35,385 bases of DNA, taken from positions 1 to 35,385 of the IMG/VR virus record IMGVR_UViG_3300027508_000021; one strand, 5' to 3'. Origin of the DNA: a virus. A program made the translations under genes and the position numbers. Below are positions 1 through 35,385 of this stretch, piece after piece. The notes beneath the pieces were generated by a model. The model saw only the letters and a program-made list of their open reading frames with translations. It did not search any database and was not told the DNA's origin. The stretch's first letter is position 1. The number at the start of each line of letters is the position of its first letter.

Positions 1-257
1 TCCTTAGCCGTTAGCTCGTCAGCAGAAAGGCTTTCCACGGTCACAGCGTAAACGTCACCGCCTTCGAGATAGGCTTCGCAGGAAACCAGCTTCTGTGTGG
101 CTGCGTCGTGTGCCTTGAAATAGGTCACTGGAACAAGGTTGTTCTCAGCCATCCATTCAGCTTCAGGCCCAGATGCAGGGAATGATACGTTAGGGAACAG
201 GACGTATAGGTCACCCGTCTGTTCGATGGCTCCATTATTTACGATAGCGACAATCAT
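1..257 (-). CDS. Tail fibre assembly chaperone-like protein, 5' part only (cut by window start)
   Basis: The ATG is at 257, preceded by a good GGAGG ribosome site, and 85 codons are present before the window ends. The encoded residues appear identical to the first 85 of the complete gene at 34477-34926, although the DNA differs at about eight positions, all synonymous. The missing C-terminal part would hold the CDWTQL-type motif typical of phage tail fibre assembly proteins. It lies directly downstream of the LamG fibre gene, the usual place for a fibre chaperone. It is probably the same locus as 34477-34926 seen in another strain, not a second gene. Confidence 0.8.
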   Translation of the reverse strand, partial: MIVAIVNNGAIEQTGDLYVLFPNVSFPASGPEAEWMAENNLVPVTYFKAHDAATQKLVSCEAYLEGGDVYAVTVESLSADELTAK

Positions 258-716
258 TTTCGCCTCCAGTTACTTATTCGGGAATGCCGCTGTGGGCGGT
301 GTGAAGTTTGCGGTGTAGCGGGCAACGCCTTTGGTAATGCGAAGGTCGTCGATGTAGCCGTTGAGATATTGCGCTTGCGTGTTGCTTTCAGCGCCAATCG
401 TGAAGTTGTTCGTTGCGTTGTAGAGAGCGGACGAGTTAGTCGTTGATGCTCTTGATGTGCCATCTACATAAATCGTAAACGTGCTTCCGTTGCGAACAGC
501 AGCGATGTGATACCACTGACCTGTGGACAACGTGAAAGATGTTGACGACGTAGATAGGTCAAACAGAACTGAAGACCCATTTGATGACGTAATCAATCGT
601 AAATACCCTGACGATCCAGACGAAAGCATCAGCGCCCAGCTAAGAGTTGTTCCCCCAGTATCGCCAGACCACTGGCCCATTATCATCGCTTCGTTGGCTA
701 GTGAGTTGAAATACAC
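1..716. repeat. Left copy of a 716-bp near-identical direct repeat at the two contig ends
   Basis: These bases align without gaps to 34670-35385 (offset 34669), with about 29 substitutions by manual comparison, roughly 96% identity. The repeat begins exactly at the first base and ends exactly at the last base of the window. That is what overlapping ends of a circular or ligated genome look like. Almost all coding differences are synonymous; one Ala/Ser change is seen in the LamG gene. The inexact match suggests strain variation rather than a true terminal repeat. A real duplication in the genome cannot be excluded from sequence alone. Confidence 0.93.
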
Positions 717-2270
717 CCATGCTTCAGCCGTGAAATTTCCAGAACCAAAATCAAGAGCGTCCGTGTCTGGCGTTACGAGCCAATCCCCACTCCCATCAAA
801 CGCCATCGACCCCGTGCCAAACTTCTTAACGCTCGTGCTGATCTGAGCGTTGCCGACAGTCTCAAGGTCGTTCTTCATTGAGTTGTCGAAGATGGCTGCG
901 TTGGTAGCGTTCAGGAGAAGGCTGGTGTTTGTAATTGCTGTGATGGGAGATGAAGGCGGCGTGAAGGCTGATGTGTAGACAGCCGTGCCTTTGACCACAC
1001 GGACGTTTGAGATATAACCTGTAAATACTTCACTACCGTCAGCGTTAGCGCCAACGGTGAATTGTGTGTTGGTCAAATTATCAGAGTTGGTTGCAGACCC
1101 AACTTGAACGCCGTTGGCAAAAACCCGCAAGGTCGTGCCACTCCTGCAAACAGCAACGTGAACCCACTGGTTTGTTCCAATGCTTGTCGTATAATCTATG
1201 ATGAAGCCGTTAGTATACCAACTGAGGCCACCATATGGATTGATAGCCAAAGAGCCAGAGGTAGTAGTAGTGGTTGGGCCGGAACGAGATGAGAAAACCT
1301 GTTTATAGCTTGAAACAGCGGTAATATATATCCACGCTTCCCAAGTGAAATCGCCAGTCCCCATACCAAATGCAGCGTTGCTAGGAGCGGTCAGATAGTC
1401 CCCACTCCCATCAAAATACGCAGAGCCGCCATTCGTGCTGGTGCTGTAAGCAGACGAAGGCGCAAACGGAGCAAAGTTCGTTACCTTCACATCGCCATTG
1501 CGGGTGATGGTGAAATTGTTCGTGCTGGCGTCACGGAAGCGGTTGCTCTGGCAAGTCAGCAGAGAGGTGTTGGTGATTGCTGTGAGTGGCGTCGTGCTGG
1601 GCGTGAAGGCTGCGGTGTAGACAGCCGTGCCTTTGACGACGCGAACATTCGACATATAGCCGATTTGAGTAGCCGCTGCCCCAGAATCGCCCATGACCCC
1701 AAGCGCCCTAGTTGCTGGGATATTAGCAGTCGATGTTCCAGATGCCGTTTGAGTTCCGTTAAGGAAAATCCGTAAGGTTGTTCCAGAACGTGTTATTGCA
1801 TAATGGTTCCACTGATTTGTTACAGGAACGGTTCCGCTTTGTAGCGTAAGAGATGAGTCTAACCACCTAAACTGACCAGATGAAAATTGTTGAATTAGCC
1901 AATCAAACCCAGCAAAAGCTGTATGACACCCAATGAGTTGAGCATCGCCTGTCCAAGTTGGAATATATGCCCAAAACTCAATCGTAAAATCGCCAGTTCC
2001 AAAACCAAACGCAGCATTACTTGGAATTGTTAGATTGTCCCCACTGCCATCAAAATAATTCGACCAACTCGCCCCATAAGGCGTGAACGACCCTTGCGTG
2101 GTGTTGCCGTTGCGGGTGATCGTGAAGTTATTCGTGCTGCTATCAAGGAACGTGTTGTTCTGTGCGCCGTTGCTTCCATCGCCGTGGAGCAGCAGCGTTA
2201 CGTTCCTGAAATTAGGGTCTGTTGGCTCTCCGCCGCCTGCGCCAGCGAGAGCCTTAAAGTTCGACGGCAT
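270..2270 (-). CDS. Triple LamG-domain tail fibre / receptor-binding protein
   Basis: This 666-residue protein has three successive concanavalin-A-like (LamG-type) beta-sandwich modules, at about residues 70-230, 280-445 and 485-660. Each begins with a FDGSGD motif and ends with a GY..[ND][VL]R[VI].KG.A.YT..FTP motif. The first two share long near-identical stretches, so the array grew by internal duplication. Such proteins are common as adhesins in environmental phages and probably bind a host surface glycan. The start ATG overlaps the upstream stop (TAATG). It is the last of a four-gene fibre cassette and is followed by the assembly chaperone. The final module recurs at 34939-35385. Family assignment is confident; the ligand is unknown. 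Confidence 0.85.
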   Translation of the reverse strand: MPSNFKALAGAGGGEPTDPNFRNVTLLLHGDGSNGAQNNTFLDSSTNNFTITRNGNTTQGSFTPYGASWSNYFDGSGDNLTIPSNAAFGFGTGDFTIEFWAYIPTWTGDAQLIGCHTAFAGFDWLIQQFSSGQFRWLDSSLTLQSGTVPVTNQWNHYAITRSGTTLRIFLNGTQTASGTSTANIPATRALGVMGDSGAAATQIGYMSNVRVVKGTAVYTAAFTPSTTPLTAITNTSLLTCQSNRFRDASTNNFTITRNGDVKVTNFAPFAPSSAYSTSTNGGSAYFDGSGDYLTAPSNAAFGMGTGDFTWEAWIYITAVSSYKQVFSSRSGPTTTTTSGSLAINPYGGLSWYTNGFIIDYTTSIGTNQWVHVAVCRSGTTLRVFANGVQVGSATNSDNLTNTQFTVGANADGSEVFTGYISNVRVVKGTAVYTSAFTPPSSPITAITNTSLLLNATNAAIFDNSMKNDLETVGNAQISTSVKKFGTGSMAFDGSGDWLVTPDTDALDFGSGNFTAEAWVYFNSLANEAMIMGQWSGDTGGTTLSWALMLSSGSSGYLRLITSSNGSSVLFDLSTSSTSFTLSTGQWYHIAAVRNGSTFTIYVDGTSRASTTNSSALYNATNNFTIGAESNTQAQYLNGYIDDLRITKGVARYTANFTPPTAAFPNK

Positions 2271-2731
2271 TAGACACCGCTCCCCACATATGCGCCATAA
2301 AGGGTGCTGCCCTCTTTCCAGAGAACCACAACGTCAGATGCAGTCAGTGTCGGCGCAGCAGTTCCACCAACCTTGATCCATGTAATCGTCGGCCAAGTGA
2401 TTGTGTAGCTGGACGCGGAAGCAAGGCGCAGGATAACGCTCTCGCCAGTTGCAAGGCTGTCTGTGAACGTGGTGTTAGAGCCAATCGTCTTATACTGGAT
2501 GTTGCCGTTCGATGCGTCGATAGCCGTGCCGGAAAGGTTGTAGACAGTCTCGACTATATTGGCGAACAATTGGTCGCCAGTGGCCCGTGCCAGCGGATAG
2601 CCACCAGCCAATGAACCATCATGAACGACAAGAGTATCCTTGGTAGTGTCAACAGTGACTTCACCCACCACACCCGTAAATGTCGCGTGTTCAGCCGTAG
2701 TGCCGCGACGAAGTTGTACTTGTTTAGGCAT
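2270..2731 (-). CDS. Mtd-N-like tail fibre protein
   Basis: This 153-residue protein starts [15 protein letters not shown], followed by GEVTVDTTKDTLVVHDG. This is the signature of the N-terminal domain of the Bordetella phage major tropism determinant, found at the base of many phage fibres. In those proteins the domain attaches a receptor-binding part to the tail. Here it is followed only by a short beta-rich C-terminus (about residues 60-153) with no C-type lectin fold visible. It lies between the collagen-like fibre and the LamG protein with TAATG overlaps on both sides, so the three are probably made together and sit in one distal structure. It may adapt the LamG protein to the tail; that is inference. 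Confidence 0.75.
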   Translation of the reverse strand: MPKQVQLRRGTTAEHATFTGVVGEVTVDTTKDTLVVHDGSLAGGYPLARATGDQLFANIVETVYNLSGTAIDASNGNIQYKTIGSNTTFTDSLATGESVILRLASASSYTITWPTITWIKVGGTAAPTLTASDVVVLWKEGSTLYGAYVGSGV

Positions 2732-4764
2732 TAGGTCAAACCTCCAAAATCATCGTAGCTATCTACACTGCCTGTAATCAAACCCCAATCTTGGCTTGAT
2801 GCCAGATTATTAAGCTGCGTCTGAATGTTGCTGGTCGCGCCGTCAACGTAGCTCAACTCAGTCGGCGTGATTGTAGCACTATTTGCAACGATATTCCCGC
2901 TAATTGTAACGCCATTAAGCGTCTTATTCGTCAGCGTCTGAGTTCCATCTACCGTAACGTAAGTCGATGTGTCTGGAGATGGACCAGTGGGGCCAGTAGG
3001 GCCTGTGCCACCAGAAGTGCCGGTAGGACCAGTTGGTCCAATCGAACCTGTTGATCCAGTTGAGCCTGTAGGCCCGGTTGGGCCAGCAATGCCTTGTGGC
3101 CCTGTTGGCCCGGTAGGCCCGACTGCACCAGTAGAACCAGTTGGGCCAAGTTGGGTGTACATCACCTGAGTTGCGGTAAAAATCACACCCGGAATTGCTG
3201 GACTTGTAGGTGATGTGCCAGCAGCAACAGATTGGATTGAAACGCTAGTATTTGTCGTTGCCCAAATCATTTCGATAAAATCATTGGCAGCGACTTTTAA
3301 GACGAAATTAACCGTCATCAGTCCATAGCCATCAACACCGCCATGACGCTGCTGAATGCTAAGGCGAGTATCGCTATCAGGAACGTCGCCAGAGCTTCCG
3401 CTATCGTTCTTGCGAAGCCACATATTCACATCATGAATTTGTGTATCCGTGTTAACAAATTGGACGGAGAATGTAATGCTATACACACCAGCATATGCAA
3501 ATGTAACACGGCCACCAGAAACAACGCTTATGCCATTGTTTTCAGCATCAGCACTATTCAGACTTACGCTATATGCAGTATTTGCAGTAGTAGCCGTTTG
3601 GTCTGTCGTATCCCAAAAAGAACCCCAATAACCAAGCGCGCCACCTGCCCCAGTCGCTCCGGTACTGCCTGTCGGACCAGTAGGGCCAGCATTGCCGATT
3701 GATCCAGTCGGACCAGTCGGGCCAGCGACAGTAGATGCTGCCCCAGTAGGGCCAGTAGGACCAACTTCGCCTTGAATGCCTTGGATGCCCTGAATGCCCT
3801 GTGGGCCTGTAGGCCCAGCAACACCCTGAATACCCTGTGGACCTGTCGGGCCTGTGGCTCCCGTACCTCCTGTAGCTCCTGTGGGGCCAGTAGCGCCAAC
3901 TGCGCCTGTGGTTCCGGTGGGACCAGTTGGACCGACAATCTGACCAACATCATTCCATTGAGTGCCATCCCAAACGTAAAGATTGCCGTCAGCGATAACT
4001 ACATAAGCATCATTAACCTGATTGCCGGTAGGAGGAAGATTGCCGACAGTAGCGACTTCACCCTTAAGTGTAATCGAAACACCCGGAGAACCAGTGTTGC
4101 CTGTCGGACCAGTAGGGCCAGCATTGCCTTGAGCGCCCGTCGATCCAGTAGGGCCAGTAATGCCCTGAATGCCTTGTGCGCCAGTGGGGCCAGTTGGGCC
4201 AACATCGCCCTGAACACCTTGGATACCTTGGATGCCTTGCGGACCCGTAGGGCCAGCAATACCTTGTGGGCCTGTTGGACCAGCCGCACCTGTAGAACCA
4301 GTTGTCCCAGTCGGACCTGTGGGGCCAGCCGCTCCAGTAGCGCCTGTATCACCCTGCACTCCAGTCGGACCTGTAGGCCCAGCAACCGTAGAAGCGGCTC
4401 CCGTAGGCCCGGTTGGACCCGCACCCGCTGGTCCAGTAGGTCCGGGTACAGTAGACGCAGCACCTTGAGCGCCCGTCGGCCCTGTGGGACCGGTCAAGCC
4501 AGTATTACCTATGCTACCAGTAGGGCCAGTGGGGCCAGTGCTACCTACCGCACCAGCAGAGCCTGTAGGTCCGGTGGGGCCAGCCGCACCAGCCGTGCCT
4601 TGAGCGCCAGTTGGGCCTGTTACGCCAGCAGCGCCAGCACTACCTGTGGGGCCAGTAGGACCAGCAGGGCCGACAGGACCGGGAGCCTGAACTTCCACAA
4701 CATTCGTGATTGTGTTCTCAGTGACAATCGTGCGGGTAGTGGTGACTTCTACAATATCGGTCAT
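2731..4764 (-). CDS. Collagen-like tail fibre with C1q/TNF-like domain
   Basis: This 677-residue protein is dominated by Gly-X-Y repeats, mostly GPTGPTG, in three tracts. Between them lie a short globular insert (about residues 235-280, with [16 protein letters not shown]-like features) and a larger beta-rich domain (about 385-545) resembling a C1q/TNF jelly roll. The C-terminus carries TQTLTNKTL and [19 protein letters not shown] motifs found in many phage fibres. It probably forms a trimeric triple-helical shaft with a globular knob. The ATG overlaps the upstream stop (ATGA). The repeats make long false reading frames on both strands. Role as a side or tip fibre is well supported by context; the receptor is unknown. 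Confidence 0.87.
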
Positions 4765-5096
4765 TCCGTGTATCCCGTCTCAACAACAGCACGGCCACGA
4801 ACCCAGTAGTAAGCTGCTCCACTTGGCTCAATCACGCGCACATCATAATAGCCACTTTCAGGAAGCGTTGCCGTCACTGTGTCTGTAAGCGTCAGCATGA
4901 ACTTACCGATAGAGCGATCAACATAAGTGACGCCAAAATCAGCAAGTTTAGATTGCTTATAATCAGTCCAGATTTCAGCTTCTACCGTGTATCCTGTCAG
5001 GTTAACGCCAACGCCAGAAGAGTCCTTCAATTGGAACGTGATATCCCAATCTCCGTGCTGTTGGATGATGATGTCGTAACTTCCGGGCTGGATCAT
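4761..5096 (-). CDS. Small beta-rich tail/baseplate protein
   Basis: This 111-residue protein starts [17 protein letters not shown] and has alternating beta-strand character, including [11 protein letters not shown] and [14 protein letters not shown]. This pattern is seen in small Ig-like or BppU-N-like proteins that precede fibre genes in many phages. They are thought to link fibres to the tail tip. An AGAGGTGA ribosome site lies upstream of the ATG. Its stop overlaps the collagen-like gene by 4 nt, so the two are probably translated together. No catalytic residues are seen. Structural role by position and fold type; exact family not certain. Confidence 0.6.
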
Positions 5097-5119
5097 GGCT
5101 CACCTCTATTCGGCGTATA

Positions 5120-5302
5120 TCATTCGATGGGGATTATATCTAGCGTGTTAAGGTCAACTTTATATTCAGCATCATTGACGTATTCGTGTTCCATCCAAGT
5201 TTCATTTTCCTTGCATTGCATCTGAATGTCTTCTGGAACGCACTGAATGTTGACGCGAATATCTCCGTCAATCGTGCTGTACACGATGTAGTTATTGATC
5301 AC
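5120..5302 (-). CDS. Small hypothetical protein between tail hub and fibres
   Basis: This acidic 60-residue protein begins at a GTG that overlaps the hub gene stop (GTGA), so it is translationally coupled to the hub. It has two cysteines (about residues 21 and 30), several acidic residues and no membrane segment or signal. I do not recognise the family. Its place between the J-like hub and the fibre-linking protein suggests a minor tail-tip component or chaperone. The coupled start and codon phase support it being real. Confidence 0.55.
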   Translation of the reverse strand: MINNYIVYSTIDGDIRVNIQCVPEDIQMQCKENETWMEHEYVNDAEYKVDLNTLDIIPIE

Positions 5303-7662
5303 CGTTTAAGCTCCGTAACTGTTATGATTCTGTCAGCCGTTAATGTGGCTGCTTGTGAGTTGGCATTGAAAAGTTGTGCAACCAAGTTGATGGTGTACGT
5401 TCCAGCGGCCAAGCTTGCTACTAAAGTTTCTAATGTACATGGTTGCCTGAATTGATTGCCAGACCCTCCAGCAGTTGCATATTCAGTAGAATAGTAAAGC
5501 TGAGTTCCTCCAGCGCCACTAGATGTGATTTGGAATTGGATGCCATGCGCTCCAGCCGCAATTGGCTGAGAATAATTTTGGAAGGTGGCTCGAATAATAA
5601 TCGGACCTCCATCCGTCGTTATTGTAACTGTCTGAATTGTTGTGGGCGTTGAGTTTATAGTCAACGATGTCGTAGATGATGCAGCCGTCAGCTTACTAAC
5701 TGCATTAGATGCAATCGATGTAGTAATAACTGCTGAACCAGCAATTGTTCCATCTGTATTAATAGCAGCCGTAACGCGGGTATCCGTCGCTAGAACCCAT
5801 GTAGAGCCGTTCCACCGCCATAGACGGTTTTGAGCATCTGTCTCTATCCAAAGATCGCCAATAGCTTCAGGAGTCGGTGCAGAGGCTTGGAAATAGGTAT
5901 TAACTTTCCCATCAGCGGTAGCCTGTGCGTTAGCCGCATCGCTAATCGCTATCGTGATTAAGGTGTCCTGTGCAGCGGCCCAGCTAGAGCCGTTCCAACG
6001 ATACATCTTGTTGCCATCGTCTGTATCAAACCAGATGTCACCAACCCCCTGTGCAGTTGGTGCGCTAGTCTGGAAGAAGCTGACAATCTTGCCGTCAGCG
6101 GCTGCTTCAGCATCAGAGATGGCTAGAATGTATGGGCTATTCAGCGGATCGTAAACTGTAGGCGCAGTCGGTGTGACCAAGGCTTGTTCTTCTGCATCCC
6201 AAGCGTAGATGGCCGCATTCTCTTCAATCAAAGTCATCGGCACTTGACCGGTGCTATTGATGTTCTGCGTCATTACGCGGAAAGGCTTGTCGGCCCAACC
6301 CAGCGGCTCAAACGAGAGATAGACAACATCTCCGACTTCGCAGCCAAGCGCCTTCATATTGAAAGTGGCAGAGAACTTACCGCGATACTGCGCACGTTGC
6401 AGAACCTGCTTGGCGATACGCTGTGCGCGACGCCCCTCCTCTACCCAAGGCAGATCAAGCGTCTGCATACGCTCAATATCATCGATGGAAGTTATTGAGA
6501 TCGTTGGATATTCTATGGGCTGATAAAGCGAGTTTCCACTTGGGTCTGTGTATTTGCCGTGAACAGCGTTGATTGACTTGTCCAAACCATCAGTCTGATT
6601 CCATGTGAAATCATCAAGAATGTCATTATCGTCAAACTCAAGCACCGGAGTAGCCAGATCATTCTTCATGACCGTGATGGACAGGCGACCATTAGAATCG
6701 CGCAGAGTGCCGTTCATGCAGGTCAGGAATAGCTGGATAATATCCATCCGATTATCGGCATCAGAACCCACCCCAGCGGTCCGATAGCGTGGCTGAGTAC
6801 CACCCGCTGCCAACGTGATAGCTTCGTCGCAGATGTTTGCGGCTGTAATGAAGGAGGCAAGATCGATGCGTTCCGGCGGGACACCACAGCCGACTGAGAG
6901 CTTGCTGTTGATGTTATAGCCCAGAAGGAACCAAAGAAGCTGGAGAGCCGGGTTGTCACGATTCGTGCTTGCGCCACCACCCCAAGTGGTTTGGTTATTT
7001 GCCCGTTCAGACCCAGACCCGCCAGTAACCGTGCTATCCCGACGCGGATCATATAGCTTTGCACCCTTGCCCTTAATTGTGATGCGATTTGGCAAGCCAT
7101 TGACCAGAGGGCTTTCAGCCTTTTTATCATTGCCTGTTCTCTTAACCCGGAAATAGACATACGCGCATCCAGTTAGGCGGCAACTAGAACCCCAGATTCC
7201 ACCACCATTGATAGAGATGGTATTAGCAGATGTCCCTACTGCGCGAGTTGCAACTGTTAGATAGCCGACGTAACGGCCCTGCACACCAGCCGTTGTCCAA
7301 GCAAGTTCATCATCGAAGTAAATCTGATCGATGCTCTCAACTTCATGCGCGGCAACGGCAATGATATAGTCAAAGTATTCTTGATCGGTCCCGGATGGCT
7401 CATAATAGCGAATATCCGTATTCATGGCAGTCTCGCCAATTACGAACTTGCGATGGGCTTGTGGGTCAAATGATGCGTTTAGGCGGCTTGCTTGAGCCTT
7501 CGGCATTTTCGGACCGAATAAGGCCTGAGATACTGTCCCAAGCGCCATGCCGACACCAGCAGCAAGCAGTGCCTTAGAAACAGCAGGGCTAAGTTGCGGG
7601 ACAAAAATAGCAACGCCAATAACTACAGCCGCAATAGCAAGTTGCTTTAGAACTCTACCCAC
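5299..7662 (-). CDS. Tail hub / host-specificity protein, J-like
   Basis: This 787-residue protein has a hydrophobic N-terminus (about 1-50), then the conserved hub body with FDPQAHRKFVIGE and YYEPSGTDQEYFDYIIAVA, as in J-like phage tail proteins. The middle (about 230-500) matches the phage_tail_3-type hub core. Two repeats of the form GD[IL]W[FI][ED]TD...RWNGS[ST]W lie at about 545-640. The C-terminal 150 residues are Thr/Ser-rich beta structure, probably the receptor-facing part. The GTG start gives an 8-nt overlap with the upstream cysteine-peptidase-like gene. The hub caps the tail tube and carries the fibres encoded just downstream. Size is smaller than lambda J (1132 residues) but usual for this family. 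Confidence 0.85.
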   Translation of the reverse strand: MGRVLKQLAIAAVVIGVAIFVPQLSPAVSKALLAAGVGMALGTVSQALFGPKMPKAQASRLNASFDPQAHRKFVIGETAMNTDIRYYEPSGTDQEYFDYIIAVAAHEVESIDQIYFDDELAWTTAGVQGRYVGYLTVATRAVGTSANTISINGGGIWGSSCRLTGCAYVYFRVKRTGNDKKAESPLVNGLPNRITIKGKGAKLYDPRRDSTVTGGSGSERANNQTTWGGGASTNRDNPALQLLWFLLGYNINSKLSVGCGVPPERIDLASFITAANICDEAITLAAGGTQPRYRTAGVGSDADNRMDIIQLFLTCMNGTLRDSNGRLSITVMKNDLATPVLEFDDNDILDDFTWNQTDGLDKSINAVHGKYTDPSGNSLYQPIEYPTISITSIDDIERMQTLDLPWVEEGRRAQRIAKQVLQRAQYRGKFSATFNMKALGCEVGDVVYLSFEPLGWADKPFRVMTQNINSTGQVPMTLIEENAAIYAWDAEEQALVTPTAPTVYDPLNSPYILAISDAEAAADGKIVSFFQTSAPTAQGVGDIWFDTDDGNKMYRWNGSSWAAAQDTLITIAISDAANAQATADGKVNTYFQASAPTPEAIGDLWIETDAQNRLWRWNGSTWVLATDTRVTAAINTDGTIAGSAVITTSIASNAVSKLTAASSTTSLTINSTPTTIQTVTITTDGGPIIIRATFQNYSQPIAAGAHGIQFQITSSGAGGTQLYYSTEYATAGGSGNQFRQPCTLETLVASLAAGTYTINLVAQLFNANSQAATLTADRIITVTELKR

Positions 7663-8056
7663 GGCCCACTCCCCAAGTCTTGGTCAAGACGCTACGATCA
7701 ATCATGGTATAGCCGATTTCTGTCGCAAAAACAGCCTTGGCGTTTACCACAACTCCGACAGACCCATCATAAAATGCTAGATCACCAGTCTGAGCAAATC
7801 CGATAGGAACCTCTTCAAATCTAGTATCAATAAATGCCTCTAGATTATCAGCGCCAAGTGATTTGAGCATTTTAACAGATGTTAAAAGGCTATCATATTT
7901 GCCGACATCAGCCATTGGGTTTTCACCTGTCATGGCTTCTACAGCACCAGAAACAAAATTAGCACAATCAAATGAGCCGTAACTAAACTGGTCTTTACGC
8001 TTGCTTACCAGATAGTCTGATAGGGCTTGTTCCCAGTTTGATATGCGGCGAGTCAT
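7655..8056 (-). CDS. DUF6950 / K-like tail tip peptidase-fold protein
   Basis: This 133-residue protein has the DUF6950 pattern: a WEQALSDYL helix, F.YGSFDCANFV with a candidate nucleophilic Cys, VEAMTGENP, and GDLAFYDGSVGVVV followed by AVFATEIGY. The family is related to NlpC/P60 cysteine peptidases. It holds the place of lambda K or of GTA gp14 just before the hub, where such proteins aid peptidoglycan passage or tail-tip assembly. The His expected after the G..VVV strand is not evident, so it may be inactive. Its start overlaps the upstream stop (TAATG). Family good; enzymatic activity uncertain. Confidence 0.75.
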   Translation of the reverse strand: MTRRISNWEQALSDYLVSKRKDQFSYGSFDCANFVSGAVEAMTGENPMADVGKYDSLLTSVKMLKSLGADNLEAFIDTRFEEVPIGFAQTGDLAFYDGSVGVVVNAKAVFATEIGYTMIDRSVLTKTWGVGRG

Positions 8057-8712
8057 TATTTAAGATTGAAATCAGTTGTTGATTCGCCAAAATTTCCGCC
8101 AAATCCAAAGCTGCCATCATAAGAGGTCATGACACCAGTCTTAAATGCACCGTTTGCGGCAGCGATTGAACGCGCTGCTGACTCATCCCCAGCGTCATAT
8201 TCTTTCTGCATCTGGTAGGTTTTATTCTGAGTTACAGACAGGCTCACCAGATAATTCTCAATCGATAGGGTAACAGTCTGAGATTGAGCGGAGCCATTGA
8301 TCGTGATGTCATTCATGTAGCCGGTGTAATAGCTATAGACCTCACCAATCTGCGTCTCGTTTTCATCAACCACATACCACCAGAGCCGAGCGGTGCGCCC
8401 CTGCCAGTTGTCCTTGTCGCCAATCGTGTTGAGGAAATCGACGTTGTTTACAATCAAGCCGGACATCGAAACCGTTACTTGGTCCGATCCTGTCTCATTG
8501 TGCTGCACCTCAGAAACGCCAATCAGGTCTGACGGATACGGCACATAGGTATCGCCATCTAGATCGGGATCACCCGTGCCAGAGAATGTCTTGTCGTAAA
8601 GCCCTGTAGTGGCCCTCACAGGGTCACCAACGATGTCTAAGAAGCAAACCCACCTAACATAGACTAATGGCGCTTCAACCGCCGCCTGAAGGGTCGGGGT
8701 AAGATTCGACAT
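8056..8712 (-). CDS. Tail tip protein, DUF2163 / L-like
   Basis: This is a 218-residue protein if started at the ATG at 8712, chosen because it forms a TAATG overlap with the upstream gene; an in-frame ATG at 8721 is possible. It contains VRWVCFLDIVGDPVRATTG, a WQGRTARLWWYVVDE strand pair and a C-terminal segment ending in FGGNFGESTTDFNLK. Content and position between the distal tail and K-like genes match the gp13/DUF2163 or L-like tail tip proteins that bridge the tail tube and hub. No signal peptide or enzymatic motif is seen. Family assignment is by pattern and order, so moderate. Confidence 0.65.
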   Translation of the reverse strand: MSNLTPTLQAAVEAPLVYVRWVCFLDIVGDPVRATTGLYDKTFSGTGDPDLDGDTYVPYPSDLIGVSEVQHNETGSDQVTVSMSGLIVNNVDFLNTIGDKDNWQGRTARLWWYVVDENETQIGEVYSYYTGYMNDITINGSAQSQTVTLSIENYLVSLSVTQNKTYQMQKEYDAGDESAARSIAAANGAFKTGVMTSYDGSFGFGGNFGESTTDFNLK

Positions 8713-9302
8713 TAGAAGCACTCACGCAAATTAAATGAGAGCGAATAAACCAGACCGGGTTCGACAGAATAACCGGGGTCTTCGACGAAATACATCAGCG
8801 CATATGGATTCTTAAACTCAATGGCTGCGTTGTCAGCCGGGGACACGCGGATTGCTGGCTCAAACGAGATTGTCGCCTGACCAGAGCCGTTAGATGTGAC
8901 GTTAGCCGTAAGCTGAAGAAGCTGATTGCCAATCGTCACGAATTGACCGGCGTAAAGCACTGTCGTCGAGTTGGGCCAGCCATCCGTATTGATTGAGCGT
9001 CCAGTCTGACCAGCACCATTAACGAGCGGTGTGGCGGTCGATGCAGACTGAGCAATCTCATTCACAGGAACTTGGAAATCGTTAGCAGCACCACGCGCAA
9101 GTCCCATAAAGGCCCGCCAAGCGTTAACTGATGTCTCTCCAACAATAGGAGGCAGGGTCAAACTGCATTCCCACCAACCGCGACCAGAGGCCAACACCTG
9201 ACGCGCACCTGTCCACTCAGACACATTCTGTTGTGCGGGCTGCACAAGCCGCCATGCCATTGTTGCTGGTTTAGGCGAACTAGGGAAGGTGATCGTAGTC
9301 AT
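8712..9302 (-). CDS. Distal tail-like minor tail protein
   Basis: This 196-residue protein has features seen in minor tail proteins encoded right after the tape measure: a W.C.LTLPP strand (GRGWWECSLTLPP), WRAFMGLARGAANDFQVP, then GAGQTG, DGWP, a small beta domain with GQFVTIGNQLLQLTANVTSNGSG, and a final LSFNLREC. These fit a ring-forming distal tail protein that joins tube and hub. It has TAATG overlaps with the tape measure upstream and the L-like gene downstream. The exact Pfam family is not certain; the structural role is well supported by order. Confidence 0.65.
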   Translation of the reverse strand: MTTITFPSSPKPATMAWRLVQPAQQNVSEWTGARQVLASGRGWWECSLTLPPIVGETSVNAWRAFMGLARGAANDFQVPVNEIAQSASTATPLVNGAGQTGRSINTDGWPNSTTVLYAGQFVTIGNQLLQLTANVTSNGSGQATISFEPAIRVSPADNAAIEFKNPYALMYFVEDPGYSVEPGLVYSLSFNLRECF

Positions 9303-11005
9303 TAGCTAATTGTTCCCGGTAGGCGAGTTCGTGATGCTGCTTTCATTGTGCGGTTCTGAGCGGCAGCAATGATGTACGGAGCAGCCTGTGCAATACCCTG
9401 CTCAACCTGCATACGCACAGCGGCAGGATCGGATGCTCCACGGGCATCAACATTGATGACCATGCCGTTGCCCAGTTTATTGTTTGGCACAATAGAACCG
9501 CTGCGTGATGGAACAAACATCTCAGGTCCACGTTCACCAACCATGTATGGTGTGCCAGCCTGAACAGAGCCACCAATAGCTTTACCCGGAAGCGATGGGG
9601 CAAAGATGCTCTTAAAGAATCCACCAATCGATTTGACCAATTGCTCAGTCACATAGATACGCATCAACTCGCTAATGATCGATGATGCCATGCTTCTAAA
9701 TGCGCTCTTAAAGCCTTGCGTTCCAGTAATCAGACCTTGGAAGGCATTCCCAAATGAAGATGCGATTGAATCAGCAAGCTCAGTAGCTTCATTCGTAATA
9801 ATCTTCATCGGACCCTGAATGCCTTTGAGGCTTTCCATGATCTGGTCCGAGTTAGGCAAAACCTGAATAAGAGGATTATCTTGAGACGCCTTCATCATCG
9901 GCACATCGGCTTCCAACTGTTGCCGAATAGCTTGGCGATAGGCATCCCAAGAACTGTAATTCTCAGGTGTTAGAATATCTGTTTTCTTAGCCGCTTTTGC
10001 CGCGCCGCCTCCAGATTTCTTTCCTCCAAGGATACTAGGCACATCCATAGATGGCACTTTAGGGGCTAAAGGCGTAAAAGCCGCCCTGTTAAATTGACCA
10101 GTAGGGTCGAAACCACCTCCACCGCGTCCACCTTTAGTAAGGCGACGACCACTTCTAAATGTGACTGCACCGCCAAAGTAGCTGCTTTCATTCGCAGGAT
10201 TGGCAGCCCTGATTTCAGTGTCGCGGCTCTTTTGATTAATTTGCTTGAAGAAATTACCAGCAGCGGCAGCGGCACTTGCAAACGCATTAGCCAAGGCAAG
10301 TAGTGCATCGGCATTTTCAGCAACCGCAATTGTAAAGCGAGTCTTCAAAACTTCAGCTAATGTAGCCATCTTATCAGCAGCTTCATCAGCCTTAGCAATA
10401 GTAGCCTCATCCATGATAAGGCCCATTTCGGCAAGTTTCTGCGTTTGCTCTTCAATGGCAGAAGAACCTTGACGCAAGATCGGATCAAGCGCCTGACCGG
10501 CTTTACCAAACAATTGAACTTCAAGTGCGGCACGTTTTGCAGGGTCTTGAATTTTAGACATTGCATCAGCGATTTTGAGCATTGCCTGATCGGTTGTTAG
10601 TGATGCAATTTCACGCCCTGAAACACCTACAGCGCCAAAGGCTTGAATCATCTTGTCAGAGCCGAGCTTTGCCTCACCAAGTCGCTTAGTTAGCTGGGCA
10701 AAACCCTTTTGCATCTGCTCATTGGTAACGCCATTCTCAAGTGCAATGAACTTATAGGCTTGCAGTGCTTTAGTGGATGCGCCCGTCTGAGAAGCAAGCT
10801 CACCCAAGCTACCGGCTGCATCAAGTGCTTGACGGCCCATTTGCAAGAATGCGCCGGAGGTAACAGTTGCTACAAGAGCGGTCATAGCCCCTTTAACTGA
10901 AAGGGCTTGAGACGCCATGCCGGTTAGGCCAGTTTTGATTGAGTTGAACGCAGCAGCCGTTTTGTTAATGGCAGTGAACTCAAATCTAATTTGCTCATTT
11001 GCCAT
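9302..11005 (-). CDS. Tail tape measure protein
   Basis: This 567-residue protein is mostly alpha-helical and Ala-rich, with hydrophobic helices at about 28-55 and 225-250. Its C-terminal region has the typical IGGSVQAGTPYMVGERGPE and MFVPSRSGSIVPN motifs of tape measure proteins. Tape length sets tail length: at about 1.5 Å per residue this predicts a tail near 85 nm. It lies directly after the G/GT chaperone pair, as in other siphoviruses. The ATG at 11005 overlaps the end of the frameshifted GT reading by 11 nt, and an AGGAG lies about 10 nt upstream. Confidence 0.92.
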   Translation of the reverse strand: MANEQIRFEFTAINKTAAAFNSIKTGLTGMASQALSVKGAMTALVATVTSGAFLQMGRQALDAAGSLGELASQTGASTKALQAYKFIALENGVTNEQMQKGFAQLTKRLGEAKLGSDKMIQAFGAVGVSGREIASLTTDQAMLKIADAMSKIQDPAKRAALEVQLFGKAGQALDPILRQGSSAIEEQTQKLAEMGLIMDEATIAKADEAADKMATLAEVLKTRFTIAVAENADALLALANAFASAAAAAGNFFKQINQKSRDTEIRAANPANESSYFGGAVTFRSGRRLTKGGRGGGGFDPTGQFNRAAFTPLAPKVPSMDVPSILGGKKSGGGAAKAAKKTDILTPENYSSWDAYRQAIRQQLEADVPMMKASQDNPLIQVLPNSDQIMESLKGIQGPMKIITNEATELADSIASSFGNAFQGLITGTQGFKSAFRSMASSIISELMRIYVTEQLVKSIGGFFKSIFAPSLPGKAIGGSVQAGTPYMVGERGPEMFVPSRSGSIVPNNKLGNGMVINVDARGASDPAAVRMQVEQGIAQAAPYIIAAAQNRTMKAASRTRLPGTIS

Positions 11006-11488
11006 GCTTGCTGCGCTCCTGACTTATCTTAAAATATGCAAGCCACTCATTATACTCATCGATTGAGATTAGCTCTATCTCTTCTATGGTTCTTCCAAGC
11101 CGATCCGCCAAGGCTATGATATTATATCTGAACGGATCGGCCTTTAGTTTTTTTCATGATCCTCAAAGCTATTTGCAGTCATCATCTCACCGGCAATTTT
11201 GGTGATGACTTCGACTGGTTCACGCATCAGGGTGGGCTTGTCTTCAAGGGTGAAGAGCATATTCCCATCCCTATCCTGTGCCTTCATAATAATCATATCG
11301 ACCATCCCTGCGATGGTGACGTTATTGATGAAGTTCGGATGTTTGCGCTGTAGCCTATCCAAATCGTGAGCTAAGAACTTACCAAAATAGAGAATGAAAG
11401 GGGCTTCATCCTCTCCTGACCATTCTGTGACCTCAAGGGTCTTTCGGGTTGAATGTTGTTTCTTCCTAATCAGGTCAATGAGAGACAT
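10995..11488 (-). CDS. Tail assembly chaperone GT, product of -1 programmed frameshift
   Basis: Frame 0 runs from 11488 to the slippery site A AAA AAC at 11153-11147; the stop TAA lies at 11146-11144. After a -1 slip, reading resumes at base 11147 and stays open for 50 more codons to a TGA at 10997-10995, giving a 164-residue product. The extension begins LKADPFRYNIIALADRLG and continues with a EYNEWLAYFKI motif of the kind found in T domains of phage chaperones. Lambda G and GT bind the tape measure during tail assembly and are absent from the mature tail. The canonical heptamer, correct phase, strong stem and T-like extension together make this very likely. Confidence 0.9.
11099..11153 (-). 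promoter_or_regulatory. -1 ribosomal frameshift signal: slippery heptamer plus stem-loop
   Basis: On the minus strand the heptamer A AAA AAC occupies 11153-11147 in the correct phase (codons GAA AAA AAC, then TAA). Five bases later begins a perfect 9-bp inverted repeat, GCCGATCCG (11141-11133) pairing with CGGATCGGC (11107-11099) across a 25-nt loop, extendable by a G-U and an A-U pair. A stem 5-8 nt after the heptamer is the classic stimulator of -1 frameshifting. The loop is long enough to allow a pseudoknot, though none was worked out. Confidence 0.9.
11144..11488 (-). CDS. Tail assembly chaperone G (unshifted product)
   Basis: This 114-residue protein starts MSLIDLIRKKQHSTRKTLEV and has the ILYFGKFLAHDLDRLQRKHP segment typical of chaperones between the tube protein and the tape measure. 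An AAGGGG ribosome site lies 7 nt before the ATG. Its last sense codons (Glu-Lys-Asn) are the slippery sequence itself, so most ribosomes stop here and make G, while a minority shift to make GT. It chaperones tape measure folding in the cytoplasm before tube polymerisation. G-type identity rests mainly on position and on the frameshift. Confidence 0.88.
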   Translation of the reverse strand: MSLIDLIRKKQHSTRKTLEVTEWSGEDEAPFILYFGKFLAHDLDRLQRKHPNFINNVTIAGMVDMIIMKAQDRDGNMLFTLEDKPTLMREPVEVITKIAGEMMTANSFEDHEKN

Positions 11489-11510
11489 GAGAACCCCTTC
11501 CTAATCTAAA

Positions 11511-11903
11511 TTACGATGCAGTGCCGAGCGTCAAAGCGCCCGTTCCTTGAAACGAAAAGCTGGCTTCAACCAAACCGTCAAATGACGAATTGATGGTCGT
11601 CCCAGTGATGATAGCCGTGCCGGTGTAATACTTGTCACCAGTGGTCGCACCTTCGGGATACACGTTCAAAGTCACCTCAGTGCCATCGACAAGAGCGCCC
11701 TGACCCGTCGTGTCAGTTTCATCCCAAAAGCAATCCAGCGAACCAGACCAGCCCTTTAACGTGGTCTTAAACGTGCGCCAAGAATCGCCCATCGTGGTAT
11801 CTTCTGCCGTGTCAGCAGTCGTTGCGATAGAAAACGAACGGATTTCAGCGACGGTATTAGCGCCAACTTTTACAGTACCTTCACTGCCAGTATGCGTAGC
11901 CAT
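11511..11903 (-). CDS. Major tail tube protein
   Basis: This 130-residue beta-rich protein has a MATHTGSEGTVKVGANTVAE start and features of the short major tail proteins: IRSFSIATTADTAEDTTMGD, a SLDCFWDETD turn and FDGLVEASFSFQGTG near the C-terminus. It would form the stacked hexameric rings of the tail tube. A GAGGAGG ribosome site lies in the end of the upstream small gene, whose stop overlaps the ATG (TAATG). It sits between tail completion genes and the chaperones, the standard place. Its N-terminal Ala/Thr-rich strand and lack of cysteine pairs fit the family. Confidence 0.85.
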   Translation of the reverse strand: MATHTGSEGTVKVGANTVAEIRSFSIATTADTAEDTTMGDSWRTFKTTLKGWSGSLDCFWDETDTTGQGALVDGTEVTLNVYPEGATTGDKYYTGTAIITGTTINSSFDGLVEASFSFQGTGALTLGTAS

Positions 11904-12076
11904 TATTCAACCTCCTCAGATTCAACGGATTCAACCGGCTCTTCCACCGGCTCTACAACGGGTTCTGCAACCCGTTCAGTGGGATGCCAGCCCTTTTCAG
12001 CGAAAGACTGCAAATCGCACTCAAGAACCCGGATAGGCTCCTTCGCGTCCTTATGATGAACCGTTACCATCTTCAT
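11903..12076 (-). CDS. Small acidic-tailed hypothetical protein in tail operon
   Basis: This 57-residue open frame begins at an ATG that overlaps the upstream stop (ATGA) and ends in a TAATG overlap with the tube gene. The first half is mixed (MKMVTVHHKDAKEPIRVLEC) and the second is a proline/valine/glutamate repeat (EPV, ESV units). Codon phase and the overlaps on both sides strongly support a real gene. I do not recognise the family. Its place suggests a head-tail or tube-assembly accessory protein; the second codon-pair ATG at 12070 is an alternative start. Confidence 0.7.
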   Translation of the reverse strand: MKMVTVHHKDAKEPIRVLECDLQSFAEKGWHPTERVAEPVVEPVEEPVESVESEEVE

Positions 12077-12516
12077 CGTGCAGTCTCCACATCATTGATT
12101 GCTGTGATGTACTCACAAGCAAACACAAGCCGTGCCGAGGAGATCGGTTTCTCACCATCGGTGACAATATCAACCTCAGTGCTAGTCAATATACAGGATT
12201 TAGCGAGTCCGTTCAATTGGTAGTCATTGCCAATCGCTTCTTCGACATTAACGCAAAGAGTATCGATTGTATCTTGAATGGTCGTGCTGGCTCCGGTGCA
12301 AAGTATCTCGACTGATACATTGATAATCCGTTGCACGGTCCGGTTACCGATTGTGATGAGCGATGATGACTCATCCATCGTATACACAAGAATTGCTGGC
12401 AGCTTGGAATCGTCTAGAGCGTAGCGCCGCATCTTGTAGACATTGTTGCCGGTTGTCGGCAGACCCGTCAGGAGTGTGGCTATACGATCACGAATTTGCT
12501 GACGAACGTGAGACAT
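12073..12516 (-). CDS. Tail terminator / completion protein
   Basis: This 147-residue protein has the profile of phage tail terminators (lambda U-like): an N-terminal helix MSHVRQQIRDRIATLLTGL, a central strand set with AILVYTMDESSS and RIINVSVEILC, and a C-terminal ARLVFACEYIT strand. Such proteins form a hexameric ring that ends tail tube growth and joins it to the head. The start overlaps the upstream stop by 1 nt (TAATG) and the stop overlaps the next start by 4 nt. Assignment rests on pattern, length and gene order. Confidence 0.7.
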   Translation of the reverse strand: MSHVRQQIRDRIATLLTGLPTTGNNVYKMRRYALDDSKLPAILVYTMDESSSLITIGNRTVQRIINVSVEILCTGASTTIQDTIDTLCVNVEEAIGNDYQLNGLAKSCILTSTEVDIVTDGEKPISSARLVFACEYITAINDVETAR

Positions 12517-12827
12517 TAATTCTTCTCCAGAATCAGGGTCGTCACGCCAAGGCCATCTGTAGCCACAACGCGGATCGTGTAGGTTACATTACGAATCTTC
12601 ATCGCATCCCCTTCAGCAGCGTCTGGGATGTCCACAGTGCGGCAGACAAAGCTAGGCTTGGGGATTGTCACATCCATCATGTCAGTAGCGGTCACACTCG
12701 CATGAGGATTGTCGAAGATGCCATCAATCGTAATCGGACGCTTGTTGGTCTTAGTGTAAATGCCAGCAGTCCCGAAATCATCGAGTTCAAAGAAGATAGA
12801 GAGGTCGTCGTTCGACTCAACGCCCAT
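12516..12827 (-). CDS. Head-tail joining / completion protein
   Basis: This protein is about 103 residues from the ATG at 12827; an in-frame GTG at 12845 would add six residues but has no visible ribosome site. It begins MGVESNDDLSIFFELDDFG and has beta-rich content with IDGIFDNPHASV and a C-terminal YTIRVVATDGLGVTTLILE. Length, sequence style and place before the tail terminator match FII-like head-tail joining proteins, which sit between portal and tail. Its start lies inside the end of the upstream gene, so the two are coupled. Confidence 0.65.
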   Translation of the reverse strand: MGVESNDDLSIFFELDDFGTAGIYTKTNKRPITIDGIFDNPHASVTATDMMDVTIPKPSFVCRTVDIPDAAEGDAMKIRNVTYTIRVVATDGLGVTTLILEKN

Positions 12828-13026
12828 TGGAAGGCTTTCTGCCACGCGGCTTAGGTTCGCGGAACTCTACAGGCTCAACGCGATTCTCAATCACAGCTTC
12901 GTCGTGAGGAACGGCCTTGCCATAGGCCATCAGGTCTTTACCTTCCGGCCCGCTCACTTCGATGATGTCGCCTACCTGACGGATAGCGCCACCTGCGACT
13001 GTCGATTTGATGATACGATACTTCAT
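12817..13026 (-). CDS. Small head protein (decoration or head-tail accessory)
   Basis: This 69-residue protein starts at the ATG at 13026, chosen because GGAGAG lies just upstream; a longer frame reaching 13068 crosses the hairpin and has no good start signal. It has MKYRIIKSTVAGGAIRQVGD, a small SH3-like beta pattern, then a charged tail with PRGRKPSNGR. Small proteins of this kind follow the capsid gene in many HK97-like phages. I cannot assign a precise family. It overlaps the next gene by 11 to 29 nt depending on that gene's start. Confidence 0.6.
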   Translation of the reverse strand: MKYRIIKSTVAGGAIRQVGDIIEVSGPEGKDLMAYGKAVPHDEAVIENRVEPVEFREPKPRGRKPSNGR

Positions 13027-13044
13027 AATCTCTCCAAAGGATTG

Positions 13045-13071
13045 GGGGTGGCCGACTTCCGAGGCCACCCC
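13045..13071 (-). terminator. Strong hairpin after the capsid gene, no U-tract
   Basis: GGGGTGGCC at 13071-13063 (minus strand) pairs perfectly with GGCCACCCC at 13053-13045 across a 9-nt loop. It lies 13 nt beyond the capsid stop and just before the ribosome site of the next gene. No run of T follows, so it is more likely a partial terminator, RNA processing site or messenger stabiliser that helps keep capsid expression above that of the downstream tail genes. Confidence 0.55.
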
Positions 13072-13084
13072 TTCTCCCTAGTCG

Positions 13085-14314
13085 TTACGCAGCCGGTGTA
13101 CCGAGTGCGAACGAAACAGCGTGACGGACAGCCACATCAACCGTCTGGAGGGCCACAACGCGGACCGTACCAGTGGTCGAAGAGGTGTACGGATCGACCG
13201 TCAGGTCGAGGCCGCCCCACATACCGATCAAGCAGTCGCTGAAGTTACCAAACAGGAGGTAACCGGCAGTTGCCTGATTCGAAACGATGGTGCGGTAGCC
13301 GTTCATCGTGCCATCTGGATCAACAGCGAAGATGGCTTGGTTGGTAGCCTTAGCCGTCGTCTTCAGCGTACCATAGAGGCCAGCCGGAGCGATGTAGGCA
13401 AGGTTGCCAAGCAAAGCGTTATCTTCAGCAACAAGCGTTTCGAGGCCGACGATTTCCGCCCAAGTCGGAGTTGCGCCAGCGAACGAATCGGTGTTGATGC
13501 CCGAAGTGCCATAAAGACCCGTCGGCTGACCCGAAGAGCCAGAACCCTTCAGCGCACCAGCGTCGATTGCGAGAGCCAAGGCTTGCGTGAGGTCGTCACG
13601 AACCAGAGCTTCCACAGACGGTGTGGACTGGAGGATAAGCTGGCGAGTCATGTCAGAGAATGCACCAACGGTTTTTGGCGACATCGTGACGCTGCCGAGG
13701 GTGAATTCCGACTCAGAAGCCGCACCACCTTCAGTGCTGATCCAGCCACCCGTCGAAGCAGCAGTCTTCTTCGGGATCGACACGTTTCCAACAAGACCCG
13801 GCATCATGCGCGCACCAGCTTGCATGACAGACGAAGAGTTGCGGAGAACGTCGATGAAATCACCAGCCATCAGGTTGGTTGCAACGATTTCGTTGTCGTC
13901 CGAGGTGTTCAGGTCGCGCTTGCCCCAGTTGCCCAGAACGTCAGCGGGAACCATCACACCCTGTGCCGTTGTGCCATAAGCACGAGCAGCAGCTTCAGAT
14001 GCTTCCAATTCAAAACGAGCAGCTTCTTGAGCGGCACGGTCTGTCGGGTTAGCCAGAGCGCGTATGGCACGAACCACCGAGAACTGACGAACTTCCTTCT
14101 TGCTCAGACCGATTTCCTTGTTGTCGAGAGGCGTGTTGCCAATCGTCTCAAGGAGTTCGCCACGGAACTGATCAATGGTCTTGCCAGCGCCAATAGCAGC
14201 AGCGGCAAGGTCGGCTTTGTTGTGACGCTGACCCAGCTTCACGATTTCGGCGGCATTTTCGGCGGCAGCTTTGGTGGCTTCCGCACGAACCGCATCCAGA
14301 TTAACTTCAGACAT
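13085..14314 (-). CDS. Candidate separate major capsid protein from an internal start
   Basis: Inside the fusion gene, an in-frame ATG at 14314 is preceded by AAGGA with a 7-nt spacer (AAGGACACTACTATG), a good ribosome site. It falls exactly at the boundary between the Pro/Glu-rich end of the protease part and the helical delta domain. The product, 409 residues, has the usual length of a free-standing HK97-type capsid precursor. This could supply capsid subunits in excess over protease. The alternative is that all subunits arise by cleavage of the fusion. It is inference from the signal and domain border. Confidence 0.5.
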   Translation of the reverse strand: MSEVNLDAVRAEATKAAAENAAEIVKLGQRHNKADLAAAAIGAGKTIDQFRGELLETIGNTPLDNKEIGLSKKEVRQFSVVRAIRALANPTDRAAQEAARFELEASEAAARAYGTTAQGVMVPADVLGNWGKRDLNTSDDNEIVATNLMAGDFIDVLRNSSSVMQAGARMMPGLVGNVSIPKKTAASTGGWISTEGGAASESEFTLGSVTMSPKTVGAFSDMTRQLILQSTPSVEALVRDDLTQALALAIDAGALKGSGSSGQPTGLYGTSGINTDSFAGATPTWAEIVGLETLVAEDNALLGNLAYIAPAGLYGTLKTTAKATNQAIFAVDPDGTMNGYRTIVSNQATAGYLLFGNFSDCLIGMWGGLDLTVDPYTSSTTGTVRVVALQTVDVAVRHAVSFALGTPAA

Positions 14315-15571
14315 AGTAGTGTCCTTCTTAACTGATGGTTCAACTTTAGGTTCGGGTTCGGGAGCTACCGTGCTGCGCCCCACACCAACTGACGGGTCAG
14401 CAGGGATAGAAACAACGGAAACTTCCATTGGGGACCAAGATTTGACGCGATAAGCATTCTTATCGTTCGCATCCCGCTCCATTTTGTTCACGCGATAGCC
14501 GACGCTGACGTTGCCCCGGATACCGTCGAGAACATCCTGATACACCTCTTCAGCAAGTGCGGATCGACCGAAACGCACCTTTGACCGCAATACACGGTCA
14601 CCGTCGAGGCTCACAGATTCAATAACACCAATTTGCTTTTCAGGATCATGGTCCAGAAGCAGAGGTGCGCGACCAGAACGCAGGAACTCAAGATCGATTG
14701 AGCCTTCGTTATGGTCTAGAATTTCCTTGCCGAAGCTACGTTCAACGCCAAGTTCAGATGATACTGCAATGTGAACAGAGCGAGTTGCCTCATCAATGAC
14801 CTTTGCATCCATCGCATTTGCGCGATGAACAATCTCAGGAATAGCCTTGCGGTCAAGAGCGTCGGCAATCTCAACAGCCGTATCAACGTCTTCAACGCTA
14901 ACTTCTGGCTGATCTTCTTCCATAGGCGTATCCGAAGTGTCGATTTCAATCTCGACCTTTACCGTTGCCCGTGTTTCCAACTCTTCATCAGCCATTTCAC
15001 GTTCTCCAGTGGCTTCTTCAAACATTATCGGCGTATGGTCATGGTCCCTTAGCCAAGCCTTAGCTTCAGCGACAGTATACCGATTTTTATCAAAACGAAT
15101 AGCCTGTAGCTCAGTGCCGCCATCAGCAAGGATACCGAAGATAAAATCAATACCGGGACCACCAGCGTCATTGTCACGACGAAAGCTATCATACTTATCA
15201 GGATTATTAAGCCGTGCTGCGTGTTCGTTCGGATAGGGACGCTCATCATAGGATCGTTCTTCATCCATCCCGCTGACTTTATCTTTGGACCAAGAATAAC
15301 CCGCATCACCGCCCCAGAGCGCCCATGCGATACGACCATTTGACGGATAGCCATCTTCCCCCGGACGGAACCCTTCTGCTTGCTTATCGACCTCATGACG
15401 GCTGAAGAAGCCATACATCCGCTTCACCGTATCATCAGACAGATCACGGTTATTCACGATGTCACGCGCACGGGCGATACCAACTTCAGTGCCACCACGA
15501 CCAAACTCGCGCCGCCAATCAAGGCCGCGCTGCGCTTCAGTCTTCATGCCGTCAGTTGGTTGGTTCGCCAT
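13085..15571 (-). CDS. Prohead protease fused to HK97-type major capsid protein
   Basis: This is 828 residues from the ATG at 15571, chosen for its GGAGG site 5 nt upstream; upstream in-frame starts lie within the portal gene. Residues about 8-90 form a module with MKTEAQRGLDWRREFGRGG and EGFRPGEDGYPSNGRIAWAL. An acidic linker follows. About 270-400 is a family S78-type prohead protease with HDPEKQIGVIE (candidate His near 307) and GNVSVGYRV (candidate Ser near 356). From about 420 comes a helical delta/scaffold domain (MSEVNLDAVRAEATKAA), then an HK97-fold capsid (about 530-828). The fusion means protease, scaffold and shell start as one chain unless the internal start at 14314 is used. The portal gene overlaps it by 20 nt. 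Confidence 0.9.
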   Translation of the reverse strand: MANQPTDGMKTEAQRGLDWRREFGRGGTEVGIARARDIVNNRDLSDDTVKRMYGFFSRHEVDKQAEGFRPGEDGYPSNGRIAWALWGGDAGYSWSKDKVSGMDEERSYDERPYPNEHAARLNNPDKYDSFRRDNDAGGPGIDFIFGILADGGTELQAIRFDKNRYTVAEAKAWLRDHDHTPIMFEEATGEREMADEELETRATVKVEIEIDTSDTPMEEDQPEVSVEDVDTAVEIADALDRKAIPEIVHRANAMDAKVIDEATRSVHIAVSSELGVERSFGKEILDHNEGSIDLEFLRSGRAPLLLDHDPEKQIGVIESVSLDGDRVLRSKVRFGRSALAEEVYQDVLDGIRGNVSVGYRVNKMERDANDKNAYRVKSWSPMEVSVVSIPADPSVGVGRSTVAPEPEPKVEPSVKKDTTMSEVNLDAVRAEATKAAAENAAEIVKLGQRHNKADLAAAAIGAGKTIDQFRGELLETIGNTPLDNKEIGLSKKEVRQFSVVRAIRALANPTDRAAQEAARFELEASEAAARAYGTTAQGVMVPADVLGNWGKRDLNTSDDNEIVATNLMAGDFIDVLRNSSSVMQAGARMMPGLVGNVSIPKKTAASTGGWISTEGGAASESEFTLGSVTMSPKTVGAFSDMTRQLILQSTPSVEALVRDDLTQALALAIDAGALKGSGSSGQPTGLYGTSGINTDSFAGATPTWAEIVGLETLVAEDNALLGNLAYIAPAGLYGTLKTTAKATNQAIFAVDPDGTMNGYRTIVSNQATAGYLLFGNFSDCLIGMWGGLDLTVDPYTSSTTGTVRVVALQTVDVAVRHAVSFALGTPAA

Positions 15572-17057
15572 CTTGGCCTCCATCCTGTGGCAACATCCCC
15601 TTAGCCGCTTCATTGCCGCCAAATGGCTCGAAGGCTAATGACAAGCCATAACTGGTGGCGAGTTCCTTATCACGCTGCCAAGTGCTGTAGACATCATCGA
15701 TGTCACGACCATCCTGTGCTGCAATCTCAGAAGGTGTCAGAAGACCGTTCTGCATACCAGTTACAGCAGCAGCCATTTCCTTCTGAGGATCGATCCAGCT
15801 AAAGCCACGCGGACGGAAGATGGTCGCCTGAAAGAACTTATCGAACTTCGTCACGGGGATGCTAATAAAACCAAATTCCATCACATGACGCAGCCACATT
15901 TCGTAAATCGGAAATGCGAGATGGTCGATCAGGAACCGCTGCTCAGTCCGATAGAAATCACGCTCTTCAAGCGCACCCTGACGGATTGAGGAATAGCTAG
16001 TGCCTTCAAGGTCACCAGACAGGCTCGAATAGCTAACGCAAAGACCAGAGGCAATGCCGCGCAGGATGCCCTTCTGGAAGTCGTTAAACGCTGTCGCAGG
16101 GTGCGTCGGATCAAATGCCTTAAAATCTACCCCCTTCGGCAGTTGGTGCATTGTCCCCGGCTCAACATCCATGATCGGAACGGTGTCGTCGTAATCATCA
16201 GCGTTGAAATCGTCGCCAGTGTCAGATGTGAAGAAACCCATCTTTGCAGCAGCGATGCGGCTTGCAACCAATTCGGCCTCACGATGTGCATTCATCATCT
16301 TGAGAGCCGTCATGATCGGCGCAAATGCTGTCTCTCCGCGTGTCTGCCCAGCACGGGTCGGAGAGTAGTAGTGCAGAATTTGCTCCGCAGGGACACGAAC
16401 GCTAACTGATTGATTTAGCGTAGTAAAATCATAGTCGCCGGGATGGCCCTGACGAACCCAGTAAGCCACAGGACGACGATAGCGGTTAAGCTCAACACCC
16501 ATACGGATTTCATTGCCGTTCGGCAGCTTCTGGTTCTTCTGCTCATCGATAAGGTCCGCTTCAATGATATTGAGAGCAAAACCGTATTTGAACGAAGGCC
16601 CGCGCACGATCTGAACAAATGCTTCACCATCACGCTTCATGGCTTCGGTGCAGTATTTCTGCACATCGGCCCAAGTCATGCGACCATCTACCGTGCAAGA
16701 GCGCGCCCAGTCATCAAATGTGCGTTCAATCTGATCGTTGCCAATAACATCCAAAGAGTTGTCAGCGTTCCGAGCCTTCACCTGAAGGTTTAGACCGTAA
16801 TCGCCAACCACGTTGACGCGCATCAGGTTTAGGAATCGGCGGGCATATGGGTCATTACGGGAAAGGTCACGCGCACGATTACGCAGAACTGTGAGAGCGG
16901 GACGAAGTTCAGTATCCGCGCTACGGTTGCTGGCCTTAAAGTCCTCAAACAACCGCCCCTGATTAGCAGCGGCATAATTGCGCCTACCAAGCTGCTTGAT
17001 CTGGCGTGTTTCGTTCTTGTTGACGATAGCGGGTTTCAGAAAGTCCCAGAATGCCAT
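15552..17057 (-). CDS. Portal protein, lambda family
   Basis: This 501-residue protein matches the lambda gpB-type portal family: NDPYARRFLNLMRVNVVGDYG early, WADVQKYCTEAMKRDGEAF, then IEADLIDEQ, IRMGVELNRYRRPVAYW, VPAEQILHYYSPTRAGQTRGE, and AAAKMGFFTSDTGDDF. The C-terminal half has FDPTHPATAFNDFQKGILRG and SSLSGDLEGTSYSSIRQGALEERD. It forms the dodecameric ring through which DNA enters and leaves the head. The start overlaps the connector gene stop (TAATG). The last 20 nt overlap the start of the protease-capsid gene, which carries its ribosome site inside this gene. Confidence 0.93.
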   Translation of the reverse strand: MAFWDFLKPAIVNKNETRQIKQLGRRNYAAANQGRLFEDFKASNRSADTELRPALTVLRNRARDLSRNDPYARRFLNLMRVNVVGDYGLNLQVKARNADNSLDVIGNDQIERTFDDWARSCTVDGRMTWADVQKYCTEAMKRDGEAFVQIVRGPSFKYGFALNIIEADLIDEQKNQKLPNGNEIRMGVELNRYRRPVAYWVRQGHPGDYDFTTLNQSVSVRVPAEQILHYYSPTRAGQTRGETAFAPIMTALKMMNAHREAELVASRIAAAKMGFFTSDTGDDFNADDYDDTVPIMDVEPGTMHQLPKGVDFKAFDPTHPATAFNDFQKGILRGIASGLCVSYSSLSGDLEGTSYSSIRQGALEERDFYRTEQRFLIDHLAFPIYEMWLRHVMEFGFISIPVTKFDKFFQATIFRPRGFSWIDPQKEMAAAVTGMQNGLLTPSEIAAQDGRDIDDVYSTWQRDKELATSYGLSLAFEPFGGNEAAKGMLPQDGGQDGEPTN

Positions 17058-17647
17058 TACCGAAACCTCACTTTAACAGTCGCATTACTGGCTTTTCCAG
17101 CAGCGATTAGAGCGTCCTGATTTTCCTTTGCGACTTCCTTGCGGTAGTAATCGCGCCACATCATCAGGTCCGTAATGCTCATCTTAGCCAAAGAGCGGCC
17201 CTGAATGCTATAGCTGGAAACATCCTTATCAGCGCGGCCCTCAAGCAGCGACTGAATCTTCTCGACCATGATTAGCGCATGAGATCGATTGTCAGCGCCG
17301 TTTTGATCTAAGTTAGAAAGAAGTTCTATATCACCGTTAGCAACAAGCACCTTAACGCTATCGCTTTTACGGCTAATAAACGCTTGCCAAACATAAGCAC
17401 CAGCAGCCATCGTGTTAGTGATGTTTGAATTAAGGGTGACAAGGAACGACCCGTCAGTCGCTGTCGTGGCAGTAACTACCTTGTCAACCCCACCCCCATT
17501 ACGAAGGCGGATATTGTAAATCAAATCGTAGGATGCAGGAGCGTAGGTATCCGATAGGTCCGCCCGCTTCCACTGCACAAGAGTACCCGCAACAACACTT
17601 GTAGGCTCACTAGCCAGCGCATTGTCTTGACTAAACAGGTTAACCAT
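17057..17647 (-). CDS. Head-tail connector-like protein with gpW-like C-terminus
   Basis: This 196-residue protein starts at the ATG at 17647, which overlaps the upstream small gene by 8 nt; GTG 17653 and TTG 17659 are weaker options. Residues about 10-105 are a beta-sandwich-like domain with VAGTLVQWKRADLSD and GAYVWQAFISRKSDS. The C-terminal 80 residues (EKIQSLLEGRADKDVSSYS, then a SITDLMMWRDYYRKEVAKE helix) resemble gpW-like joining proteins that plug the portal. gpW alone is about 68 residues, so this is an enlarged, two-domain version. It sits just before the portal gene, where lambda W also lies. Confidence 0.6.
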   Translation of the reverse strand: MVNLFSQDNALASEPTSVVAGTLVQWKRADLSDTYAPASYDLIYNIRLRNGGGVDKVVTATTATDGSFLVTLNSNITNTMAAGAYVWQAFISRKSDSVKVLVANGDIELLSNLDQNGADNRSHALIMVEKIQSLLEGRADKDVSSYSIQGRSLAKMSITDLMMWRDYYRKEVAKENQDALIAAGKASNATVKVRFR

Positions 17648-17774
17648 TACCACCCCCAAAAAAAGCGGAGTTCGTGCGCTGACATTTCTTGAGCCGTTTG
17701 CAGTGACGGCCCGGACGACGAATTCTGCGCTTCAGTCGAAGAGAAGGAGCAACAACTTTAGAAGCCTTAGCCAT
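17640..17774 (-). CDS. 44-residue highly basic small protein
   Basis: This short frame has a near-ideal GGAGGT ribosome site 4 nt before its ATG at 17774, and that site lies within the terminase stop region. The protein (MAKASKVVAPSLRLKRRIR as its start) has about 14 Arg/Lys in 44 residues, two Cys spaced by a basic stretch, and a Gly-rich end. Its stop overlaps the next ATG by 8 nt. The charge suggests nucleic acid binding, for example as a packaging or head accessory, but I do not recognise the family. It is likely real because of the start signal and the tight fit between neighbours. Confidence 0.75.
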   Translation of the reverse strand: MAKASKVVAPSLRLKRRIRRPGRHCKRLKKCQRTNSAFFGGGNG

Positions 17775-17775
17775 T

Positions 17776-19644
17776 CTACCTCCAACTGTTAGCGAAGCCA
17801 CCCGATCCCGGTCTTCTAGCTAATTTCTTCGGATCAACCAATGGGTGCGGCTTTTCGGGCCTTGCCACAGGTTGTGCCTTGACAGCTACATTAGCATAGA
17901 ACTTGTTGTAAACGCTATCCAAATTCACGTTCAAAATAGCAAGTGCTGCAATACCGTAAACTCGAACGTCGAGAGCTTCGTTTCTAGTGCGTGTTTTCAC
18001 CCAAACTCTATGCGCAAAACCCTTGTTATACTTAATGATTTGGCGTTCAGCGGTTAACTGCTTGAAGTATTCTGGGTCACGCTCACTTGGGAAGTGGCAA
18101 TAGCCGGGGCCGGGTTCATCAATACGCAGACGCGAATATAGAAGCTCTTTCACCGTATCAACACCGACACCGTAAAGCGGAACTTTGCCAATGTTGTTCT
18201 TTGAAGGTCTGCCAACGATAGGCTTACCTTCGCCACCCACCCCTTTGATGGCAAATACCCGCTGCCGAGTCTTGGCGTAATTGTAAACGGCCCTTGTGTG
18301 GTGACCACCAGAGTCAATGCAGGTGGCACGGACAACCAACTCTTCGCCGCTAGGGTGTTCGTAGGTTGTGCCTATGATGTCGTCTAAATCCTTCCAAATT
18401 TTAGGCGATGATGGGTCACCGTAGATGATATGATAACCGACAGACCAGCATTCCTCCTGCTTTGACCAGCCGATAATCTCGCATTCAAGGCGGTCATCCT
18501 GAACGTCAACGCCAGCCGTCAGCAAAACCACATCTTCAGGGATTTCGTCATATTCTTCGCGTCGTTCGTAGATCGACAGGTCGTCTACACCCTCTCCCTG
18601 ATCCTCCCATGTCTCGCCAAGAAAGGTATTCACAAACGTCTTTAGGCGCATAGGGTCTTTGCGGGCGGCTAGGAACTCTTCCGCTGCGTCCGATAGAACC
18701 GACCAAGGGCTGTACAGTGCGTTCAGATGGAATCCAGCAACCCCATTGAATAGCTCTGTGGCTTCCCAATGACCCTTAGATACGGCCTTACGTCGATCCG
18801 CATCATCCCAAACTGAGCCACAATGTTCGCAGGTGTAGTGTGCAGTCTGGGGCTTACCTTCTTCCCAATGCACATTTGCCCAGCGAAGCTCCTGATGCTC
18901 ACCGCAATCAAAGCACGGAACCATGAACTTGCGTTGGTCGCTTTCCAGATAGGCAGACTCAATCCGGCTGGCATCCTTGTTGGTGGGTGTCGAAACTAGA
19001 ATAATTTTTCGATTCCAGAATGTAGCAGAACGCCTCTTTGCAAGCGCAACTGGGTCCCCTTCTTCGCCAGCAGAGGGCGGATACCTGTCAACTTCGTCAC
19101 ATAACACGACACGGATAGGCCGAGAGGCAAGGCCAGCAGGGCTATTTGCGCCCACCAGAGATAGCGCACCACCCGGAAATATCTTGTGCAGCGCCGTATT
19201 TCCGCTTTCTTTGCCGCGATTATCCTTAATCTTGTCGCGCAAACAGGGAGTAGAACGCAGCAAACCAGCCGTCACACGGTCCTTTGAGAACGACATTGCC
19301 ATGTCCACAGTCGGCTGAAGCATCAGGATTGGTGCTGCATCGTGTGCAATGTGATAGCCAATTGTGTTCAGCAGCATCTCTGACTTACCCAACTGAGCGC
19401 CGCACATCACCACCACCTCCTTGATGGTGGGGTCAGAGCAAGCGTCCATGATGCCGCGTTGGTATTCGGCGCGAGATGTAATCCAGCGACCCGGCTCAGA
19501 TGAGCTTTGGCTATCCAGACGGCGTTCAAGGTCAGCCCATTCGGCAACCGACAGCTTTGGTGGTGGTGTCAGCCGCTTAATAGCTTCTCTAAGTGACTCT
19601 GAAAGCGAAGCACGGGCCTCTGCCGTTTCAAAGTGCGGGATCAT
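17776..19644 (-). CDS. Terminase large subunit, lambda GpA family
   Basis: This 622-residue packaging motor and nuclease has a deviant Walker A CGAQLGKSE (81-89), Walker B VVLCDEVD (179-186; D183, E184), coupling motif LVSTPTNK and a zinc-ribbon with Cys244, 247, 272 and 275. The C-terminal nuclease has GVDVQDDRLECEIIGW and CIDSGGHHT. GpA-family enzymes cut at cos sites, so the virion DNA most likely has cohesive ends. The ATG overlaps the small subunit stop (ATGA). Length is near lambda gpA (641). Confidence 0.95.
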   Translation of the reverse strand: MIPHFETAEARASLSESLREAIKRLTPPPKLSVAEWADLERRLDSQSSSEPGRWITSRAEYQRGIMDACSDPTIKEVVVMCGAQLGKSEMLLNTIGYHIAHDAAPILMLQPTVDMAMSFSKDRVTAGLLRSTPCLRDKIKDNRGKESGNTALHKIFPGGALSLVGANSPAGLASRPIRVVLCDEVDRYPPSAGEEGDPVALAKRRSATFWNRKIILVSTPTNKDASRIESAYLESDQRKFMVPCFDCGEHQELRWANVHWEEGKPQTAHYTCEHCGSVWDDADRRKAVSKGHWEATELFNGVAGFHLNALYSPWSVLSDAAEEFLAARKDPMRLKTFVNTFLGETWEDQGEGVDDLSIYERREEYDEIPEDVVLLTAGVDVQDDRLECEIIGWSKQEECWSVGYHIIYGDPSSPKIWKDLDDIIGTTYEHPSGEELVVRATCIDSGGHHTRAVYNYAKTRQRVFAIKGVGGEGKPIVGRPSKNNIGKVPLYGVGVDTVKELLYSRLRIDEPGPGYCHFPSERDPEYFKQLTAERQIIKYNKGFAHRVWVKTRTRNEALDVRVYGIAALAILNVNLDSVYNKFYANVAVKAQPVARPEKPHPLVDPKKLARRPGSGGFANSWR

Positions 19645-20069
19645 ATACGCTCCGACCTTCTTGGACGACGATTGGGCCTTTTCTTGACTGGAGCCTCTTC
19701 CTCTTGATCGACTGACTCAATCGTTCCGCTTGTACTGATCGGATTTATCGATGGTTCGTAGTTCGCCATTTCAGATAAAGCCTCATGTATCTGCTGCTCA
19801 ATGATCCCCTTCACAACAGCAGCATCATCTTCATTGGCTACCAATGGCGCAATCTTCGTCGGCAATGCAAGGAACTTAGCGCGGCAAGCGTTCAGCACAT
19901 CAGCCCAAGCCTTGATCACATCTTCGGTCAGGCACAGACTCTGCCGTATCTTAGCAAGCTCCATCTCCGCAATTTCAGCGTCCGCGTTCATCTTGCGTGT
20001 GCGGGCAGCATCATAATCAGAGCCTAAGATGACCCCTCCCGTGCTATTCCGCTTAAACTTTTCCTGCAT
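19641..20069 (-). CDS. Terminase small subunit, Nu1-like
   Basis: This is 142 residues from the ATG at 20069, which has an AAAGGG site 5 nt upstream; an in-frame ATG at 20171 would add 34 residues but lacks a ribosome site and adds no recognisable DNA-binding motif. It contains SDYDAARTRKMNADAEIAEM and CLTEDVIKAWADVLNAC followed by FLALPTKIAPLV, the helical core of Nu1-like small terminases. The C-terminus is acidic then strongly basic (KKRPNRRPRRSERI). It would bind the cos region and recruit the large subunit. The usual N-terminal winged HTH is not obvious, which is odd and leaves the start open. Confidence 0.8.
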   Translation of the reverse strand: MQEKFKRNSTGGVILGSDYDAARTRKMNADAEIAEMELAKIRQSLCLTEDVIKAWADVLNACRAKFLALPTKIAPLVANEDDAAVVKGIIEQQIHEALSEMANYEPSINPISTSGTIESVDQEEEAPVKKRPNRRPRRSERI

Positions 20070-20361
20070 AAAGACCCTTTCTACGCAGATATGACATTTT
20101 CTTGCGCTGTTTAAAAGAGGGTCAGACTTAGTGATAAAATCGATTACACGTTTTCCTGTGACAGATTTCATAAGTCTGTGAGTAGATTGCTTGTAGGCTC
20201 AGAATTACCCGTTCGAGCATTCCCCTCAGAAGGACCCGCTTTCTGTCAGCGCCTATCCACCCCCTCCAAGCCCCTCAGAGCCGCGTACAAACGCAAGACG
20301 GCGCTCCAGCATGATACACACTGGAAACGCCGCCTCATCGCTGTACGGGCTTTTAAATAGC
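20070..20361. other. Gap upstream of terminase; candidate cos region
   Basis: This 292-base stretch holds no convincing gene: short frames on both strands lack ribosome sites. In lambda-type phages the cos site lies just upstream of the small terminase gene. A hyphenated inverted repeat is visible: GGCGCTCCAG (20300-20309) facing CTGGAAACGCC (20321-20331), within a GC-rich segment at about 20260-20335. Its rotational symmetry is compatible with a cosN-like nicking site, but cos cannot be proven by eye. The first 102 bases would be coding if the terminase start at 20171 were used. Confidence 0.4.
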
Positions 20362-20529
20362 CTATCCTTTTAGCTCCATCTTAACGACCTTTTGCATGAC
20401 CTTGGTCATTGGGCAGATACCTAGCTCAAGTCGGCTGTAGTGGCGCAGGGTGATACCGATACGCTTGGCTAACTCTTCCTGCGTTAGATTGAGTTCCTTG
20501 CGCCGCTCCTTCATTTCTGCCGGTGTCAT
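20362..20529 (-). CDS. Small XRE/Cro-type HTH protein
   Basis: This 55-residue protein is started at the ATG at 20529, since it overlaps the upstream stop (ATGA) and has AAGGA about 7 nt before it. It contains a full helix-turn-helix: MKERRKELNLTQEELAKRIG then ITLRHYSRLELG, typical of XRE/Cro regulators, with a short C-terminal helix. Being the last gene before the terminase, it may bind DNA near the start of the late genes or the cos gap, but no target is shown. It is too short for a CI-like dimerisation domain. Confidence 0.8.
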   Translation of the reverse strand: MTPAEMKERRKELNLTQEELAKRIGITLRHYSRLELGICPMTKVMQKVVKMELKG

Positions 20530-20633
20530 TTGCGGTCCTTCCATTCACCGTAGGATGCGATGGCAACCATGACGAACAGCCACAGCACGACGAATGCTTC
20601 GAATGGAAGGTAAGGTGAGAGATCGAATAGCAT
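20526..20633 (-). CDS. 35-residue single-pass membrane protein
   Basis: An ATG at 20633 with AAGGGG 7 nt upstream opens a 35-codon frame ending in an ATGA overlap with the HTH gene. The product has a central hydrophobic stretch (FEAFVVLWLFVMVAIAS, about 11-27) flanked by an acidic N-side and a charged C-end (EWKDRK). It is a typical small inner-membrane protein. Function unknown; it could modulate the host envelope or membrane enzymes. The ribosome site matches that of the upstream gene in spacing and sequence, supporting expression. Confidence 0.7.
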   Translation of the reverse strand: MLFDLSPYLPFEAFVVLWLFVMVAIASYGEWKDRK

Positions 20634-20652
20634 TGTAGTTCCCCTTCAAGGT

Positions 20653-20668
20653 GGGGGCCGAAGCCCCC
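20653..20668 (-). terminator. Stem-loop with UUCG tetraloop, no U-tract
   Basis: On the minus strand GGGGGC-TTCG-GCCCCC forms a perfect 6-bp GC stem with the very stable UUCG tetraloop. It begins 6 nt after the stop of the gene at 20674-21099 and lies just upstream of the small membrane protein's ribosome site. No T-run follows, so it may be a transcription pause, an RNA end protector or a processing point rather than a full intrinsic terminator. Confidence 0.6.
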
Positions 20669-20673
20669 TTAGA

Positions 20674-21099
20674 TTAAAACTCTGGATTGCGACGGCTGTG
20701 ATGGCCTGAAACCAGCGACCACATACCGTTATTGATCCATGAACCAGACTCACGACGACGATAGAACTTACGGCCCGTGCTGGTGGTGATGAGCTTGAGG
20801 CTCTTGCTGATGGAGGTGATAACGCCGCAGGGATAGTAGTCACCGTTGAATGCGTAAGATACTTCATCGCCAACAGATGGAGATTCGACAACATCGTAAC
20901 GCGGCGAAACCCATTCACCAGCGTCTGTAGCAATGTAGAGACGGCCAGTCAGCTTGGTTGCGCTATCAGCAATGTGCTGCGCATCTTCAAGGCTGTCAAA
21001 GTCCCAGCGATCATTCCAAGCCTTGCTGTCAGCACCAACAGGAAAGCTGGCAGCGATGGAGATGACTTCGTTGGCGTCGTTCAGGTTAAAGTGCAACAT
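20674..21099 (-). CDS. Hypothetical protein, 141 residues
   Basis: The start at 21099 is chosen for its AAGGGG site; a longer frame to 21162 is open but unsupported. The protein begins MLHFNLNDANEVISIAASF. Residues about 30-55 (WNDRWDFDSLEDAQHIADS) look helical, and about 75-115 (VGDEVSYAFNGDYYPCGVI) resemble a small SH3-like barrel. The C-terminus is basic with RKFYRRRESGSW. I do not recognise the family. The basic beta module hints at nucleic acid binding; this is inference. The gene lies just downstream of a possible promoter/palindrome. Confidence 0.6.
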   Translation of the reverse strand: MLHFNLNDANEVISIAASFPVGADSKAWNDRWDFDSLEDAQHIADSATKLTGRLYIATDAGEWVSPRYDVVESPSVGDEVSYAFNGDYYPCGVITSISKSLKLITTSTGRKFYRRRESGSWINNGMWSLVSGHHSRRNPEF

Positions 21100-21142
21100 T
21101 TCGTATTCCCCTTCGTTTTTGATGAGAGAGGAATACACATAT

Positions 21143-21187
21143 GACATAATGTCGTAAAGCAAAAAATGCAGTGGTGATGCGTTTTTT
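21143..21187 (-). promoter_or_regulatory. Intergenic control region: palindrome and bidirectional hairpin
   Basis: Two elements lie between genes. At 21161-21187 an A-run, short GC stem and T-run (AAAAAA, then GCA..TGC, then TTTTTT) form a terminator-like hairpin immediately after the stop of 21187-21399. At 21143-21153 there is an 11-nt palindrome GACATAATGTC. It resembles the ATTATGAC half-site of the palindrome in the early switch (24516-24528). A leftward promoter in this interval would drive 20674-21099 and genes beyond; no clear -35/-10 pair was found. Confidence 0.35.
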
Positions 21188-21399
21188 TAGTTCACCATGT
21201 GCTTAGGCATCTCGAACTCTAGGATTTCTGCGCATTTGCCAGCCCAGTATCCCCAGTCACATTCGACCTCTAAACCGCTGTCAGGGTCAACTAATGGGCG
21301 ATTAATTGCCTCTAGCTCACGCAGAATAAAGTATAAATCCCAGATGATTCGCAAGGCATCCATGATCACCTCATCATCTTTATGGGATTGCGTCATCAC
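21187..21399 (-). CDS. Small acidic hypothetical protein, 70 residues
   Basis: The ATG overlaps the upstream gene's stop (ATGA). The protein is acidic and Trp-containing (DWGYWAGKCAEILEFEM), with a helical ALRIIWDLYFILRELEAINR segment in the middle. No signal or catalytic motif is seen. Acidic small proteins in early or middle operons often bind host factors, but nothing specific can be said. The stop is followed by a hairpin, suggesting the end of a transcription segment. Confidence 0.6.
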   Translation of the reverse strand: MMTQSHKDDEVIMDALRIIWDLYFILRELEAINRPLVDPDSGLEVECDWGYWAGKCAEILEFEMPKHMVN

Positions 21400-22100
21400 T
21401 TGAACCCTACCTGCCGTCTCATCTGAGCGTCGAACAAGCGTTGGAAGTTAGCCTTCACATAACGCTGAGATGTTCCATAGAAATCGTAGATGGGTTTGTA
21501 GGTCGGTGCGGTCTGAGTAATGGCAAGCTCAACCGTGACTGAGCCAGCAGTCCGACGCGCAATGGCGATAGGCTCAGAGCCACGATACATGACGAAGAAG
21601 TCTGATGTGCGCCGCTTACGTTTGGCTGATGCCGTCGTCTCGTTCATGTTGCCTTTACGCTGCGCCTGAAGCTGGGAGAGCATCCGCTGATACTGCCCGC
21701 CATTCTTCAGTGTCGTGCTATCACCCTTGTTGGTGTACGACCCCGCAGGAATAAGCCCTGCCTTGAACAGAGCTACTTCGTGAGGCTTAAACCGACGCTT
21801 GCCGCCCACGATGTTAGGGGACAAGTATTTGTGGCTTTGACGGCCCTTGGCTTCCTTCTCAGCGAAGTAGACCCCTGCCTTCGTGTAATCGTTACCGGCC
21901 TTGTACGGTGTGCGGGCGCGGATGGCGTTGAGAGTGTATGGCACAACTGACTTGAAGGTCGTCCGCATGACCCGCTGCTGCTCACTACGCAAATCGTAGG
22001 CCAGCTTACCGAATGCCTTGTCAGTGGACTTGTCGATCCCCTTTTCGATCTTAGTTGTCCGCTTGATGACGGCAGCGATGTTGTCAGTGACGTTTATCAT
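21396..22100 (-). CDS. Hypothetical basic protein, possibly minor tail gpZ-like
   Basis: This is 234 residues from the ATG at 22100 (MINVTDNIAAVIKRTTK); a longer open frame to 22196 overlaps the lipoprotein gene and is less likely. It is rich in Lys/Arg and has KSVVPYTLNAIRARTPYK, FFVMYRGSEPIAIARR and a C-terminal RYVKANFQRLFDAQMRRQV helix. The layout (helix, basic linker, strand hairpin, C-terminal helix) recalls lambda Z-like minor tail proteins. But it lies about 10 kb from the tail genes, among early genes, so that guess is weak. It overlaps the lipoprotein gene by 17 nt. Confidence 0.6.
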   Translation of the reverse strand: MINVTDNIAAVIKRTTKIEKGIDKSTDKAFGKLAYDLRSEQQRVMRTTFKSVVPYTLNAIRARTPYKAGNDYTKAGVYFAEKEAKGRQSHKYLSPNIVGGKRRFKPHEVALFKAGLIPAGSYTNKGDSTTLKNGGQYQRMLSQLQAQRKGNMNETTASAKRKRRTSDFFVMYRGSEPIAIARRTAGSVTVELAITQTAPTYKPIYDFYGTSQRYVKANFQRLFDAQMRRQVGFK

Positions 22101-22251
22101 TTGTGTACTTGATGATTTGACGCTGCACCTGTTCAGTTTGCAGACGCGCCATATTCTGACGGATTTGGATGCGCTCTTCGTATGTGACCTGCTCAAACGA
22201 TGCGCAGCCAGTTAACGACGCTCCGATCAAAAGTGCGACAATTCCCTTCAT
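22084..22251 (-). CDS. Small lipoprotein
   Basis: This 55-residue protein starts at the ATG at 22251, with a GGAAGG ribosome site and an ATGA overlap with the gene upstream. It has a short signal peptide with a lipobox-like SLTGC (Cys15 as the candidate lipidated residue), then a helical charged region (TYEERIQIRQNMARLQTEQ). It is probably anchored to a membrane facing the periplasm. It could be an outer-membrane spanin subunit or an exclusion-type lipoprotein. It is not proline-rich like Rz1 and lies far from the endolysin, so spanin identity is doubtful. Confidence 0.7.
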   Translation of the reverse strand: MKGIVALLIGASLTGCASFEQVTYEERIQIRQNMARLQTEQVQRQIIKYTNDKRH

Positions 22252-22418
22252 TTGCCTTCCTTTCTTCTCTTCCACTCGACTATATCCCAGTCGCTTTCAC
22301 CCCAGTCCCAAGGCCTCCAGCGCCACTTCTTTGGTTCAACGCTGCGGACTATATGCCCGTTTCTTAACTTGAGGTCTACAAATTCCGCTTTCGGTGGGAA
22401 TCCCCTGTTGCTTGGCAT
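22248..22418 (-). CDS. 56-residue tryptophan-rich protein
   Basis: A frame from the ATG at 22418 to a TGA that overlaps the lipoprotein ATG encodes MPSNRGFPPKAEFVDLKLRN and, after SVEPKK, a Trp-rich run (WRWRPWDWGESDWD) with six Trp in about 18 residues, ending in a basic tail. The frame has a GGTGAAGAAG sequence upstream of its start. Its 5' half is read over the last 83 nt of the gene at 22336-22566 in another frame. The dense aromatic run, good codon sense and coupled stop support a real gene. Family not known to me; no membrane segment. Confidence 0.72.
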   Translation of the reverse strand: MPSNRGFPPKAEFVDLKLRNGHIVRSVEPKKWRWRPWDWGESDWDIVEWKRRKEGK

Positions 22419-22566
22419 TCTTCTTCACCACCGTGTGCATTCGCTTGATGTAATTAACTGATAGCTTCATCTTGCTGGCTATGCCCTCATAATCGGGCTG
22501 TGGAGACTTACAGAGCATCTTCGTGATGTCATCAAGCTCCTTACCCGTCACAACCCGTTTAGCCAC
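22336..22566 (-). CDS. Small HTH-like protein
   Basis: The GTG at 22566 is chosen because it overlaps the upstream stop by 8 nt (GTGGCTAA); the frame is open further upstream but collides with that gene. The 76-residue product has VTGKELDDITKMLC, then YEGIASKMKLSVNYIKRM, which looks like a helix-turn-helix, then a basic C-terminus. It may be a small DNA-binding regulator. The last third overlaps the Trp-rich gene in another frame, so part of its C-terminus is constrained by both. Confidence 0.6.
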   Translation of the reverse strand: MAKRVVTGKELDDITKMLCKSPQPDYEGIASKMKLSVNYIKRMHTVVKKNAKQQGIPTESGICRPQVKKRAYSPQR

Positions 22567-22708
22567 TGCGCGTCTTTCTAAAATCCAACTCAACCGACTT
22601 CTGTCCATTCTTCTTGCTGACAACGATCTTAGCTGTCGCAAACGTGAAGCAGTTATTGAACCATGTGATGTATTCTTCGACCCCACTGGGTATGCCGTTG
22701 TTCTTCAT
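22559..22708 (-). CDS. 49-residue hypothetical protein
   Basis: An ATG at 22708 with GAGAGG about 6 nt upstream opens 49 codons. The protein starts MKNNGIPSGVEEYITWFNNC and has a helix-like first half and a strand-like second half (KIVVSKKNGQKSVELDF). The start lies 1 nt after the end of the YdaU-like gene, whose last codons carry the ribosome site. The stop overlaps the next GTG by 8 nt. No family recognised. Confidence 0.68.
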   Translation of the reverse strand: MKNNGIPSGVEEYITWFNNCFTFATAKIVVSKKNGQKSVELDFRKTRSG

Positions 22709-22709
22709 A

Positions 22710-23324
22710 TCAACCTCTCAAAATGTAATGCCCGCCCTCAGTACGCCAGATGAGGCACTGCTCTACAGCAATCCTCTTCCATACGTCAGGAGCTTCGTTG
22801 ATCTCATCGTCCGTGATGTTGCGGTCCTTAAGCTTACGCATCCAGACATCATGCACCATCCCCTGACTTGCCTCTTTCAAGTCAAACAGAGCGCCCGCTT
22901 TTTTCGGGAGCGATCTGTTTGATATGGTTTTTGGTTTATGGTTAGTGGTTAGTGGTTTATGGTTAGGGTTACCACTGGCATCCCACTGGGAACCCACTGG
23001 GTTTTCATCCGTAGTTTTTGGCCGTCCTCCGCGTTTTCCGTTAGCACGGTTCTTCTCTGCATTGCGGTGATATTCGGCAATATCGTCATCACAACGAGTG
23101 TGTGTCCAACCATCATCCGACTTCTTGAACATATCCTCAAGCACGGTGGTAACCACATCGATACCAAGTCGCAACCGTCTGGCAACCCACTGGGTTTCGA
23201 GTGGGATAGGAGCCTCAGTTTCGTAGTACATATCAAGCAGCCGACGATAGGCTAAATCCTCTTCGTTTGAGAGGTGGCGCGTCGATCTGGCGTAATCGCC
23301 AATATTGAATTTGTAATAGTGCAT
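22710..23324 (-). CDS. YdaU-like (DUF1376) replication-associated protein
   Basis: This 204-residue protein opens MHYYKFNIGDYARSTRHLSN, then EDLAYRRLLDMYYETEAPIP, the signature of the DUF1376/YdaU family. That family occurs in lambdoid phages at the place of replication initiator genes. The N-terminal about 90 residues are a winged-helix-like domain; a basic linker with KRGGRPKTTDENP follows. The C-terminal part (about 150-204) has DVWMRKLKDRNITDDEI. It may load a helicase or bind the origin, as O-like proteins do. A 16-codon coupled frame precedes it. Confidence 0.75.
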   Translation of the reverse strand: MHYYKFNIGDYARSTRHLSNEEDLAYRRLLDMYYETEAPIPLETQWVARRLRLGIDVVTTVLEDMFKKSDDGWTHTRCDDDIAEYHRNAEKNRANGKRGGRPKTTDENPVGSQWDASGNPNHKPLTTNHKPKTISNRSLPKKAGALFDLKEASQGMVHDVWMRKLKDRNITDDEINEAPDVWKRIAVEQCLIWRTEGGHYILRG

Positions 23325-23325
23325 C

Positions 23326-23376
23326 TCAACCTCCGACGTATTGCGTAGAGGGAGTTATGGCGGTATTTAGAATCAT
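23326..23376 (-). CDS. 16-residue leader-like peptide
   Basis: A minimal frame, MILNTAITPSTQYVGG, has a perfect GGAGG with 7-nt spacing before its ATG at 23376, and its stop is one base upstream of the next ATG (TGAGATG). Its last codons contain the GGAGG used by the YdaU-like gene. It could be a leader peptide whose translation exposes that site. It may also be chance; only the signals and the spacing support it. Confidence 0.45.
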   Translation of the reverse strand: MILNTAITPSTQYVGG

Positions 23377-23445
23377 GGCGTTGCCTCCTGCATGGGCGAT
23401 GTCGGGGTGAGGGTGTCCCAAAGCATCCTCACCCCCATTCATATC

Positions 23446-23817
23446 TCAGCGATATTGATCTCGCAAGTCGGCATAAGCGACCTTCGAGTGCTTCCTCATT
23501 CCAAGATGATGCAACACGCTTGTGCGGTCCAGCTTCATGATTTGAGATATATCTTCCGGGGTATAGCGATATTTGAAGTGCATAATCGCAATGAACTCGC
23601 GCCTTGCATCTACGACTCCGCGTGACCGTGACCCGCTCAGAACGTGATACGGAAGCACATCGTGACGCTTGCACACAGCCTTCATGATCTTGCCCATATT
23701 TTCGGGCAGGATGATCTCGTTCAGTTTAATAAGCGGTGCTTGCAGGAACTCCTCAAGGCTCTCAAATTTCAACCTGAACTTCGACTTGTACCTATCGTTA
23801 TACTTGATGCTGTACAT
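23446..23817 (-). CDS. Stand-alone DnaA domain IV-like DNA-binding protein
   Basis: This 123-residue protein has an N-terminal 45 residues of mixed charge, then a region (about 45-120) that reads like DnaA domain IV. It has VCKRHDVLPYHVLSGSR, where DnaA has a KY.V, then VVDARREFIAIMHFKY, then YTPEDISQIMKLDRTSVLHH, close to the DnaA signature around D-[HR]-[ST]-[ST]-V.H. No AAA+ domain is present. A GGAGG lies 4 nt before the ATG. It may bind DnaA-box-like sites in the phage origin or compete with host DnaA. Fold likely; role is inference. Confidence 0.75.
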   Translation of the reverse strand: MYSIKYNDRYKSKFRLKFESLEEFLQAPLIKLNEIILPENMGKIMKAVCKRHDVLPYHVLSGSRSRGVVDARREFIAIMHFKYRYTPEDISQIMKLDRTSVLHHLGMRKHSKVAYADLRDQYR

Positions 23818-23896
23818 ATTCCCTCCATTGTCGTGTTGTGTTAATCATCCTTCGCGCTCGAACTCTTGCGAATCCCTTCCGCGTTAGCTAGGGCGC

Positions 23897-23929
23897 GGTG
23901 GGTCGGTCACCCCCTTCGACCGGCCCACC
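23897..23929 (-). terminator. 12-bp hairpin abutting a stop codon, no U-tract
   Basis: GGTGGGTCGGTC (23897-23908) and GACCGGCCCACC (23918-23929) pair over 12 positions (one G-U) around a 9-nt loop. On the minus strand the stem begins one base past the stop of the DUF1064 gene. No T-run follows, and about 80 nt remain before the DnaA-like gene. It could limit transcription into the replication genes, protect a messenger end, or be an origin or protein-binding site. Confidence 0.55.
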
Positions 23930-24274
23930 CTACTTCACAATCTTGGTAACTTCGCGCAACTCTATGTGGGGAAACAAAGCCTTGAAGACCGCCTTTCGCA
24001 AAGGCCAGTCAGAGGTGATAAATCCCTTGCAGTCTTCGACCACATTCTTGTCGCCACAAAAGTATTGGAAGTCGGCCTTATAGCCTACGCGACGGCCATT
24101 TTCATGCTTCAGTTGCACCCCATTTATCTGAAAATAGAATTGCGGATGCACGGTCAGATGAGTGATGTCGCCCATTCGCTGCATTAGGTGCAACTGGTCG
24201 CAACGAGCCGCTTCGAGCTTGCTATCATGGGTATGCAATTGCTCACATACTGTCTTCTTTGCACCGTATTTCAC
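23930..24274 (-). CDS. DUF1064 PD-(D/E)XK-type phage nuclease
   Basis: This 114-residue protein uses a GTG start that overlaps the regulator's stop (GTGA). It matches DUF1064: MKYGAKKTVCEQLHTHDSKL with EAARC giving the first Glu, YKADFQYF giving the Asp, and NVVEDCKGF giving the E-x-K pair of a PD-(D/E)XK nuclease. LREVTKIVK ends the fold. Such proteins are phage recombination or resolution nucleases, perhaps acting on branched DNA. It is coupled to the HTH regulator, so the switch controls it. Confidence 0.8.
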   Translation of the reverse strand: MKYGAKKTVCEQLHTHDSKLEAARCDQLHLMQRMGDITHLTVHPQFYFQINGVQLKHENGRRVGYKADFQYFCGDKNVVEDCKGFITSDWPLRKAVFKALFPHIELREVTKIVK

Positions 24275-24486
24275 GCAGCTTTCCTATCGATCAATCGGTT
24301 GAGGGCTTCTTTCGCAACTTCAAACGTCTCTGCGTATGCAATCTTCTTTCCAATACGCCAGTTGCTAATTGTCCCTGCGCGGACGTTCGCTTCCTTCGCA
24401 ATCTGATATTGTTTGATATTGTGGTACGCAGCACGGGCGAAAAACTCCCTGATTTCCTCAATTGAAGCTAATTCTTTTTTTGCCAT
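24271..24486 (-). CDS. HTH regulator of the early switch
   Basis: This 71-residue protein has AAGGAGG four bases before its ATG. It has a helical start (SIEEIREFFARAAYHN), then YQIAKEANVRAGTISNWRIG, a clear helix-turn-helix, and a C-terminal ETFEVAKEALNRLI helix. It is transcribed away from the ERF gene, and the 13-bp palindrome over the rightward promoter lies 30 nt upstream of its start. It is probably a Cro- or repressor-like protein that controls both directions. It is too short for a CI-type cleavage domain. Confidence 0.8.
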   Translation of the reverse strand: MAKKELASIEEIREFFARAAYHNIKQYQIAKEANVRAGTISNWRIGKKIAYAETFEVAKEALNRLIDRKAA

Positions 24487-24568
24487 ACAACCTCCTTGAC
24501 ATACTCTGATATAGCGTCATATTATGACCCTGCAACTGATAAACAGCAGATGTGTCGAAAGGGAAAGC
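24487..24568. promoter_or_regulatory. Divergent early control region with promoter and 13-bp operator
   Basis: Rightward: TTGACA at 24496-24501, 18-bp spacer, TATTAT at 24520-24525 (5/6 match to the sigma-70 -10), giving a start near 24532 and a short leader before the ERF ATG at 24569. Leftward: TTGCAG at about 24531-24536 with TATATC 16 bp away would serve the HTH gene. A perfect palindrome GTCATA-T-TATGAC at 24516-24528 overlaps the rightward -10 and the leftward spacer. A protein bound there would block both, as expected of a phage switch operator. Confidence 0.8.
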
Positions 24569-25132
24569 ATGAAAGAATTATTCACAGCGATGGCGGAGGT
24601 GTTCCCCAAGATTGAGGGAGCGTTAAAGGATAGCATCAACCCGCATCTTAAAAACAAGTACTCCAGCCTCAGTTCTGTTACGATGGCAATCAAGCCAGCA
24701 CTTGCAGAGCATGGCCTGTCGTATATCCAGAAGAGTCATCGGGCTGACGGTGGCACTTGCTGCGAAACCATCATCCTGCATTCGTCTGGTCAGAGCATTT
24801 CGTGTGGTGAGTATTTCTCGCCAGCCGCAAAGAACGATGCGCAGGGGTATGGCTCATCATTCACCTATGCACGGCGCTACAGCTTATCGGCAGCATTTGG
24901 TGTCTGCCCAGAGGATGATGACGGCAATGCTGCATCACAGCCTCCGCAGCGCAATCAGAAGTCAAACGAGAAGATTAGCGCAGAGCAGGTCAAAGAGCTT
25001 TTGGCTCTGATCGAGAAGAACGAGCGCGATCTGGTTAACCTGTGCGTTTACCTGAAGATCAACAGCCTTCACGAAATGCCAGCGCATGAATTTGACCGCA
25101 TCAAAGCAATCGTATCGAAGAGGGCCAACTAA
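24569..25132 (+). CDS. erf: ERF-family single-strand annealing protein
   Basis: This is 187 residues from the ATG at 24569, chosen for its AAGGGA site; an upstream ATG at 24524 lies inside the promoter. The N-terminal domain has FPKIEGALKDSINPHLKNKY and PALAEHGLSYIQKS, then the ERF hallmark KNDAQGYGSSFTYARRYSLS followed by AAFGVCPEDDDGN. A basic linker and a C-terminal helical domain (about 130-187) follow. ERF proteins anneal complementary strands during phage recombination and DNA circularisation, working with the exonuclease encoded next. It is the first gene of the rightward early operon. Confidence 0.92.
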   Translation: MKELFTAMAEVFPKIEGALKDSINPHLKNKYSSLSSVTMAIKPALAEHGLSYIQKSHRADGGTCCETIILHSSGQSISCGEYFSPAAKNDAQGYGSSFTYARRYSLSAAFGVCPEDDDGNAASQPPQRNQKSNEKISAEQVKELLALIEKNERDLVNLCVYLKINSLHEMPAHEFDRIKAIVSKRAN

Positions 25133-25770
25133 TGTTTCTCTATATCGACGTAGAGCAAGGCTCACCGCAATGGCATCAGGCCCGCTGTGGCTCTCTGGGG
25201 GCTTCACAGGTCCATGAGGTGCTTGCCAAGACCAAGAGCGGGTATTCGACTGCTAGGGGCAACACCATAGCTAGAATCGCTTCTGAGAGGCTCACAGGGG
25301 CTACTCAGGAGTCGTTTAAGAGTGCTGCTATGCAGTGGGGCAATGATACTGAGCCACAGGCCCGGTCAGCCTACAGTTTCTTTACCGGCAATCAGGTGGC
25401 CGTCGTTGGGCTATTCAAGCACCCGACAATGGCTGGCACACACGCATCGCCTGACGGTCTGGTGAGCCATGATGGGTTGATTGAGATCAAGTGTCCCAAC
25501 ACCCTCACCCATATCGAAACGCTCGACAGCGACAAGATCGATCCGAAATACATAACGCAGATGCAGTGGCAAATGTTCCTGACGGGTCGTGAGTGGTGCG
25601 ATTTTGTTAGCTTTGATCCGCGTCTACCGGATGACCTACAGTTGTTCATCAAACGTGTGGATCGTGACCCGGCGCGGATCAAGGAACTCTGCGAAGAGGT
25701 CGAGAAGTTCTTAGGTGAGGTCGATCAGATGATGGACCGCATTGAGAAAATCAGGGCCAAACGGGCATGA
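25132..25770 (+). CDS. YqaJ / lambda-exonuclease-like recombinase nuclease
   Basis: This 212-residue protein matches YqaJ-type exonucleases: VEQGSPQWHQARCGSLGAS, WGNDTEPQARSAY (first acidic residue), ASPDGLV (Asp), GLIEIKCP (E-x-K), and ITQMQWQMFLTGREWCDFV. The E/D-E-K set is the PD-(D/E)XK active site. It degrades 5' ends to expose single strands for the ERF annealase upstream. Its ATG overlaps the ERF stop (TAATG), so the two are made in step. Confidence 0.93.
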   Translation: MFLYIDVEQGSPQWHQARCGSLGASQVHEVLAKTKSGYSTARGNTIARIASERLTGATQESFKSAAMQWGNDTEPQARSAYSFFTGNQVAVVGLFKHPTMAGTHASPDGLVSHDGLIEIKCPNTLTHIETLDSDKIDPKYITQMQWQMFLTGREWCDFVSFDPRLPDDLQLFIKRVDRDPARIKELCEEVEKFLGEVDQMMDRIEKIRAKRA

Positions 25771-26144
25771 ACACGATTTGGCTGAGAGGTGATCATTATC
25801 GCCGCAAAGCTCATGAGTTTATTGCCGACGCACCAGATGGCTGGTGGGTCATGTTTGGACCGCCGTCCCGTTCAAACTTGCAGAATAGAAAGATGCGAGG
25901 AATGCTTCGGGACATAATGAACTCAAAGCCGCAAGGCCGTGAGATGTCGGAGGATGATTGGAAAGCGGTCTTTATGGACGCGATTGGTCTGAAGCCACGT
26001 TACACGACCAATCTTGATGGTGATGGGATTGTTCATTTGGGATGGCGCTCGTCCTTCATGAGCAAAGAGCAAATGAGCGAAATGATAGAGCTAATGTATG
26101 CGTTCGGAGCGCAGCATGGCGTTCAATGGCAAGATAGGAACTAA
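25767..26144 (+). CDS. ninB: NinB-family recombination protein
   Basis: This 125-residue protein starts at an ATGA overlap with the exonuclease gene. It has WWVMFGPPSRSNLQNRKMRG, then MSEDDWKAVFMDAIGLKPR and SKEQMSEMIELMYAFGAQHG, the signature of the NinB/Orf family. Lambda Orf helps load recombinase in place of host RecFOR and binds single-strand-binding protein. Here it lies between the exonuclease and SSB genes, which fits. Length is slightly below lambda Orf (146). Confidence 0.9.
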   Translation: MNTIWLRGDHYRRKAHEFIADAPDGWWVMFGPPSRSNLQNRKMRGMLRDIMNSKPQGREMSEDDWKAVFMDAIGLKPRYTTNLDGDGIVHLGWRSSFMSKEQMSEMIELMYAFGAQHGVQWQDRN

Positions 26145-26146
26145 TT

Positions 26147-26551
26147 ATGCAACTTGTGATTATTGATGGGAATGTTGGCCGTGACGCTGAAGTCCGCGAG
26201 ATGAAAGATGGCACACCATGTGTCTCGTTTACCGTAGCTGTGCGTGATCCACGCAATCGTGAGCAGACCAACTGGTATCGCTGCGACTACTTTGGCAAGC
26301 GCGGCATGGCTGTTCAGCCTTACATCAAGAAGGGTACTTATGCTTATCTGACCGGATCATATTCGATTGGTGAGTATGAAGGTAAGACAACGCACAATGT
26401 GACGGTCAACGAATTGTCATTCGTCAACAAGGATCGTGACGCAGCGCCGCAGCAGCCGGTAGCACCTGCCCGCAAACCAACCGCACACGATACAGCCAAG
26501 CAGAACGGCTACCAGCCGCAAGAGCTTGACGACGATCTCCCTTTTGATTGA
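26147..26551 (+). CDS. ssb: Single-stranded DNA-binding protein
   Basis: This 134-residue protein has the OB-fold start MQLVIIDGNVGRDAEVREM, FTVAVRDP, TNWYRCDYFGKRGMAV and KGTYAYLTGSYSIGEYEGK. A Pro/Gln-rich linker then leads to a C-terminal DDDLPFD, the partner-binding tip of bacterial SSBs. It coats single-stranded DNA in replication and recombination and is likely the target of the NinB protein upstream. It starts 2 nt after the ninB stop. A structured RNA-like region follows before the HNH gene. Confidence 0.93.
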   Translation: MQLVIIDGNVGRDAEVREMKDGTPCVSFTVAVRDPRNREQTNWYRCDYFGKRGMAVQPYIKKGTYAYLTGSYSIGEYEGKTTHNVTVNELSFVNKDRDAAPQQPVAPARKPTAHDTAKQNGYQPQELDDDLPFD

Positions 26552-26590
26552 GGCTGTCAGGCCATGACAGGGGAAACCCGTCTGGCAGCC
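26552..26590 (+). terminator. Nested hairpin after ssb
   Basis: Directly after the ssb stop, GGCTGTCAG (26552-26560) can pair with CTGGCAGCC (26582-26590, one mismatch). Inside it GAC.GGG-GAAA-CCCGTC (26566-26582) forms a GNRA-capped hairpin. The two stems share one base. TTGCTTT follows, a weak T-rich stretch, so this may be a partial terminator for the recombination genes. A structured RNA element is the other option. Confidence 0.5.
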
Positions 26591-26597
26591 TTGCTTT

Positions 26598-26632
26598 CCA
26601 CTTAGGCTTGATATACTATCAGGTCTAAGTGG
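26598..26632 (+). promoter_or_regulatory. Inverted repeat with extended -10 promoter for the HNH gene
   Basis: Arms of 16 bases (26598-26613 and 26617-26632) are inverted repeats with two imperfect positions around a 3-nt centre. The centre carries TGATATACT, an extended -10 promoter (TG-N-TATACT at 26609-26617). The right arm covers the first bases of the ribosome site GGAGG (26631-26635). Thus readthrough RNA could hide the ribosome site in a hairpin, while RNA started here would lack the left arm. This is a known layout for homing endonuclease genes. Confidence 0.6.
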
Positions 26633-26639
26633 AGGTAAT

Positions 26640-27074
26640 ATGGAAGAGATTTGGAAACCAGTGCCAAGTAAACCCGGTATTATGGCAAGCAGCTTTGGTA
26701 GGCTTTTATTGCCGGAAAGACAGGCAGAGATGCCCAATGGAGGGGTTCGCTCATATAAGCCAAAACCTACATTCGGGTATAAAGTGAAAGCATCCAAAAA
26801 TGCCCGCCATCAATACATGGGTTTATGCAATAAATTTTATGGCAACATGAAAATTCATAGGCTGGTCTGCGAAGCATTTCATGGATTAGCACCATTTCCA
26901 AATGCCGTCGTTATCCACAATGATGAGGATGCGACAAATAATCGCCCAGATAACCTAAAATGGGGAACTCAAAAAGAGAATCTCAATATGCCGGGGTTCA
27001 TTGAGTATTGCAGGTCGAGGGTAGGTGAAAACAGCCCACACGCTAAACGTAAGGCTAAACTGAAGGGAAAATAA
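26640..27074 (+). CDS. HNH homing endonuclease with NUMOD4-like N-terminus
   Basis: This 144-residue protein has EEIWKPVPSKPGIMASSFGR (NUMOD4-like, about 2-25) and a central HNH core: KIHRLVCEAFHG, VVIHNDEDATNNRPDNLKWG and TQKENL. The C-terminus is basic. Such free-standing nucleases cut related phage genomes lacking the gene and spread by repair. GGAGG lies 4 nt before the ATG. The gene has its own promoter and sits between ssb and small genes, as an insertion would. Its A/T-rich codons differ somewhat from ssb, which fits transfer. Confidence 0.88.
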   Translation: MEEIWKPVPSKPGIMASSFGRLLLPERQAEMPNGGVRSYKPKPTFGYKVKASKNARHQYMGLCNKFYGNMKIHRLVCEAFHGLAPFPNAVVIHNDEDATNNRPDNLKWGTQKENLNMPGFIEYCRSRVGENSPHAKRKAKLKGK

Positions 27075-27075
27075 C

Positions 27076-27228
27076 ATGAGCAATCTGTACCGTTCTTACG
27101 AAGATTATATTCGGCCAAAGTATCCGAATAAGATTGTCATTCATCGCACCGATAAAAAGCCGGGTGATTTTGTTGTGACGACCAGCAGCAAGCCAGCAGA
27201 AAGGGTGAGAGATGCCGGTCAATCTTAA
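27076..27228 (+). CDS. 50-residue hypothetical protein
   Basis: An ATG at 27076 follows the HNH stop by 1 nt, with AAGGGA about 8 nt upstream. The product begins MSNLYRSYEDYIRPKYPNK and is basic with an NKIVIHRTDKKPGDFVV strand pair. The stop lies 17 nt inside the next gene. No family recognised. Spacing and start support expression. Confidence 0.62.
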   Translation: MSNLYRSYEDYIRPKYPNKIVIHRTDKKPGDFVVTTSSKPAERVRDAGQS

Positions 27229-27433
27229 TAAGGTAGTCCGTAAGGAGGTGTCCGAAGGGGAGGCCATCAGCCCAAAAAACCGGCGCGATTTTAATGCTGA
27301 ATTGCACTTAGAGGAGGCATCGTGGAACTATTACGTTGCCATCCTCAAGAGCCGGAGGCTCTTTGGTAAACCTAGCGGTAAATTACTCGAAGAAATTGTG
27401 AATGATTCCAAAGAGTTAGGATTGATACGATGA
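27212..27433 (+). CDS. Small helical hypothetical protein, 73 residues
   Basis: The ATG overlaps the preceding gene by 17 nt, with AAGGGTGAGAG before it. The protein is basic at the start (MPVNLNKVVRKEVSEGEAIS) and helical later (EEASWNYYVAILKSRRL, KLLEEIVNDSKEL). It has no signal, membrane segment or known motif. Its stop overlaps the next start (ATGA). Function unknown. Confidence 0.6.
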   Translation: MPVNLNKVVRKEVSEGEAISPKNRRDFNAELHLEEASWNYYVAILKSRRLFGKPSGKLLEEIVNDSKELGLIR

Positions 27434-27612
27434 AACGGTTTTCAACAGGATTTGTGATGGGGCTGCTGCTTGGTGCAGTGGCCCCGGTCACGGCTGCAAC
27501 TCTTGTTGGTGGCACTGGTTATCTGTCCGGCTGGACGGTCACCAAAGACGGTGATGAGATTTGCTATATGCCTTATGTCTGGGCCAGCATTCGGGAGATC
27601 GAATGTGACTAA
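27430..27612 (+). CDS. Small exported or membrane-anchored protein
   Basis: This 60-residue protein starts at an ATGA overlap. The N-terminus has a short basic part (MKRFSTGF) and a hydrophobic run to an AxA-like site (VTAA, near residue 22), so it is probably exported or N-anchored. The remaining part (GWTVTKDGDEICYMPYVW..) has two Cys that could form a disulphide in the periplasm. Possible roles include exclusion or envelope modification. No family recognised. Confidence 0.65.
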   Translation: MKRFSTGFVMGLLLGAVAPVTAATLVGGTGYLSGWTVTKDGDEICYMPYVWASIREIECD

Positions 27613-27799
27613 CGAAATGGTCGAAGCAATCCGTCAGCAAGCTGCTGAAGAGGAGAGGGTTAAGGTGGTGGCTCGATTACGTTACGGCGTAAAAGAGTTT
27701 ACCAGCATGGCTAGGGATGATCCCAAGTGGGAGTTGGTGGCCGAAATCTTAAAGGAGGAGGCCGATGTTATAGAGGAAGGAGACTATTGGAATGGTTGA
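27605..27799 (+). CDS. Small acidic hypothetical protein, 64 residues
   Basis: The start is the GTG at 27605, which gives an 8-nt overlap (GTGACTAA) with the upstream gene and has GGGAG 7 nt before it; an ATG at 27617 is an option. The product is helical and acidic: NEMVEAIRQQAAEEERVKVV then WELVAEILKEEADVIEEGDY. This suggests a cytoplasmic coiled-coil-like protein. Its stop overlaps the next gene by 8 nt. Function unknown. Confidence 0.6.
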   Translation: MTNEMVEAIRQQAAEEERVKVVARLRYGVKEFTSMARDDPKWELVAEILKEEADVIEEGDYWNG

Positions 27800-27974
27800 G
27801 ATAATTATCGGGCTTGCCATAGTTGCTGGCTCTCTGCTGATTGGTTTCACGGTTGGTTATAAGGTCCGTGACCGTGACTATCAGCATCTACTCGAAAACT
27901 ATCAAACGCTCATTGACCGTGATCCAAAGACTGGTCGATTCGTCAAATCAATGAGAACGCTAAAGAACGACTAA
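27792..27974 (+). CDS. Single-pass small membrane protein
   Basis: This 60-residue protein has a hydrophobic N-terminal helix (MVEIIIGLAIVAGSLLIGF, about 3-22) followed by a charged region (KVRDRDYQHLLENYQTLIDR). It looks like an N-out or reverse signal anchor with a cytoplasmic tail. The start overlaps the upstream gene by 8 nt and the stop overlaps the next ATG (TAATG). Function unknown. Confidence 0.65.
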   Translation: MVEIIIGLAIVAGSLLIGFTVGYKVRDRDYQHLLENYQTLIDRDPKTGRFVKSMRTLKND

Positions 27975-28384
27975 TGCGTCCACTATACGAAACACAACAA
28001 GACCTAGACCGGGAACGGGAAGCCATCATTAGCCTATGCGCTAAAACAAGCTCCCGCCCGGTCAAATTGCCTATCTCTGCCCATGCTGATTACATGATGG
28101 TAAGGGACAATGAGGCCAAGGCTATTGTTGAGGTTAAATGCCGTAAAAACAATCGGTTAGCCTACGACACATACATGATCTCTAAGCATAAATATGAAGG
28201 GCTTTTATCGTGGACCAACTATGGTCTTATGCCGATCCTGCTTGTCAGTTGGGCGGATTCTATCGGCTATATACGGCTTCCCTGCCAGCACGAAATCGCA
28301 AAAGGCGGACGCACTGACAGGGGAGACGCTCAAGATATTGAGCCAGTGGTCCACATTAAGACCACCGACTTCATACTTATTTAG
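27974..28384 (+). CDS. PD-(D/E)XK-like nuclease domain protein
   Basis: This 136-residue protein has SAHADYMMVRDNEAKAIVEV then KCRKNNR, the D...E-x-K pattern of a PD-(D/E)XK core (Asp about 39; Glu about 53; Lys about 55). Next come YDTYMISKHKYEGLLSW and LLVSWADSIGYI, typical of the trailing strands of small phage nucleases. It may process phage DNA or act on host DNA. It is the last rightward gene. Its stop overlaps the stop of the leftward gene by 4 nt with no terminator between them. Confidence 0.7.
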   Translation: MRPLYETQQDLDREREAIISLCAKTSSRPVKLPISAHADYMMVRDNEAKAIVEVKCRKNNRLAYDTYMISKHKYEGLLSWTNYGLMPILLVSWADSIGYIRLPCQHEIAKGGRTDRGDAQDIEPVVHIKTTDFILI

Positions 28385-28572
28385 AGGAAGTACTCGACAG
28401 CCGCGAGAAGCAAGCCAGCGATACCGCCGCCTACAAATAGCTTCTTGCCTATGCCGCTCTTCTCAACAACGGGATCAATGATCTTCTGGACAGGAACATC
28501 GTCCAGCTTGTCCTTGATCTTCTTCAGCGCAGCTTTCTTGGCAACGCCTGTCAGTTTGCTTTCAATACCCAT
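28381..28572 (-). CDS. Small membrane protein, possible holin or lysis accessory
   Basis: This 63-residue protein has an ideal AAGGAGG before the ATG at 28572. It begins with a basic amphipathic region (MGIESKLTGVAKKAALKKIK) and ends in a hydrophobic helix (LFVGGGIAGLLLAAVEYFL, about 45-63). The gene follows the endolysin by about 10 nt. One C-terminal membrane segment and neighbouring endolysin suggest a holin, pinholin or regulator, but two other holin candidates exist in this block. Role uncertain. Confidence 0.65.
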   Translation of the reverse strand: MGIESKLTGVAKKAALKKIKDKLDDVPVQKIIDPVVEKSGIGKKLFVGGGIAGLLLAAVEYFL

Positions 28573-28582
28573 AACGTCCTCC

Positions 28583-29194
28583 TTAGAGCCAAGAAGCGTA
28601 CTTCTTGGTCTTCATTTTACGGTCATCCAGCCCATGCGTACCGCCATTGATACGCTTCGTGAGAGCAAGGATAGCCGCATCCGTTATGCCTTGGTCACAG
28701 ATCGACCAGAGCTTGTTGCGGTCAAAGAACCACAGCGCGGATTCAAAGCAGAGTTCCCCAGCCACAAGGTCCGGGTTCGTCATCACATCAGGCCGTCCGA
28801 TATAATCAGCGAATGCCTGATAGTTTGACTTGCCGGTAAGCTGAAGAGCGCCGCGACCACGATATTTCCAGCCATCACCAGAAGTCTCATCTCCGTTGCC
28901 CATACGATTGGCATAAACACGGTTGGCAATGCGCTCTGGCTGACGTTCGTAGTTCTTAGCCATGCCTTCAGTGGGGAAATACTTGCGGAAGATGCCAAGC
29001 AGCCCCTTCGCGCCGTAGTTCAGGTTCTCGCTGAATGCCTTAAAGTTGCCACTTTCGTGAGCCGTCTGAGCAAAGAAATGCGCAGCACGGGCCTTGTTCA
29101 ACTTATAGTAGGCAGCAGCAGACGCGAGTGTGCCGGGGCCAAACGCACCATCAGCCGTAATGCCGATCTTAGCTTGTAGGTTCTTCAGGCTCAT
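28583..29194 (-). CDS. GH19 endolysin
   Basis: This is 203 residues from the ATG at 29194, which overlaps the upstream stop (ATGA) and has AGGA upstream. It belongs to glycoside hydrolase family 19: AHFFAQTAHESGNF (catalytic Glu47), NLNYGAKGLLGIF, then WKYRGRGALQLTGKSNYQAF, and LTKRINGGTHGLDDR at the end. These enzymes cleave beta-1,4 bonds in peptidoglycan. The first about 30 residues (AKIGITADGAFGPGT) look like a shortened peptidoglycan-binding motif. There is no signal peptide, so a holin is needed for release. Confidence 0.93.
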   Translation of the reverse strand: MSLKNLQAKIGITADGAFGPGTLASAAAYYKLNKARAAHFFAQTAHESGNFKAFSENLNYGAKGLLGIFRKYFPTEGMAKNYERQPERIANRVYANRMGNGDETSGDGWKYRGRGALQLTGKSNYQAFADYIGRPDVMTNPDLVAGELCFESALWFFDRNKLWSICDQGITDAAILALTKRINGGTHGLDDRKMKTKKYASWL

Positions 29195-29691
29195 TTTCCT
29201 GCACTCCGCCAATCTGGAAAATCATTCTCATCAATTACGCCATCACCATTAAGGTCATAACGCATATCCTTAGCGTGAATTTCCCACGGCTCTAAAACAC
29301 CATCTCCGTCGAGATCGACAGGCTCATCTAGCTCCAGTTCTTCCTGCACAGGATCTTCAATAGGTGCAGCCATAGGAGCAGGTGGAGGGGTAGGAGCAGC
29401 CGGTTCAGGTGCTGGTGCAGGTTCTGGTTCCGGGTCATCCCGATCTTCAGGAGGCGGTGGAACCAACTCACCCTTCATACCCATCAGGGTAGCATAAGAG
29501 CCAGCCACAGCGCCGACCACAGAGGTCATGACGTAGCTGAGAAGGCCGAATACGTCCTTATTGTCGATAATCTCGTTTGACACGAATAGGCCAACAATCA
29601 TGGCGCAGGTGATAGCGACAATGACAAAAGCCATCGTCTTTGCAGCCATCAAAAGCGCCTTAATTCGCGCCTCTAATAGTTTGTCTTCCAT
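29191..29691 (-). CDS. Membrane protein with two EF-hand-like loops, lysis block
   Basis: This 166-residue protein has two hydrophobic helices (about 18-38 and 47-71), then a Pro/Glu/Ala-rich linker (about 77-115), then two canonical calcium-binding loops. They are DLDGDGVLEPWE (126-137) and DLNGDGVIDEND (146-157), each with acidic side chains at positions 1, 3 (Asn in the second), 5, 9 and 12. They are placed as in paired EF-hands or a dockerin. Directly upstream of the endolysin with an ATGA overlap, it is the best two-helix holin candidate in the phage. Calcium might control its assembly or topology. Holin role is inference. Confidence 0.75.
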   Translation of the reverse strand: MEDKLLEARIKALLMAAKTMAFVIVAITCAMIVGLFVSNEIIDNKDVFGLLSYVMTSVVGAVAGSYATLMGMKGELVPPPPEDRDDPEPEPAPAPEPAAPTPPPAPMAAPIEDPVQEELELDEPVDLDGDGVLEPWEIHAKDMRYDLNGDGVIDENDFPDWRSAGK

Positions 29692-29693
29692 AT

Positions 29694-30221
29694 TTACTCC
29701 CTTCCGGCGAGTGGATTCGCCAGCGTCTTAGTGATGCGGTCATCAACTTGCTTCTCAAGCTCTTTGATCCGCCTCTGTTGCTCCACATCCTGTGCGCGGA
29801 GTTCCTGAATAATAGCACGTTGGGATTGCATTGTCTCCCTTTCGGAAACTTGCGTCCTTGCAGATACCGCGTCAACCGTTTGACGGGTACTCATAACACT
29901 ACTGCCAACGCTGCTAGAAAGGGCTGACAGATTATCCGATAAATACTTGGTCGTCTCCAAGTTCATGCGGATCATGCGCTCGTTGCTGTCCTGCCGCTCT
30001 TTCATCTTATTAAACTCATCGCCCATAGACGCATAGGTGGAGGTAACCTCCTGCATGGTCAGGAACTGCTGGTAGACTTGGAACCCGGCCCAGAGTGAAC
30101 CGACGACAGTCGAGATCGCCGCAAAGATGATAGCAATCTTGCCGCTGCTTAATCCGCCAATGTTGAAGCTAAATCCGCTTTCATCAAACGCGACCTTCGA
30201 TTCTTCTTTTTCGTCACTCAT
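29694..30221 (-). CDS. Membrane-anchored coiled-coil protein, i-spanin-like topology
   Basis: This is 175 residues from the ATG at 30221, chosen for its GGAGG 6 nt upstream; it overlaps the upstream stop by 8 nt. A short acidic N-terminus leads to one hydrophobic helix (about 28-50), then a long charged coiled coil to the end (EFNKMKERQDSNERMIRM, later QDVEQQRRIKELEKQVDD). N-in, one anchor and a periplasmic coiled coil is the topology of inner spanins such as Rz (153 residues). No embedded outer spanin was found here. A structural or signalling role is also possible. Confidence 0.65.
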   Translation of the reverse strand: MSDEKEESKVAFDESGFSFNIGGLSSGKIAIIFAAISTVVGSLWAGFQVYQQFLTMQEVTSTYASMGDEFNKMKERQDSNERMIRMNLETTKYLSDNLSALSSSVGSSVMSTRQTVDAVSARTQVSERETMQSQRAIIQELRAQDVEQQRRIKELEKQVDDRITKTLANPLAGRE

Positions 30222-32034
30222 ATTGGTCCTCCACCATGTCATCCCATGCCTGATCCTGTCCCCTCATCATTCGATATAATGCCAAATTTGCATCCGGTAT
30301 GCGACGACCCTTGTAGATGTCCTTGGGCTGGTAAAACGGCATATCCGGTATCCGAGCTTGCGTGTATGCCCCATACCCCTCTGGGACCGCTGCAAGTTGC
30401 GTCATGACCGCGTTATCTTCTGAGTTCATGTCACCGACATCAGCAGGTGTGCCAGCCGACATCTCATTCTGCATTCCCATGTTGAGCAGTTCCATCTGCT
30501 GCGCTTGCCCTACAGGTGTAGTCATATCACCCATGCCGGTGACAGGTGCTGCTGCAAACGTCGGGCCTTCAGTGGGCTGAATAGAATAAGTCTCGCCATT
30601 TGTTTCAGTCGTTTTCTGCTGCCCAAATTGCTCGACATATTGAGCATCGGCTTGCGCTAAAAATGCGACGTTTTGCAGACTTGCCTGTAGCACCGTCTCA
30701 CGGGAGAATGTGTCAGCGTCTTCGATTGCCTCACGCTGAAAGAAGTCCACGTTTTTATCATTGCGAGAATCAGAGCCATTTAAAGCGATTACAGACGCAT
30801 CGTTTGCGCTTGCGGTACTTACTGCCAAAACTGACGATATAATGCTCTGAGCGGCCTCTAAATCGCTTTTAAGGGTATCTGGGCTATCATCCTTGCGGTC
30901 TGTGCGTTGAGTGTCGCTTTGAGATGCGTCAATCGCCTGAGATTTATCCTGAGTTGATGAAGTTGAGATAGTTGACCTGCCATCTTCGGATTTGGCTGCG
31001 TCAGATGCCGACTGCGCCTCAGATGCGGATTCAGCAACAGCTTCCATCGCGCCAGATAATTCAGCCTGAGTTATATCATCGGACATAACTGTAGAATCCT
31101 GTGACGCAGCCAGAGCAGTGACTTCACTTGGGTCAAGTCGATCCACATCTTCAGATTCAGCAACCTCTTCTGTTTCTGCAACCTCCTCAACAACCGTCTC
31201 TTCAGCTTCAACAATCTCTTCAGCAACAGTTACCTCTTCGACAGCAGCCTCAACTTCTTGTTGAATTTCAACAACTTCTTCAGTCTCTTCTTGCGGCGTA
31301 TCGATTACCACATTTGTGGCATCCTCTTCTGTCATCTGCTCTTGCACAGGCTCATCAACAGTTACCGGGTTATCGATAATATCAGGTGCGCCAGTAGGTG
31401 CAATTTGCATTGGCGGCTCTGGCTCTGGCTCTGGTTGGGTTGCAGGTACGCCAGCGATGTATGATGTGTTGTCTAGTACATTAATGTTCTGACCGTAAAA
31501 AAGGCTAATGCTGTCAGCCATCGTCGGGCCAGTTAGGCCAGCAGACACGATGTGATACTGGTTGTTCATGTCGCCATAATTCCATTGAATTTTCCCATCA
31601 GGGAACAAGGCAATCTCAAATGTGTTTCTTAGGTTTGTGCCGTATTCGTATGTATTATACCAACCAAATACGGCTGCATCTGAACTGCTACGGTAATAAG
31701 GGTTTCCGCCACTAATCAGGTCAGACCATGATGCGTAAATCGCATTGCGCGGAGCTTGCTCTATAGGCATCCCATTGCAGCAAAGATGGTTGTTGCTTTG
31801 GAATGAGATAAACCCGTTGGTCGATACCCATGCAGAGGTAAATGTCTGGCCGAAATACTCAAACGGGAACGCAAACTGCACAACGCTTGTGCTGTCATCG
31901 CCACCATTGATCGGTGTCATTGTCTGGGGTGAACCAATGAATTGAGGCGGAATCAAGACCGGATTGTAGTCTTGCGCCGCAACAGGCCAGCAGATCAGCG
32001 CCGCGAGGATGACTTGGGCTTGTTTTCTTCCCAT
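30214..32034 (-). CDS. Exported protein with NIDO-like beta domain and acidic repeats
   Basis: This 606-residue protein has a signal peptide (MGRKQAQVILAALICWPVAA, cut before QDYNP). Residues about 40-205 form a beta-rich domain with FAFPFEYFGQTFTSAWVSTN, GFISFQS and FEIALFPDGKIQWNYGDM, the style of NIDO-like extracellular domains. Then come a PEP stretch and a highly acidic helical run of VEE/EEV units (about 215-300). A Ser/Ala/Asp-rich linker and an amphipathic C-terminus complete it. It would be outside the cytoplasm. Large exported proteins are rare in phages, so it may act in envelope remodelling, exclusion or as a virion surface protein. Not recognised as a described family. Confidence 0.7.
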   Translation of the reverse strand: MGRKQAQVILAALICWPVAAQDYNPVLIPPQFIGSPQTMTPINGGDDSTSVVQFAFPFEYFGQTFTSAWVSTNGFISFQSNNHLCCNGMPIEQAPRNAIYASWSDLISGGNPYYRSSSDAAVFGWYNTYEYGTNLRNTFEIALFPDGKIQWNYGDMNNQYHIVSAGLTGPTMADSISLFYGQNINVLDNTSYIAGVPATQPEPEPEPPMQIAPTGAPDIIDNPVTVDEPVQEQMTEEDATNVVIDTPQEETEEVVEIQQEVEAAVEEVTVAEEIVEAEETVVEEVAETEEVAESEDVDRLDPSEVTALAASQDSTVMSDDITQAELSGAMEAVAESASEAQSASDAAKSEDGRSTISTSSTQDKSQAIDASQSDTQRTDRKDDSPDTLKSDLEAAQSIISSVLAVSTASANDASVIALNGSDSRNDKNVDFFQREAIEDADTFSRETVLQASLQNVAFLAQADAQYVEQFGQQKTTETNGETYSIQPTEGPTFAAAPVTGMGDMTTPVGQAQQMELLNMGMQNEMSAGTPADVGDMNSEDNAVMTQLAAVPEGYGAYTQARIPDMPFYQPKDIYKGRRIPDANLALYRMMRGQDQAWDDMVEDQYE

Positions 32035-33206
32035 GCCGCTGCCGCCTCTTTGCCAATCTTGCCTTCATACGGGCAAGGTGTGCCAGCCATCTTCATGGCA
32101 TCAAATACGCGCTCATCCTGACAGAGCAGTGACACAGCAGCTACCCGCATACCCATGTCGTATAGCGTCTTAGATAGCTTCAGGGCTTCGCAGTTCTTGT
32201 CGCGCACAGTCTTGCCAGCAGAGAAGCCGAGAATTTGCGTCTGCACAGCCCCAGAGACCCCAGAGGTGCAGAGGTCTTGGCTGTAGCTCATTATAGACGG
32301 CGCAATGGCTGAAGGAGGAGGTGACTTGATATTTTGATCGATTACCTGCCGATTCACGCTTTCGCTGTAACTGGTAGACTTACTATCATTTACATTGATG
32401 TTGTTGTTCTGATTGACATTTGTGTTCTCTGATACCGACGTATTCTGGTTGACGTTGGTGTTGGTGCTGACAGAGCGACTGTCGTTGACGTTCGTGTTCA
32501 CGTTAAGGCTCTCGCTAGTTGAGACATTCGTGTTCACGTTTGTATTATTCGATGTGCTGGTTGAGGTGCTATCGTTGTAGTTGCGATTGGTATTATCGCT
32601 CGTCGATAAGCTGTTGTTTTGATTGATGTTTGTGTTCGTCGATGTTGACGTATTCAAGTTGGTATTCGTCGATGTCGATGTGCTGACGTTGGTGTTCAGG
32701 TTCTCAGACGTAGACGTATTCACATTGTTATTGTTGTTCGTGTTCGTCGATGTCGAAACGTTTGTGTTTAGATTTGTATTTGCCGACGTACTAGTGACGG
32801 TGCTGGCATTGGTGCTGTTCACTGTCTGATTGACCGTGCTGGTCGAGACATCGGTATTAAAGTTGTTGTTGGTCGCCGTGCTGGTAGACGTATTCGTGTT
32901 CTGATTGATGTTCGTAGCGGTCCCAGATTGCACATTATTATTCGTGTTAATCGATGTGCTAGTAGACGTATTTACGTTGTTATTCGTGTTGACGTTCGTC
33001 GATGTCGCCGTGCTGGTCGATGTCGAGACATTGTTATTGTTGTTCGTGTTCGTGCTGGTAGCCGTCGATGTAGACGTATTCACGTTCGTATTAGCATTTG
33101 TTGCTGTCGAAGTTGTCGTCGTGTCGTAGACGTAGTTGGTGGTCTGGGCGACCACCATGCTAGACCAGCCGACTGCAATGAGAACGAGAAAGCGTTTATT
33201 TACCAC
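31995..33206 (-). CDS. Exported Asn/Thr/Ser-repeat protein with Cys-containing C-domain
   Basis: This 403-residue protein has a GTG start with AGGTGG upstream. A signal peptide (about 1-20, ending VVA) is followed by about 250 residues almost purely of Asn, Thr, Ser and Val, in units like NTNVNTSTST. The C-terminal about 110 residues are globular: SYSQDLCTSGVSGA, KNCEALKLSK, SLLCQDERVFDAMKM and GTPCPYEGK, with four Cys that may pair in the periplasm. N-terminal repeats carry many N-x-S/T sites. It overlaps the next exported gene by 40 nt. The C-domain likely acts; the repeats may form a stalk or be modified. Not recognised. Confidence 0.75.
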   Translation of the reverse strand: MVNKRFLVLIAVGWSSMVVAQTTNYVYDTTTTSTATNANTNVNTSTSTATSTNTNNNNNVSTSTSTATSTNVNTNNNVNTSTSTSINTNNNVQSGTATNINQNTNTSTSTATNNNFNTDVSTSTVNQTVNSTNASTVTSTSANTNLNTNVSTSTNTNNNNNVNTSTSENLNTNVSTSTSTNTNLNTSTSTNTNINQNNSLSTSDNTNRNYNDSTSTSTSNNTNVNTNVSTSESLNVNTNVNDSRSVSTNTNVNQNTSVSENTNVNQNNNINVNDSKSTSYSESVNRQVIDQNIKSPPPSAIAPSIMSYSQDLCTSGVSGAVQTQILGFSAGKTVRDKNCEALKLSKTLYDMGMRVAAVSLLCQDERVFDAMKMAGTPCPYEGKIGKEAAAAWEENKPKSSSRR

Positions 33207-33414
33207 GATCCGCCACCTGCTGTAATCGATCTTCGATTCGCAAGAGGTGCGTCATCATCGTATCAAAGCGACGATCAATAGAGTCGAATTTCTCGTCCCC
33301 AAATTGAAGACGCGCTTCCAGTTTCGTCAGACGGGTGTTCAGATTGGTCCACACGCCAATCAGACCCCCTACAAAACTTAAAACCGTCACTATCGTATTG
33401 ATGTCGATTTCCAC
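33196..33414 (-). CDS. Small membrane/coiled-coil protein (XhlA- or holin-like)
   Basis: The GTG start at 33414 has GGAG 7 nt upstream. The 72-residue product has an N-terminal hydrophobic helix (INTIVTVLSFVGGLIGVW, about 5-22) and a coiled-coil tail (LNTRLTKLEARLQ, then RRFDTMMTHLLRIEDRLQQ). This layout is seen in XhlA-like lysis proteins and some holins. It overlaps the end of the glycosyltransferase frame by 140 nt in a different frame and overlaps the next gene by 11 nt. A role in lysis or in anchoring exported proteins is possible. Confidence 0.65.
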   Translation of the reverse strand: MEIDINTIVTVLSFVGGLIGVWTNLNTRLTKLEARLQFGDEKFDSIDRRFDTMMTHLLRIEDRLQQVADRGK

Positions 33415-34456
33415 GAATAAGCTCCAGATTCGACTTTAGACGCTCGTTATCTGGTTCGTGTAATACAGCATTTTGAGCTTCAATGACAGCATCTTCTTGC
33501 AAGCCAAGGTGGTAGGCAGAGATAGCCGCCATATCATGTAGTTTGGCTCCCCAGACTGACGGATCACAGGTATAGACCAGCGCCTTATCCGTAATCTTTA
33601 GCCCTGATTTGGCGGCATGGTGGCAGGTGTCCCAGTCATTGAGCCGATAGGCTTGCATGGCTAGATCAGCCCAAGGCTCACGGGTGTTAGGTGCTTCAGC
33701 CGTTGCCCGACGCAGCCACTTCATTGCTTCCCATGTCTCGCCACGCTCCGCATAACTCTGGCCCAGCAACCGCATCGCATAGCAACGCTCATTAGGCCAA
33801 TCAGCACCCGGCATATCCAAGTAGCTGTGCAATGCCCCTATAGCCTCCTCCCAGAGCCTGTAGAACGTCAATTCACGGGCAAAGTAGAACGCATTACGCG
33901 GACAGGCTGGGTCTTCCTTCACAGCCAGCCGGAGAAGGTCCAGATATTGCCCACGGCTCTTGGTTGGATCAGGCAGGTGACGCACTAGCAGCTTGTCGGT
34001 GTGAGCATAGACCTCAGTGATCCGGCCATCAGGCACAGGATACTCATGAACAGGATGATGGAAGCGATAGCCGTTCTTCGCAAATATCTTCTCATAGTAG
34101 AACGTGATGTCGCATCCCCAATCAAAGAGATACCGAAGCCGTGTTGTCTCAGGTGTCCAAACACGCTCGATCTCCTCACGCCAACCCGGCTCAAGCACTT
34201 CGTCTAAGTCTAGGCTAATGATAACGTCCACATCAGCCGGTATAAGCGCCAGTGCGGCATTGCGGGCCACATCAAAGCGCCAAGGCTTTACACTGATGTC
34301 ATAAACTGTAGCGCCGCATTTATGGGCAAGTTCGGCAGTGCCATCATCGCTACCAGTATCTGCGATGACGACATAATCAGCATCCGCGCATGATGCCATG
34401 AACCTCTCAACGAATGCAGCTTCGTTCTTTGAGATTGCGCTAACAGCGATTTTCAT
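33275..34456 (-). CDS. Family 2 glycosyltransferase with TPR repeats
   Basis: This 393-residue protein has GGAAGGGG before the ATG. The N-terminal domain (about 1-190) is a GT-A fold: MKIAVSAISKNEAAFVERFM, IADTGSDDGTAELA, and IISLDLDEVLEPGW containing the DxD metal motif, then FHHPVHEYPVPDG. The rest (about 195-350) is helical with TPR-like pairs, as in many bacterial glycosyltransferases. It may modify virion or exported proteins, or host glycans. The last 46 codons are read over the 5' part of 33196-33414 and look unlike TPR sequence, so the C-terminus may be an overprinted extension. Confidence 0.85.
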   Translation of the reverse strand: MKIAVSAISKNEAAFVERFMASCADADYVVIADTGSDDGTAELAHKCGATVYDISVKPWRFDVARNAALALIPADVDVIISLDLDEVLEPGWREEIERVWTPETTRLRYLFDWGCDITFYYEKIFAKNGYRFHHPVHEYPVPDGRITEVYAHTDKLLVRHLPDPTKSRGQYLDLLRLAVKEDPACPRNAFYFARELTFYRLWEEAIGALHSYLDMPGADWPNERCYAMRLLGQSYAERGETWEAMKWLRRATAEAPNTREPWADLAMQAYRLNDWDTCHHAAKSGLKITDKALVYTCDPSVWGAKLHDMAAISAYHLGLQEDAVIEAQNAVLHEPDNERLKSNLELIRGNRHQYDSDGFKFCRGSDWRVDQSEHPSDETGSASSIWGREIRLY

Positions 34457-34476
34457 AAGCCCCTTCCTCTTATGAT

Positions 34477-34926
34477 TTAACTAACCCATTCTTCCGTCGG
34501 AGCTTCAGGCCACACAGGAGCCAGAAGGTCCATGTCACGCAGGGCTTGGCGATAATCAGCAAAAGCCGTCTTGCAATCAGCCGTCAGGTTAACGTCTGCA
34601 AGCTGCGTCCAATCGCACAGAGCCAGCTTCGAGTTACGCACATTGCGGTTACCAGCCTTTGTGGCTTCATCCTTAGCCGTTAGCTCGTCAGCAGAAAGGC
34701 TTTCCACGGTCACAGCGTAAACGTCACCGCCTTCGAGATAGGCTTCGCAGGAAACCAGCTTCTGCGTGGCAGCATCGTGCGCCTTGAAATAGGTTACTGG
34801 AACAAGGTTGTTCTCAGCCATCCATTCAGCTTCAGGCCCAGAGGCAGGGAACGATACGTTAGGGAACAGGACGTATAGATCACCCGTCTGTTCGATGGCT
34901 CCATTATTTACGATAGCGACAATCAT
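34477..34926 (-). CDS. Tail fibre assembly chaperone-like protein
   Basis: This is the complete gene of 149 residues. Its N-terminal half has IVNNGAIEQTGDLYVLFPNV and AEWMAENNLVPVTYFKA. The C-terminal half has RNVRNSKLALCDWTQLADV then TAFADYRQALRDMDLLA, which is the Caudo_TAP-type signature (RN..L..CDWTQL...YRQALRD) of fibre assembly proteins. Such proteins trimerise fibres without being in the final virion. GGAGG lies 5 nt before the ATG. It is followed leftward by the glycosyltransferase. A truncated allele is at the start of the window. Confidence 0.82.
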   Translation of the reverse strand: MIVAIVNNGAIEQTGDLYVLFPNVSFPASGPEAEWMAENNLVPVTYFKAHDAATQKLVSCEAYLEGGDVYAVTVESLSADELTAKDEATKAGNRNVRNSKLALCDWTQLADVNLTADCKTAFADYRQALRDMDLLAPVWPEAPTEEWVS

Positions 34927-35385
34927 TTTTGCCTCCAGTTACTTATTCGGGAATGCCGCTGTGGGCGGTGTGAAGTTAGCAGTGTAGCGGGCTACGCCTT
35001 TAGTGATGCGAAGGTCGTCGATGTAACCATTGAGATACTGGGCTTGCGTATTGCTTTCAGCGCCAATTGTGAAGTTGTTCGTTGCGTTGTAGAGAGCAGA
35101 TGAGTTAGTCGTTGATGATCTTGATGTGCCATCTACATAAATCGTAAACGTGCTTCCATTGCGAACAGCAGCGATGTGATACCACTGACCTGTGGACAGC
35201 GTGAAAGATGTTGATGACGTAGATAGGTCAAAGAGAACTGAAGACCCATTTGATGACGTAATCAGGCGTAAATACCCTGACGATCCAGACGAAAGCATCA
35301 GCGCCCAGCTAAGAGTTGTTCCCCCAGTATCGCCAGACCACTGGCCCATTATCATCGCTTCGTTGGCTAGTGAGTTGAAATACAC
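34670..35385. repeat. Right copy of the 716-bp end repeat
   Basis: This copy matches 1-716 with about 29 substitutions and no gaps. It spans the 5' part of the fibre assembly gene, a 12-base spacer with the ribosome site, and the 3' 447 nt of a LamG gene. Because it runs to the last base, it marks the point where the circular map closes. Compare the left copy for interpretation. Confidence 0.93.
34939..35385 (-). CDS. LamG-domain tail fibre, 3' part only (cut by window end)
   Basis: The last 148-149 codons of a LamG fibre are present, ending at the same stop and sequence as the complete gene at 270-2270. The third LamG module is covered (IMGQWSGDTGGTTLSWALML, IAAVRNGSTFTIYVDGTS, GYIDDLRITKGVARYT). 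One residue differs (Ser for Ala in the GTSR.S segment); other base changes are silent. It probably represents the same gene in another strain, interrupted by the contig end; the start lies outside the window. Confidence 0.85.
   Translation of the reverse strand: MYFNSLANEAMIMGQWSGDTGGTTLSWALMLSSGSSGYLRLITSSNGSSVLFDLSTSSTSFTLSTGQWYHIAAVRNGSTFTIYVDGTSRSSTTNSSALYNATNNFTIGAESNTQAQYLNGYIDDLRITKGVARYTANFTPPTAAFPNK

What the first reader, a model, noticed from the sequence alone, without database searches (positions are those of the whole stretch)
28381..34456. Unusual exported-protein block between fibre chaperone and endolysin
A glycosyltransferase, an XhlA-like protein, two large signal-peptide proteins (403 and 606 residues), a coiled-coil anchor, an EF-hand membrane protein, an endolysin and another membrane protein are all overlapped or tightly packed in one direction. 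Most phages use three or four small genes for lysis. The two exported proteins have no evident lysis role, so a joint system for the host surface (exclusion, biofilm or glycan change, virion release) is plausible and appears undescribed to me.
Basis: partly seen in the sequence, partly recalled or inferred. Interest (0 to 1): 0.75.

Follow-up and report, generated by a model that had tools for sequence, protein, structure and literature searches.

The report
Exported three-gene module in lysis cassettes
Two large exported proteins and a membrane anchor sit beside this phage's cell-bursting genes, and the same three genes in the same order recur in hundreds of unrelated water-dwelling phages, which points to an undescribed factor acting on the host cell envelope near lysis.

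Summary
In detail: all the genes are there, co-directional and overlapping, between a tail-fibre assembly chaperone and a GH19-type endolysin. It is three genes: A (403 aa, exported, N/T/S repeats plus a four-cysteine domain), B (606 aa, exported, β-domain head, acidic stalk, conserved tail) and C (182 aa, inner-membrane coiled coil ending in NPL). A was found in at least 600 IMG/VR contigs. In 115 of 116 fetched loci with room, A is followed directly by B and C, in podo-, sipho- and myophages of SAR11, Roseobacter and unknown hosts. NPL ends 94 of 96 distinct C proteins. B heads are swapped between close relatives. All genes tested are under purifying selection. The module lies inside lysis cassettes: an endolysin is within 3 kb in 13 of 19 records (3.8 expected), a two-TM holin-like gene often precedes A, and 14 loci carry an overlapping Rz/Rz1-like spanin pair beside it. 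That last fact excludes a universal spanin replacement. The glycosyltransferase and 63-aa gene are local extras. Best reading: an accessory lysis-stage envelope complex. Mechanism is inferred, not shown. Known pelagiphage curli genes are a different cassette, and I found no description of this one.

The parts
31995..33206 (-). gene A, 403 aa: signal peptide, N/T/S-rich repeat region, C-terminal domain with four invariant cysteines
   Evidence: phrog_20531 (unknown function) E=3e-17
32352..33143 (-). A residues 22-285, repeat region: 75% N+T+S, preferred spacings 2 and 12-16 residues, conserved at protein level (dN/dS 0.03) while synonymous sites differ
32031..32348 (-). A residues 287-392, family-defining domain (C313, C339, C362, C378 invariant)
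   Evidence: tblastn hits in 10 phage records
30214..32034 (-). gene B, 606 aa: signal peptide, beta-domain head, acidic stalk, conserved tail
31444..31968 (-). B residues 23-197, head (NIDO-like by weak sequence match in one relative; confident AlphaFold beta domain, pLDDT mostly 82-96)
30595..31434 (-). B residues 201-480, acidic stalk (24% D+E, 5% K+R), low-confidence or helical in the model
30217..30594 (-). B residues 481-606, tail conserved with A and C among close relatives while the head is swapped
29694..30242 (-). gene C, 182 aa: one N-terminal TM segment, coiled coil, C-terminal NPL motif
29709..29717 (-). C residues 176-178, NPL motif (94 of 96 distinct C proteins)
33196..33414 (-). 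X72, 72 aa, N-terminal TM plus coiled coil (XhlA-like), directly upstream of A in 48 of 80 related loci; similar 80-aa gene upstream of A in Roseobacter phage CRP-810
29191..29691 (-). D, 166 aa: two TM segments plus C-terminal EF-hand; holin candidate
29221..29256 (-). canonical EF-hand loop of D (DLNGDGVIDEND), the motif being present in all 80 D homologues
28583..29212 (-). endolysin (GH19/chitinase-like, phrog_181), no signal peptide
28381..28572 (-). 63-aa protein with C-terminal TM; holin-size, present in 3 of 80 related loci
33275..34456 (-). glycosyltransferase (phrog_13126); local accessory gene, 3 of 80 related loci
34477..34926 (-). tail-fibre assembly chaperone, upstream border of the block

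Best explanation
A-B-C is a portable module that makes an exported complex in the host envelope and belongs to the lysis stage. Shown by sequence: A and B carry export signals and no lipobox; C has one N-terminal TM, a coiled coil and an almost invariant C-terminal NPL; B's head is swapped while its tail, A and C stay together; the three genes are inseparable and sit in lysis cassettes. Inferred: C is held in the inner membrane with its coiled coil and NPL end in the periplasm, where NPL docks on the Cys domain of A or the tail of B. B's acidic stalk projects the head, which binds a host-specific outer-envelope glycan or surface layer. Once holin and endolysin have acted, the complex helps open or detach the outer envelope so that virions get free. 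It works beside classical spanins where those exist, and possibly instead of them in phages such as this one, where I found none.
For: A-B-C contiguous in 115 of 116 loci with room. NPL in 94 of 96 C proteins. Endolysin within 3 kb in 13 of 19 records against 3.8 expected, P about 4e-6 ignoring relatedness. Two-TM holin-like gene just upstream of A in about 30 loci, and an overlapping Rz-like/lipoprotein pair within about 4.3 kb of A in 14 loci. GTA-type holin directly before A in Mosig. In T7-like pelagiphages C-type proteins occupy the position T7 uses for its spanin Rz: holin-A-B-C-TerS-TerL in S28-C10 against holin-C homologue-small exported protein-TerS-TerL in HTVC019P and HTVC200P (T7 order from general knowledge). 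The window's nearest isolates, CRP-822-type roseophages, have only lysis genes at this locus. Head swap: window vs L095, head 31%, B tail 74%, A 80%, C 77%. No PF03245 (Rz) above cut-off in 32 module-bearing records.
Against: No function is shown for any of the three proteins. Some genomes carry the module far from the endolysin (HTVC202P, HTVC115P, Baldr, L129). Large, lectin-like, rapidly swapped heads are unusual for lysis proteins and fit surface binding as well. No outer-membrane targeting signal was found. A's structure could not be predicted (pLDDT 43), and complex formation was not tested. HTVC115P's C lacks NPL. One D-endolysin contig (L071) has no A-B-C upstream.
Confidence: 0.45

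Rival explanations
1. Surface-matrix or adhesin module: A forms an amyloid-like or beta-solenoid fibre from its N/T repeats, B is a swappable adhesin head, C anchors them. Infected or lysing cells become sticky (the 'sibling capture' idea proposed for phage curli) or are shielded from competing phages.
For: A's repeat is selected at protein level with alternating and 12-16-residue spacing. B heads are adhesion-like and swapped. Curli/T8SS cassettes exist in pelagiphages (PMC7029224, PMC9599517).
Against: No exporter (CsgG/CsgF) is in the cassette and no OM signal was found. The consistent place is the lysis cassette. No curlin match in Pfam. Aggregation was not seen with the curli-bearing phage Melnitz (PMC9004378).
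Confidence: 0.25
2. Non-canonical spanin: C is the i-spanin, and A or B replaces the lipoprotein o-spanin.
For: C has i-spanin topology. C homologues lie at the T7 Rz position in pelagiphages. No Rz family above cut-off in 32 records. A few C proteins match phrog_739 'Rz-like spanin' weakly.
Against: 14 loci carry A-B-C plus a separate overlapping Rz/lipoprotein pair. No lipobox in 148 A proteins and no credible one in 135 B proteins. The window C has no cysteine for an intermolecular disulfide. phrog_739 also rings in 9 of 14 control genomes.
Confidence: 0.15
3. Lysis-timing or late superinfection-exclusion device: a periplasmic regulator of holin or endolysin, or a late surface block.
For: Adjacent to holin-like genes. 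The swapped lectin-like head could sense or mask the surface. Periplasmic regulators of this type exist (T4 RI, general knowledge).
Against: Three proteins totalling about 1,200 aa are large for a timing regulator. No sequence link to RI, Imm, Sp, Cor or Llp was found, though this was not specifically searched.
Confidence: 0.1
4. Virion structural proteins (fibre-like) that happen to lie between tail fibres and lysis genes.
For: Tail-fibre genes are immediately upstream in the window. Lectin-like and repeat-rich sequences are common in fibres.
Against: Both carry N-terminal export signals, which virion proteins assembled in the cytoplasm do not need. Some carriers have the module away from tail genes, e.g. 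before TerL in HTVC202P and Baldr.
Confidence: 0.05

Closest known systems
Two-component spanins (lambda Rz/Rz1, T7 18.5/18.7; overlapping marine Rz/lipoprotein pairs)
   Same: Lysis-cassette position; C is an N-terminally anchored coiled-coil protein with a conserved C-terminal tip; overlapping genes
   Different: No lipoprotein partner; two large SPase I-type exported partners; can coexist with a separate spanin pair
Pelagiphage curli / type VIII secretion cassette (CsgG, CsgF, CsgA/B, HK, FecR, AC)
   Same: Exported proteins, repeat-rich candidate fibre protein, shared across podo- and myophages of SAR11
   Different: No CsgG, CsgF, FecR or kinase named next to A-B-C in the annotated carriers; different gene set and order; lysis-cassette location
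PHROG phrog_20531
   Same: Matches A residues 237-392 (E=3e-17)
   Different: Listed as unknown function; says nothing of the A-B-C linkage
NIDO (nidogen-like) and jelly-roll/CBM-like domains
   Same: B heads resemble them weakly: Pfam NIDO E=0.0035 in 1 of 44 members, 'carbohydrate binding' annotation in HTVC033P and S28-C10
   Different: Window B has no Pfam hit; no significant PDB fold match; the acidic stalk and conserved tail are not part of those families
Phage Mu releasin (extra lysis protein)
   Same: Precedent that lysis cassettes hold components beyond holin, endolysin and spanin (abstract of PMC9239132, plus general knowledge)
   Different: Single small TM protein acting on the endolysin; no sequence or architecture shared with A-B-C

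Membership tests
Two-component spanin | i-spanin: N-terminal TM and periplasmic coiled coil | tested here: met
   C: one predicted TM near the N-terminus and a coiled coil in most of 96 distinct sequences
Two-component spanin | o-spanin: outer-membrane lipoprotein with lipobox as partner | tested here: not met
   0 of 148 A proteins; 8 of 135 B proteins match the pattern but with Cys inside the hydrophobic core before an obvious SPase I site. Only small lipoprotein in the window is at 22084-22275, far from C
Two-component spanin | Sequence match to known spanin families | tested here: inconclusive
   PF03245 none above cut-off in 32 records; phrog_739 weak on a few C proteins but unspecific
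Two-component spanin | Only OM-disruption system in the phage | tested here: not met
   14 carriers also have an overlapping Rz-like/lipoprotein pair
Two-component spanin | Restores outer-membrane lysis to a Rz/Rz1-deficient phage | not testable with these tools
   needs a bench complementation
Curli / T8SS cassette | CsgG pore and CsgF chaperone in the cluster | tested here: not met
   No such gene among window block proteins or in annotated neighbourhoods
Curli / T8SS cassette | Curlin repeats in the fibre subunit | tested here: not met
   No Pfam hit for A at E 0.1; repeat is N/T-rich with 12-16-residue spacing
Holin (class II-like) for D | Small protein with two TM segments next to the endolysin | tested here: met
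   D: two predicted TM segments, directly before the endolysin in the related loci
Holin (class II-like) for D | Membrane-permeabilising activity | not testable with these tools
   bench test needed
Virion structural protein | Present in purified virions | not testable with these tools
   no proteomics found

The most novel reading that the evidence does not exclude
Aquatic phages of Gram-negative hosts carry a further lysis component besides holin, endolysin and spanin: an exported, membrane-anchored complex with an exchangeable outer-envelope-binding head, held together through a C-terminal NPL tip. In the window-type phages it is paired with an EF-hand holin that could respond to calcium entering through a failing membrane.
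Probability: 0.3. Interest if true: 0.82.

Novelty: categorically new. Interest (0 to 1): 0.64.

Why it matters
Phage lysis of Gram-negative cells is taught as three layers opened by three kinds of protein, worked out mostly in enterobacterial phages. A module found in at least 600 viral contigs, in phages of SAR11 and Roseobacter, and wired into lysis cassettes alongside those three kinds suggests that common ocean and freshwater phages do something more at the envelope when they burst their hosts. The swapped heads of B would also give a genetic handle on what they bind on hosts that are hard to study. Cultured carriers exist (HTVC033P, CRP-810, CRP-207, HTVC023P), so the idea can be tested directly.

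Tried and rejected
Whole eight-gene block as one unit: rejected, GT and 63-aa gene in 3 of 80 loci. Curli: rejected on gene content. A's repeats as DNA slippage or low-complexity noise: rejected, dN/dS 0.03 and only two short tandem-repeat rows in 30000-33300. Structure of A: AlphaFold low confidence. PDB fold search of B: no significant match; the viral library gave three at E<0.001, all of unknown function or a weakly related name. tblastn of B and D against annotated phages: nothing. Close relatives of B in IMG/VR: only two, identical to the window. Genome scan for A: nine MAG contigs of mixed phyla, read as binned phage DNA, not as a cellular family (not examined further). Four apparent 'A' hits after the endolysin were tail-fibre low-complexity matches on contigs cut upstream. 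Searches for an earlier description: none found; subscription journals and preprints are not covered.

Full report
What is there. The window is a 35.4-kb IMG/VR virus record of a siphophage with an HK97/lambda-type head and tail module. Its nearest isolates by terminase are the CRP-822-type roseophages (about 62% identity; PMC12629253). X72/A, A/B, B/C and D/endolysin overlap by 11-40 bp.

Are the odd proteins real? Yes. Between the window and L016, dN/dS is 0.05 for A, 0.03 for its low-complexity repeat alone, 0.19 for B, 0.03 for C and 0.04 for D. A's repeat is therefore kept at protein level while synonymous sites drift.

What is conserved. A's C-terminal domain (four invariant Cys) was first found by tblastn in ten phage records: pelagiphages HTVC202P, 115P, 023P and 033P, Baldr, the T4-like Mosig, the Autographivirus S28-C10, the roseophage CRP-207, and two spring-water phages. 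In the fetched loci, A is followed directly by B and then C in 115 of 116 cases with at least 3.5 kb of room; the exception is L134. C has an N-terminal TM, a coiled coil and a C-terminal NPL in 94 of 96 distinct sequences; the two exceptions are HTVC115P and a truncated ORF. Where the C profile failed, the NPL protein was found by eye in L123, L129, L133, L140, L156 and L157.

The window-type group. The EF-hand protein D occurs in 126 contigs. In 80 fetched loci the order is (X72)-A-B-C-D-endolysin wherever the contig reaches that far, with one exception, L071. GT and the 63-aa gene are in 3 of 80. D ends in an invariant canonical EF-hand. EF-hand two-TM proteins with the opposite domain order follow C in CRP-207, and lie downstream of B in L134.

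Architecture of B. AlphaFold gives a confident beta head (residues 23-197, pLDDT mostly 82-96), an uncertain stalk and a helical tail. The head is weakly NIDO-like (Pfam E=0.0035 in one relative). Between the window and L095 the head is 31% identical and is of the jelly-roll type in L095, while B tail, A and C are 74, 80 and 77% identical. Against the more distant L015 the head is 54% and the tail 34%. This is a head swap. The stalk is acidic in most families (28-35% D+E), except in the short B of roseophage CRP-207 (and, by eye, CRP-810).

Where the module sits. Using Pfam endolysin families and annotation, an endolysin lies within 3 kb of the module in 13 of 19 records where one was found, against 3.8 expected (P about 4e-6, not corrected for relatedness). 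Several unrelated endolysin types are involved. A holin-like two-TM protein lies directly upstream of A in about 30 loci, and in 14 loci an overlapping Rz-like/lipoprotein pair lies within about 4.3 kb of A, upstream or downstream. Examples: L164 reads holin, A, B, C, small gene, Rz-like, lipoprotein, endolysin; L147 reads Rz-like, lipoprotein, holin, A, B. In S28-C10 the order is holin, A, B, C, small gene, TerS, TerL. In HTVC019P and HTVC200P, relatives that gave no A hit, a C-type protein resembling HTVC115P's C and a 70-aa exported protein stand in that place, which is where T7 has Rz and Rz1 (general knowledge). In the roseophages nearest the window, the same locus holds only lysis genes, including N-terminal TM/coiled-coil proteins.

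How it most likely works. The shown facts are export signals, one inner-membrane anchor, an invariant tip on the anchor, a conserved body with an exchangeable head, strict linkage, and residence in lysis cassettes. From these I infer a membrane-anchored exported complex that engages the outer envelope at lysis. It cannot simply be the spanin, because true spanin-like pairs coexist with it in 14 loci. In the window itself no Rz/Rz1 pair was recognised, so a spanin-like duty there is not excluded. The rival I take most seriously is a surface matrix or adhesin, since A looks fibre-like and B looks like an adhesin.

Known or new. The curli/T8SS genes of pelagiphages (PMC7029224, PMC9599517, PMC9004378) are a different gene set. 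The spanin survey (PMC6139136) found no spanins in 91 of 677 phages, so gaps in lysis annotation are common. PHROGs holds A's domain as unknown function. I found no description of A-B-C in open-access full text. 'Categorically new' refers to its failing the tests for each known kind considered; the function is not established.

Limits. Loci share ancestry, so counts are not independent. The IMG/VR lists are the best 80 of more. Signal and TM predictions are simple hydropathy and motif rules, so my export calls rest on consistency across families rather than on a trained predictor (124 of 126 A and 98 of 114 B pass, against 172 of 652 background ORFs, a background that includes A and B).

Noticed in passing
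window 29191-29691 (-); L008 3870-4226; L134 5729-6073: EF-hand plus two-TM proteins (holin candidates) recur next to A-B-C, with the EF-hand C-terminal in one group and N-terminal in the other. If N-in, the calcium loop would be cytoplasmic in both, suggesting a calcium-sensing holin.
   Followed up: partly
window 22084-22275 (-): Small lipoprotein (63 aa, LTGC lipobox) far from the lysis genes, overlapping the annotated start of a tail-protein ORF. It could be an exclusion lipoprotein or a detached o-spanin.
   Followed up: no
L136 5396-6155, L164 10380-11073, L147 3507-4254, L114 3565-4372, L155 10150-10918: Overlapping Rz-like/lipoprotein pairs in marine phage contigs. The i-spanin hits phrog_739 in some of these; the lipoprotein family was not checked against any library.
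   Followed up: partly
L184 5104-5469 (HTVC019P), L183 5212-5571 (HTVC200P): Unannotated TM/coiled-coil proteins resembling HTVC115P's C, followed by a 70-aa exported two-Cys protein at the T7 Rz/Rz1 position; candidate spanins of T7-like pelagiphages.
   Followed up: partly
L008 3292-3873 and L182 6875-8683: Database annotations of C as 'lysozyme' (CRP-207, CRP-810) and of A as 'OmpA family protein' (CRP-810) look wrong.
   Followed up: partly
window 33275-33414: The last ~40 codons of the GT lie outside its family match and overlap X72, as if the GT 3' end had been replaced or frameshifted.
   Followed up: no
window 1-269 and 34939-35385: The record's end cuts a LamG-type gene whose domain is repeated three times in 270-2270. 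The contig ends probably fall in a repeat of a circularly permuted genome.
   Followed up: no
L071 1500-6200: A contig with D and endolysin but neck genes instead of A-B-C upstream, showing that D-endolysin can exist without the module.
   Followed up: partly
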